A DNA stretch of 46,108 nucleotides from a virus: the IMG/VR virus record IMGVR_UViG_3300025128_006362, positions 1 to 46,108 of that record; one strand, given 5' to 3'. Below the pieces are notes generated by a model. That model was not told the origin of the DNA. It made no database searches and saw only the letters and a program-made list of their open reading frames with translations. This document shows, in pieces, positions 1-46,108 of this stretch (positions are counted from its first letter, which is position 1; every line of letters begins with the position of its first letter). The position numbers and the translations under genes are program-made.

Positions 1-1
1 G

Positions 2-736
2 TTGGTAGGTCATTTGATTGATGGTAATGTTGAATACTTTGAAGCAGACTATGATGTTGCATCAGCGATTGATAACTTCTGCGAAGGGTATATCGACGTT
101 AATCATGGAACGCTACAGTGGGATGGTATTGATATGCCAGAACTCTTTACTGACCGCATTGTGCAGATGAAAAGTGAAGGGTTTAACTTCCAGCCGATGT
201 TGGAGTTCTTAAACAACATGAATGAGAACCCATCAGACCATGCTATCACTGAACTGTTTGACTTCATGCAACATAAGCATATGCCCATCACAGATGATGG
301 ATGCTTCCTTGCTTATAAAGCTGTGGACAAAGACTTCAAGGATAAGTGGACTGGCACGTTTGATAACTCAGTGGGTAACACTGTTGAAGTCGAACGTGAT
401 AAGGTGGACTCCAATCGTGATCGTGGATGTAGCAATGGATTGCATGTAGGTGCTGTGGACTACGTTAAGGAGTACGGTGATGAGGATGGTGGAGATCAAT
501 TCCTTATCGTCAAGGTTAATCCTATGGACGTAGTTAGTGTGCCAACCTGCTCACGCTACCAGAAGTTGCGATGCTGTAAGTACGAAGTAGTTGCCTTGTT
601 TACTGACCCCATTAACGAGTCAGTACACATTACCGATAAGGCTCCAGTCGAAATGGAAGTCACGCATTACGACAATGCGTGGAAGGATAACATTCGTGAG
701 CGAATTGAATCCTTAACCGCTTTGATGACTGCATAG
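2..736 (+). CDS. rIIB: rIIB-like protein, 5' truncated
   Basis: The gene runs in from the left edge, so its true start is not visible; 244 residues remain against roughly 310 in T4 rIIB. The C-terminal half has the signature shared by rIIB-like phage proteins: GCFLAYKAV (residues 100-108), a TGTFDNSVG stretch, GLHVG (146-150), KVNPMDVVSVP (171-181) and RCCKYEV (190-196). T4 rIIB, with rIIA, acts at the membrane in lysis inhibition and exclusion phenotypes, but the biochemical role of the family is unclear. No rIIA partner is visible, though it could lie upstream. A terminator-like hairpin follows. The family call is firm, the function is not. Confidence 0.8.
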   Translation: MVGHLIDGNVEYFEADYDVASAIDNFCEGYIDVNHGTLQWDGIDMPELFTDRIVQMKSEGFNFQPMLEFLNNMNENPSDHAITELFDFMQHKHMPITDDGCFLAYKAVDKDFKDKWTGTFDNSVGNTVEVERDKVDSNRDRGCSNGLHVGAVDYVKEYGDEDGGDQFLIVKVNPMDVVSVPTCSRYQKLRCCKYEVVALFTDPINESVHITDKAPVEMEVTHYDNAWKDNIRERIESLTALMTA

Positions 737-758
737 TGTTTGTGTGCTTTGTTGCACA

Positions 759-796
759 GGTGGGTGGTGGGTCGTTCCTGCCACCCACCATTTTCT
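759..796 (+). terminator. Rho-independent terminator-like hairpin
   Basis: Arms 759-771 and 777-789 form a 13 bp stem (GGTGGGTGG pairs with CCACCCACC, then two G-T wobbles and two G-C pairs) around a 5 base loop, followed by ATTTTCT. The T tract is short, so termination may be partial. It lies 23 bases after the rIIB-like stop. Confidence 0.6.
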
Positions 797-813
797 AATA
801 GATGAGGTGATGT

Positions 814-1242
814 ATGGTTCCCAAAGGGTTCTGGAGCATGATGGCCTTCTGTGTCGTCCTCCCCTTTATCATTGTTGCTACTTGGCCTGTGTGGGTCTTT
901 TTTGGTGTTGTTAAAGACATGCCAAAACCAAAGAAGCAAATTAAACCTAGACCTTTACCTACACCTTTGCCTACGCTTAAACCTCAAGTACAATATGTAC
1001 CACAAGTTGCTGCTAAAGCTAAGGTTGTAAAAAAAGACAGAGCCGTAAAAGAAGTAGACCACACACCACCAAAAGTAACTACTAGGGAAGCAATTATTAA
1101 CGATGCTATATCTGCATTGGTGGCTATCGGTTTTAAGAAAACTGAAGCTAAAAATGCAGTTCATAAAGCCTGCAATGGTAAGGTTTTTGATAATGTGCAG
1201 GATGTTATCAAGGCGACAATGAAGAAGCCCAACTGGAAATAG
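814..1242 (+). CDS. Membrane-anchored protein with RuvA-C/UBA-like tail
   Basis: This 142-residue protein has three visible parts. Residues 7-32 form one hydrophobic segment. Residues 36-60 are rich in proline and lysine. Residues 90-136 form a predicted three-helix domain (DAISALVAIGFKKTEAKNAV) that resembles the C-terminal domain of RuvA and UBA-type domains, which bind protein partners. GAGGTGAT precedes the ATG. I infer a tether that brings a protein or nucleic-acid partner to the inner membrane, but no partner is identified. The resemblance to RuvA-C is by pattern only; it is not a RuvA, because the OB and HhH domains are absent. Confidence 0.55.
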   Translation: MVPKGFWSMMAFCVVLPFIIVATWPVWVFFGVVKDMPKPKKQIKPRPLPTPLPTLKPQVQYVPQVAAKAKVVKKDRAVKEVDHTPPKVTTREAIINDAISALVAIGFKKTEAKNAVHKACNGKVFDNVQDVIKATMKKPNWK

Positions 1243-1250
1243 TGTATAAT
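1242..1250 (+). promoter_or_regulatory. GTGTATAAT promoter-like motif
   Basis: This is one of four intergenic copies of GTGTATAAT in the window. TATAAT (1245-1250) fits a -10 element, and no TTGACA-like -35 lies 16-18 bases upstream. A transcript from here would begin about 4-6 bases before the ATG at 1261, so the mRNA would be nearly leaderless; otherwise the motif has another role. The AAGGTGA ribosome site at 1251-1257 directly follows it. Confidence 0.5.
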
Positions 1251-1260
1251 AAGGTGAAGC

Positions 1261-1830
1261 ATGAATAGATTAAAAGGAATGACCGCATACTTGTGCGGCG
1301 CGATGGACAGGGTTGAAGACGGTGGTGTAGTATGGAGAGATTATATTACTCCTAAATTACAAGAGCTTGGCGTTGGGGTTTTTAACCCTTGCAATAAACC
1401 TAGTGATTATGCACCAGAAGATGAAGATACGAGAACCCTCGTAAACTCATTGAAGAGACAACAAAACTATGATGGAGTCTCTAAAGTCATGAAACCTATA
1501 TGTGCTGTTGACCTAAGAATGGTGGACATAGCACATTTTATTGTTATGAGTCTGGATGTGGACAATCATCTTTGTGGATCATATCACGAAGCCTTTGTTG
1601 CTATTGGTCAAAAGAAACCAGTAGTAGTTATGTGTAAGCAGGGGAAAAGTAGTTTACCGAACTGGATGTTTGGAGTTTTGCCGCACCATATGGTGTTCTC
1701 TAATTGGAGCGAACTCCTAGAATACCTATACCATATTAACGAAGATGAAGAAGTGGATCATTTGAATCGCTGGAGATTTTTCGATTTTAATAAGGTATAT
1801 GGTAATGATAGACATACAATTCAACCGTAG
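1261..1830 (+). CDS. Nucleoside 2-deoxyribosyltransferase-like protein
   Basis: The 189-residue protein starts with the typical fold entry YLCGAMD (residues 10-16) and has GSYHEA (106-111) followed by a KKPVVVM strand, matching the nucleoside 2-deoxyribosyltransferase-like / DUF4406 superfamily. Glu110 sits where the catalytic glutamate is expected. Family members move deoxyribose between bases or hydrolyse nucleoside (phosphate) N-glycosidic bonds. In a phage this could feed nucleotide salvage or remove non-standard nucleotides. It overlaps the next gene by 26 bases. The superfamily call is good, but the substrate is unknown. Confidence 0.65.
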   Translation: MNRLKGMTAYLCGAMDRVEDGGVVWRDYITPKLQELGVGVFNPCNKPSDYAPEDEDTRTLVNSLKRQQNYDGVSKVMKPICAVDLRMVDIAHFIVMSLDVDNHLCGSYHEAFVAIGQKKPVVVMCKQGKSSLPNWMFGVLPHHMVFSNWSELLEYLYHINEDEEVDHLNRWRFFDFNKVYGNDRHTIQP

Positions 1831-3037
1831 AGACTTTATGCGGATTGGTGGTATTAGTGCTGGACTAAGCACTATTGGCCTGACCGACATTAAAGCTCAA
1901 GATGCACCTCTATGCCTCTCACCAAATGATAAGTCTGTAATATGGGTTTGGCTTGGTGGTGGTGCAACTCAAGTAGAAACATTCGACCCGAAGCCAGATG
2001 CTCCAGATAATGTAAGAGCAATTAATGGTTGGGTTAAAACAACTGGTGGATACCACATCGGTTCCGACTGGGCTAACCTAGCTACAGTTGGTGACAAGAT
2101 GACAGTTGTTCGCTCTTTCGCTCATGGTAATGCCAGCCATAGAACTGGTACTCATTGGGTAATGACTGGCTATAACAGCACAGATAACACCCCTTTGTCT
2201 CCATCGTATAACCCTTCTTATGGTTCTATAGCCGCTAGTGCGTATGGAACCAACAACCCCATAACTGGTATGCCAGCTTATGTACGAGTTAATAACATTA
2301 CCTATGATGGTGGTGCTTGGCTTGGTTCTGATTACAAGCCCTATGATGCTACTGGCGAAGGTGTTAAGAACCTCCAGCTAAAGATAAACAAAGATCAATT
2401 TCTTGGTCGTCAAGATTTATTGAATAGTCTTGACAAGATGCAAGAGAGTTCTGGCCTTCGTGACCAGTCTTATAACATGCTTCTTGGAAACATCGCTAGT
2501 GCTTTTGATGTAAAGAAAGAAGACCCTAAAACTATGGAAACATACGGCAAGGGTATTGGTGAGCAATTACTATTAGCTCGTCGTTTAGCTGAACGTGGAA
2601 CTAAGTTTATCACTGTTCAATATGGTGGATGGGATATGCACAGTAATATATCCGCAGCGTTAAAGGGTAGAGTTCCACCAGTTGATAAAGCACTTACTGC
2701 ACTTATTAATGACATTAACAATAAAGGTCTTAGTAAAGATGTAATGGTGGTTGTTACTGGTGAATTTGGCCGCACCTATAAGATTAATGCAAACTCTGGA
2801 CGAGATCATTGGCCTCGACTGTCACCATTAATGATTTCCGGTGGTGATTTTGACATGGGTTATGCTCTTGGTGAATCCACCTCTAAAGCAGAAGAACCAA
2901 AGACAGATCCCTTTAATCCACAAAACCTCACCGCAACTTTATTGAAGCATTTTGGTATAGACCAACACACTACAAGAATTGATATGGCCGGAAGACCAAG
3001 ATATTTTGTAGATGTTGGCACTAAGTCAATACTATAA
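1805..3037 (+). CDS. DUF1501 family protein with Tat-like signal
   Basis: The 410-residue protein matches DUF1501 (sulfatase/alkaline-phosphatase-like fold) over its full length: VIWVWLGGGATQVETFDPKP near the N-terminus, GGWDMH (274-279), GEFGRT (319-324) and GRDHWPR (332-338), then an LTATLLKHFGID tail. Residues 8-11 (RRDF) plus a hydrophobic stretch look like a twin-arginine signal, so export is likely. I chose the ATG at 1805 because AAGG (1792-1795) is 9 bases upstream; the ATG at 1799 leaves only 3. DUF1501 proteins are greatly expanded in planctomycetes, and the biochemical activity of the family is not established. It is a very unusual phage cargo gene, probably host-derived. Confidence 0.9.
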   Translation: MIDIQFNRRDFMRIGGISAGLSTIGLTDIKAQDAPLCLSPNDKSVIWVWLGGGATQVETFDPKPDAPDNVRAINGWVKTTGGYHIGSDWANLATVGDKMTVVRSFAHGNASHRTGTHWVMTGYNSTDNTPLSPSYNPSYGSIAASAYGTNNPITGMPAYVRVNNITYDGGAWLGSDYKPYDATGEGVKNLQLKINKDQFLGRQDLLNSLDKMQESSGLRDQSYNMLLGNIASAFDVKKEDPKTMETYGKGIGEQLLLARRLAERGTKFITVQYGGWDMHSNISAALKGRVPPVDKALTALINDINNKGLSKDVMVVVTGEFGRTYKINANSGRDHWPRLSPLMISGGDFDMGYALGESTSKAEEPKTDPFNPQNLTATLLKHFGIDQHTTRIDMAGRPRYFVDVGTKSIL

Positions 3038-3119
3038 GCATAACACAAGAAGAGTCGGTCGTCCTTGCTCTTCTTTCCTGCTTCTGGTTTTTTAGCTGTG
3101 ACCGAGCAAAAGAGATAAA

Positions 3120-3380
3120 ATGAAATACCTACAATTTATAAAACTTAATCGTAACTCCATCTTCAATGTCGTAACGCTGGCTCTTATAGCCTGTCTTGGA
3201 TTATGCAACTATGGTCTTGAAAAAGAGATAGATAAAACCAGAAGCATGATGTATCCCATGATGCGTGAGGTAATGGATTTAAGCATGATGATGGAATCTT
3301 TTGTTGAAATGGCTCCAGAAGAGATGAGAAGAATAGTAATAGAGACGATGAAAGAACAAGAGCAAGAAGGAGATAAGTGA
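3120..3380 (+). CDS. Small membrane-anchored coiled-coil protein
   Basis: This 86-residue protein has one N-terminal membrane segment (about residues 13-31), then a methionine- and glutamate-rich helical region likely to form a coiled coil. I do not recognise the family. AGAGAT lies just upstream of the ATG. The 82 bases between it and the DUF1501 gene hold short inverted repeats but no convincing terminator. A role as a small envelope or phage spanin-like anchor is possible but not supported by any motif. Confidence 0.6.
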   Translation: MKYLQFIKLNRNSIFNVVTLALIACLGLCNYGLEKEIDKTRSMMYPMMREVMDLSMMMESFVEMAPEEMRRIVIETMKEQEQEGDK

Positions 3381-3410
3381 AGGATATAGTCAGGTTATTG
3401 TAATATTATT

Positions 3411-3439
3411 TTGACAATGAGGAGGATCTAAACTAGATA
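3411..3439 (+). promoter_or_regulatory. Sigma-70-type promoter
   Basis: TTGACA (3411-3416), a 17 base spacer and TAGATA (3434-3439) form a near-consensus housekeeping promoter in the gap before the 61-residue membrane protein gene. It should be read by unmodified host polymerase, consistent with early expression. Confidence 0.6.
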
Positions 3440-3440
3440 G

Positions 3441-3449
3441 TTATCCACA
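3441..3449 (+). other. Single perfect DnaA-box match
   Basis: TTATCCACA matches the bacterial DnaA-box consensus exactly and lies directly after the promoter -10 element. Only one box was seen and there is no adjacent AT-rich repeat array, so it may be chance or a DnaA-responsive operator rather than an origin. Confidence 0.25.
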
Positions 3450-3461
3450 GAAAGGGTACAC

Positions 3462-3647
3462 ATGAGCTTTGAAAAAGGTAAACCCATTAAGAATTTGATT
3501 TATGGAGTAACGCACCCGTTGAAGATGGCAAGAGATAAGCCTATTATGTTTATGTTAATAATGGGCGTTGGCGTATACTTCACTGGTGTCGCCTCTGGGT
3601 GGTGGTCAATAGATGCTTTGAGCAAAATGCTGCCATTCATGAAATGA
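3462..3647 (+). CDS. Small membrane protein
   Basis: This 61-residue protein has one membrane segment at about residues 28-46, with basic residues before it. AAAGGG sits 6 bases before the ATG. It has its own upstream sigma-70-type promoter and a strong downstream terminator, so it is probably a monocistronic unit. No family is recognised. Small single-span proteins expressed this way are often host-takeover or membrane-modulating factors, but that is only a guess. Confidence 0.6.
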   Translation: MSFEKGKPIKNLIYGVTHPLKMARDKPIMFMLIMGVGVYFTGVASGWWSIDALSKMLPFMK

Positions 3648-3659
3648 TTTGTTTTACTA

Positions 3660-3689
3660 AGAACTCCCAAAGTGGGAGTTCTATTTTTT
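3660..3689 (+). terminator. Rho-independent terminator
   Basis: A perfect 10 bp stem AGAACTCCCA / TGGGAGTTCT (3660-3669 and 3673-3682) with a 3 base loop is followed by ATTTTTT. It closes the transcription unit of the 61-residue membrane protein. Confidence 0.9.
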
Positions 3690-3703
3690 GAAAGGGCTAA
3701 AGC

Positions 3704-4345
3704 ATGAATAATAGAAGAAATTTTTTGTATAATTGCGCTATAGCGTCTTTTCTCGGAGTGACTTTTGCAGCAGATAGTTCTGCTGGTATTTTTAACAAAA
3801 GAGCCTGTCCATTTTGTAACAACCCAGACATTAGCCCTAACGCATTGTTGGGTAATGTAAAATGGGATAGAAAAGATTTTAGATATTTTATAGCCGGTAG
3901 AGATACCTATGACATGGAACGAGATGTATGGGATAACGAATTTAGATTAGCATTTGATTCTTGGTCTAAAGTAACACCTCTTAGGTTCAACCAAGTTGAA
4001 GCCGGTAAAGAATGTGATATAGTTATTTCCGTTGGTAATAGAAAAAGACAAAAGTTTGGTAAGGCTGGAGGTGTATTGGCTTGGGCGCAACTGCCATCAA
4101 CTAAAAACTTTGATGGGGTTCTCATATCAAAATTTGATTTGGCTGAAAACTGGATAACACCAGTGGAATCCATAGCAGAGCATGGCACGATACTTCGTTC
4201 AGTCGCTGCTCACGAAATAGGACATCTACTTGGTTTGAGCCATTCCGATAACCCAGACGCATTAATGTATCCTTATATAAATAATGCACTCCAGCCTAGA
4301 GAGGACGACATTAAGAAGATACAAAAATTATACGGAAAACCGTGA
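3704..4345 (+). CDS. Matrix-metalloprotease-like secreted zinc protease
   Basis: The 213-residue protein has a Tat/Sec-like signal (NRRNFL, residues 3-8, then a hydrophobic run) and a metzincin catalytic domain. HEIGHLLGLSH (170-180) supplies the zinc ligands and the catalytic Glu171, and Met188 sits in the Met-turn motif ALMYP. The strands before it (SWSKVTPLRFNQV, CDIVISV) match the order in matrix metalloproteases. A CPFCNNPD segment (35-42) before the catalytic domain resembles the cysteine-switch region of MMP propeptides. I infer an exported endopeptidase acting in the periplasm or outside the cell. AAAGGG lies upstream of the ATG. Family certain, target unknown. Confidence 0.9.
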   Translation: MNNRRNFLYNCAIASFLGVTFAADSSAGIFNKRACPFCNNPDISPNALLGNVKWDRKDFRYFIAGRDTYDMERDVWDNEFRLAFDSWSKVTPLRFNQVEAGKECDIVISVGNRKRQKFGKAGGVLAWAQLPSTKNFDGVLISKFDLAENWITPVESIAEHGTILRSVAAHEIGHLLGLSHSDNPDALMYPYINNALQPREDDIKKIQKLYGKP

Positions 4346-4386
4346 AGTCTTAACTAAAGATAATAAGGAGGGAACCCTCAGTTTAC

Positions 4387-4415
4387 TTGGATATAAACAT
4401 CAATCCTAGTATAAT
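4387..4415 (+). promoter_or_regulatory. Sigma-70-type promoter
   Basis: TTGGAT (4387-4392), a 17 base spacer and a perfect TATAAT (4410-4415) lie 14 bases before the first gene of the sugar cluster. It probably drives the 4430-8238 operon. Confidence 0.65.
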
Positions 4416-4429
4416 AAAGAGAGGTTCGC

Positions 4430-4540
4430 ATGTGGTATGTTTGCAAATGCTACCTCAGATTAATGGCAATGGCTTTCTTTTTTTTCTTGCCGTTAATAAT
4501 ACTCAATTTGTTAATTTTAGCGGCGGTTCTTGACGGATGA
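4430..4540 (+). CDS. 36-residue membrane micropeptide
   Basis: The peptide starts MWYVCKCYLRLM and consists almost wholly of one hydrophobic helix (residues 13-34). GAGAGG precedes the ATG, and the stop overlaps the next start by 4 bases (ATGA), which suggests translational coupling to the exostosin-like enzyme. It could be a membrane anchor or a leader peptide. It is short and has no family, but position and ribosome site support it. Confidence 0.5.
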   Translation: MWYVCKCYLRLMAMAFFFFLPLIILNLLILAAVLDG

Positions 4541-5499
4541 TACAGCAGGACGAAATTATCAGCGTAAAACGCTGGATGTCTCTTGGGGACTGCAATTACG
4601 AAATAGACCACGACGATGATTCAATCCCAGAATCCGGCGTGGTCTATTGCAATATAGAGCATATACATAAATTCTTTGCAAAGTGCGACTACACAGACAA
4701 CAAATATGTAGTAATCAGTGCTTTTAGCGATTATGGTGTAGCCATACAGAAAGAAAACCCAGTCGCTCACGATATGCTTAAATGGCTACCTTTTATCAAA
4801 CAAGACATTCTAAACGCAGAATATGCACCGCTTCTACTAGCGCCAAGATGCGAAGTTGATAAATGCAAGATAAACGATAGGTACTCTGTTAAGTGTTACT
4901 CAAGTACCTACTCTACGTTTAATGTAATACCCAAAAATGTTGTCAAATGGTTTACAGTTAATCCTATGACCAAAGACGACAGAATTACTGCAATACCTCT
5001 TGGTGTAGGAAAAGATGCCGCAGATGACATCTGTTTCACCGCAACCAACCCGCTTTTGGTAAATAGCTCTGACCGAGTGAATTGGGTCTATGCAAATTGG
5101 CAGCTAAATACTTTGGAAAGAAACGACTTGATGATGGCGCTTGATCATCAAAGACCACCTTGGGCTACTATTGTGTTAGAACCCAAGAGCTATTTGGAAT
5201 ATCTTTCAGATCTATCTAAACACTCTTTTGCAATGTGTCCTAGAGGCAATGGTGTGGATTGCTATAGAGTTCTGGAGTGTTTATACTGTAACTGCATACC
5301 AATCGTAAAAGACGAAATAGCTTACGGCTACTTAGAGGGTCTTCCTCATGTTAAAGTTAAAAACTGGCAAGAAATAAATATAGATTTTTTGAAAGAAGAA
5401 CAAAAAAGAATAAGCAAAACATCCTTCAATATGGATAAAATAAAGCTTGAATTTTGGAAAAACAAAATAGAGGAAGCAAGGGGTTTGCTAGGTAGATGA
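4537..5499 (+). CDS. Exostosin-like glycosyltransferase
   Basis: The 320-residue protein carries the exostosin/GT47-type C-terminal signature (FAMCPRGNGVDCYRVLEC, about residues 230-250, then CNCIPIV), the nucleotide-sugar binding half of the fold. The N-terminal half is divergent. It is likely a cytosolic enzyme that adds a sugar to a glycan acceptor; donor and acceptor cannot be told from sequence. It is the first large gene of a sugar cluster, coupled by ATGA to the micropeptide before it and overlapping a second micropeptide by 4 bases. Confidence 0.7.
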   Translation: MIQQDEIISVKRWMSLGDCNYEIDHDDDSIPESGVVYCNIEHIHKFFAKCDYTDNKYVVISAFSDYGVAIQKENPVAHDMLKWLPFIKQDILNAEYAPLLLAPRCEVDKCKINDRYSVKCYSSTYSTFNVIPKNVVKWFTVNPMTKDDRITAIPLGVGKDAADDICFTATNPLLVNSSDRVNWVYANWQLNTLERNDLMMALDHQRPPWATIVLEPKSYLEYLSDLSKHSFAMCPRGNGVDCYRVLECLYCNCIPIVKDEIAYGYLEGLPHVKVKNWQEINIDFLKEEQKRISKTSFNMDKIKLEFWKNKIEEARGLLGR

Positions 5500-5615
5500 A
5501 AGCGATTTTCGCCGGAATGATGGCTTGGGCAATAGAATTGTCTATAGCAGCAATTTTTCTGTTTATATTAAAAAGAGAAGAAACGAAAGTAATTTCAAGA
5601 AGGAATAAGAAGTAA
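5496..5615 (+). CDS. 39-residue membrane micropeptide
   Basis: The peptide starts MKAIFAGMMAWAIEL, has one membrane helix (about residues 4-25) and a basic tail (RRNKK). It overlaps the exostosin-like gene by 4 bases and shares one base with the next ATG (TAATG), so it sits tightly in the operon. No family is recognised. A role in docking the glycosyltransferases at the membrane is possible but only inferred. Confidence 0.5.
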   Translation: MKAIFAGMMAWAIELSIAAIFLFILKREETKVISRRNKK

Positions 5616-6739
5616 TGGCTTTTTTGGACACAACACGTAATATTAATTTGTCATCCCCAATTAATCAGCTGGGCTATGGGGTAGCTGGTCTTAATATCGC
5701 AAAAGCTCTTCATGACTTACAGCATAGTGTTGCTTTGTTTGTTATTGGAAACCTTGAAGCGCCAGAAGCATACCATGAAGACCTAAAGCAAATGATTGCT
5801 AATAGCAGGATGCCTGATTGGACTGCTCCTTCTATAAGACTTTGGCATCAGCACGATATGTCTCAATTTGTTGGTAACGGAGCTAGATATGCTTTTCCAA
5901 TCTTTGAACTCGATAAGTTTGCCGATCTAGAAATTCATCATTTATCTCATGTAGATCACTGGTTCGTGACTTCTGAATGGGCTAAGTCTGTAATGGTAGA
6001 CCAGCTTAAAGACATTAGAGGCGAGGACTACATGAAAGAAAACACTCATATCATCCCTCTTGGTGTAGACAGGTCGATATTCAAAGAAGGGGTTGGTCGG
6101 AGAAAAGAGACGGTCTTCTATAACTGCGGAAAGTGGGAAGTTAGAAAGGGTCACGACATCTTAATTACAGCCTTTAATGAGGCCTTTAATGTGGATGATG
6201 AGGTAGAGCTTTGGATGATGTGTGATAACCCATTCTACAGCGAAGAAGAAAACTTCCAGTGGGAAAGGCTTTATCGTTCTTCAAAATTAGGGGATAAGGT
6301 GAGGGTCATACCCCGACAAAAAACACAAGAAGAGGTGTATAGTATTATGTCACAAACTGATTGTGGTGTTTTTCCCTCTAAGGCAGAGGGTTGGAATTTA
6401 GAGCTTTTGGAAATGATGAGCTGTGGTAAAAGCGTTATCGCAACGGACTACTCTTCACATACTGAATTTTGCAATAAAGATAACTGCAAGTTAATCGAAA
6501 TTAAAGAGACAGAAGTAGCCCATGACGGCAAGTGGTTCAGAGGTCAGGGCAACTGGGCAAAAATTGGCGATGAAGAAATCTCTCAAATAGCAAAAGCGAT
6601 GAGAGAGATACATGAAATGAAGCAAAAGGATGAATTAAACATCAACCAAAACGGCGTAGATACAGCCAAAGAATTTAGCTGGGAAAAATCCGCTAAAACA
6701 ATATTAGAGGCGATTGAAAAAAATGATTCACATACTTAA
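5615..6739 (+). CDS. GT4-type glycosyltransferase
   Basis: The 374-residue protein has the GT-B fold pattern of family 4: an N-terminal segment with GYGVAGLNIAKAL, the central HIIPLGVDRSIF hinge, YNCGKWEVRKGHDILI starting the C-terminal Rossmann domain, and the donor-binding acidic motif AEGWNLELLEMMSCGKSVI (about 262-280). It transfers a sugar from a nucleotide donor with likely retention of configuration. AAGGAATAAG precedes the ATG. Three further GT-B enzymes lie at 39603-43373. Confidence 0.85.
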   Translation: MAFLDTTRNINLSSPINQLGYGVAGLNIAKALHDLQHSVALFVIGNLEAPEAYHEDLKQMIANSRMPDWTAPSIRLWHQHDMSQFVGNGARYAFPIFELDKFADLEIHHLSHVDHWFVTSEWAKSVMVDQLKDIRGEDYMKENTHIIPLGVDRSIFKEGVGRRKETVFYNCGKWEVRKGHDILITAFNEAFNVDDEVELWMMCDNPFYSEEENFQWERLYRSSKLGDKVRVIPRQKTQEEVYSIMSQTDCGVFPSKAEGWNLELLEMMSCGKSVIATDYSSHTEFCNKDNCKLIEIKETEVAHDGKWFRGQGNWAKIGDEEISQIAKAMREIHEMKQKDELNINQNGVDTAKEFSWEKSAKTILEAIEKNDSHT

Positions 6740-7412
6740 TGCCACTGGCGGTTCGGATGATATAAATAAAATCCAGTACGAAGGCAGTCCAAGACCCAAA
6801 GAAGAAAAATGGATGAAAAAAGAACATCCGTTGTTAGATATAAACTGGAAAGAAATACTACCTCCCCCACCAGAAAACACAAGCGATGTAACAAAAATAG
6901 ATCTTCAAGAAGTTGAAAGGGCAACAAGAGGCATTTCAAAAGAAGACTATGATTTAGTAATGCTTGTGGATGATGATCCAAAGAATGTATTTATACCGTA
7001 TCTAAAAAAGCACAACCTGCCCTACCCCGCAGAGCTAGTAGACTTAGCTTTAGACAATATCTATCCCGTATGGCTAAAACTAAAATATCACCACAAAAGA
7101 CCCAGACCATTTCAAATAGCTCCGCATCTTGGATACATTATTTCCGTAATACAAACCTCTACACACCAAACACCTTCTTATCCCAGTGGACATTTAACAG
7201 AGGGCGCTTTAATTGCAGGGGTTCTTTCCGACCTTTACCCTGAACACAAAACGGCCTTCTATGAGGCCGCCGGTTTAGTGGGAAAAGCTAGAGTCTTACA
7301 GGGAGTGCATTACCCCAGTGACAATGAAGCATCAATGATTCTCGCAAGAATTGGGTGGGAAAATATTAAAGGAAACCTAGATGATAAATGGACTAATCTT
7401 ATCAAAGAATAG
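6723..7412 (+). CDS. Soluble PAP2-family phosphatase / haloperoxidase fold
   Basis: The 229-residue protein has all three PAP2 motifs: K-x6-RP (KLKYHHKRP), PSGH (in SYPSGHLTEG) and R-x5-H-x3-D (ARVLQGVHYPSD). The usual serine before the arginine of motif 3 is alanine. No membrane segments are seen, so it resembles soluble acid phosphatases or vanadium haloperoxidases rather than lipid phosphatases. Between glycosyltransferases it may dephosphorylate a sugar phosphate or carrier. The ATG at 6723 overlaps the previous gene by 17 bases. Confidence 0.75.
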   Translation: MIHILNATGGSDDINKIQYEGSPRPKEEKWMKKEHPLLDINWKEILPPPPENTSDVTKIDLQEVERATRGISKEDYDLVMLVDDDPKNVFIPYLKKHNLPYPAELVDLALDNIYPVWLKLKYHHKRPRPFQIAPHLGYIISVIQTSTHQTPSYPSGHLTEGALIAGVLSDLYPEHKTAFYEAAGLVGKARVLQGVHYPSDNEASMILARIGWENIKGNLDDKWTNLIKE

Positions 7413-8238
7413 GGCGTCTCAATTACGATTTTTGCTAGAAAGCATATCCATAAATGCCCCAAATCTCTTTAATGAAATCAAAATAATCTACACATCTACG
7501 GATGATGATTTCACTAAGGGGTATGATAAATTAAAAAACGAACAAATCTTGCCCAATATCGTTTGGGAGGAAGAAAAGGATTTTGTTCCAGATTTTCTGA
7601 ACGCTCTTAAAACCTGCGAGTCTGAATATATATGTGGAATAGTTGATGACTGTGTTATCTACAAGCCACTACCCACAACGGCTCAAATGATAGAAGACAT
7701 GTTTTCTGATGATGTTTTCTGCTTCTCACTACGGCTAGGTCTCAACACAATTGTTCAAAATTACATGAGAATGGAAGAACAATATCAACTTGAACAATAT
7801 CAACAAAACCCATACTGCGTTAGATGGCCGTGGAAAAGTTGGGACTCAAGGCTTAATTACGGATATCCAATATCTTTAGATGGTCATATATTCAGAACAA
7901 AGGAACTCTCTGACCTGTCTCACAAGTTTGAATTTGAATATTTAAGACAGTGGGAAGGTGTTATAGCTGGTAAATGCAGAGAAGAAACAGAGAGAGAAAT
8001 GATGGCCGCTTACAAGCAAAATGTTTTGTTTAGCATACCCTCAAACTGTGTTCAAGACCCACCTCTTGTTGCCGGTCAGGTTCACGCTTTTTCTGAAGAA
8101 GCCCTGAACGATAAATATATAAACAACAACGAAGTCATAGACTTCGAGGGTATGCAATACGCATTTCAAAACGTAGCTTGGGCGCATAATGAATTTCCAC
8201 TTGTATTTAAGAAAATAGGAGACAGTGATGTTGCATAA
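7381..8238 (+). CDS. GT-A-like glycosyltransferase, paralogue of 18108-18989
   Basis: The 285-residue protein begins MINGLILSKNRASQL, nearly the same as the gene at 18108 (MITAIILSKDRASQL), and both continue with an LLESI helix and a later NTVIQN/NTIVQN segment. YICGIVDDCVIY carries an acidic pair where GT-A enzymes bind metal and donor; the paralogue has CIFSDENIVF there. The fold is inferred from these patterns. It overlaps the PAP2 gene by 32 bases and ends the 4430-8238 sugar cluster. Confidence 0.6.
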   Translation: MINGLILSKNRASQLRFLLESISINAPNLFNEIKIIYTSTDDDFTKGYDKLKNEQILPNIVWEEEKDFVPDFLNALKTCESEYICGIVDDCVIYKPLPTTAQMIEDMFSDDVFCFSLRLGLNTIVQNYMRMEEQYQLEQYQQNPYCVRWPWKSWDSRLNYGYPISLDGHIFRTKELSDLSHKFEFEYLRQWEGVIAGKCREETEREMMAAYKQNVLFSIPSNCVQDPPLVAGQVHAFSEEALNDKYINNNEVIDFEGMQYAFQNVAWAHNEFPLVFKKIGDSDVA

Positions 8239-8458
8239 AGACAACGCTATAAATTATTTATGGCATAAAGCAAAATCGGACAAAGAAAAGGCTCTTATGT
8301 CTTTAGGTCTCTTAATGGATCACCCTTCTGGTATTGGCGATCATTCAACTGAAGATTTTTATAAGAATCTAGATGAAGCTCTAGACCTTTTAATTGATGC
8401 AGACGATAGGCTAGAGTCTCTCAAAAAATACTACACGGAGGACATAGACGAATATTAA
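8228..8458 (+). CDS. Small acidic protein of unknown function
   Basis: The 76-residue protein is helical and acidic (EALDLLIDADDRLESL). The ATG at 8228 is preferred over the GTG at 8225. It overlaps the upstream sugar gene by 11 bases and shares one base with the next start (TAATG). No family is recognised. Its size and context fit a conserved phage accessory protein. Confidence 0.5.
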   Translation: MLHKDNAINYLWHKAKSDKEKALMSLGLLMDHPSGIGDHSTEDFYKNLDEALDLLIDADDRLESLKKYYTEDIDEY

Positions 8459-8874
8459 TGTTCAACTGGCTTAAAAAGAAAAAGAAGAAGAAACCAAGTC
8501 CAAGAGAAGAATTTAATGGAAATGCTGTTGCCTCAATGCAATATGTTGTCGGTACAAACGGCGTGGTTTATCTAGAGTTTTTTTGGGATGAAGAGGCAAA
8601 CACTGACGCTTGCGAGGTTTTTGCCAGCTTGTTTTCTCAGATAAACAGCGGTGAATTAATGGAAGAATCAATGATGTTTATTAATGACACGCTTGATTCT
8701 AGGGATGAAAGTGATAAATATATAACCTTCCATTCAACCGTTCTTGAGCTTCAAAGGGCTAAAATAGAGCCTCTTTTAGCATCTATGGCCGTAGAAGAGG
8801 AAGAAATCATAGATGAAGTCGTAGTTAAACCAACTGATCTAACGCCTGATACCTTTGGAGGGAATCAAAGTTAA
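8458..8874 (+). CDS. Unknown protein with polylysine N-terminus
   Basis: The 138-residue protein starts MFNWLKKKKKKK, a basic patch that could bind nucleic acid or membrane lipid. The rest is acidic, alternates strand and helix (YVVGTNGVVYLEFFWDEEA), and ends in a flexible tail. No family is recognised. It is the last gene before a GTGTATAAT motif. Confidence 0.5.
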   Translation: MFNWLKKKKKKKPSPREEFNGNAVASMQYVVGTNGVVYLEFFWDEEANTDACEVFASLFSQINSGELMEESMMFINDTLDSRDESDKYITFHSTVLELQRAKIEPLLASMAVEEEEIIDEVVVKPTDLTPDTFGGNQS

Positions 8875-8877
8875 AAA

Positions 8878-8886
8878 GTGTATAAT
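8878..8886 (+). promoter_or_regulatory. GTGTATAAT promoter-like motif
   Basis: GTG (8878-8880) plus TATAAT (8881-8886) lie 32 bases before the ATG at 8919, with a GGAGAT ribosome site in between. No -35-like hexamer is placed 17 bases upstream. The position suits transcription of the ClpP-sigma-DeoC-like block. Confidence 0.55.
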
Positions 8887-8918
8887 TAATAGTTACTATT
8901 TCCTCTCGGAGATATACT

Positions 8919-9512
8919 ATGTTAGATAAAAAAATCGCGTGGGAACGTTGGGACGAGGACGTAATTGAACAAGAGATTGTAGAAGAATTTTATGGTGACG
9001 AACCAAGCGAGGAAGACGAAGCAATAGAAGATGCCTTGTCTTTTCTTGAAAAAATACCCTCTCTCGTTACTACCCCAATGGGTATGTTTCAGCTTCATGA
9101 CAAAATGAATATCTTTAACCAGTTTGATTGCTGGATGGGATATACAAATTTTGAAATAACGCATTCCGTCAAAGACACTCTAGAAAAAACAGAGGGAGTC
9201 GAGCTTCTTCACATAATGACTCGATACAGGTTCTTTCTTGGTGTTGGGAAAATGTTTAATTTTTCTGATGTTAGAAGGTCTATAGAAACCCTCCTTTGCG
9301 AATCCGTGATTGATGAATACAGCAAAGAGTCTATTGGTCTTATAAAAGAAAACATCTCAAGCGATAAATACTGGGCGATATTTGTTACCAAAACAGGCGA
9401 GATACTTTACGCAAGCACCAATGAAGACAGCGATGAAGATTATCTCAAAAAGCTTAAACACTACCAGAAGAGAAAGCATAAAAATGGTGGCCTGCTTTTG
9501 CAAAACGACTAA
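8919..9512 (+). CDS. Unknown phage protein
   Basis: The 197-residue protein has an acidic N-terminal third (EEFYGDEPSEEDEAIEDAL), a central alpha/beta region with an aromatic core (FDCWMGYTNFEI, MTRYRFFLGVGKMFNF) and a basic C-terminal tail. GGAG lies 7 bases before the ATG. I do not recognise it. It is the first gene after a candidate phage promoter and precedes a ClpP-like protease and a sigma factor, so it may belong to an expression-control unit. Confidence 0.55.
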   Translation: MLDKKIAWERWDEDVIEQEIVEEFYGDEPSEEDEAIEDALSFLEKIPSLVTTPMGMFQLHDKMNIFNQFDCWMGYTNFEITHSVKDTLEKTEGVELLHIMTRYRFFLGVGKMFNFSDVRRSIETLLCESVIDEYSKESIGLIKENISSDKYWAIFVTKTGEILYASTNEDSDEDYLKKLKHYQKRKHKNGGLLLQND

Positions 9513-9529
9513 GCGAGATTGTTCAAAAA

Positions 9530-10204
9530 ATGTCCAGAAAAAACTCCTCGGAATCTATTGTTGCGCAAGCGCATGAATATGACATCATTGTCAATAGAAG
9601 AGAAATCTTTCTACATTCTTATTTTGATGGCGAGGAAGAGTCTGGCGTAGACTACAGGGTAGCAAACCGATTTCTAAAAAATATAAAAATTCTAGAAAGT
9701 ATTAGTGAAGACCCCATAGTAATTCACCAAAATAGCGTTGGTGGAGACTGGGAGTGCGGGATGCTAATATACGACAGTCTAGTAACAACACCCTGTCCTA
9801 TTATTTTTATATGTCATGGCACAGCAGCCTCGATGGGCAGCATTATTCCCCAAGCTGTTTACAGAAAAGGCATTCGTCTTGCCACTCCAAATTGCTGTTG
9901 GTTAATTCATGAAGGCTATGAAGAAGCCTCTGGAACTGTAAAACAGTTCAATTCTTACCATGAGTTTTCAAAAATTGCAATGGCTCAAATGTACGATATA
10001 TATTGTGATAGATGTAAAAGTAGTGGTGAATTTTTTAAGAACAAAAGTGAACGGGAAACAAAATCTTATCTTAAGCGTAAATTAAAGTCCAAGGAAGATT
10101 GGTGGTTTAATTCGTCAGAAGCCTTATCCTATGGATTTATAGATGGAATTTTTGGGAGTAAAGAATATAATACAATAGAGAAGATAAAAGAAACTTGGGG
10201 ATAA
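9530..10204 (+). CDS. clpP: ClpP-like serine protease
   Basis: The 224-residue protein has the ClpP fold and a complete triad: Ser101 in GTAASMGS, His127 in WLIHEG and Asp190 in KEDWWF, followed by the usual ALSYGFIDGI end. An HQNSVGG loop (66-72) matches the oxyanion strand region. ClpP works as a tetradecamer with a AAA+ unfoldase, none of which is in this window, so it may recruit host ClpX/ClpA or act alone. Phage copies of this family often work in head maturation or host protein turnover. No portal or capsid gene is adjacent here, and a sigma factor follows at once. Confidence 0.85.
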   Translation: MSRKNSSESIVAQAHEYDIIVNRREIFLHSYFDGEEESGVDYRVANRFLKNIKILESISEDPIVIHQNSVGGDWECGMLIYDSLVTTPCPIIFICHGTAASMGSIIPQAVYRKGIRLATPNCCWLIHEGYEEASGTVKQFNSYHEFSKIAMAQMYDIYCDRCKSSGEFFKNKSERETKSYLKRKLKSKEDWWFNSSEALSYGFIDGIFGSKEYNTIEKIKETWG

Positions 10205-10207
10205 AGA

Positions 10208-10714
10208 ATGAAAAAAGTAACAGACGAAGAGCTAAAAAAAGCTCTTAAAAATCAAGACAATATAAATGTGATGAATAAAATATGCATGAAGTATATTGGA
10301 ATCATCCCTTATGAAGAGCTAGAGAGATGTAAATTAGTAGCTGTTTGGCAAGCCGTTGAAAAATACGACCCAACAAAAGGTAAGTGTAAGTTTACTTCTT
10401 TTTTATGCAACAGGGTTTTCTGGGAGTGCCAGAAACAGTTGTACGAAATCAAGAAAACTAAGAAAATACCAAAAAGTGATGCTGCATCTTGTTTGATTTC
10501 AGAGATATGTGGATATGAGACAAAATTTGATCCAATTGAAATGTCAGAAATCATAGAAAAGCTAGATGATGAATCTAGAAGTATAATACATCAGAGATTT
10601 TTTGAATCTAAGACAGCAAAAGAAATAGGACTGGAAAATGGATACGGAAGAGAAACGGCAAGAAGAAGAATAATATCCGCACTAGAGAAACTAAAACAAT
10701 GCTTACAGAATTAG
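10208..10714 (+). CDS. Small sigma-70-family RNA polymerase sigma factor
   Basis: The 168-residue protein has a region-2-like part (ERCKLVAVWQAVEKYDPTKG, then FTSFLCNRVFWECQKQL, about residues 36-80) and a region-4 helix-turn-helix (SRSIIHQRFFESKTAKEIG then YGRETARRRIISALEKL, about 120-163). It would redirect host RNA polymerase to phage promoters, with GTGTATAAT as the candidate target. It is spaced 3 bases after clpP and overlaps the DeoC-like gene by 16. It lacks regions 1 and 3, like ECF-type factors. Confidence 0.8.
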   Translation: MKKVTDEELKKALKNQDNINVMNKICMKYIGIIPYEELERCKLVAVWQAVEKYDPTKGKCKFTSFLCNRVFWECQKQLYEIKKTKKIPKSDAASCLISEICGYETKFDPIEMSEIIEKLDDESRSIIHQRFFESKTAKEIGLENGYGRETARRRIISALEKLKQCLQN

Positions 10715-11331
10715 CTTGTTACAATCAAGACTCAACCTATAACGAAATACTTGAAACTGTTTTTATAGCCTCAGAAAAGAACCTAGACTCTGTTGCTATA
10801 CCTTCTGGATTCATGAGTCGTGTTGGCGATCTTCTTAAAGACCAACAATTTTCAGCAGCCATAGACTTTCCCTATGGTCTAAGTAGTACATCAGTAAGAG
10901 TTCATGAAATTATCATGGCTATCAGACAAGGCGCTCACTCTATAGATCTTGTTATTCATGGTGGATATATTAAAGAAGAAAATTGGCGAAAAATCAGAAC
11001 AGATCTAAAAGCCTGCATGAGCGTATGCAAAGAACACAATGTTAACTTTAGGGCTATTATAGAGTACAGATTATTTCCTGTTAAAACCGTACTTTTAATG
11101 TGTGAACTATTGGGAACAATAGGGGTCTATAATGTTGTTAATTCAACAGGTTTCGTTGTTGATGATATAGCTGAAAATGCCATTATATCACACGAAATAC
11201 AAGACAAAACAGGTCTCTTTGTTACCTCTTGCGTAAGGGCGTTTAACGAAAAGCACATAAAAATATTTCAAGAGTTAGATGTACATGCTTTAAGATTAAT
11301 GTCCCCTAAAGTCGCAGAACACCTTCTATAA
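10699..11331 (+). CDS. DeoC-fold (deoxyribose-phosphate aldolase-like) protein, catalytic lysine missing
   Basis: The 210-residue protein follows the deoxyribose-phosphate aldolase TIM barrel: AAIDFPYGLSSTSVRVHEI (53-71), SIDLVIHGG (81-89) with the conserved Asp83, and NVVNSTGF (145-152). In active enzymes the last motif reads FVKTSTGF, and the lysine forms the Schiff base; here it is Val147. The second lysine motif (KASGG) is also not visible. I infer a pseudoenzyme, or one with altered chemistry, kept for another role. It overlaps the sigma gene by 16 bases. Fold likely, activity doubtful. Confidence 0.7.
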   Translation: MLTELACYNQDSTYNEILETVFIASEKNLDSVAIPSGFMSRVGDLLKDQQFSAAIDFPYGLSSTSVRVHEIIMAIRQGAHSIDLVIHGGYIKEENWRKIRTDLKACMSVCKEHNVNFRAIIEYRLFPVKTVLLMCELLGTIGVYNVVNSTGFVVDDIAENAIISHEIQDKTGLFVTSCVRAFNEKHIKIFQELDVHALRLMSPKVAEHLL

Positions 11332-11333
11332 TG

Positions 11334-11342
11334 GTGTATAAT
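11334..11342 (+). promoter_or_regulatory. GTGTATAAT promoter-like motif
   Basis: GTG plus TATAAT (11337-11342) lie 3 bases after the DeoC-like stop and about 74 bases before the ATG of the first virion-type paralogue. No -35-like hexamer is present. The position would suit late transcription of structural genes. Confidence 0.55.
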
Positions 11343-11415
11343 ATAATATGGATTGGACTTTTATTATAGGAATCTTCGGACACTGTGCAAAATAGTCATA
11401 CGAAAGGTAATTATC

Positions 11416-12534
11416 ATGACTGTAAGCACACATAAAGGTAATGTGGCCACTGAATCAGCTGCAACTGCAACCGTAACGGTTATAGATGGTGATTTAGCTA
11501 CCACAAATCAGTTCACAGAAGGAACTCATGTTGTCATGAGGTCACATGATGGAACAACAAGAGTTTATGTTCTATGTGACGGTTCAGAATCTGGCGCATC
11601 TGCCACTGGCGTAGTTTTAACAGAAGGTGATGACACTGGTGCTAGTACACTTTCGTTCGAGATCGCAGCTCTTGGTACATGCGTAGCGTTTAAGAAGAAT
11701 TTAAATTCGCATACGCAAGCTGCTATTTTGAATGAACTTAAAGCAGCGGTTGTACATGCTAATGGACACAATGGTAAGATCACGGCAAGTGCCGATCTAG
11801 TAGCTGCCGATGGCAACCAATCAATTACTTTTACCCAAGCCACTAAAGGCGAAGGGGGTAATACTGTAATTATTAGTAACATTGACACGGCACTGATGAC
11901 AACTACAAACTTTTCTGGTGGACATGCCGAAGGCGATAAAAAAGATAAGCACACCATTCTTAATGGTGGTAACATATCTTCTGCCAAAGGCAATTCTAAA
12001 AGCATCGTTGATATAGTTGGCGGTCGAAAGCTTCATGGGGCGTTCTTAGGAACTAGCACCGGAAGCACACATAAAGTCGGTTTAGCCAAGGCAACTTCAG
12101 GTGGAACTTTTGCATACAATCCTTCGGAGAGTATTGCAAAGCGAGGCACGAACTTTGCCGCTTCTACACCTGATTCTGGTTTTCTTATTAGAGGTGGTGT
12201 TGTAAACAAAATCTCTGGTACTTCTCTTAATCCAATCCTCAGTGGTTCTGATACTACTAGTCGTCGGGCTGGAAATATCCATCCTAAAGAAAAGTATTAT
12301 CGAAAAGGTAGTTGGTCTGATACCATATTCGACATATTTAACGGAACACGTTCAGATGTCGATGGAAACGCCAAGACTACCATTAGCGGTTACGGTTCTG
12401 CTGTAACTTTAGCTACTGACCATGCCGCGCATGTTGGACGTGGAGCTGCACCTCGCAATGGTGAAATAATCATTCTGTTTGACTTCACTACGTTCACTAA
12501 TAACTACAAAGATTACAGTGCTATCACTGGCTAA
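11416..12534 (+). CDS. Virion-type repeat protein, paralogue 1
   Basis: The 372-residue protein is rich in Thr, Ser, Gly and Ala and is predicted all-beta. Its N-terminal part (TATVTVIDG...FTEGTHVVM, and later NQSITFTQATKGEGGNTV) resembles beta domains repeated in phage fibre, decoration and tail proteins. Its C-terminal part is shared with the next gene: GFLIRGG, SGSDTTSRR, and the end ILFDFTTFTNNYKDYSAITG. I chose the ATG at 11416 because AAAGG lies 8 bases upstream; upstream in-frame codons give a poor N-terminus. A surface-exposed virion protein is inferred from composition and the tandem copy. Confidence 0.6.
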   Translation: MTVSTHKGNVATESAATATVTVIDGDLATTNQFTEGTHVVMRSHDGTTRVYVLCDGSESGASATGVVLTEGDDTGASTLSFEIAALGTCVAFKKNLNSHTQAAILNELKAAVVHANGHNGKITASADLVAADGNQSITFTQATKGEGGNTVIISNIDTALMTTTNFSGGHAEGDKKDKHTILNGGNISSAKGNSKSIVDIVGGRKLHGAFLGTSTGSTHKVGLAKATSGGTFAYNPSESIAKRGTNFAASTPDSGFLIRGGVVNKISGTSLNPILSGSDTTSRRAGNIHPKEKYYRKGSWSDTIFDIFNGTRSDVDGNAKTTISGYGSAVTLATDHAAHVGRGAAPRNGEIIILFDFTTFTNNYKDYSAITG

Positions 12535-12552
12535 TATGAAAGGTATATAATT

Positions 12553-13566
12553 ATGACTTTAAGTTCACATTCACAGCCACTTGATGATGGCACTACCGTA
12601 ACAGGTACTATTGTCTTTGGAGGCGCTGCTGCTGTTGATGATACTATTACGATCACTGACGCTGCTGGCACTGCCAAAGTATTTACAGCAAAAGGATCAA
12701 CATCAGCAGGAGATCTTGAGTTTATCAGAACCGACGCTGCTGCTGCTGCAACAGCTTTGAAGACTTGCATCGACAACGCTGCTGGATTTAACAATACTTC
12801 TATCACGGTAACTGATAATAGCTCTGGTACTTTGACCCTTACTCTTGTTGCAAATGCAACATATCGGTTTAAGAACAAGGCTTCTATTCAGTTAATGACA
12901 GGCATTACCAATGTCACTAGCGTAGACTTTGGTGGCAATGCTGCCGCAGAAGACGTTGATGGACACACCATTGTTGGTGGTGGTACTGTTGGTGGATTCA
13001 ATAGCAAGGGTAATGTTAAAAGTAATCTTGACACGGTTAAGGGTCGAAAGAGTTCTGGATCAAAGGTTATTGCTAAAACTGGAACTGCTACTAAACCGGG
13101 GATTGAAAATGCCTTGGCTTCTGGTGGAACCTTAGCTTACAACCCAATGTCAAGAGCTGTTACCTTATCTTCTGATGATCCTGCTGGATATTCATCAACT
13201 GCCAATACTGGCTTTTTGATTAGAGGTGGCTCTTCAACACTACTTAGTGGAAAAGCTTCTACTGATCACTTCCTTGCGGTTGCAGGTTCGGATACTACAA
13301 GCCGAAGACCAAACGCAAAGAGGTCTTACTGGCAAAAAGGTACTTGGGCAACCAAGATCTTCGATGTATTCGGTAGCAACCTTTTGCAAAGCGATGGTAC
13401 TGCCAAAGAAGGTATTACTGGATGGGATACGCAAGTTGATCCTTCTAGTGGTATGACCTTTGAAGGCAATGAAGCTACTAGAGCAATTCCGGGTGAACTG
13501 TTAATCCTGTTTGATTTTGGTACGTTTACTAATAACTACACAGACTACAGCGCAATTAACGGTTAA
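12553..13566 (+). CDS. Virion-type repeat protein, paralogue 2
   Basis: The 337-residue protein begins with an all-beta domain of the type seen in many phage structural proteins (DTITITDAAGTAKVFTAKG, then EFIRTDAAAAATALKTCI and ITVTDNSSGTLTLTLVA). From about residue 190 it matches paralogue 1: GGTLAYNP, TGFLIRGG, GSDTTSRR, YWQKGTWATKIFDVFG, and ILFDFGTFTNNYTDYSAING at the end. The same GAAAGGTAT-type ribosome site precedes both ATGs, so the duplication covers the translation signal. A virion surface protein is likely. Confidence 0.65.
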   Translation: MTLSSHSQPLDDGTTVTGTIVFGGAAAVDDTITITDAAGTAKVFTAKGSTSAGDLEFIRTDAAAAATALKTCIDNAAGFNNTSITVTDNSSGTLTLTLVANATYRFKNKASIQLMTGITNVTSVDFGGNAAAEDVDGHTIVGGGTVGGFNSKGNVKSNLDTVKGRKSSGSKVIAKTGTATKPGIENALASGGTLAYNPMSRAVTLSSDDPAGYSSTANTGFLIRGGSSTLLSGKASTDHFLAVAGSDTTSRRPNAKRSYWQKGTWATKIFDVFGSNLLQSDGTAKEGITGWDTQVDPSSGMTFEGNEATRAIPGELLILFDFGTFTNNYTDYSAING

Positions 13567-13590
13567 TCTTGTTTTTTCTAGAGGTGTATC

Positions 13591-13899
13591 ATGAATAATG
13601 AAATGCCAGCACTCGTTGCTGTAATAGCCATAACAATGGGATTGATTAAGGTAATTGAAATGTTAATTTCTAAAACGTCGAGCAAAAACTCGATTTTGAC
13701 AAACGAAGAAAGAGGTTGGTTACAAGGACTTCATGAACTACACGAAAAGTGTGATACCGATGGAACGCCTTTGGTTTATGTTCCTCGCAGTTGGGCTGAA
13801 ATTCAGCGTAACATGCAGCACATAATGACAAAGATCGTTAATGACCAAAGGAGGATCGCTGATATCCTTGAGAGGATAGATAAAAAACTAGATAAGTAA
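13591..13899 (+). CDS. Membrane-anchored coiled-coil protein
   Basis: The 102-residue protein has an N-terminal membrane helix (about residues 7-26, ALVAVIAITMGLIKVIEMLI) and a C-terminal amphipathic helix (MTKIVNDQRRIADILERIDKKL). AGAGGTGT precedes the ATG. The layout resembles phage holin-associated or spanin-like anchor proteins, but no family is recognised. A very strong terminator follows. Confidence 0.55.
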   Translation: MNNEMPALVAVIAITMGLIKVIEMLISKTSSKNSILTNEERGWLQGLHELHEKCDTDGTPLVYVPRSWAEIQRNMQHIMTKIVNDQRRIADILERIDKKLDK

Positions 13900-13905
13900 A
13901 CTTTT

Positions 13906-13940
13906 GAGGGGTGGGGTTAGCCTCACCCCTCTTTTTTTTT
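13906..13940 (+). terminator. Strong Rho-independent terminator
   Basis: An 11 bp stem (13906-13916 with 13921-13931, GAGGGGTGGGG / CCTCACCCCTC, one G-T wobble) with loop TTAG is followed by nine T residues. It separates the virion-type unit from the envelope block. Confidence 0.95.
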
Positions 13941-13951
13941 GGAGTATAAAA

Positions 13952-14194
13952 ATGAAAGAAGCACTAAAAAACAAAAAATCAATAATGGCAATTATCACTT
14001 TGGTAATCGCACTAGCATTTGCTGTTGCAAAAAATGGTGGACTAGACGGAATCATTATAGATGTTCCGGGTTCTAATCCTATTGAAATTGACTTACCTGA
14101 AGGTTGTGAATGCGATGACGAATGTAAATGCGATACTGACGAAGGCGATTGTGGCTGTGGTGATGACTGCGACTGCCCTGTGTGCATCGGATGA
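13952..14194 (+). CDS. Membrane protein with Cys-rich acidic tail
   Basis: The 80-residue protein has one membrane helix (about residues 10-26) and a tail with nine cysteines spaced in C-x-C and C-x3-C steps among Asp and Glu (CECDDECKC, CGCGDDCDCPVC). The tail suggests metal binding. GGAG lies 7 bases before the ATG. The last 80 bases also encode, in another frame, the signal peptide of the next protein. One frame could therefore be spurious, but both have ribosome sites and sensible domains. Confidence 0.55.
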   Translation: MKEALKNKKSIMAIITLVIALAFAVAKNGGLDGIIIDVPGSNPIEIDLPEGCECDDECKCDTDEGDCGCGDDCDCPVCIG

Positions 14195-14615
14195 TCACCT
14201 TGAAGATTTAGTAATTAAGGATAGTTCAGACTACGTAGAAATAAATTATGCGTACAATAAAGATGATGGAAAACGATATCTTACCCAAGTAATATGGTGG
14301 GAATGGAGAGACTCAGTCCTTCTTCCAGTCATAAACCCAATAACCAAACAGAGAACGGGAGACTGGAAGCAAGGAGGGGACTTTGTAGTTAAAGACTATA
14401 GGGTGTTAGGAGGCCATACTGGACTTGCTAATATTAGACCAAGAAGAGAAGGAAAAAGATGGGTTTGTTATTTTTATGACCAACGATATCAATGTATAAG
14501 AGTAGTGTATTCCAAATGGGTTATAACAACTCATACAAGGTATGACCCAGAAATGGACAATAGAGAGATAGTAGATCAAAATAGCAGAAATACTTTAACA
14601 ACCAAACCGAGGTAA
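14115..14615 (+). CDS. Secreted protein of a planctomycete-like hypothetical family
   Basis: The 166-residue protein starts with a signal peptide (TKAIVAVVMTATALCA, cleavage likely before SDD). The mature part has YLTQVIWWEW, KDYRVL, REGKRWVCYFYDQ and HTRYDPEMDNREI. This order recalls hypothetical proteins common in planctomycetes, with a QVIFxDW motif followed by YDPELxERE. That memory-based resemblance needs a search. GAAGG lies 11 bases before the chosen ATG. It overlaps the Cys-rich gene by 80 bases in another frame and ends 3 bases before the dipeptidase gene. Confidence 0.6.
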   Translation: MTNVNAILTKAIVAVVMTATALCASDDHLEDLVIKDSSDYVEINYAYNKDDGKRYLTQVIWWEWRDSVLLPVINPITKQRTGDWKQGGDFVVKDYRVLGGHTGLANIRPRREGKRWVCYFYDQRYQCIRVVYSKWVITTHTRYDPEMDNREIVDQNSRNTLTTKPR

Positions 14616-14618
14616 AAA

Positions 14619-15842
14619 ATGAACTGGCAGGACATACACGATCAAGCAATTATATTTGACTGGCACAATCACGGATGCCTTAAAAGCTTTTTGTTTGAAA
14701 GAAGTCTCGATGGAAATAGCGGAAGATTTTTATCTAAACTGTTCAAAAGATCCTTTTGGCCTTTCAGTGAAAGAAATACGTTTCCCAAAATGGAGCAAGG
14801 GGGTTTAGATGTAGTTCTTTCTACCGCCTTTATTCCCGAAACAGAATGGGTAGACGATCAAAAACTCATTAAAATTCTCAAGTGGTTATTTCAGTCTGTG
14901 AATAAGAAGGTTTTTGAACCTACCTATTTCGACGCTGTTAATGCACAGATGGACGCAATGGAAAAAGAAGTGGAAAACTACGGGGGAAGATTCCAGTTCG
15001 TATATGGAATTAAAGAGTTAGAAAACGCTCTTATTGACAATAAGATAGCAGTGCTTCATGCAGTTGAGGGTTGTCATCATCTAAATGGAGAGCTAGGTAA
15101 AAAACGACCGGAAGATGTTACTGCCCTACCACCCCTAGTGGAAAATGAATTGTTGTCAAACTTAGAACACTTCTACAACAGAGGTGTGGCCTATATGACC
15201 CTCACTCATTTTTATCAAAACCTAGTTGCCGCCCCAGTCTTTCCATACCCAGAATATGGAATTAGCAAAAGCAACTGGGAGCAATTAATGTCTGGTTGGG
15301 ATATGAATAAAGGCTTGACTTCTCTCGGTAAAAAAGTAGTGCAAACCATGAAAGACATGGGTATGATTATAGACATAAGTCACTGCACACCAAAAGCAAG
15401 AGCAGAAGTATACGATATAGTTGGCAACGATTTATCTAAGGTTGTAGCAAGTCATGTCGGTGCTTTTGGGGTAAACCCAGATCCCTACAATTTAGAAGAT
15501 TGGGAAATAAAATGGCTTGCTGACCACAACTGTCTAATTGGCTTAATATTTATGAATTACTGGATTAGTCCAGTTGATTCTGGTCTTGGATTAAAGTACA
15601 TAGAAAGAACCATAGACCATATAATTAATATAGCTGGCGATGAGGTGTTAGCACTAGGAACAGACTTTGATGGATTTACCGATCCTCCAGATGAGATAAC
15701 AGATATTTCTGAACTACCTAGGCTTACTAGGTATTTATCTTCATTAAAAAGTGGAATTGACAAAGATAAGTATCCAGCCGAAACAATAACTAATATTCTC
15801 GGCAGAAATTCACTACGGTTTATCCTAGAAGGGTGGAAGTAA
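14619..15842 (+). CDS. M19 (membrane dipeptidase) family protein
   Basis: The 407-residue protein follows the renal/membrane dipeptidase TIM barrel: DWHNH (14-18), AVEG with Glu150, DISH (252-255), ASHVG with His279, and GTDFDG (347-352). The family uses a two-zinc site to cleave dipeptides, including ones with a D-residue. Two usual ligand or substrate positions differ: the second acidic residue of HxD is His18, and the arginine expected after the SH motif is not evident. Activity may be altered. No signal peptide is seen. Neighbours are envelope proteins and a holin-like gene, so wall-peptide turnover is one possible role. Confidence 0.85.
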   Translation: MNWQDIHDQAIIFDWHNHGCLKSFLFERSLDGNSGRFLSKLFKRSFWPFSERNTFPKMEQGGLDVVLSTAFIPETEWVDDQKLIKILKWLFQSVNKKVFEPTYFDAVNAQMDAMEKEVENYGGRFQFVYGIKELENALIDNKIAVLHAVEGCHHLNGELGKKRPEDVTALPPLVENELLSNLEHFYNRGVAYMTLTHFYQNLVAAPVFPYPEYGISKSNWEQLMSGWDMNKGLTSLGKKVVQTMKDMGMIIDISHCTPKARAEVYDIVGNDLSKVVASHVGAFGVNPDPYNLEDWEIKWLADHNCLIGLIFMNYWISPVDSGLGLKYIERTIDHIINIAGDEVLALGTDFDGFTDPPDEITDISELPRLTRYLSSLKSGIDKDKYPAETITNILGRNSLRFILEGWK

Positions 15843-15843
15843 T

Positions 15844-16026
15844 ATGAAAAAACACTTAGACGCAAGAGAACGTTTTTTGAAAAAATACACCGAAGAAAAA
15901 AAGAAGAACGGGTCTAAGGGAGATTATAAATATGAAAACCCTAAAACGGGAGAGATATTTATATACTCAAGAAAAGGCCCATATAAAAAAGATGGTGTAT
16001 ACTTAGTTTATAAGGGAATTGCATAA
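15844..16026 (+). CDS. Small basic protein of unknown function
   Basis: The 60-residue protein is strongly basic (lysine-rich, EEKKKNGSKGDYKY) and ends in a beta-rich part (EIFIYSRKGPYKKDGVYLVY). It starts one base after the dipeptidase stop and its stop overlaps the next start (TAATG). No family is recognised. Confidence 0.55.
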   Translation: MKKHLDARERFLKKYTEEKKKNGSKGDYKYENPKTGEIFIYSRKGPYKKDGVYLVYKGIA

Positions 16027-16313
16027 TGGCAAACAATAGATTACAATCTATAATAGAGAGGCGTCGTCAACGTTCTCAGATTAAAGACGACAAAAGAGAT
16101 GACAAAAAAGAAAAGGTAGAAGAGAGAAGAAGCTATAGGCTTGAGAAAATCAATGCCGTAAAGGAAAAAATTTACGCTGTTGCAGCTAAAAGGAAGTGGC
16201 TGTTTTATATTATAGCAGCAGTAATCGTTGCCTACCTAGTTATCTTCAAAGGTGGTTTCAGCTTTGGAGGTGAAGCGGGAGGTGTTTTAGAAAAGATTAA
16301 GTCTTTCTTTTAA
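16026..16313 (+). CDS. Charged tail-anchored membrane protein
   Basis: The 95-residue protein has about 55 highly charged residues (RRRQRSQIKDDKRDDKKEK) likely to form a coiled coil, then one membrane helix (about 59-76, LFYIIAAVIVAYLVIF) and a short glycine-rich tail. This order fits a cytosolic coiled coil held at the membrane. It lies directly before the holin-like gene. No family is recognised. Confidence 0.55.
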   Translation: MANNRLQSIIERRRQRSQIKDDKRDDKKEKVEERRSYRLEKINAVKEKIYAVAAKRKWLFYIIAAVIVAYLVIFKGGFSFGGEAGGVLEKIKSFF

Positions 16314-16328
16314 TTGACTGGAGTAGAA

Positions 16329-16514
16329 ATGGAAAAGGTTAAAGCTTTACTTAAGAGTCGAAGATTCTGGACTGCCGTTGGCGGTGTTTTTGTGGTGGCT
16401 GCCCAAGAGACCCTTGGGTTAGATCCAGAAACAACAAACAGAATTGTTGCACTCGCTGTAGCTTGGATTCTTGGTGACTCTCTGCGAGTTACTTCCACAG
16501 CGCCTACAGAATAA
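16329..16514 (+). CDS. Holin-like small membrane protein
   Basis: The 61-residue protein resembles a common phage holin-like pattern: KSRRFWTAVGGVFVVAA (first membrane segment), a short polar turn with ETLGLDPE, and IVALAVAWILGDSLR (second segment). Holins permeabilise the inner membrane to release or activate lysis enzymes. The ATG at 16329 follows GGAG; the upstream in-frame TTG has no ribosome site. A terminator follows, so it ends its operon. No classical endolysin is seen beside it. Confidence 0.5.
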   Translation: MEKVKALLKSRRFWTAVGGVFVVAAQETLGLDPETTNRIVALAVAWILGDSLRVTSTAPTE

Positions 16515-16521
16515 TTTTCAT

Positions 16522-16559
16522 GAGACGGCTCACTTAGCGTGGGTCGTCTCGTTTTTTTT
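16522..16559 (+). terminator. Strong Rho-independent terminator
   Basis: A 12 bp stem (16522-16533 with 16539-16550, GAGACGGCTCAC / GTGGGTCGTCTC, two wobble pairs) with a 5 base loop is followed by G and eight T residues. It closes the envelope block. Confidence 0.95.
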
Positions 16560-16570
16560 GGGATATAATA

Positions 16571-16861
16571 ATGGAAGAGAAGCACTTATTAGTCTTTTCA
16601 GCTAAGTGGTGTGGGCCATGCAGGATGATGAAGTCTCTTGTGTGGGATAACCAAGCCGTAAAAGAAAAACTAGGAGCATTTGACTCTGTGCAATTTTTGG
16701 ATATTGATGACCCAAAAAACAGAGCGATGGCAGTAAAATATAGAGTCGCTGCCGTGCCTATGGTTTATATAGTAGACGAAAAAGGTAAACCCATTAAGCT
16801 AGCAAGCACTATGGACGCAAGACAGGCCGTTAATTTTTTGAATGTCAATGAGCAAAAATAA
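16571..16861 (+). CDS. Thioredoxin
   Basis: The 96-residue protein has the thioredoxin fold with active site WCGPC (13-17) and the cis-proline loop AAVPM (Pro63). It reduces disulfides and could recycle the reductase cysteines of the class II ribonucleotide reductase encoded at 20815. There is no signal peptide, so it is cytosolic. It is about one helix shorter than E. coli TrxA. It overlaps a second thioredoxin-like gene by 20 bases. Confidence 0.85.
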   Translation: MEEKHLLVFSAKWCGPCRMMKSLVWDNQAVKEKLGAFDSVQFLDIDDPKNRAMAVKYRVAAVPMVYIVDEKGKPIKLASTMDARQAVNFLNVNEQK

Positions 16862-17147
16862 GCATCAAATCGTAGTTTTTATGACAGAGTGGTGTCCACA
16901 CTGTAAAACCATGAAGCAATTCACATGGAAAGATGATAGGGTAATAAAATCCGCTCGTGCATACCATAACAGTAAACCAGCTTATGTAATTTGCAATAAG
17001 CCCCAAAATAGACATCTGGTTGATGAATTCGATATTGAGAGATATCCAACAGTAGTTATCATGGACGAAGATCATAATATCAAAAAGAAAGCAAACAACA
17101 TGTCTCCAGAAGAACTGGTAGACTTTCTAGAAGATTTTAATGGATAA
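16842..17147 (+). CDS. Thioredoxin-like protein (WCPHC)
   Basis: The 101-residue protein has the active site WCPHC (17-21), as in DsbA/glutaredoxin-type oxidoreductases, and a cis-proline at Pro69 (RYPTVV). The CPHC pair is usually more oxidising than CGPC. The start may be the ATG at 16842 or at 16848. The two tandem proteins probably use different partners. It overlaps the epimerase gene by 8 bases. Confidence 0.8.
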   Translation: MSMSKNKHQIVVFMTEWCPHCKTMKQFTWKDDRVIKSARAYHNSKPAYVICNKPQNRHLVDEFDIERYPTVVIMDEDHNIKKKANNMSPEELVDFLEDFNG

Positions 17148-18111
17148 AAACTCGAAGATACTAATAACTGGTGGGCAAGGATGGATAGGTAAAAAGCTTG
17201 GAGCATACCTATCTCAAGAAGGCTTTCAAGAAGTTCATGCCCTTGCAGGAACCAGAAGCGGTTTAGACTTAGGTGATGATTCTACTCTAGGCTGGGCTTT
17301 TGATATAAACCCAGAGGTTGTTGTCCATCTAGCAACCCGCCCACCAACCAAAGAAAACTGCTTAGATTATCCAGCGGGGATGATGTATGAAAATCTTTTC
17401 GTAACTTCAAAAGTGCTTGAAGAAGCAAGAGTAAGCGGTTGTAAAAAATTCATAATGGCTTGGCACTCTGCTTGTTATCCAGAGCAACCAATACTACCAC
17501 ATAAAGAAGAAGACCTGTGGGAAGGCGCTCCGCACTGGAGCAGAAGATATTATGGAAATACCGCAAAGGTTATGATGGAACTGAACGCCGCTTTTAGCAC
17601 GCAGTTTCCAGACTTTGTTGGCGTTAATCTTATTTTTCCAGAAGTGTATGGGCCAAATAGTAGATTCAACCCAATGCGAAATAACATAATTGAATCCATA
17701 ATCACCAATGTTTCAGCCGCTAAAAAATACGACATAAACCTTGAGGCTAATGGAAACTCAAAAACAACCAGAGATTTCCTTTATGTGGACGATGCTGTTC
17801 GCGCAATCTATGATGTTATTCAGTTCGCTGATGAATGCGAAACATACAACGTCTCTCAAGGATATGATGTTAATATAAAAGATCTACATAAAACGATTGC
17901 TGACATCATAGGGTTTGAAAAAGAAATAATCTGGAAAGAAGAATACGTAGATGCTAAAGAAAGATCTTTCTTGGATACTTCTAGGATAAGAAAAGATCTA
18001 GGATGGACACCCGCAACCGACATGGAAGCGGGTCTTACCAAAACAATTGCATGGCATGACGCAAATTTAACTGTCAATACCATCAATCCAGATTCTATTT
18101 TAGTTAGATGA
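17140..18111 (+). CDS. NAD-dependent sugar epimerase/dehydratase, GDP-fucose-synthase-like
   Basis: The 323-residue protein is an extended short-chain dehydrogenase: GGQGWIG (11-17) for NAD(P), the catalytic YYGNTAK (Y-x3-K), and MAWHSACYPEQ in the place of the serine motif. The RDFLYVDDAVRAI and late GWTP motifs match GDP-L-fucose synthase (WcaG-like) and UDP-sugar epimerases. It makes a modified nucleotide sugar for the phage glycosyltransferases. No GDP-mannose dehydratase is seen here, so the substrate would come from the host or another part of the genome. It overlaps its neighbours by 8 and 4 bases. Confidence 0.85.
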   Translation: MDKNSKILITGGQGWIGKKLGAYLSQEGFQEVHALAGTRSGLDLGDDSTLGWAFDINPEVVVHLATRPPTKENCLDYPAGMMYENLFVTSKVLEEARVSGCKKFIMAWHSACYPEQPILPHKEEDLWEGAPHWSRRYYGNTAKVMMELNAAFSTQFPDFVGVNLIFPEVYGPNSRFNPMRNNIIESIITNVSAAKKYDINLEANGNSKTTRDFLYVDDAVRAIYDVIQFADECETYNVSQGYDVNIKDLHKTIADIIGFEKEIIWKEEYVDAKERSFLDTSRIRKDLGWTPATDMEAGLTKTIAWHDANLTVNTINPDSILVR

Positions 18112-18989
18112 TAACAGCAATAATTCTCTCTAAAGACAGAGCTTCTCAGCTACACCTGCTACTTGAAAGCATTCAAAGAAATAGTAGCAATCTATTCGAT
18201 ATTCGTGTGATATACGAAGCATCAAACGCTGTGTTTGAGCGCGGCTACCAAAAAACAAAAGAAGAGTTTTACCATAAAGATAGATACGGACTTCAGTTTC
18301 CCATTAGGTGGTATCAAAGAGAGAGTGAAAATCTAAGCACAGATATAATCAAGAGATTAGGAAACAGAGATTTAACCTGTATTTTTAGCGATGAAAATAT
18401 AGTCTTTGAAAGACTCCCCTCTTACAAAAAAATAATGGAGCTTTTTAGAGATGAGGCAATTTCCGCTTTGTCTTTAAGAATTGGCAATAACACTGTCATA
18501 CAAAACCCCTATAAGATAAATGATTATTTTATAGACAAGCCAGAGAATGGTGAGTTCATACTAGATAAATTTATGATCTGGAATGCTTCTCACGTTAAGC
18601 CGTTCACTAATTTCGCTATGCCCTTCTCTCACAACGGACATATATACACCACTAAGCTAATCAATTTTATATTAGAAAAAACTAACATTCCCACTAAAGA
18701 TGATTTTGAAAAGAACTTACAAGACAATCTTTATATGGGTTTGTTTGATGGGTTTATCCCACCATATATGACCTGTTTAGAATATAGTGCGGTATTAACA
18801 AACATAGCAAAGAAGATAAATGACGAGAGGCAGTCTGACTTTGGAACCTCGGAGTTCGGTCTAAACGATAGGTATCTTTCGCACTCAAGAATCGACTATG
18901 ATTTTTTTGATTTTAGATACGTATCAAAACCATACCAAGAATTTATCACGAGATTTAAAATTGAAAATTATATGCAGTACGGTCGTTAG
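18108..18989 (+). CDS. GT-A-like glycosyltransferase, paralogue of 7381-8238
   Basis: The 293-residue protein starts MITAIILSKDRASQLHLLLE and aligns along its length with the gene at 7381. CIFSDENIVF holds the acidic residues expected at the donor site, and ALSLRIGNNTVIQNP is shared. The start overlaps the epimerase stop by 4 bases (ATGA). The duplicate lies in a separate sugar operon about 10 kb away. Donor and acceptor are unknown. Confidence 0.6.
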   Translation: MITAIILSKDRASQLHLLLESIQRNSSNLFDIRVIYEASNAVFERGYQKTKEEFYHKDRYGLQFPIRWYQRESENLSTDIIKRLGNRDLTCIFSDENIVFERLPSYKKIMELFRDEAISALSLRIGNNTVIQNPYKINDYFIDKPENGEFILDKFMIWNASHVKPFTNFAMPFSHNGHIYTTKLINFILEKTNIPTKDDFEKNLQDNLYMGLFDGFIPPYMTCLEYSAVLTNIAKKINDERQSDFGTSEFGLNDRYLSHSRIDYDFFDFRYVSKPYQEFITRFKIENYMQYGR

Positions 18990-19908
18990 AGCCGCTAAGC
19001 AAGGAGACATACATGGAGGTTTGTATGTTGTAGATATAGACTCAGAGGAAGTGCTTCATTATGCGCCGTATGAAATGGATTTTGTCAACGATAATGAGCG
19101 TGGAGGAGAAAGAGGTCTTCGTGGCATTTGCGTTCTTTCTGACCGCATTATCGTTTCTGATTCTGCTGGCTTTACAGAACTAGACAGAGAAACTTATCAG
19201 ATAAAGAGAACATTCCAAGACAGAGATCATCTTAAAAGCGTGCATGAAATAGTGGTTCATGACGATCACATATGGGCTACATCGACAGCCTACGATGCCA
19301 TAGCTAAGTATGACCTCGACTTTAATCTAAAAGGTTTCTGGCAAATCCTTGGCAAAAATGTAGATGACTATAAGGTTTTAACTGGCAAGAAGGAAATTAC
19401 CTCGGAAGAAAAAACAGAAGACGACAATTTCCATATCAATTCAATTTTTGTCAGCGATGGAAGAATTACATTTTCGGGTTTGATTACACCACTATATGAT
19501 TTTGAAACAATGGAAGAGGTGTGCGAGATACCTGCTTTTGGAAGAAACAATTCCAAAAGCTTTGTTCATAACTTTTATAAATTAGACAATGTGACCATAG
19601 CCAACTTAACAACTTACAACAGTATTGGTATTTCTTACACAAAGAGACCGCAGGGCGTTAATGGATCTGTAGATTTTATTCCATACCCAATACCAAGAGC
19701 AAAAAATGCAAAGTTTATTGTAGATGACATCGCTTCTAATAATTGGAATCGTGGTCTTGCGGTTTCAGAAAATAAATTCATCATCGGCTCTTCTCCTGCA
19801 AGGCTGTTGGTTTTTAATAGTTACACGCAGGAGTTTGAAAAGGAAATTGTGTTGGAATCAGATATAAGACACGCTATTCATGGACTGGAGATTCTAGATG
19901 AACTTTAA
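18961..19908 (+). CDS. Beta-propeller-like protein, TTG start
   Basis: The protein is about 315 residues, starting MKIICSTVVRAAKQGDIHGG from the TTG at 18961; earlier in-frame starts lie deep in the previous gene. Repeated blocks of the type GICVLSDRIIVSDS, EIVVHDDHIWATST and IFVSDGRITFSG suggest a beta-propeller similar to DUF4915-type proteins found beside glycosyltransferases. It has no signal peptide. It overlaps the GT-A-like gene by 29 bases and the next by 11. A glycan-binding or lyase role is possible but not shown. Confidence 0.55.
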   Translation: MKIICSTVVRAAKQGDIHGGLYVVDIDSEEVLHYAPYEMDFVNDNERGGERGLRGICVLSDRIIVSDSAGFTELDRETYQIKRTFQDRDHLKSVHEIVVHDDHIWATSTAYDAIAKYDLDFNLKGFWQILGKNVDDYKVLTGKKEITSEEKTEDDNFHINSIFVSDGRITFSGLITPLYDFETMEEVCEIPAFGRNNSKSFVHNFYKLDNVTIANLTTYNSIGISYTKRPQGVNGSVDFIPYPIPRAKNAKFIVDDIASNNWNRGLAVSENKFIIGSSPARLLVFNSYTQEFEKEIVLESDIRHAIHGLEILDEL

Positions 19909-20095
19909 TGAAAAACTTGCCGAAAAAAAATCGGCTGAAAAATTACAGATTTCCGACAATAGTTGGGCATGGGTATTGCCGGAATTCGAGAATGGCCGTA
20001 AAATGATTGCCTATGCTCGTCAAAATAAGATTGTCTGGATTCATCCAGAATATCAAAATGGGCAGAACAATAAGAAAGAAAAGCAAAAGAGATAA
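19898..20095 (+). CDS. Small protein of unknown function
   Basis: The 65-residue protein is hydrophilic with paired aromatic segments (SWAWVLPEFENG, IVWIHPEYQNG) that look like two copies of a short beta motif, and a basic tail. It overlaps the propeller gene by 11 bases. No family is recognised. Confidence 0.5.
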   Translation: MNFNEKLAEKKSAEKLQISDNSWAWVLPEFENGRKMIAYARQNKIVWIHPEYQNGQNNKKEKQKR

Positions 20096-20165
20096 GAAAC
20101 GTCTAAAACGAGAACGAAGAGTTCGAGCAAGGAAGCGAGATCATGGAACGGCCAACGTGGGATGA
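20058..20165 (+). CDS. Possible highly basic 35-residue peptide
   Basis: An ATG-started frame codes for a peptide in which about half the residues are Arg or Lys (KKSKRDKKRLKRERRVRARK). It overlaps both neighbours in other frames and has no clear ribosome site. It may be a real nucleic-acid-binding micropeptide or a by-product of AG-rich sequence. Low confidence. Confidence 0.2.
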   Translation: MGRTIRKKSKRDKKRLKRERRVRARKRDHGTANVG

Positions 20166-20637
20166 ATATTTTATAAACTTCGCCGTTCTAACTTCAACAA
20201 GAAGTCCAGATTCTCAAACTAAGGTTGGTTGTGTACTAGTACACGAAAACAGAGTCATTAGCGCCGGTTACAATGGATTTTGTTCAGGTGTAAATGACTC
20301 ATCTTTACCAACCCGTAGGCCAGATAAGTATCCCTTTATGGTGCATGCTGAGCAAAATGCTATAAGCAATATGGTTATAAAACCTAAAAAAGATATCATT
20401 GCTTACGTAACTCATATGCCTTGCTATAGATGTGCAAAGCTTTTGTGGCAAAACAATATTACCACATGGAAGGTAGCGAATGGTAATAAAGTTAGTAGTT
20501 ATTCCGAGAAAGACACAATGATACATAATCATTTAGTTGATTTTGGATTGCAAATAGAGTGGGTTACCCCAAGTAGGTCTTACTTAAACGAACTGACGAA
20601 CAGTAATCAAAATGAAAAGCAAGCTAGATTGTTCTAG
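20143..20637 (+). CDS. dCMP deaminase
   Basis: The 164-residue protein has the zinc-dependent deaminase motifs HAEQNA (His and catalytic Glu) and MPCYRCAK (PC-x2-C). The N-terminal WDEYFINFAVLTSTRSPD and GCVLVHENRVISAGYNGF match phage and bacterial dCMP deaminases. It converts dCMP to dUMP, the precursor for thymidylate, and so works with the dUTPase at 23027. It precedes the ribonucleotide reductase leader. A thymidylate synthase is not in the window. Confidence 0.85.
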   Translation: MERPTWDEYFINFAVLTSTRSPDSQTKVGCVLVHENRVISAGYNGFCSGVNDSSLPTRRPDKYPFMVHAEQNAISNMVIKPKKDIIAYVTHMPCYRCAKLLWQNNITTWKVANGNKVSSYSEKDTMIHNHLVDFGLQIEWVTPSRSYLNELTNSNQNEKQARLF

Positions 20638-20645
20638 TGTATAAT
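20637..20645 (+). promoter_or_regulatory. GTGTATAAT promoter-like motif
   Basis: GTG overlaps the last base of the dCMP deaminase stop; TATAAT is at 20640-20645. The predicted start (about 20652) would leave a leader of about 160 bases before the reductase ATG, which contains the structured region 20683-20795. Confidence 0.55.
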
Positions 20646-20795
20646 AAAGTGTCGGAATTTAAAGAAGCTTTTTAAAGAGCTAGAGCGACACTTTTTCGAC
20701 ACGCCATTGTTGCACCAAGTCAGTAGTTTAAACTTTTACTCAACATAAAATTAACCCCTAACAAATTTCTTGGTAAAGCGGTGTCGCTCTTTTTT
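20646..20795 (+). ncRNA. Structured leader with competing hairpins before nrdJ
   Basis: Three segments compete. A (AAAGTGTCG, 20646-20654) pairs with B (CGACACTTT, 20686-20694), with T residues to 20696. B extended (GAGCGACAC, 20683-20691) pairs instead with C (GTGTCGCTC, 20781-20789), which is followed by six T residues (20790-20795), as in a terminator. Inside B-C lie a 6 bp stem ACCAAG / CTTGGT (20714-20719, 20769-20774) and a small hairpin AGTAG / TTACT. This is the shape of an attenuator or riboswitch controlling the reductase. I see no cobalamin-box consensus. A known nrdJ-associated RNA motif is a candidate match. Confidence 0.6.
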
Positions 20796-20814
20796 ACCAA
20801 CTCAAAGGAACACA

Positions 20815-23016
20815 ATGTCGGTTAGAGAGCTTCAGGATTATACATTTGTTGCAAAGTATGCAAGATGGATACAAGAAAAAAAAAGAAGAGAAACTTGGAA
20901 TGAAGCTGTTAGCCGCGTAAAGGAGATGATGTTAAACAAGTACTTCGATATACCTGAAGTACACGAAGACATCGAATGGGCTTACGAGATGATGCGTAAA
21001 AAGCGCGTCCTTGGTTCTCAAAGAGCCTTACAGTTTGGCGGCAAACCAATCTTTAAGCACAACGCCCGAATCTATAATTGCATCACTTCTTTCTGTGATC
21101 GCTTGCGTTTCTTTCAAGAGTGTATGTATCTTTTGCTTTGTGGGTGTGGTACTGGATTTTCTGTACAGAAACATCACATAGCAAAACTACCACCCTTAAT
21201 AAAAAACAAAAATGGAACAAAAAAATACGTCATACCAGATACGATTGAAGGATGGTCTGATGCGGTAGGTATACTGGTATCAAGTTACTTCGATCAAAAA
21301 GAATCGTTTCCTGAATACGCAGGTAAGAACGTAAAGTTTGATTATTCTGAGATTAGACCTGCGGGGTCTTTCCTAAACTCAAGCGGTGGAAAAGCTCCCG
21401 GCCCAGAACCACTAAAGCTTGCTCTTTCTAGCATTAGAAAAATATTAGACAGGGCGTTAAAAGATCTAGAGTTCTGTGATAAATCAATAAGATATCTCAC
21501 GCCAATTCAAGCCTACGACATAGTAATGCATAGCGCTGATGCTGTTATTTCAGGTGGGGTTCGTAGAAGCGCCACTATATGCCTATTCAGCCCAGACGAT
21601 GAAGAGATGGCTAAAGCTAAGACTGGTTCTTGGTTTGTAGAAAATCCTCAAAGAGGTAGGTCTAATAACTCTGCTATTCTATTAAGAGAAAAAACAACGG
21701 CAAAGCAGTTTTCAGAACTAATGAATTCTGTTAAAGAATTTGGAGAACCCGGATTTGTATGGTCTGACTCTACTGAGTTAATAGTAAATCCCTGTGTTGA
21801 GATTGGCATGTGGCCTGTAGATGAGACTACAGGAGAAAGCGGTTGGCAAGCCTGCAATTTAAGCACGATCAACTGTGCAAAGATAAAGTCAGAAGAAGAT
21901 TTCCTTGAAGCCTGTAAAGCAGCTTCTATAATTGGAACACTACAAGCTGGCTTTTCTTCATTTTCATATCTTGGAGAAACAAGTGAAAATATAGTAAAAA
22001 GAGAAGCCCTGCTTGGTGTTTCCATGACAGGCATTATGGAACAACATGAAATATGTTTAAGTCCAGAGGTTCAAAAAGCTGGAGCTAAGACGGTTAAAGA
22101 TGAAAATAAAAGAATCGCTAAAATCATTGGAATCAATCAAGCTGCTAGAACTACTTGTATCAAACCTGAAGGCACTAGCAGTTGCGTTCTTGGGACTAGT
22201 TCTGGTATCCATCCTCATCATGCCAAGCGTTATATTAGACGCGTGCAAGCTAATAAGATGGAACCGATCTACAACTACTTCAGAGAAATAAACCCAAGAG
22301 CTTGCGAAGAATCTGTATGGTCAAATAATGATAGTGATGACGTAGTCTCTTTTTGTGTTGAAGTTCCTGCTGGAGCAAAAACAAAAAACCAAGTCGGGGC
22401 TATTGATTTGCTTAGCCACGTAAAGAGTACGCAACAAAACTGGGTCATTACTGGAACCAACAAAAAACTTTGCACCCAACCTTGGTTGGTACATAATGTT
22501 TCCAACACCATTAACGTAAAGCCAGATGAATGGGAAGAAGTAGAAAAATTCATTTATAAAAATAGAAAATTCTTCTGCGGCATTTCTTTGCTGCCAATTA
22601 CGGGAGATAAAGATTATCCCCAAGCACCATTCACCGCAATCTACTTACCAACAGAACAGGTTCGTCACTATGGAGACGCATCTTTGTTTGTTAGCGGCCT
22701 TATAGAAGTCGCCCTCAACCTATGGGAAGACAATCTGTGGGCAGCGTGTGATTCACTTCTTGGTGTTGGAGCCAAAATAAAAGGCAACGGCAAAAAAGAA
22801 TGGTCAGATAGATGTGCAAGATTTGCAGAAAGGTACTTTGAAGGCGACCTGAGAAAACTCACGTACTGCATGAAAGATGTATACAACTGGAAAGAGTGGG
22901 TAGACTTAAGCAGAGAATACACCCCTGTGGACTACACAGAAGTTATAGAAGAAGAAAACAATGTTAAGCCTGAACAGGAATGGGCTTGTGCGGGCGGTAA
23001 GTGCGACGTTATTTAA
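20815..23016 (+). CDS. nrdJ: Class II (adenosylcobalamin-dependent) ribonucleotide reductase
   Basis: The 733-residue protein matches the monomeric B12-dependent ribonucleoside-triphosphate reductase type. RIYNCI holds one redox cysteine, NPCVEI (325-330) holds Asn325, the thiyl-radical Cys327 and Glu329, and the C-terminal CAGGKC (Cys725/Cys730) is the shuttle pair. LLLCGCGTGFSVQ and GSQRALQFGG are typical of this class. It makes dNTPs from NTPs without oxygen dependence and needs adenosylcobalamin from the host. Thioredoxin (16571) could re-reduce it. AAAGGA lies 5 bases before the ATG at 20815. A structured leader precedes it. Confidence 0.92.
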   Translation: MSVRELQDYTFVAKYARWIQEKKRRETWNEAVSRVKEMMLNKYFDIPEVHEDIEWAYEMMRKKRVLGSQRALQFGGKPIFKHNARIYNCITSFCDRLRFFQECMYLLLCGCGTGFSVQKHHIAKLPPLIKNKNGTKKYVIPDTIEGWSDAVGILVSSYFDQKESFPEYAGKNVKFDYSEIRPAGSFLNSSGGKAPGPEPLKLALSSIRKILDRALKDLEFCDKSIRYLTPIQAYDIVMHSADAVISGGVRRSATICLFSPDDEEMAKAKTGSWFVENPQRGRSNNSAILLREKTTAKQFSELMNSVKEFGEPGFVWSDSTELIVNPCVEIGMWPVDETTGESGWQACNLSTINCAKIKSEEDFLEACKAASIIGTLQAGFSSFSYLGETSENIVKREALLGVSMTGIMEQHEICLSPEVQKAGAKTVKDENKRIAKIIGINQAARTTCIKPEGTSSCVLGTSSGIHPHHAKRYIRRVQANKMEPIYNYFREINPRACEESVWSNNDSDDVVSFCVEVPAGAKTKNQVGAIDLLSHVKSTQQNWVITGTNKKLCTQPWLVHNVSNTINVKPDEWEEVEKFIYKNRKFFCGISLLPITGDKDYPQAPFTAIYLPTEQVRHYGDASLFVSGLIEVALNLWEDNLWAACDSLLGVGAKIKGNGKKEWSDRCARFAERYFEGDLRKLTYCMKDVYNWKEWVDLSREYTPVDYTEVIEEENNVKPEQEWACAGGKCDVI

Positions 23017-23026
23017 GGAGATCATG

Positions 23027-23497
23027 ATGGCGATCATCACGGGACATGCAAGTGCTACAGCTACTGTTTATGGATACAAACGTCTTGATGTTAAAAAGAT
23101 TTCTGAAACCGCCGAAGTCCCGACTAAAGGCCATGCGAATGACGCTGGCTGGGATTTATATGCTGATGAAGATGTTACATTGTGGCCAGAAGAAACCAAG
23201 CTGGTATCCACTGGTATAGCAATGGCTCTTCCTGAACACTATGTTGGCTTGATCTGGGATAGATCTTCCATGGGCGTAAAGGGTATACACAGACACGCAG
23301 GTGTTATTGACTGTAACTATCGTGGAGAAGTTAAGGTTTGCTTACATAACACAACATCTGAAATGTATAAAATTAAGCGCGGAGATAGGATTGCGCAATT
23401 GTTAATTCAGGAAATTCCAAATTTCAAATTAAATGAGGTAAAAGAGCTTGACTCAACAGACCGAGATTCTGGTGGTTTTGGCTCTACAGGTAAATAA
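23027..23497 (+). CDS. dut: dUTPase
   Basis: The 156-residue protein has all five trimeric dUTPase motifs: NDAGWDLYA, RSSMGVKG, GVIDCNYRGEV, GDRIAQLLI and the flexible C-terminal arm SGGFGSTG. It hydrolyses dUTP to dUMP and keeps uracil out of phage DNA. The ATG at 23027 has AAGGAG 6 bases upstream; the ATG at 23024 is too close. It starts 10 bases after nrdJ and ends 3 before phoH. Confidence 0.93.
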   Translation: MAIITGHASATATVYGYKRLDVKKISETAEVPTKGHANDAGWDLYADEDVTLWPEETKLVSTGIAMALPEHYVGLIWDRSSMGVKGIHRHAGVIDCNYRGEVKVCLHNTTSEMYKIKRGDRIAQLLIQEIPNFKLNEVKELDSTDRDSGGFGSTGK

Positions 23498-23500
23498 TAA

Positions 23501-24202
23501 ATGTCCAGAAAAAAACACACTGATAATAACTATCAGACAAAAGGACAAACAAAAAGAAGGAAGGCTCTAAAGCCTAAAACCAAAAACCAAGAAGACTACA
23601 TTAGGTTAATGTCAGAAAATGATGTCACTTTCTGTACTGGCCCTGCCGGAACAGGAAAGACGGCAGTGGCGGTAGGACTTGCTTGTGATTATCTATTAGA
23701 TAAAAGAGTTGAGAAGATAATTGTTACTAGACCCGTAATTGAGTCTGGTCGAGGTTTAGGTTTTTTGCCCGGAACCTTTGAAGAAAAAATACACCCGTAT
23801 TTAGTACCCGTAATAGAAGAGATGGAGTATAGACTAAATACCAACAGGGTTCAATCTTATAGAGATGAAGGCAGAATAGAAGTTTGTCCACTAGAATATA
23901 TGAGAGGGCGAAATTTTCATAATTGCTTTATGATATTAGATGAAGCCCAAAACGCCACCTTTGAACAACTTAAAATGTTCATAACTAGAATTGGCTGGGA
24001 TTCAAAAGCAGTCATCAATGGCGATATTGACCAAACAGACTTACTAAAAAAAGAACAAGGAGGTCTGGAAGAATTTTTAGACCGCCTTAACAACGTTAGC
24101 GGTGTTGGTATTGCCGAATTGACTGAACGTGATATAATAAGAAATAAAATTATTTCTAAAATATTAAACGCACTTTATGACGAACCTGTAAAGTATCATT
24201 AA
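23501..24202 (+). CDS. phoH: PhoH-like ATPase
   Basis: The 233-residue protein has Walker A GPAGTGKT (47-54), the VTRPVIESG segment typical of PhoH, and Walker B MILDEAQN (about 145-152). The N-terminal 40 residues are basic. PhoH proteins are common in large phages; RNA-helicase or nuclease-linked ATPase roles have been proposed, but the phage role is unsettled. It abuts the zinc-ribbon gene. Confidence 0.92.
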   Translation: MSRKKHTDNNYQTKGQTKRRKALKPKTKNQEDYIRLMSENDVTFCTGPAGTGKTAVAVGLACDYLLDKRVEKIIVTRPVIESGRGLGFLPGTFEEKIHPYLVPVIEEMEYRLNTNRVQSYRDEGRIEVCPLEYMRGRNFHNCFMILDEAQNATFEQLKMFITRIGWDSKAVINGDIDQTDLLKKEQGGLEEFLDRLNNVSGVGIAELTERDIIRNKIISKILNALYDEPVKYH

Positions 24203-24562
24203 ATGCCAACCTACGATTATTTATGTAACGAGTGTGGCTGTGAGTTTGAACAATTTCACGGCTTCAACAAAACTCCTGAACCCTGCAAGTGCGGAAGTTC
24301 AGACATCAAGATAGTTATTAATCAAGTCCCTATGGGTTTTGTAAAAGGTGAGCCAACAACCCTTGGTCAGCTTGCCGAATCAAACACAAAAAACATGGGT
24401 AGCTATGAACGCAGTGAAAAAAGAGCCAAGCAACAAGAGGGAAATCTCAAAAAACAGAAGCCTAAAAATTGGGTAGAAAAGTCTGGAAGTGCCACGCAGT
24501 CAGAAATAAACAAAATGACAAAATCGCAGAAGGCCAAATACATTCAAGAAGGTAAGAAATGA
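24203..24562 (+). CDS. FmdB-type zinc ribbon protein
   Basis: The 119-residue protein begins PTYDYLCNECGCEFEQF and has a second pair, CKCGSS, which is the FmdB-family zinc ribbon; the first four ligands lie within residues 8-35. The remaining 80 residues are lysine- and glutamine-rich and flexible. The family may act as a transcription or assembly cofactor, but its role is not settled. It directly follows phoH and overlaps the next gene by 4 bases. Confidence 0.75.
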   Translation: MPTYDYLCNECGCEFEQFHGFNKTPEPCKCGSSDIKIVINQVPMGFVKGEPTTLGQLAESNTKNMGSYERSEKRAKQQEGNLKKQKPKNWVEKSGSATQSEINKMTKSQKAKYIQEGKK

Positions 24563-24852
24563 ACCTTCCGCATAAGCCAATAGATCAAGTTATAAAATAC
24601 AAAGATCTTGAAGAAGTCAATATACAATGCGCAGATTGCCAAGAGGAAATATTTAAACTTCTCAGGGTTGCACCAAGCAAAAAAGAAAACAGGCTAATTG
24701 TTGAATGTCCCTTTTGTGATGGAAAAAGCTGGCTTGTTGATGTTGATGGAGATTATTTTCAATCACCACCCGATGATTTAATAGTCAACGAAATGTATGA
24801 AAAGGATGGTGTTATTATAATAGAACTGGAAGGAAAAGAAGATGGAAGCTGA
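24559..24852 (+). CDS. Zinc-ribbon protein of unknown function
   Basis: The 97-residue protein has two CxxC pairs (CADC, CPFC) spaced like a zinc ribbon (about residues 24-53), then an acidic beta-rich tail. It overlaps both neighbours (4 and 11 bases). No function is known. Confidence 0.6.
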   Translation: MNLPHKPIDQVIKYKDLEEVNIQCADCQEEIFKLLRVAPSKKENRLIVECPFCDGKSWLVDVDGDYFQSPPDDLIVNEMYEKDGVIIIELEGKEDGS

Positions 24853-25165
24853 AGATTTCATTAAATCTGAGAATGTGTCTTATACATATTACGATAAAAA
24901 CGGAAACGCATTAAATGATGTCTCTAGCTCTTGTGCATACATAGAGAGAAAAGGAACTGGAGACAGCTATAGAGAAAAATACTACCTCAAGACGCTTCGT
25001 GGTAGCCTATACGACCCCCAAGGGATAGATGGCGCAAAAGCAAACTCGCTGAATACCAAGTTCTCAAAGGTGTCATCAAAAACATTTGATCATTATATTA
25101 AATACTTAATAACCAAACAGAGAAACCACCTTACTTGGGCCGATAGGAGCAATATTGATGTCTAA
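24842..25165 (+). CDS. Unknown phage protein
   Basis: The 107-residue protein has an N-terminal YTYYDKNGNALN segment and a TFDHYIKYLITKQ helix; it looks soluble and alpha/beta. No family is recognised. It overlaps its neighbours by 11 and 8 bases in a run of small genes between phoH and recA. Confidence 0.5.
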   Translation: MEAEDFIKSENVSYTYYDKNGNALNDVSSSCAYIERKGTGDSYREKYYLKTLRGSLYDPQGIDGAKANSLNTKFSKVSSKTFDHYIKYLITKQRNHLTWADRSNIDV

Positions 25166-25481
25166 AAAAACAGGAAAGCTAAACAAGGTCGAAAAGTTTT
25201 ACATAGAAAACAACGAAGACAAAGAAGTTGACGAAATAGCAAAAGACCTAAACAGAACAGAAGCGTCCGTTAAAAGGCATATTGAAAAGTCCAGAATGGG
25301 TCATGTGGATGAAGTTCAGGATAAAAAATCCGATATAAGCGAACTTTTTGGACACAAAGAAGATCGGGGTGTTACAATTATGACTCCTGCCGCTTCGGAA
25401 ATTGCCGACGAGACAAGATCAAAAAGAATCAACGTCTCATCAAAACACAAAAACGCTATTCATATTATTAAGAAAAAATGA
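25158..25481 (+). CDS. Small helix-turn-helix protein
   Basis: The 107-residue protein has a likely helix-turn-helix near its N-terminus (VDEIAKDLNRTEASVKRHI, about residues 24-42), resembling SANT/sigma-region-4-like motifs, and a basic tail ending IIKKK. It may bind DNA. The ATG at 25158 is preferred to the TTG at 25155. It overlaps the next gene by 4 bases. Confidence 0.55.
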   Translation: MSKKTGKLNKVEKFYIENNEDKEVDEIAKDLNRTEASVKRHIEKSRMGHVDEVQDKKSDISELFGHKEDRGVTIMTPAASEIADETRSKRINVSSKHKNAIHIIKKK

Positions 25482-25960
25482 GCATCTTCTTATCTAAAGA
25501 ATTCGACGATTATATTAATATTTACGCTGACCAAAATCCCCTTTGGATAGCAACCCTTTCTAATGGTGAAGTAATATACCAAGATGACGGAAGGCCAAAC
25601 ATAGAACCAGCAAGTGCTTGGACTAGGCTAAAGCAATACTGCAACAGCAACGATCTGTATATTCAATCTATTAAGCTGCGGAATAAATCCCACATAGAAG
25701 AGCTAGGTTCTGGACATGATGGGTATTTCTTTTGTAAATCTGTCGGGGCTTTATTGTTTGGTGACATGAATCAACACGCTTTTGTGTTTGGTACTTTGGA
25801 TGGAGAGAAGCTTTCTGTAAGAAGATGGAGGCTTCCTGAATTGATATCGGAATCGGTAGAGGAAAGAGATCCCTATGCGAATCCAGAATTTATTATTGCG
25901 AAAAAGGGAATATTGAATGAACAAAGGTTACAAACACAAGACAACGGGACAGGAATGTAA
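25478..25960 (+). CDS. Unknown conserved-type phage protein
   Basis: The 160-residue protein has WIATLSNGEVIYQDDGRP near the N-terminus and a C-terminal strand pair (AFVFGTLDGEKLSVRRWRLPEL). The pattern, a beta sheet with one conserved NGE..YQDD motif, recurs in large phages as I recall, but without known function. The 44-base overlap with the next gene is unusually long. Confidence 0.5.
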   Translation: MSIFLSKEFDDYINIYADQNPLWIATLSNGEVIYQDDGRPNIEPASAWTRLKQYCNSNDLYIQSIKLRNKSHIEELGSGHDGYFFCKSVGALLFGDMNQHAFVFGTLDGEKLSVRRWRLPELISESVEERDPYANPEFIIAKKGILNEQRLQTQDNGTGM

Positions 25961-26342
25961 CGCATCTCAATACATTGCTGAGATGGTGTGTCTAAGAAAA
26001 GCCGAAAGAGAAAATGTAGGTAGGCCAGCATACGCCCTTTGGAACACAGAAAAGTGGAAGAAAGAGTTCCAGAGCCAAGTAACAAAAGGCTACCAGCTTC
26101 TTAAAAAATACCACGAAAAGGCCATCATTAATGCCTTAAATTCTTATAAAGGGAAAGGTATATATTCCCTTAGAGTGGGGTGGCTTGAAGACATTATCAA
26201 AAAAGAACAATTCAAGCTAGACAGAATCAACGATAGAGAAATCCAAGAAGTCGAGTACAAAGACAACAGTCTCTCTACTCCTAAGCAGCCATACGGAAAA
26301 CAAAGCAGAATCTCAAGACTTAAGGGGTTGGAAAATGAGTGA
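25917..26342 (+). CDS. Unknown basic helical protein
   Basis: The 141-residue protein has QYIAEMVCLRKAERENVG followed by long charged helices (FQSQVTKGYQLLKKYHEKAI). It is basic and lacks recognisable motifs. It overlaps the preceding gene by 44 bases and the recombinase start by 8. Its position directly before recA hints at a role with recombination, unproven. Confidence 0.5.
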   Translation: MNKGYKHKTTGQECNASQYIAEMVCLRKAERENVGRPAYALWNTEKWKKEFQSQVTKGYQLLKKYHEKAIINALNSYKGKGIYSLRVGWLEDIIKKEQFKLDRINDREIQEVEYKDNSLSTPKQPYGKQSRISRLKGLENE

Positions 26343-27405
26343 CACAGCAGCGTTAAAGACTATTACTAAAAAGTACGGAAACATACTGGTAAACGGTGCT
26401 GATGTTTTTCAGGACTTGAAGAACATGCAAGTTATCCCTGTTAGTCCAGCCTTAGACTACGCTCTTGGAGGCGGCTTTAGAGAGGGGACTTGGGTTCAAA
26501 TGATTGGTGATCCAAAGTCTGGTAAAACAACGACAGCTTTACAGTTTGCTGCTAATTGCCAAAAGAAGGAATATGGTGAACGTCCTATATTCTATGTTAA
26601 TGTTGAGGGTAGACTGAGTACCAAAAATTTTGAAGGAGTACATGGTCTTCAGGCTGACAAGATCACGGTAGTTCAATCTGAAAATGAAACACTAAGTGCC
26701 GAACAATATCTTGGGGCTGTGGAGAAATTAGTAAAGGCTCATCCTAACTGTGTAATTATTATTGATTCAATATCTAGCTTAATAGCACAGCGAGATTTAG
26801 ACGAAGAGGTTCGGGGAGATTATAGACCCGGAGTTCCAAGGATTCTATCTAACTTCTGTAAAAAAATGAGTAGCGTAGTCCCCAAACAAAAGGCTATCGT
26901 TATAATGATTACCCATTTTATAGCTAACACTGGTGGTATGGGTAAAAAGAAGGTAGCAGACGGTGGTGTAAAAGTGCGTTATCAAGCAGACACCATTCTT
27001 GAGATAGCTTGGATTCAAGCTTGGAAAGATAAAAACGAAGGAAATCAAATAGGTCAGGCAATGCACTGGAAGGTTATCACTTCTGCCCTTGGCGGTTTTG
27101 TTGGCGGCGAAGCTATTGGCTGGCTCAGGTATGGAGTTGGAATTGATTACAAGCAGGAGATGTTTGAACAAGCTAATGACTTTGATTTAATTTCTGCTGC
27201 TGGAGCTTGGTATACTTGTGACTTCTTGGTTGAAAATACAAAACCAATCAAAAAGCTTCTTGAGGCAGAAGGTATTAAAGAAGACGAAGAAGAAAAAATC
27301 ATTAAGTTCGTTAAGTTTCAAGGACAGAATAAGCTCAAAGAATTTCTTGACACAAACGATCTTTGGTCTTCTTTGCAAATTTCATTAAAGGAAATGCTGT
27401 TTTGA
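26335..27405 (+). CDS. recA: RecA/UvsX-type recombinase
   Basis: The 356-residue protein has Walker A GDPKSGKTT (about 57-65), the Walker B strand CVIIIDSISSL, and the core PLx region with THFIANTGGMG in the L1/L2 area. The N-terminal oligomerisation helix is short. It forms filaments on single-stranded DNA for strand exchange and recombination-dependent replication. It lies next to a nuclease and the helicase-primase genes, as in phage replisomes. The sequence is divergent, so UvsX-like is as apt as RecA. Confidence 0.9.
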   Translation: MSDTAALKTITKKYGNILVNGADVFQDLKNMQVIPVSPALDYALGGGFREGTWVQMIGDPKSGKTTTALQFAANCQKKEYGERPIFYVNVEGRLSTKNFEGVHGLQADKITVVQSENETLSAEQYLGAVEKLVKAHPNCVIIIDSISSLIAQRDLDEEVRGDYRPGVPRILSNFCKKMSSVVPKQKAIVIMITHFIANTGGMGKKKVADGGVKVRYQADTILEIAWIQAWKDKNEGNQIGQAMHWKVITSALGGFVGGEAIGWLRYGVGIDYKQEMFEQANDFDLISAAGAWYTCDFLVENTKPIKKLLEAEGIKEDEEEKIIKFVKFQGQNKLKEFLDTNDLWSSLQISLKEMLF

Positions 27406-27830
27406 AGGCGATAGGTTTTGATGGGAGGGATCGCAATTGGAACGTTTCCAAGCATGTTGTTCACGGGGACGACAAAAGACCTCGATCTAAATTGCACATT
27501 TCTGCGAGAAAACTCTTGCGTGATGTATTTCCGTATGATACAATCCTTGAGGAAGTTCCACTTCCCGGTTCACATAAGCCATCAAGAAAATCCACTCTGT
27601 TTGTTGATTTTTTGATACCGTCAGAACTTCTGGCGGTCGAAGTTCACGGGCGGCAGCACTTTGAGTTTGTCGCCCATTTTCATGGCAACAGAGCGGGTTT
27701 TAGGAAATCAAAATCGAGAGATAGGGACAAGGAAAACTGGCTTAAAATTAACGACATCACTCTTGTTGCATTAAGTTATTCGGAATCAGAAGATGAATGG
27801 AAAAGAAGAATTATCAATAGACAAGCTTGA
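27402..27830 (+). CDS. PD-(D/E)XK (Vsr-like) endonuclease, TTG start
   Basis: The 142-residue protein has the pattern of Vsr/DUF559-type nucleases: Glu50/51 in LEEVPLPG, Asp69 in LFVDFLIP, and E-x-H (Glu80, His82) in LAVEVHGRQHFEF, where His may replace the usual lysine. The TTG start at 27402 overlaps the recombinase stop (TTGA) and has AAGGA 8 bases upstream. The position suggests DNA processing with the recombinase, such as branched-DNA or resection cuts, but the substrate is not known. Confidence 0.65.
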   Translation: MKAIGFDGRDRNWNVSKHVVHGDDKRPRSKLHISARKLLRDVFPYDTILEEVPLPGSHKPSRKSTLFVDFLIPSELLAVEVHGRQHFEFVAHFHGNRAGFRKSKSRDRDKENWLKINDITLVALSYSESEDEWKRRIINRQA

Positions 27831-28290
27831 GAAGTTTATAGAAGACTTGGAAAGCTATACTAATACAGAAGGCGTTATAGACATAGAGCATAACCCTGAA
27901 GTTAAAGGTATAATAAACCTTAGTTCTTTTGAGTTAAAGTCTTTGACAGCAGAAGAGTGCTGTGAGAAAGCTTTCGTTGTACAGGGTTACTGCAATTACC
28001 TACAGAAAATATACAATAAACATCTAGCTAGATTTAAGTGGTGCGAAGAGCTTATTAACCATACTGTTGCTAGTAGGGCTAATAACTTTGATAAGTATAC
28101 AAAATGGGAGGTAAAAGTAAACTCAGTTATAAGAGAAGATGACTTCATACAAAAAGTATGGAGAGTAAAAAGAATTGCTGAAGGAAGAATAACCATATTG
28201 ACCGACACAGTAAGAGACGTTAGAAGACAAGCTGACACCTTACTAGAACTTGGACGGAGAAGAAGAAATGAATCCTATAGACACAATTAA
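27793..28290 (+). CDS. Unknown helical protein in replication block
   Basis: The 165-residue protein is predicted helical with two parts (LDKLEKFIEDLES; HLARFKWCEELINHTVASRA) and a basic C-terminus with RRRR. It overlaps the nuclease by 38 bases and the next by 23. No motifs identify it. A recombination mediator or loader is plausible from position only. Confidence 0.5.
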   Translation: MNGKEELSIDKLEKFIEDLESYTNTEGVIDIEHNPEVKGIINLSSFELKSLTAEECCEKAFVVQGYCNYLQKIYNKHLARFKWCEELINHTVASRANNFDKYTKWEVKVNSVIREDDFIQKVWRVKRIAEGRITILTDTVRDVRRQADTLLELGRRRRNESYRHN

Positions 28291-28726
28291 AAAAGGCATA
28301 TTAAACAATGATATGGAGCAAGTTATTCAGGGCTTTTCAGCCCTCACAGGAGAAGAAGTCAGACCAGCAGGAGGAGGGGCAGAACAAGGAGGAAGCCCAG
28401 AGCCGGAGTCAGCCACAAGTGAATCACACGCCGAAGCCGTGCAGTCACCAGTGCAGGTGCGGTCGAAAGACTTAGACTTCTCTACAGAACCCAGAGATGT
28501 TGAATCAAAGTTTGGTAGAAAAGAACCTATCCAAGTTGGTGATAATCAGTTTATGGATGATGGCGTTGAAGCCAAAGATGTTACAACACCAGATGTTCCC
28601 AGAACAAAAAGACGACCTCCTGTTAAGTTGATTGAGGTATCGTGTCACGTATGTGGTACTAAGGAAGAGATTAACCCAGCATACAAAAGTGGTACTTTTC
28701 ATCGTTGCAGCAGGTGTGTTGGTTAA
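28268..28726 (+). CDS. Protein with C-terminal zinc ribbon
   Basis: The 152-residue protein has an N-terminal short helix, a long disordered centre rich in Gly, Glu, Pro and Ser (GGGAEQGGSPEPESATSESH), and a C-terminal zinc ribbon CHVCGT...CSRC. The ATG at 28268 follows GGAGAAG; the TTG at 28250 is less likely. The stop shares a base with the helicase start (TAATG). The layout fits a linker protein that joins replisome parts. Confidence 0.55.
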   Translation: MNPIDTIKKGILNNDMEQVIQGFSALTGEEVRPAGGGAEQGGSPEPESATSESHAEAVQSPVQVRSKDLDFSTEPRDVESKFGRKEPIQVGDNQFMDDGVEAKDVTTPDVPRTKRRPPVKLIEVSCHVCGTKEEINPAYKSGTFHRCSRCVG

Positions 28727-30216
28727 TGACAAAGGAACTTAGCAATCTCGTTGCAGAAAGAGCTGTTCTTGCTGGACTTATCCAGCATGGAAGCGATGCG
28801 TTTATTGATATCAATGGAACAATAGACAAAAAATCTTTTACTTCAGAAGAAAACCAAATAGTTTGGGCGTGTCTTCAAAAGCTATTTGAAAATTCAGACA
28901 CGGTTGATTTGCCCACTTTGTATGGGGCTGCTAAAGCTATCAACCTAGACTCCGTATTCATGGAGCGCGTTCCTAAAGATTATTATAAACGTCTTTCATC
29001 AATAAGCGTAGAACTAAGCAATGTCAAGCATCAAGCATTAACCCTTTGTAAGTTTGACATAGCAAGAGATGTTTATTTGACAGCATCTCAAATACAAAGA
29101 AACATCAGTGAAATCACTGGCGATGAAACAATAAGCCAGATAATAAGCATTGGTGAAACCCCCTTCTTTGATTTCTCTGCCAGTCTTAATAACCAAGCTG
29201 AAAATGCCCCTGTTCATATCGGGGATGAAATTGATGAATACGTCCAACACTTAATCGACAACCCTTGCGAAATGATGGGTATAAGCACTGGTTTCCCACG
29301 TTTTGACAAAGCTATTGGGGGTGGGTTAAGGAGGGGTAATGTAGACCTAATTGGTGCTAGAGCAAAGGCTGGTAAAAGTTTATTCGCAGATAGTGTCGCA
29401 CTGCACGTTGCGGGAAGCTTGGGTATTCCAGTTTTAATGCTCGATACGGAAATGTCTAAAGAAGACCATATCCATCGTTTACTTGGAAACATAACCGACA
29501 TTCCAATCAATGACATTTCGACAGGGAAATTTGGTAAATCCCAAGGGCTGCAAGAGAGGGTTCGTCAAGGCGTAGAAAAACTAAAAAGCATACCCTATAA
29601 GTATGTTACCATTGCTGGTATGGATTTTGATGAAACCCTAGCCGTTATGAGACGATGGAAAGAAAGAGAAGTTGGCAAAGACGAAAACGGAAAAACTAAG
29701 CCATGCTTAATTATTTATGATTACCTAAAGCTAACCAGCTCTTCTCAAGTAAACAACATGAAAGAATTTGAAGCCCTTGGCTACCAAATGCAGAGCTTAG
29801 TTAACTTTGCAATCAAGGAAAACGTTCCTTGCTTGTCGTTCGTGCAATTAAACAGAGATGGTTTAACGCGCGAGTCTGAAGATGTCATTAGTGGATCAGA
29901 TAGGCTTTCTTGGTTTTGTAGTAGCCTTACACTATTCAAAAAGAAATCAGACGAAGAGTTAGCAGAAGATGCTGGAGCTAGTGGTAACAGAAAACTAATT
30001 CCCTTGATTGCTCGTCATGGCGGTGGTCTTTCTGATGACTTTGATTATATCAACATGAATCTGAATGGTGATTTCGGAAGAATAGACGAAGGCTTTACAA
30101 AGTCTGAATACGTTTTAGCCAACAAGAAAAAGAAAGAAGGGTTTGACAACAGCGTACATAGTGGAGAAGAAGGATTTACTATAGAAGAAGAGATTGACCC
30201 GGAGAAACCATTTTGA
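28726..30216 (+). CDS. dnaB: DnaB-like replicative helicase
   Basis: The 496-residue protein has an N-terminal DnaB-type helical domain and a RecA-like motor with Walker A GARAKAGKS (about 214-222), LMLDTEMS (H1a), CLIIYDYLKL (Walker B) and SFVQLNRDG (H3). It is the 5'-3' fork helicase and should pair with the primase encoded just downstream. The C-terminus is acidic (FTIEEEIDPEKPF), as in phage helicases that bind primase or SSB. The stop overlaps the primase TTG by 4 bases. Confidence 0.9.
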   Translation: MTKELSNLVAERAVLAGLIQHGSDAFIDINGTIDKKSFTSEENQIVWACLQKLFENSDTVDLPTLYGAAKAINLDSVFMERVPKDYYKRLSSISVELSNVKHQALTLCKFDIARDVYLTASQIQRNISEITGDETISQIISIGETPFFDFSASLNNQAENAPVHIGDEIDEYVQHLIDNPCEMMGISTGFPRFDKAIGGGLRRGNVDLIGARAKAGKSLFADSVALHVAGSLGIPVLMLDTEMSKEDHIHRLLGNITDIPINDISTGKFGKSQGLQERVRQGVEKLKSIPYKYVTIAGMDFDETLAVMRRWKEREVGKDENGKTKPCLIIYDYLKLTSSSQVNNMKEFEALGYQMQSLVNFAIKENVPCLSFVQLNRDGLTRESEDVISGSDRLSWFCSSLTLFKKKSDEELAEDAGASGNRKLIPLIARHGGGLSDDFDYINMNLNGDFGRIDEGFTKSEYVLANKKKKEGFDNSVHSGEEGFTIEEEIDPEKPF

Positions 30217-31271
30217 GAAAGCTTTCAACAAAAGAACTGAAAAAGCTTTCAGACTTGATTGCAGCTAATATAGTACCTATACTTTCTACAAGGTTTAATA
30301 TAGAAGTTAATGACTTTGGCGACTATATTTCTTGTGCTTGTCCAGTACACGAAGGAGATAACCCAAACGCTTTTACAATGAACGTTGAGGTTGACCATCC
30401 TTATTTTGGATTATGGAAGTGCTGGACTCAGGACTGTCACGAAGATTGTATAAATACACCAGTTGGGCTAATTCGTGTTTTGCTTTCCACAACTTCAGAA
30501 AAAAATGTTTCATTTGATGAAACCGTTGAGTACTGCATGAAATTAGTAGAAACCAACTTTGAAGATCTAAACAAGGGTTCTAGCTCAGTTGACTTTAGCA
30601 ATAGACCTTCTAGACTTCAAAAAGCTTTTGAAAAAAGAGAAAAAAACAAATCAAAAGGAATCTCAAGAAGCTTGGTTAGAAACTCCTTACAGCGTCCTGC
30701 TGAATATTATTTAAAGAGAGGGTATTCAAAGGAGGTTTTAGACCAGTTCGATGTTGGCGTTTGTGAAGACTCCAATAAGCAAATGCGAAATAGAGTTGTA
30801 GCTCCTGTATATGACGACGACTTTGAATGCATGGTTGGTTGTGTTGGTAGGGTTATGCACGAAAATTACAATGGGAGAAAATGGATCAACTCAAAAGAGT
30901 TTTATGCCGGAGCTTGGCTTTATGGGTATTGGTTGTCAAAAGATCATATTCGTAAAACACGAACGGCAATTCTTGTTGAAGGACAGGGAGATGTCTGGAG
31001 ACTGTGGGAGGCTGGTATAACAAACGTTGTGGGTATGTTTGGGTCTAGCTTAACAGACACGCAAGCAAGGATACTTGAAACCTCTGGCGCTTTTACGCTA
31101 GTATTACTAACAGACAATGACGAAGCAGGACAAAAAGCCAAGAAAGGCATTAGAAAAAAATGCGAAAGAACTTTTAACATAGTTGAAATTGATGTTCCAA
31201 CCAAAGATGTTGGAGAGATGACCATTGAACAAATTACTCAAGAACTAAAGCCCAAACTACAGGAAGTATAA
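30213..31271 (+). CDS. dnaG: DnaG-type primase, TTG start
   Basis: The 352-residue protein has a CHC2 zinc finger (Cys43, His46, Cys70, Cys75: CPVH ... KCWTQDC) and a TOPRIM domain with AILVEGQGDVWRL and LLTDNDEAGQKA. It lacks the long helicase-binding C-domain of bacterial DnaG. It makes RNA primers at the fork. The TTG start has GGAG 8 bases upstream and a TTGA overlap with the helicase stop, so the two are coupled. Confidence 0.88.
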   Translation: MRKLSTKELKKLSDLIAANIVPILSTRFNIEVNDFGDYISCACPVHEGDNPNAFTMNVEVDHPYFGLWKCWTQDCHEDCINTPVGLIRVLLSTTSEKNVSFDETVEYCMKLVETNFEDLNKGSSSVDFSNRPSRLQKAFEKREKNKSKGISRSLVRNSLQRPAEYYLKRGYSKEVLDQFDVGVCEDSNKQMRNRVVAPVYDDDFECMVGCVGRVMHENYNGRKWINSKEFYAGAWLYGYWLSKDHIRKTRTAILVEGQGDVWRLWEAGITNVVGMFGSSLTDTQARILETSGAFTLVLLTDNDEAGQKAKKGIRKKCERTFNIVEIDVPTKDVGEMTIEQITQELKPKLQEV

Positions 31272-31272
31272 A

Positions 31273-32034
31273 ATGACAAATATCCTAGGTCTGTCTGGAA
31301 GAAAGCAAAGCGGAAAAACGACATGCTCTACTTTTTTGCATGGTTATCAGTTGAGATTTAATGATGTGGTTGAAAAGTTCTTGATGGACGATGAAGGCAA
31401 TCTAATAGTCAACGCCAAGCAGATTAATGAAAAGGGCGAAGAGGTGGAAGGCATGGGCTTTCTAGACATCGAAAGAAAAGATCCAGAGTTTATGGAATAT
31501 GCCCAAAGAACGGTATGGCCTTACGTTAGGTCTTTTAGTTTTGCAGACCCACTTAAAGTAATCGCTATTGAACTGTTTGGATTAAAGATGGAACAATGTT
31601 ATGGAACAGACGAAGATAAAAATACCCCTGTAAACATTAAGTGGGAAAACATGCTCAGCACCACAGATAAAACCGGATTTATGACAGCTAGAGAATTCTT
31701 GCAATGTTTTGGTACGGATGTTTGCAGAAAAATCAAAGACGATATTTGGGTTGCAAGCTGTATTAGCAGGATGCTAACCAGCGGAACAGAACTGGCTATA
31801 GTTCCAGACATTCGATTTCCAAACGAAGTGGAAGCCATACAAAAAGCTGGTGGTAAAGTTATACGCTTAACCAGATCACCACACGAAGATGAACACCCAA
31901 GCGAAACATCACTAGATAACCATAAAGGATTCGATCATGTTATAAACAACAAAGATATGAACATAGATGAAACTAACATGGACTTACTCAAAACACTCAG
32001 GGAATGGGGATGGCTGAAAACCAAAAGCTCATAA
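31273..32034 (+). CDS. Deoxynucleoside monophosphate kinase
   Basis: The 253-residue protein has a P-loop GLSGRKQSGKTT (6-17), FSFADPLK, TAREFLQCFGTDVCR and the late IVPDIRFPNEVEAI plus GGKVIRLTR, the pattern of T4 gp1-type dNMP kinases. It phosphorylates dNMPs, including those from dCMP deaminase, to dNDPs. It starts 1 base after primase and overlaps the next gene by 25. Confidence 0.82.
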   Translation: MTNILGLSGRKQSGKTTCSTFLHGYQLRFNDVVEKFLMDDEGNLIVNAKQINEKGEEVEGMGFLDIERKDPEFMEYAQRTVWPYVRSFSFADPLKVIAIELFGLKMEQCYGTDEDKNTPVNIKWENMLSTTDKTGFMTAREFLQCFGTDVCRKIKDDIWVASCISRMLTSGTELAIVPDIRFPNEVEAIQKAGGKVIRLTRSPHEDEHPSETSLDNHKGFDHVINNKDMNIDETNMDLLKTLREWGWLKTKSS

Positions 32035-32585
32035 GTATACCGTGGGACGCACGGATGGTTGAACAAGCACAAACAAAAGCAAAAAAATTAGGGAGAATAA
32101 ATAACTCAATATTAAAAGGCGGTGGAAACGCTGCTGGATATCTTGGAGAAGAAGCGGTGGCCGCTTACATTGGCGCAAAAATAACCAGTTGCAATAAAGG
32201 TAGTGACAAGTACGACTACGATATTGTAGCTAAAGACGGTCGCAGAATAGAAGTAAAAACAAAACGAAGAACAGTCAAGCCTTTAGATTATTACGATGTT
32301 TCAGTCGCAAAAACAAGTACACATCAAAGGCCAGATTTATATATTTTTGTAAGTATACATTTTGAAAATATGACGATGGAAGCGGGAAAGCGCATTTATC
32401 GTGGTATTAAAGATATTTCGATAGTAGGGCAGGCAGAGCCTGAAGATTACTTTGCTAGAGCAAAGATTTGGAAAAGCGGCGAAATTGATAATAGAAACGG
32501 TTTTAAAACTCACGTAGATATGTACAACTTGCCCATATCGGAAATTGACCCATTAGATGATAGTTTGTTACCACAGAAGCAGTAG
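32010..32585 (+). CDS. PD-(D/E)XK nuclease-like protein
   Basis: The 191-residue protein has a helix AAGYLGEEAVAAYIG, then YDYDIVAKDGRRIEVKTKRR: Asp, then E-x-K on a hairpin, the PD-(D/E)XK core. It is likely a structure-specific or resection nuclease in the replication block, though restriction-type activity cannot be excluded. The start could be 32004 or 32010. It overlaps the kinase by 25 bases. Confidence 0.6.
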   Translation: MAENQKLISIPWDARMVEQAQTKAKKLGRINNSILKGGGNAAGYLGEEAVAAYIGAKITSCNKGSDKYDYDIVAKDGRRIEVKTKRRTVKPLDYYDVSVAKTSTHQRPDLYIFVSIHFENMTMEAGKRIYRGIKDISIVGQAEPEDYFARAKIWKSGEIDNRNGFKTHVDMYNLPISEIDPLDDSLLPQKQ

Positions 32586-33570
32586 TCTTGGAACTTTAGA
32601 ATTTTGTCAGCAAAAGTACTTTTTGCAATACAATCTTTCCTTCAAGGATAAAACCAACAAAAAGGCCTTGATGGGAACTATAGTTCACAAGGTTATGCAA
32701 ACTCTTGGAGACAAGAAGATTGCAATGAACAAAGGTCTTGACGTTGTAGAAGATGACGAGACAGGAAAAACGCTAACCCTTAAAGAGTGCGATGACTTAA
32801 AGCTGTTAAACGACTTGGCTTTCGATTACTACTCATCTAGCTTTCCAGAAGTAAACATAACAGAAGCAGATAAGAGAACCTGTCTAAAGTGGGCAGAAAA
32901 AGCCGTGGCTTATGAAGGAGGAGTATTAGACCCAAGAAACCAAGAAGTGTTTGCGACCGAACTATTTTTTGACTTTGAAATAAAAAAACCTTGGGCAAAA
33001 TATTCTTATGATCTTGGCGGCAAAACAATCGAGGGGTATCTATCAATCAAAGGAACGGTAGATCTCATATTAAAACAATCAGAAGATTACTACGAAATCC
33101 TAGATTATAAAACGGGCAAAAGAATAGACTGGGCAACAGGAGAAGAGAAGACATACGAAAAGCTTCAAAAAGATACGCAGCTTCTTTTGTATTATTACGC
33201 CCTAAGAAACATGTACCCAGAACGTGAGTTTTCAATCAGTATTTACTATATAAATGCTGGCGGCTTATTCTCGATGGCCTTCGACGAAGAAGACTACCAG
33301 AAAGCCGAAGACATACTCAGGAAAAAATTTGAACAGATAAGAAACACTCAACACCCCAAACTTCTATCTAATAAAAACGCCCACTGGAAATGCCAAAAGC
33401 TTTGCAAGTTCAGTGAGCCTTATAAAGATACAGGAAAAAGCCTGTGTCAACACATACGAGATGAAGTCATAAAAAAGGGTGTAAATCAAGTTGTTGAAGA
33501 GTACGGAAATATTGAAAAAATAACCACCTACGGAGACGGCGGTGGAAGATTAGCGGATAAGAAAAAATGA
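32557..33570 (+). CDS. RecB/Cas4-like nuclease, likely with 4Fe-4S cysteines
   Basis: The 337-residue protein has the RecB/Cas4 layout. An N-terminal RSSSLGTLEFCQQKYFLQY has one cysteine; GTIVHKVM follows; the PD-(D/E)XK core reads GTVDLI ... YEILDYKTGK; QLLLYYYAL is motif QxxxY. A C-terminal CQKLC ... C group adds cysteines. One N-terminal plus three C-terminal cysteines is the cluster pattern of AddB/Cas4. It probably resects DNA ends for recombination. No Cas1/Cas2 or CRISPR is near. Confidence 0.8.
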   Translation: MIVCYHRSSSLGTLEFCQQKYFLQYNLSFKDKTNKKALMGTIVHKVMQTLGDKKIAMNKGLDVVEDDETGKTLTLKECDDLKLLNDLAFDYYSSSFPEVNITEADKRTCLKWAEKAVAYEGGVLDPRNQEVFATELFFDFEIKKPWAKYSYDLGGKTIEGYLSIKGTVDLILKQSEDYYEILDYKTGKRIDWATGEEKTYEKLQKDTQLLLYYYALRNMYPEREFSISIYYINAGGLFSMAFDEEDYQKAEDILRKKFEQIRNTQHPKLLSNKNAHWKCQKLCKFSEPYKDTGKSLCQHIRDEVIKKGVNQVVEEYGNIEKITTYGDGGGRLADKKK

Positions 33571-35480
33571 ATTGGACACCTCTACACTTGCATACGCACT
33601 ACAGCCTCCTAGATGGTCTCTCAAAGCCCTCACAGGTTGCCTCACGGTGCGAAAAGCTTGGCTTTGAATCCTGTGCATTAACCGACCACGGCACTATATC
33701 GGGCGCTGTGGCCTTCACGCAGGCTATGAAGAAAAAGAATATTAAACCAATACTCGGATGCGAGTTCTACCTAAGCCAGCAAGATTGTACAATCAAGTCT
33801 GACAAAAATAGAAGCCTCAGTCATCTTTGCGTATTGGCTAAAAACAGGCAGGGTTGGGATAGTTTAATCCAAGCCGTGTCCAAAAGTAATGATGAAGAAA
33901 ACTTTTATTATAGACCCCGATTAGATTTACAGACATTGGGTCAGTTTGCAAACGGTAATATCATTGCTTTTAGTGGTCATCTTGGAAGCGACTTGGCAAA
34001 TGCTATATTTGCCGATGCAAAGTCGGCTTATAGTGCGCCCACAGAAGATGAGGCTAAAAGATATGTACATCCCGATTGGGTTGACAACGTATTGCTACTA
34101 GCAAACAAATACAGAGACATTTTTGGAAAAGATAATTTCTTTCTTGAAATTCAAGCCATAGATCAAGAAAACTCTCCTGCCGCATCTTTGGTTGTTCAGG
34201 GGCTAAGATATATAGCCAAAAAATATAAATTTGAAACAGTTGCTACAGCAGATTCTCATTATCCAGAAAAGCAAGACGCTGGAGATCAACTACTTCTTCT
34301 TTGCTCTGCAATGAAAACAACCCTGCGGGGAATTAAGAAGAGACTCCAAGAAAATGGCGATGTTGCCTTTGGTGGGTTTATGAAATCAAACAATTTTCAT
34401 ATACCTTCACTAGAAGAAATAGAGGCTGTAAACACATCTCATGAAATTGCAAACACAATGCAAATTGCAAGCATGTGTGAAGACTACAATATCCTTGGTA
34501 AGCCAATGCTTCCTAAGTTTAGTTGTCCTGAAGACAAATCAGAAGAAGAACATTTACGACAGCTTTGTAGAGATGGTTGGCTTTCCAGACTAGCACCAAC
34601 AGGCAGGGTTAACACCCAGTCAGCAAAAGATTTATATACAGAAAGAATTAAAGCAGAGCTTGATGTAATTAGTGATGCCAATTTGTCTGGCTATTTTTTA
34701 ATAGTAAGAGATATTGTAAACAGTGTTCACAGCAAGAATCATATTCCGGGGCCGGGAAGAGGTTCTGCTGCCGGATGTTTAGTATCATATTTAGTAGGTA
34801 TCACACAAGTAGATCCAATAGAATATGGATTAATCTTTGAGCGCTTTTATAATGCTGGACGAAATACGGATAATCACATATCTTTGCCAGATATCGACAT
34901 TGATGTTCCCGCATCCAAGCGTGACGAAACAATTGATTATATACGAAATAAATACGGCTCAAAAAGGGTTGGTCAAATGGTTACATTTGGAAGGCTTCAA
35001 GGGCGTAGCGCCCTGAAGGAAGTTTTACGAATGAACGAGGCTTGTGGTTTTGATGAAATGAACACCATAACAAAAAGCCTACCACATGAACATGAAGTTT
35101 CTGACCAGTTAGCAGAGATGGATGACCCATCGGTTATCAAATGGACACTAATGAATCAGCCAGAAACCATGCGAGACTATTGTAGATTAAATGACGATGG
35201 TGAGCTGGAAGGTGACTATTCTAAACTTTTTGCTCAAGCCATGCGGATAGAAGGAACCTTCAAATCACAAGGCAAGCATGCAGCGGGTGTCGTTATATCT
35301 TCACACAGCTTAAATGAAGTTTGCCCGATGGTAAGAGACAAGAAGGCTTCAGAAAAAATAGCAGGGATGGAAATGAACGACTTAGAAGCTATGGGTCATG
35401 TTAAGTTTGACATATTAGGTATTTCTTTACTAGATAAAATCATGGGAGTTAGGGATCAACTCGAAGATAACAATGTTTAA
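33567..35480 (+). CDS. dnaE: DNA polymerase III alpha, N-terminal half (PHP + palm)
   Basis: The 637-residue protein has a PHP domain with intact metal motifs (HLHTHYS at 7-13, LTDHG, GCEFYL, TADSHY) and the C-family palm: GPGRGSAAG, then the catalytic pair in PDIDIDVP (Asp444 and Asp446), and the third Asp615 in HVKFDILG. It ends 22 residues after that Asp. The rest of the enzyme is the gene at 37118. All catalytic Asp residues are in this half, so the parts must join non-covalently. I see no split-intein sequence at the end. Confidence 0.93.
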   Translation: MNWTPLHLHTHYSLLDGLSKPSQVASRCEKLGFESCALTDHGTISGAVAFTQAMKKKNIKPILGCEFYLSQQDCTIKSDKNRSLSHLCVLAKNRQGWDSLIQAVSKSNDEENFYYRPRLDLQTLGQFANGNIIAFSGHLGSDLANAIFADAKSAYSAPTEDEAKRYVHPDWVDNVLLLANKYRDIFGKDNFFLEIQAIDQENSPAASLVVQGLRYIAKKYKFETVATADSHYPEKQDAGDQLLLLCSAMKTTLRGIKKRLQENGDVAFGGFMKSNNFHIPSLEEIEAVNTSHEIANTMQIASMCEDYNILGKPMLPKFSCPEDKSEEEHLRQLCRDGWLSRLAPTGRVNTQSAKDLYTERIKAELDVISDANLSGYFLIVRDIVNSVHSKNHIPGPGRGSAAGCLVSYLVGITQVDPIEYGLIFERFYNAGRNTDNHISLPDIDIDVPASKRDETIDYIRNKYGSKRVGQMVTFGRLQGRSALKEVLRMNEACGFDEMNTITKSLPHEHEVSDQLAEMDDPSVIKWTLMNQPETMRDYCRLNDDGELEGDYSKLFAQAMRIEGTFKSQGKHAAGVVISSHSLNEVCPMVRDKKASEKIAGMEMNDLEAMGHVKFDILGISLLDKIMGVRDQLEDNNV

Positions 35481-35703
35481 AAAAGAAGCAAAAAAAAGCT
35501 ACAGGCAAAGAGTAAAAGACAAAATCCAAAATGGAAGATACGAGGAATATAAAGGTCTTTCCATTTGCAAAATAAACGACTATTACCCTTTAGCAAACGG
35601 AAAAATAAAGTACCAAGTACACTCACACTTTTTTAGTGATTTGTATGAGGATGTTGAATTGGCGTTAGACAAATTTTTTGAGATTAGAAGGAAGATAAAA
35701 TGA
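35473..35703 (+). CDS. Small protein of unknown function between polymerase halves
   Basis: The 76-residue basic protein (MFKKEAKKSYRQRV ...) has a beta-rich middle (GLSICKINDYYPLANGKIKY) and a C-terminal helix (ALDKFFEIRRKI). It overlaps the polymerase N-half by 8 bases and the exonuclease by 4. No family is recognised. Confidence 0.5.
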   Translation: MFKKEAKKSYRQRVKDKIQNGRYEEYKGLSICKINDYYPLANGKIKYQVHSHFFSDLYEDVELALDKFFEIRRKIK

Positions 35704-36383
35704 ACTATAGGGATATTATTGTTTTTGACTTTGAGACTGGCTCACGCAATCCCGATAAGACACAACCTGTGCAGATTGCAGCGGTTGCTATTCACGGTAG
35801 AAAATTGACAGTTCAACCAGAGGGTTATTTTGAAAGCCTTATAAAGCCAATCTTCGATGACGAAGAGGCTATTGAAAAGGGTTTAGACCCTATTGAGGAC
35901 GAGGCTTTAGCGGTTAATGGTAAAACCAGAAAAGAACTAGCAAAAGCTCCCTCGGCTAAAACTGTCTGGAAGAAGTTTGGCAACTTCGTAAACAGGTATA
36001 ATTTCAAGGGTACTCCTTACTACGCACCCATTGCAGCCGGTTATAACATAGTTGGGTTTGATATGCCGATTGTACAGCGTATGTGCGACATGTATGGCCC
36101 AACGGATAAAAAGACGGGCAAGCAAACCCTGTTTAATAAAATCCACCGAATTGATGTAATGGATAGTGTTTGGATGTGGATGGAAAACAATGCCGACATT
36201 AATTCGCTTAGCATGGACTCAATGCGTGATTTATTTGGAATGAGTAAGGAGAATGCTCACGATGCTTTACAAGACGTAAAGGACACAGCAAATCTAATGA
36301 TAGGTTTCATGAAGCTCCACAGGCGTATCGCTCCAAAAATTAAATTTGAAAAGGCTTTTGCAGATGGAAACTTGCACATATAA
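35700..36383 (+). CDS. DnaQ-like 3'-5' exonuclease (DEDDh)
   Basis: The 227-residue protein has Exo I VFDFETGS (8-15), Exo II GYNIVGFDM and Exo III NAHDALQDVKDT (His and Asp), the full DEDDh set. It probably proofreads for the split polymerase that surrounds it. A PHP domain with metal ligands in the polymerase could give a second proofreading site. It overlaps the previous gene by 4 bases and the methyltransferase by 20. Confidence 0.88.
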   Translation: MNYRDIIVFDFETGSRNPDKTQPVQIAAVAIHGRKLTVQPEGYFESLIKPIFDDEEAIEKGLDPIEDEALAVNGKTRKELAKAPSAKTVWKKFGNFVNRYNFKGTPYYAPIAAGYNIVGFDMPIVQRMCDMYGPTDKKTGKQTLFNKIHRIDVMDSVWMWMENNADINSLSMDSMRDLFGMSKENAHDALQDVKDTANLMIGFMKLHRRIAPKIKFEKAFADGNLHI

Positions 36384-37116
36384 AAACGTTTGGGATGATC
36401 TTAACACATACGAAAAAACTGGATGGAGACAAGTTCTAGCCCACCTTCCGTGGCTGAAGCCTACTGACACCTTTCCTTTAATTAGCGATATAGTACTGCC
36501 AAATGAGTTAACAGCCTTTTATCAGTTTGGTATATACACCGGCAAAAGCGTTATCGTATCCCTCGATGCAATAAAGCAGGCTGGTAAAAAAATTGATATC
36601 GCTTATGGGTTCGATTCTTTTGAGGGGTTGCCAGAAAGAACAAACCAAGAAAGAGATGAGGTAGTTAAAAAGCATGGAGAGTATCTGTGGAAAGCTGGAG
36701 ACTATAGTTCTGACGAACTTTATGGCGTAGAGGATTCTAGGGATTTTCTACAAGGCATGTACGATAAATATCTCGACACGCCAATTAAGCTAATAAGAGG
36801 GTGGTATGAAGATACCTTAAACAAAGAAACCTTTGAAAAATACAGCCTTAAGAAAGCAGCCTATATTGATATTGATGTTGACACCTATGACTCATGTGTT
36901 GAAGTTTTAGATTTTGTTTTTTCCGAAGGCATAGCCGTGCATGGAACTATTCTTGGTTTTGATGACTGGGGAGGAACGCCCGGATGGGAAACTATGGAAG
37001 AAGGCGTATCTAAAGCTTTAAAAGAGTCTATTGAGAAGCACAACATTAACCTAGAAGTCATATGTCGTGTTGGTGATACTTACCCACAAGTTCAAGCAGT
37101 ATTTTTGGTAAAATAA
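36364..37116 (+). CDS. TylF-type class I methyltransferase
   Basis: The 250-residue protein shows TylF/macrocin O-methyltransferase features: FYQFGIYTGKSV (SAM loop region), IAYGFDSFEGLPE, AYIDIDVDTYDSC and LGFDDWGGTPGW. Family members methylate sugar hydroxyls with a metal-aided Asp pair. It lies between the halves of a DNA polymerase, where a sugar methyltransferase is unexpected, and could act with the glycosyltransferases elsewhere in the window. The ATG at 36364 is preferred over the TTG at 36346. Confidence 0.75.
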   Translation: METCTYKNVWDDLNTYEKTGWRQVLAHLPWLKPTDTFPLISDIVLPNELTAFYQFGIYTGKSVIVSLDAIKQAGKKIDIAYGFDSFEGLPERTNQERDEVVKKHGEYLWKAGDYSSDELYGVEDSRDFLQGMYDKYLDTPIKLIRGWYEDTLNKETFEKYSLKKAAYIDIDVDTYDSCVEVLDFVFSEGIAVHGTILGFDDWGGTPGWETMEEGVSKALKESIEKHNINLEVICRVGDTYPQVQAVFLVK

Positions 37117-37117
37117 A

Positions 37118-38713
37118 ATGGAAGCCTCAAAATTTGATATTCTTAGCCTTGAGTTTGAAGACAAAAAAGCTTGGGATTTAATATGCTCAGGAAAAACTAA
37201 AGGTGTTTTTCAACTAGAGAGCAATCTAGGTAAATCTTGGGCTAAGAGAGTTAAGCCAAAAAACATAGAAGAGCTTGCCGCTTTAATATCAATCATTAGA
37301 CCGGGAACATTGAAGGCTATTCAAGATGGCAAGTCAATGACTCAAAGGTTTGTTGATCGTAAAAACCTTAAAGAGGACATAACCTATCTTCACCCTTCCT
37401 TGAAACCCATACTAGAAGGAACTCAGGGGGTTCTGGTTTACCAAGAGCAGTCCATGCAGATTGCTCAGCAACTTGCGGGCTTTAGCCTTCAGGAAGCCGA
37501 TAATCTTCGTAAAGCCATCGGCAAGAAAAAAGCCGACTTGATGGCGAAGGTTAAAACACAATTCCTAAAGGGTTCGATTAAGCAGGGAGTCTTAACACAG
37601 GAAGAAGCAGAAGAGATCTTTAGCTGGATTGAAAAATCTAGCAGGTACGCCTTTAATAAATCTCACGCCGTTTCTTATGCTATATGTGCATACTGGAGTG
37701 CTTACGCTAAAGCTCATTATCCGGTTCAATTTTATTGTAACTATCTTCTCCATTCTTCTGGCAAACCTGATCCACAGCGAGAAGTGAAAGAGCTTGTTAA
37801 TGACGCAAAGAATGGTGAAATATATATAAGTCCACCATCCATAAACGCTATTAACACCAAGACTGACATCATTGATAATCAAATACATTTTGGGCTTGTT
37901 GATGTTAAGTCTGTTGGCTTAAAGCAAATAGAAAAGTTTAAATCTGTAATCATTGGTATTGAAGAAGAAAAAAACGGGAAGCCTTTATCAGACTGGTCAT
38001 GGTATGAATTCTTAGTGCTAGCATCCCCAAACGTTAATTCAAGAATGTTAATCGCCTTAATATCTATTGGCTTTTTCGCCCACCTGCCAGAATCAAGACA
38101 GCAAATGCTTGATGAGTTTGATACTTGGAGCAGCTTGACAAAAAAAGAGCAAGAATGGGCAGTAATTCACCATGCTGAATATAATAATCTTATAGAACTA
38201 CTAACAGCTATGGCTCCAACAAAAAAAGAAGGAGGAGCCACATTTAATTCAAGAAGATCAGACACAATTAAAGATCTATTGATTCAAAGTAAAAACCCGT
38301 CCTATTCATTAAAAGATGAGCCTGAGTGGGTCATAAGAACTGAAGAGAATTACCTTGGTGTTGCCTTAACTTATTCAAGGATTGAAACCTACGAAACCAA
38401 TCTAGCAAACACCACAATAAAAGAATTCTCTGACGGCAAAAGAGGCGACATAAAAATGGCCGTCACTATTTCAGAAGTTAAAAAATACATTACCAAAAAG
38501 GGGAAGATGCAAGGATCAGAAATGGCCTTTTTATGCGTAGAGGATCATACTGGAACCTTAGATACAGTCACCGCATTTTCAGAAAAGTGGAGAGAGTACA
38601 AAAACGTTTTGTATAGAGGTAACAATATTATATTGGTGGGTCAAAACTCTAAGAACAAAAGATATCAAGTTAATGATGGGTTTATCATTGAAAGCGTAAT
38701 AGAACTCAATTGA
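37118..38713 (+). CDS. dnaE: DNA polymerase III alpha, C-terminal half (fingers to OB)
   Basis: The 531-residue protein continues from the N-half: TKGVFQLESNLGKSW, ISIIRPGTLKAIQDG, VLVYQEQSMQIAQQLAGFS, FNKSHAVSYAICAYWSAYAK are the family motifs after the palm. The C-terminal 100 residues (KMAVTISEVKKYITKKGK ... FLCVEDHTGTLDTVTAF) form the OB domain. It starts at an ATG one base after the methyltransferase stop. The residue order joins exactly onto the first half with no missing conserved block, so it is a gene split rather than a fragment. Confidence 0.9.
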   Translation: MEASKFDILSLEFEDKKAWDLICSGKTKGVFQLESNLGKSWAKRVKPKNIEELAALISIIRPGTLKAIQDGKSMTQRFVDRKNLKEDITYLHPSLKPILEGTQGVLVYQEQSMQIAQQLAGFSLQEADNLRKAIGKKKADLMAKVKTQFLKGSIKQGVLTQEEAEEIFSWIEKSSRYAFNKSHAVSYAICAYWSAYAKAHYPVQFYCNYLLHSSGKPDPQREVKELVNDAKNGEIYISPPSINAINTKTDIIDNQIHFGLVDVKSVGLKQIEKFKSVIIGIEEEKNGKPLSDWSWYEFLVLASPNVNSRMLIALISIGFFAHLPESRQQMLDEFDTWSSLTKKEQEWAVIHHAEYNNLIELLTAMAPTKKEGGATFNSRRSDTIKDLLIQSKNPSYSLKDEPEWVIRTEENYLGVALTYSRIETYETNLANTTIKEFSDGKRGDIKMAVTISEVKKYITKKGKMQGSEMAFLCVEDHTGTLDTVTAFSEKWREYKNVLYRGNNIILVGQNSKNKRYQVNDGFIIESVIELN

Positions 38714-38738
38714 CTCACACTGAGTTACCCCTTATGAT
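38710..38738 (+). promoter_or_regulatory. Sigma-70-type promoter before ssb
   Basis: TTGACT (38710-38715), a 17 base spacer and TATGAT (38733-38738) lie in the 61 base gap before ssb; the -35 overlaps the polymerase stop. It probably gives ssb and the second sigma factor extra, early transcription. Confidence 0.65.
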
Positions 38739-38774
38739 TAAATAAAATTGATCCTTTAACAGCAAGGAAAGTTC

Positions 38775-39131
38775 ATGAACACTATTTCAAATTATTGTCG
38801 CTTCATTGGAAGGCTAACGGCTGATCCAAAAATTGTCGAATTTGAAAACACAACGCTGTGTACATTTACACTGGCAATTAGCGAATATAGAAAAGAAAAA
38901 AACGGCGAAAAAAAGAAGAGTGTTAATTTCTTTGATTTTGAAGCTTGGGACTCAGGTGGGGAAACAATAGAAAAATACTGTGTTAAGGGTGACATTATTG
39001 ACTTAGTTGCCTCCGCAAGAAATAATTCTTGGATTGACAAAAATGGCAACAAAAGGTTCTCAACAAAATTCAGGGTCAAAGAGTTCAAACTCTTTAACAC
39101 CACAAGAGAAAAACAAGAACAGTCCAGCTAA
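38775..39131 (+). CDS. ssb: Single-stranded DNA-binding protein
   Basis: The 118-residue OB-fold protein has FIGRLTADPKI, CTFTLAISEYR, SVNFFDFEAWDSGGETIEKY and KGDIIDLVASARNNSW in bacterial SSB order. The usual acidic C-terminal tip is replaced by KQEQSS. It coats single-stranded DNA at the fork. AAGGA precedes the ATG. The last 89 bases also encode the start of the sigma factor in another frame. Confidence 0.87.
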   Translation: MNTISNYCRFIGRLTADPKIVEFENTTLCTFTLAISEYRKEKNGEKKKSVNFFDFEAWDSGGETIEKYCVKGDIIDLVASARNNSWIDKNGNKRFSTKFRVKEFKLFNTTREKQEQSS

Positions 39132-39606
39132 CTGGAAAGCGTTAGATCAAAAAGAGCTTGAAGAAAAGCTAGTTCATTCTCATTATGGATTAGTTGTTTC
39201 TCAGGCTCTTTATTTTTTGGATGATCCCAACTTTGAAGACTATATTCAAGCAGGTCTTATTGGTCTACTCAAGGCAATTAGAAACTACGATAAGAAGAAG
39301 GCTGAATTTAGTGCTTATGCGTTAGTGTGTATAAGAAACCAAATTAATAACCTAAATAAAAAATCAAAAAAACATGCAGTAAAAAATTCTAGGAATGTCA
39401 CTGAGCAAGATAAGCAGTATAATAAAGAAGAGACTTTAAACGAGTGTATTCCAGAGTTTTTATCAGAAGAAAACAAATTCATAATTAAGCTCAGGATTCA
39501 AGGCTACACAAATTCTGAGATATCTGATTTTATGTCGTGTTCTAAAGACGAAGTAAAAGAAAAGATAAGGCTAATTATAAAGCTGTTGAAAGACTACAAC
39601 GAATGA
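39043..39606 (+). CDS. Second sigma-70-family factor
   Basis: The 187-residue protein has a basic, flexible N-terminus, then region 2: FEDYIQAGLIGLLKAIRNYD, AEFSAYALVCIRNQINNLNK (about 72-115). A region-4-like helix-turn-helix follows (LRIQGYTNSEISDFMSCSKD). It probably directs polymerase to a second promoter set. The ATG at 39043 implies an 89-base overlap with ssb. The first 30 residues are poorly supported because no other start is available. Confidence 0.72.
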   Translation: MATKGSQQNSGSKSSNSLTPQEKNKNSPANWKALDQKELEEKLVHSHYGLVVSQALYFLDDPNFEDYIQAGLIGLLKAIRNYDKKKAEFSAYALVCIRNQINNLNKKSKKHAVKNSRNVTEQDKQYNKEETLNECIPEFLSEENKFIIKLRIQGYTNSEISDFMSCSKDEVKEKIRLIIKLLKDYNE

Positions 39607-41234
39607 GAAAAAAAAGAATACTCTTCTGTGGCGAAGCTACATATCTTAACACTGGCTATGCGACCTATCTTCGTGAGGTTATGAAACGACTTCATGCAAC
39701 AGAAAAATATGAACTAGCTGAGTTTGCAAGTTATGGAGAGCAAAAAGACCCCAGATCAAAAACTATACCTTGGAAGTTCTACGGCAATTTACCAGATGAT
39801 GAAAGTCAACAAGAACGATATGACTCATTACCAACCAATCAGTTTGGTGAATGGAAATTCGAGTCTGTACTTCTAGATTTTCAACCAGATATAGTATGTG
39901 ATATACGAGACTTTTGGATGTTTGAACATCAAGAAAGGTCTCCCTATAGGCCGTATTTTCATTGGGTTATTATGCCGACCGTTGACGCTGCGCCTCAAAA
40001 CGAACAGTGGTTATCAACGTTTGAAAGCGCCGATGCCGTCTTTAGCTATTCAGACTGGGGACACGAAGTTCTCAAAAAAGAATCAAACGGAAGTATTAAA
40101 TGCTTGGGTTCTGCCCCGCCTTCTGCCGACGCAGCCTATGTTCCAGTAGAAGACAAAGGTAAGCACAAAGAAGACATGGGGTTTGATGAAAACATTAAGT
40201 TTGTCGGTACTGTCATGAGAAACCAAAGAAGGAAATTGTTTCCAGACCTCTTTGAGTCTTTCAGGAAATTTCTTGACACAAGCGGAAGACAAGACGTTTG
40301 GCTGTATTGTCATACAAGTTTTCCAGATTTAGGCTGGGACATACCAAAGCTATTATTAAAACACAACTTATCAAGCAAGGTTGTCTTCACTTATATTTGC
40401 AACACTTGTGGTCACACCTTCCCATCCTTCTTTTCTGATGCTAGAAGAAAATGTCAAGGCTGCGGGGCTTTTGCGGCAGGTTTAGCAAGCGTGCAAAAAG
40501 GCGCATCTTACGAATACCTCGCCAACATCATGAACCTTTTTGATCTTTATATACAGTATGCCAACAGTGAGGGCTTTGGTCTTCCTCAAGTAGAAGCCGC
40601 TGGATGCGGAGTTCCCGTCATGAGTATTGATTACTCAGCCATGTCTAGCGTTGTTAGAAAGCTTGGTGGAACACCACTAACGCCAAAAACCGTTTATAAC
40701 GAGCTAGAAACGGGATGCGATAGAGCAGTTCCCGATAATGATTACACAGCCCAAAAAATGGAAGAGTTCTTTAGTCTAAGCGACGAAGACCAAAAAAGCC
40801 TAGGAAGAAACTCAAGGCTAAACTTTGAAAAATATTACCAATGGGAAAAAACGGCTAAAAAATGGGAAGACTATTTTGACTCAGTTGAAATAAAACCAGA
40901 CGAAGAAACTTGGAAATCTCCAGCCCGAATACACCAACCGTCTACCAATGTGCCAGCAGGATTGTCGGCATCTCAGTACGCAAGGTGGTTAATTTCTGAA
41001 GTACTGGGAGAACCCGAAAAGCTAAACACGTTTTTTGAATCAAGACTAATAAGAGACTTGAATTATGGAATGTTTGTCATGGGTACAGGAGAGTCTTATC
41101 TCAATGAAGACTCCTATAAATTCGTAAGACCGCAATTTGAAAAATTTGAAAAAGAAGATGCCTACAAAATGATGGTTAATTTGTGTAAGAGACGCAATCA
41201 GTGGGAATCCATAAGAAAAGAAAATATTAAATGA
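39603..41234 (+). CDS. GT-B glycosyltransferase with inserted zinc ribbon
   Basis: The 543-residue protein starts ILFCGEATYLNTGYATYLREV, has VGTVMRNQRRKLFPDLFESF at the C-domain entry and the donor motif NSEGFGLPQVEAAGCGVPV (family 4 type). Between these, YICNTCGH ... CQGCGAF is a zinc-ribbon with two CxxC pairs, inserted into the C-terminal Rossmann half. About 100 extra residues follow the GT core. It overlaps the next gene by 4 bases. The GT call is firm; the reason for the zinc insertion is unknown. Confidence 0.82.
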   Translation: MRKKRILFCGEATYLNTGYATYLREVMKRLHATEKYELAEFASYGEQKDPRSKTIPWKFYGNLPDDESQQERYDSLPTNQFGEWKFESVLLDFQPDIVCDIRDFWMFEHQERSPYRPYFHWVIMPTVDAAPQNEQWLSTFESADAVFSYSDWGHEVLKKESNGSIKCLGSAPPSADAAYVPVEDKGKHKEDMGFDENIKFVGTVMRNQRRKLFPDLFESFRKFLDTSGRQDVWLYCHTSFPDLGWDIPKLLLKHNLSSKVVFTYICNTCGHTFPSFFSDARRKCQGCGAFAAGLASVQKGASYEYLANIMNLFDLYIQYANSEGFGLPQVEAAGCGVPVMSIDYSAMSSVVRKLGGTPLTPKTVYNELETGCDRAVPDNDYTAQKMEEFFSLSDEDQKSLGRNSRLNFEKYYQWEKTAKKWEDYFDSVEIKPDEETWKSPARIHQPSTNVPAGLSASQYARWLISEVLGEPEKLNTFFESRLIRDLNYGMFVMGTGESYLNEDSYKFVRPQFEKFEKEDAYKMMVNLCKRRNQWESIRKENIK

Positions 41235-42349
41235 AAGTTTTGTATATAGGTTGCTACAGAGATGGTACTGGCTGGGGACAAGCCGCTACAGATTATATCT
41301 TGGCGATGGACGCTGCTGGGATCGACGTGGTTCCAAGGCCAATCAAGCTCAACTCCAATCAAATACAATTACCGGAGAAAATCAAGGAGCTAGAAAAAAA
41401 AGATAGTTCCGGTTGTAATATCTGCATACAGCACACCCTTCCCCACTTAATGGAATACAGCAACAGGTTTGATAAGAATATAGCTCTTTATGCGACAGAG
41501 ACTAGCAACTTCATTGACTCTGGATGGTCTAGAAACATAAACCTAATGGATGAAGCATGGGTTATAAACAACCAAATGGTAAAGTCGTCTCAAAACAGCG
41601 GCGTAAACATACCAATAAAGGTTGTTCCTCACGCTTGTGACTTCGATAAGTTTACCAGAAGCTACAAACCATTTGAGCTATCGTCCATAGAGAACACCTT
41701 TACTTTTTACACAATAGCCGATTTTAACAAAAGAAAAAACCTAGAAGCATTTATAAAAGCTTTTCATGCTGAATTCGATCCTTCGGAACCAGTTTCCATA
41801 ATGATTAAATCAAGCAAATATGGACTAACCGAAGAGCAGGCCGCAATGAAGGTTAGAGATCTTTGCAATCAAGTCAAAACAGGTCTTAAGAAATTCAAAA
41901 ACCTAAATGACTACAAAGAAGACTTAATAATTACGAGTTTTATTAGTAATGAAGATATTTGCAGACTACACAGATTTGGAGACTGCTTTGTAATGCCTAG
42001 CTACGGGGAAGCTTGGTGTATACCCGCTTTTGATGCTATGGGCTTTGGCAACACTCCTATTTGTACAAATATTGGAGGCATGGCAGATTTTATAGGTCAT
42101 GCTGGATTCCTCGTGGAGGGTGTTATGGAGCCTGTTTGCGACATGCTTGATACTTTTCCAGCCTTGTTTACAGGAAATGAAGACTGGTGTTCGGTCAGTA
42201 TTCAAGGATTAAGGGAATGCATGAGACATGCTTATGAGAGCCAAGAAGATTTAGGAAACATGAAAGAAGCGGGATTAAAGCGAGTATACGAATACTCACA
42301 TGAGAATATTGGTAACTTAATAAAGGGTTTGTTGAATGACGTTAGTTAG
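41231..42349 (+). CDS. GT4-type glycosyltransferase
   Basis: The 372-residue protein has GTGWGQAATDYI (N-domain glycine loop), KVVPHACDFDKF (hinge), FTFYTIADFNKRKNLEAFIKA and the donor motif PSYGEAWCIPAFDAMGFG. It retains the E-x7-E pattern. It is the second of three consecutive GT-B enzymes that overlap by 4 and 14 bases. Confidence 0.82.
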   Translation: MKVLYIGCYRDGTGWGQAATDYILAMDAAGIDVVPRPIKLNSNQIQLPEKIKELEKKDSSGCNICIQHTLPHLMEYSNRFDKNIALYATETSNFIDSGWSRNINLMDEAWVINNQMVKSSQNSGVNIPIKVVPHACDFDKFTRSYKPFELSSIENTFTFYTIADFNKRKNLEAFIKAFHAEFDPSEPVSIMIKSSKYGLTEEQAAMKVRDLCNQVKTGLKKFKNLNDYKEDLIITSFISNEDICRLHRFGDCFVMPSYGEAWCIPAFDAMGFGNTPICTNIGGMADFIGHAGFLVEGVMEPVCDMLDTFPALFTGNEDWCSVSIQGLRECMRHAYESQEDLGNMKEAGLKRVYEYSHENIGNLIKGLLNDVS

Positions 42350-43373
42350 TCCGGTAGCTCAGATCATTAGGGCCGCTACAAGAGGGCCAAACGAGAAGTT
42401 AAATATTCTCACCTTCCCTACGCATGAACGATATGAAACCATGCTTGCAAAGACTGGTCATAATTTCTATGCATATCGCGGGGAAGGCATTAAAGACTGG
42501 AACGATACTTACGCTAAAACCCCAGACAATTATGTGTTACTAGACCCAGCACTGGGCGACAATCAAATTCCAGAATATGTAGATTTTGATTTAGTGCTTT
42601 CACAAAACAAATTTGGTCAATATCAAAAAGCCAAACAGTTTGCTCATGAGCTGCATTTACCATTAGTTAGCTTGGAACATACACTTCCAATGCCAGAATG
42701 GGATGAAAATATCATGGGTCAAGTAAGAGAGATGAGAGGTGATATTAATGTATTCATCTCAGAATATAGTATTGATGCTTGGGGATGGCAAAATAGAGTT
42801 CAAAGCTTCCTCAATCATGACACTTTTGTGATTACTCATGGTGTAGACACTGACTTGTTTTGCCCGAAAGACGGCGAAAGAAGTGACGAAATATTATCGG
42901 TGGTTAATGACTGGATAAACAGAGACTGGTGTTGTGGCTTTAGGGTTTGGCAAGAAGTAATACAAGGACTACCTCACAAGGTGGTTGGCGATACTCCGGG
43001 TTTGTCTGAACCAGCCGCTTCAATCGAAGGGCTTGTCGCCACCTACCAAAACAGCAGGATATTTTTGAACACATCAACTATATCCCCAGTTCCGACAGCC
43101 TTAATGGAAGCAATGGCTTGCGGTTGCGCGGTTGTATCTACCGCAACTTGTATGATCCCAGAGGTTATACAAAATGGAGTTAATGGATTTATAACAAACA
43201 ATGTTGGAGAAATGAAACAGCATCTTGTAGATCTATTAAACGATGAAGACATGGCAAAAGAGATTGGTGAAAACGCCAGAAAAACAATTACAGAGAGGTA
43301 TTCAACGAAACAGTTTGTTGAAAATTGGAATGGCCTATTAACAAGCTCGGCAAAAATAGTATTTAAGGGATAA
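42336..43373 (+). CDS. GT4-type glycosyltransferase
   Basis: The 345-residue protein has FVITHGVDTDLFCP (hinge), a short C-domain and TISPVPTALMEAMACGCAVVSTA with the acidic Glu in the donor site. The start of the gene overlaps its neighbour by 14 bases. The N-terminal domain is divergent. It ends one base before a methyltransferase-like gene. Confidence 0.78.
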   Translation: MTLVSPVAQIIRAATRGPNEKLNILTFPTHERYETMLAKTGHNFYAYRGEGIKDWNDTYAKTPDNYVLLDPALGDNQIPEYVDFDLVLSQNKFGQYQKAKQFAHELHLPLVSLEHTLPMPEWDENIMGQVREMRGDINVFISEYSIDAWGWQNRVQSFLNHDTFVITHGVDTDLFCPKDGERSDEILSVVNDWINRDWCCGFRVWQEVIQGLPHKVVGDTPGLSEPAASIEGLVATYQNSRIFLNTSTISPVPTALMEAMACGCAVVSTATCMIPEVIQNGVNGFITNNVGEMKQHLVDLLNDEDMAKEIGENARKTITERYSTKQFVENWNGLLTSSAKIVFKG

Positions 43374-43374
43374 T

Positions 43375-43839
43375 ATGAAAATCAGAATCACTGTTGGCGA
43401 CAATCAAAAACTCAGCGGGTATACAAACATAGACCCCATAACGAAGTTTGACGATCTGGCTGTTGATATTCGCAACCTCGATGAAATTGTTTCAGACGCA
43501 GAATGCGTAGAAATACTTTCCGATGACGTAATAGACTACCTTGAAAAAGAGCAGGCTATGCAAAGCATGTCCCACTGGATTAAAAAATTGAGGCATGGCG
43601 GTAAAATAATAGTAACATCAATAGATGCGCATGAAGCTGCTAGATCCTTCTACAGAAAAGAAATAGACCTAGACACCTTTAATAAAGCTGTTCATGGAAG
43701 TTTTACCCAGCCTTGGGATGTAAGACTTAGTCAAACAACTCTAGAAGAGCTATCTAGTTTTCTTGAATCAAACGGTCTACAAGTTACAAAAAAAAGAGTT
43801 AATGGGATTAAATTAATAGTGGAGGCACAAAGACCATGA
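43375..43839 (+). CDS. Degenerate SAM-methyltransferase-like protein
   Basis: The 154-residue protein follows a methyltransferase late half: KLSGYTNIDP, DLAVDIRNLDEI, DDVIDYLEKEQAMQ, WIKKLRHGGKIIVTS (motif LR-x-GG). The SAM-binding glycine loop of motif I is not visible, so it may be inactive or bind SAM differently. Such short forms are found beside glycosyltransferases. It overlaps the next gene by 4 bases. Confidence 0.55.
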   Translation: MKIRITVGDNQKLSGYTNIDPITKFDDLAVDIRNLDEIVSDAECVEILSDDVIDYLEKEQAMQSMSHWIKKLRHGGKIIVTSIDAHEAARSFYRKEIDLDTFNKAVHGSFTQPWDVRLSQTTLEELSSFLESNGLQVTKKRVNGIKLIVEAQRP

Positions 43840-44651
43840 GCGACCAGTTAAATACAGACAATTGGGAACAAGTACAACCCGAACAAAAGACACTAACAAC
43901 ATCCTGCAAGGATTGTATATTTTCCATTAAAGAAGATAAGCTGCAAACAGGATGCTCATTTGGAAGAGTAGAAGCATATTCCAATAGAGGTGTAAACATC
44001 ATAGAAGCAGAAGATTTAGAGGAAAACGAATTTTTTGTATTGGAAACTTGGTGCAGCGCCTACAGGGAAGAGATTTGGAAAACAGCCCATGAAGGTGAAG
44101 ATCTAAATGAAGCCATACAAAAAGAGCTAGACCCTAAAGTTCAGTTTATTGTTATAATCCAAGATACACTAGACGGATTACAGAAAACTATAGATTCAGC
44201 GCTAAATCAAGAAATGTTTTCTTCAAAAAGGCTGATATTTGTTAATAATAGCGATCTTTCTTATTTTGAAGTCATAACAAAAATCAACGAAGTTGTTCCA
44301 GAAGGAACAGACTATAGAATTCAAGATATTAGAGGAGAACTCAGTGATCTTGAAGTGATCGACGAAGCTTTTAATAATGTCTCAAATGGATACTATACGG
44401 TATTAGAATCTGGAAAAGAAGCTCCACCAGACCTTATTAAAAGACTGTATGATGCAATAAATATAAAAATTGAAAAAGTAGGATATGTTGAACCTACAGA
44501 TGGGGTTAGTGGAATGACAGTGCAAGCAGTTCTCCATAAGTTTTTATACGGAAACAAAGGTGCTTCCTTAAAAACAAAGTTAGAAGACGGGGAAGTTGCA
44601 GATAAAGTTAAAGAGGGAAACTCTCTAATTAGAAACTGGAATGAAATTTAA
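43836..44651 (+). CDS. Protein with Cys4 N-terminus and GT2-like domain
   Basis: The 271-residue protein has four cysteines in the first 75 residues (CKDC, GCSFGR, WCSAYR), a metal or Fe-S site pattern I recall from phage proteins. From about residue 105, VQFIVIIQDTLDGLQKTIDSALNQ and KRLIFVNNSDL look like a GT2-type Rossmann core with a degenerate donor motif. It shares one base with the GT2 gene that follows (TAATG). Function unknown. Confidence 0.55.
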   Translation: MSDQLNTDNWEQVQPEQKTLTTSCKDCIFSIKEDKLQTGCSFGRVEAYSNRGVNIIEAEDLEENEFFVLETWCSAYREEIWKTAHEGEDLNEAIQKELDPKVQFIVIIQDTLDGLQKTIDSALNQEMFSSKRLIFVNNSDLSYFEVITKINEVVPEGTDYRIQDIRGELSDLEVIDEAFNNVSNGYYTVLESGKEAPPDLIKRLYDAINIKIEKVGYVEPTDGVSGMTVQAVLHKFLYGNKGASLKTKLEDGEVADKVKEGNSLIRNWNEI

Positions 44652-45445
44652 TGACATTACCAACAGTTACTATACTAATAGCCAACTATAACGATGAAGA
44701 ATATCTCGACATTGCTATAGAAAGCGCTATGAATCAAGACTATCCCGGCTCGTTAAATATCTGTATTGTAGATGATGGCTCTACAGATGGCTCTTGGGGG
44801 GTTATTGAAACCTACATTAAAAACCCCGCCAAAGACACGGCTCAAACAAAGCTGGACGTAACCTTCTCTCGAAGTGCGGGGGGAAGGTTTGGCAACACAA
44901 AAGTATACGCTATTAAAAACGAAAACAGTGGCCCAAGCGAAGCTAGAAACGTGGGTATTAGATACATGATGGAAACAACAGACATATTTGCCATCTTGGA
45001 TTCTGATGATGAGATGTACGAAAATAAAATATCTGAATGCATACCAATTTTTGAACGGGGTGAGGGTATGATCGGCGTAGTGTATGGAGACTACGACACA
45101 GTACATACAAACACGGGAAAAATTATTAGAGAGTACAAAGAGCCATTTAGTAGAAATAGACTATCGCAAGAATGTATTGTGCATAGTGGATCTTTGGTGT
45201 CTAAGGAAGCCTTAGAAGAAGTCGTAGAAGAAACTGGATACTACGATAAAACAATGAGAACTTGTGAAGACTATGATCTTTGGATGCGAATAAGCGAAAA
45301 ATTTATTATAGCTCATGTTCCAAAAGCCTTAACGAAAGTAAGGGTTACTGGAGACAACTCCTCCTTTATTGTCAATCAAGAAGTTTGGCAGCAAAACTGG
45401 AGAAGGGTTATGGAAAAAATGCAAGCAAGAATAAATGCCAAATAG
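44651..45445 (+). CDS. GT2-family glycosyltransferase
   Basis: The 264-residue protein is a GT-A fold family 2 enzyme: VTILIANYNDEEYLDIAI, CIVDDGSTDGSW, SGPSEARNVGIRYM, the metal-binding FAILDSDDEMYE and CEDYDLWMRI as the acceptor or base motif. It transfers a sugar with inversion. It overlaps the preceding Cys4 gene by one base and the next by 11. Confidence 0.9.
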   Translation: MTLPTVTILIANYNDEEYLDIAIESAMNQDYPGSLNICIVDDGSTDGSWGVIETYIKNPAKDTAQTKLDVTFSRSAGGRFGNTKVYAIKNENSGPSEARNVGIRYMMETTDIFAILDSDDEMYENKISECIPIFERGEGMIGVVYGDYDTVHTNTGKIIREYKEPFSRNRLSQECIVHSGSLVSKEALEEVVEETGYYDKTMRTCEDYDLWMRISEKFIIAHVPKALTKVRVTGDNSSFIVNQEVWQQNWRRVMEKMQARINAK

Positions 45446-46108
45446 GTTTACAACAACAGTAAAAAAGATAGGGGCTGGAACAGTTCCAGAAAAGCCGCTA
45501 ACGGTCATAATACCAGTAGCTGGTATGGGTCATAGAATGAAATCCTATGGCCCAAAATGCTTACTGCCTGCAAACAAAAAAGAAACGATATTGGAGAAAA
45601 CAATCTCTAATATTGAAAGAGAATATCCCTACTGTGACATTATTGTTGTGGCTGGTTTTGAATCAGAGAAAGTGATCAAAATACTACCGAGTAAAGTAAG
45701 GGTAGTTGAAAACCATCAATATGAATCAACCAATATTGCTGAAAGCATAAGAATTGGAATAAACGCAGCAGCTAATAAACATCTTCTTATTGTTTATGGC
45801 GACTTGGTATTTAATGTTTACTCCATAAGAGACATAACATCAGATGGCCCATGTGCAATTGTAGACTCTAAAGAAAGATTCAAAGAAGACGAAGTGGGGG
45901 TAACGGTAGTTGATGAAAACATCACTAATTTTGCCTACGGCCTTCCAAGAAAATGGTCTCAAATAGCCTACTTTGAAGGCAAGTCTTTTGATATTTTAAA
46001 AGATTTATGTTCAGACAAAAGAAAAAGTAAACTATATCCTTTTGAGCTGTTTAATATAATCATCAACAGCGGCATAGTAATGAAAGCAAAAGAGCCATCC
46101 GGCATGCT
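45435..46108 (+). CDS. Sugar nucleotidyltransferase, 3' truncated
   Basis: The frame from the ATG at 45435 stays open to the right edge (224 residues). IIPVAGMGHRMKSYGPKCLL is the nucleotidyltransferase signature (G-x-G-x-RM ... PK). IVVAGFESEKV and LLIVYGDLVF with the metal-binding Asp follow. It probably makes a nucleotide sugar or a phosphocholine-type activated group, as in LicC- or GlmU-like enzymes. It overlaps the GT2 gene by 11 bases. Confidence 0.75.
   Translation, partial: MPNRFTTTVKKIGAGTVPEKPLTVIIPVAGMGHRMKSYGPKCLLPANKKETILEKTISNIEREYPYCDIIVVAGFESEKVIKILPSKVRVVENHQYESTNIAESIRIGINAAANKHLLIVYGDLVFNVYSIRDITSDGPCAIVDSKERFKEDEVGVTVVDENITNFAYGLPRKWSQIAYFEGKSFDILKDLCSDKRKSKLYPFELFNIIINSGIVMKAKEPSGM

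Follow-up and report, generated by a model that had tools for sequence, protein, structure and literature searches.

A previously uncatalogued leader RNA is carried by a group of uncultured phages upstream of their ribonucleotide reductase (RNR) genes. We consider it likely, though short of secure, that this RNA defines a new family, one of cis-regulatory 5′ leaders in which a pseudoknot is coupled to a terminator, riboswitch-like attenuators that would control viral RNR.

Leader RNA Upstream of a Phage RNR Gene

The window, by which we mean the whole stretch of DNA analyzed, comprises the 46,108 bases of a virus record in IMG/VR. Its RNR gene matches TIGR02505, the RTPR model, with E 5.7e-68, yet stays under the curated cut-off of that model, and is followed downstream by a dUTPase gene and then a PhoH-like gene. 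The parts of the leader and its flanks are as follows.

20143-20637: dCMP-deaminase-type gene, upstream of the leader
20637-20645, + strand: promoter-like GTGTATAAT, heading the leader
20646-20654, + strand: AAAGTGTCG, strand A of the sequence-only reading
20649-20657, + strand: P1 5′ strand (A), GTGTCGGAA, partner of 20694-20702
20658-20665, + strand: J1/2, purine-rich joining segment, consensus about AUAAAGA
20666-20681, + strand: P2 hairpin, AGCTTT...AGAGCT
20683-20691, + strand: P3 5′ strand (B), GAGCGACAC, partner of D
20694-20702, + strand: P1 3′ strand (C), TTTCGACAC, closing the pseudoknot
20703-20713, + strand: mini-hairpin GC-(7 nt)-GC between C and P4 (alignment reading, no statistics)
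20714-20774, + strand: P4, stem ACCAAG (20714-20719) with CTTGGT (20769-20774), loop with AGTTTAA
20781-20789, + strand: P3 3′ strand (D), GTGTCGCTC, doubling as the 3′ half of the terminator stem
20790-20795, + strand: U-run (TTTTTT), completing the intrinsic terminator on P3
20804-20809: AAAGGA, likely ribosome-binding site of the RNR gene
20815-23016, + strand: class II adenosylcobalamin-dependent RNR (NrdJ/RTPR-like, 733 aa), the predicted regulated gene

The sequence-only reading had described an attenuator-like leader here, in which segment B could pair either upstream or downstream, the latter partner being followed by six T residues. All of its segments are present at the positions listed, as are its nested stems and an nrdJ-type class II gene beginning at ATG 20815, and B is able to pair with either partner in the window; it had missed both GTGTATAAT and strand C, a third copy of the strand and the partner of A that comparison among relatives supports. 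In most leaders, GTGTATAAT or a near variant lies 3-11 nt upstream of strand A, and in L270, L274, and L275 a TTGYAA-17-TATAAT type promoter takes its place (a reading of the sequence). The window holds four copies of GTGTATAAT (1242, 8878, 11334, and 20637), all on the + strand and near gene starts, and the element may represent a class of phage promoter. Elsewhere in the window, at 33567-38713, a DnaE-like DNA polymerase III alpha is split in two genes (PHP and polymerase domain, 33567-35480; finger and HHH, 37118-38713), and the halves are separated by genes for a DnaQ-like exonuclease (35700-36383) and a TylF-like methyltransferase (36346-37116).

Folded singly, the segment has a z of −1.04, and 26 of 200 shuffles fold equally well. 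Such folding is uninformative here because the method does not allow pseudoknots; the departure from chance comes from comparison among relatives and not from single-sequence folding energy.

Comparative Evidence for a Pseudoknot

Comparison gives good support to an H-type pseudoknot in which P1 (A-C) crosses P3 (B-D), with the predicted P2 hairpin sitting between A and B and the predicted P4 hairpin between C and D. The sample consists of 34 leaders from related viral contigs, hand-picked as clear examples and not random; the relatives are metagenomic contigs throughout, with hosts unassigned. Compensatory changes, which the sequence-only reading had named as a check on its stems, are found in the helices of these related leaders. 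In an alignment of 12 sequences (A2), 89.3% of the cells in P1, P2, P3, and P4 together are paired, versus 34-45% in slid controls; 16 pairs are changed on both sides, and the covariation score is reached by 0 of 500 shuffles. A covariance model, R1, was built without P1, so its matches outside the training set were not selected on that helix; they score from 66 down to 21 bits (L019, 66; L279, 40; L084, 38.5; L260, 36).

P1 itself is paired in 94% of the cells in 12 relatives and shows double changes at four of its nine pairs, two of which display four pair types. Over the 34 leaders there are 32 distinct 5′ strands, and none of 20,000 partner permutations reaches the observed A-C pairing, a signal partly due to alike leaders inside clades. 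The most divergent P1 pairs stand alone: AGACTAAAG/CTTTAGTCT (L135), GATCAGAG/CTCTGATC (L256), GTGCTAGG/CCTAGCAC (L300), and TCGAGAC/GTCTCGA (L286). Four leaders have a weak P1, namely L306, L263, and L283, each with five contiguous pairs, and L336, with a mismatch.

All nine P3 pairs form in 30 of the 34 leaders and eight of nine in the other four. Its compensatory changes fall at positions 1 and 3-6, with GC/AT, CG/TA, and AT/GC exchanges, and its CAC-GTG end (CAC/GUG in RNA) is invariant (34/34); the loop that it closes is unusually long, at 65-129 nt. P2 is the weakest core helix, with 72% of cells paired (combined Fisher 173, 68 df, versus mononucleotide shuffles), and every leader has a stem that ends 0-3 nt 5′ of a AGCGACAC core, AGC..GCU being the commonest form. 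Two unpaired stretches are conserved as well, the AA/AG that joins P2 to P3 and J1/2, which recurs in most leaders while the sequence of P1 varies.

For P4 and the mini-hairpin, the support is confined to clades. P4 is paired in 86% of the cells in the window's clade, with double changes at five of eight pairs, and neither its stem nor its loop is the same in more distant leaders. The mini-hairpin reads GCC-GAAA-GGC in L270, L274, L275, and L279. A GCC-GAAA-GGC-like mini-hairpin, together with GTGTCGTT followed by a U-run and a degenerate B strand, also lies upstream of nrdA in L119-L124, L261, L289, and L307; these are possibly a divergent or decaying variant, and they were excluded from the leader statistics.

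Terminator and Spacing to the RNR Gene

An intrinsic terminator, by the usual sequence criterion of a GC-containing stem and then a U-run, is predicted in 33 of the 34 leaders, the exception being L003. The U-run directly follows P3 in 26 leaders, a separate GC-rich hairpin lies 10-15 nt past D in 15, and eight have both; in shuffled tails, a separate terminator hairpin arises 0.4 times per 34. Together with the relatives, these terminators bear out the earlier proposal of an attenuator-like leader ahead of the RNR gene. Two further strong intrinsic-terminator-like hairpins occur in the window, at 13906-13931 and 16520-16552.

In the window, a gap of 19 nt separates the U-run from the RNR ATG. 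In its clade and in L004, L110, L114, L117, and L384, the start codon follows the U-run by ∼10-20 nt, and in L004 and L384 the U-run almost touches the ribosome-binding site. This spacing leaves no space for another promoter in the window, L004, and L384, so RNR transcription from GTGTATAAT or farther upstream must cross the terminator there. The sequence layout is thus that of an attenuator, from which we infer that termination is conditional. Of the two traits that define a riboswitch, direct binding of a small ligand and a conserved, structured 5′ leader domain coupled to an expression platform, the second is seen here at the level of sequence. In the class I loci L260-L269 and L283, ∼100 nt separate nrdA from the terminator and may hold a second promoter (GGTACAATT-like, by eye), so the RNA there could form a transcript of its own. 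Among the leaders compared, no antiterminator proved to be universally conserved; a candidate overlapping D (CGAC/ACAC right after D in several leaders, by eye) was rejected as too short and inconsistent.

Linkage to RNR of Both Classes

The leader is well supported by its distribution as being linked exclusively to RNR, of both classes. A search with the RNR protein gave 80 related loci, of which the subset L002-L005, L010-L014, L019, and L061 has the leader in common; many related phages carry a similar RNR without it. Six loci with a related class II RNR (L040, L043, L050, L051, L057, and L072) show a TGTATAAT-type promoter and a short unstructured leader and may serve as natural leader-less controls. 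A DNA pattern of promoter plus strand A, unanchored on RNR, recovered more leaders; among these, L084 and L099/L101 are followed by a gene that starts with the N-terminal part of a class I RNR large subunit. Searches with class I proteins added many further leaders, some wholly unlike in sequence. Among the DNA-pattern loci with the motif, 32 of 33 precede an RNR gene of class I or class II on the same strand; the 33rd is cut off, but its contig has a known class II RNR. Whole contigs of 28-136 kb contain the element once each, their weak opposite-strand matches reflecting the symmetric P3. Pattern matches in L250 and L251 were set aside because they are locally repeated GTGTCG/CGACAC, and on inspection the remaining matches away from RNR showed no leader.

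The leader and terminator of L384 (class II) closely resemble those of the class I loci L297, L302, and L412, which suggests that the RNR class was switched beneath one leader, or else that leader and site underwent recombination. Between leader and RNR, L116, L255-L259, L336, L359, and L384 have a basic ∼65-aa ORF (MFEKSNGKDSPKIEVNFILRDKNGNPTGKRKSF...) with no match in Pfam or PHROG. In prokaryote genome contigs, none of at least 116 pattern stretches among the matches listed has P1 and P3 together. Cultured phages gave no DNA match by blastn to three leaders or the RNR region, and in five annotated records R1 had no match in the vicinity of RNR.

Comparison with Known RNA Families

The whole window gave no match to Rfam 15 at the gathering threshold, cobalamin classes included, and relaxing the cut-off to E 10 gave none for positions 20500-21000. 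The search covered 4227 Rfam models, a set that may or may not include one for the nrdJ-associated RNA motif named in the sequence-only reading. From 11 divergent relatives, one sub-threshold match was obtained, to Termite-leu (L265:908-965), ∼270 nt upstream of the leader. The sequence-only reading had seen no cobalamin-box consensus in front of a B12-dependent enzyme. The former point agrees with the Rfam result; the latter link proved incidental, since many leaders of the relatives precede the B12-independent class I NrdA. The use of B12 thus fails to explain the gene linkage. Class I linkage argues against specificity for adenosylcobalamin, though not decisively, because a coenzyme B12 riboswitch represses the class Ia nrdABS operon of Streptomyces (Borovok 2006, cited in PMC5962746).

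Three other identities were considered and dismissed. A trp-type peptide-leader attenuator would need a reading frame, and 20646-20795 contains no ATG; the short NTG frames of the relatives, examined by eye, are unlike in length and frame. A group I intron shares the P3-P7 topology, but the element has no Rfam match, is intergenic, and is about 150 nt long. The HDV-like topology has a different strand order.

H-type pseudoknots are known among riboswitches, in SAM-II and in preQ1-II, where an additional hairpin precedes the last strand. Neither is known to have an extra P2 hairpin; in sequence, size, and gene context they are unlike the phage leader, which has no Rfam match. The nearest mechanistic parallel is the HMP-PP (thiS) riboswitch, whose aptamer lies inside an intrinsic terminator stem, as the putative aptamer of the phage leader would, and which has a possible pseudoknot (PMC6478431). 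That RNA is much smaller and has another gene association, and its pseudoknot and terminator are alternatives (PMC6478431), whereas P3, the terminator stem of the phage leader, also serves as one of the pseudoknot's helices.

Two systems are precedents for RNA control of RNR. The 2′-deoxyguanosine-I riboswitch of Mesoplasma florum also precedes an RNR subunit gene and acts by transcription termination, but it has the purine-riboswitch fold, with a three-way junction and kissing loops, and no crossing A-C/B-D helices (PMC8872408). The Streptomyces nrdABS riboswitch (Borovok 2006, cited in PMC5962746) is also a leader controlling an RNR operon, but with a cobalamin fold; the phage leader has no cobalamin-family match and precedes class I and class II alike. 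Membership in the HMP-PP, 2′-dG-I, or Streptomyces B12 families is not supported. Marine phages also carry structured riboswitch-like RNAs, the manA, wcaG, and glnA-type motifs (PMC2864571, PMC9004378), from which the present leader differs in family and gene, again with no Rfam match.

Proposed Mechanism and Alternatives

The leader probably acts as an RNA switch governing how much RNR is produced. Transcription would start from GTGTATAAT, making the segment the 5′ leader of the RNR transcript. As the polymerase departs, A, P2, B, and C would emerge first and P1 could form; when D emerges, P3 would be completed and transcription would stop. If D were delayed or blocked, RNR would be transcribed. 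A signal that stabilizes or destabilizes the P1-P2-P3 junction (AUAAAGA, P2 AGC-GCU, and P3 CAC-GUG) could then set RNR output. The signal is probably a nucleotide-related ligand or a protein. If a small molecule is sensed, the best candidate seems to be a nucleotide or dNTP, given that the leader accompanies RNR whatever its class. Our tentative suggestion, to which we give somewhat less than an even chance, is a new viral riboswitch class that exerts feedback control on RNR of any class in response to a nucleotide or dNTP, its pseudoknotted aptamer having the second helix in common with the terminator.

The same leader and terminator could instead respond to a protein, such as the RNR enzyme, a phage-encoded factor for RNA binding or antitermination, or the basic ∼65-aa product of the small ORF. 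The gathering of conserved nucleotides at one junction would suit this, as would the small ORF found between leader and RNR in the loci named above, and phage autoregulatory RNA pseudoknots are known, as in T4 gene 32. The window's clade has no such ORF, however, and class I and class II RNR are different proteins. We regard a protein signal as unlikely, if still a serious candidate. We are more doubtful of an independent small RNA that has a promoter and terminator of its own and acts in trans or via a protein, while a different promoter, or read-through, drives RNR expression. The promoter-RNA-terminator unit is complete, eight leaders have double terminators, and the spacing and possible second promoter of L260-L269 and L283 would accommodate it; a start codon ∼10-20 nt past the U-run in the window's clade and the five other tightly spaced loci speaks against it, and exclusive linkage to RNR over both classes is the expectation for a cis-element.

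A plain constitutive terminator that shields RNR from upstream genes would account for the terminators at the ends of 33 of 34 leaders; it would need neither a conserved pseudoknot whose pairing is rewritten but kept, nor a structured loop of 60-130 nt, nor a promoter-like element immediately upstream, and we hold it very improbable. Hardly credible, finally, is the original model in which B alternates between an antiterminator with AAAGTGTCG and a terminator with GTGTCGCTC. Both pairings are possible in the window, where A-B has a nominal p of 0.012, but in the 12-sequence alignment 74% of A-B cells are paired with no excess over shuffles, over the 34 leaders 8,770 of 20,000 permutations reach the observed A-B pairing, and the pairing is lost in L004, L135, L256, L268, and L286. 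A and B can pair because B and C share CGACAC in the window's clade; the proposed switching of B between A and D is not kept.

Implications

RNR sets the dNTP supply. It has been reported among the most abundant genes in environmental metagenomes (PMC3653736), and our search of the literature found no published RNA element like this one for phage RNR. As a candidate nucleotide-sensing RNA, the leader is small and open to experimental test. A family of RNAs confined to positions ahead of RNR, and retained across a change of RNR class, would mean that in these phages dNTP synthesis is regulated by RNA after transcription initiation.
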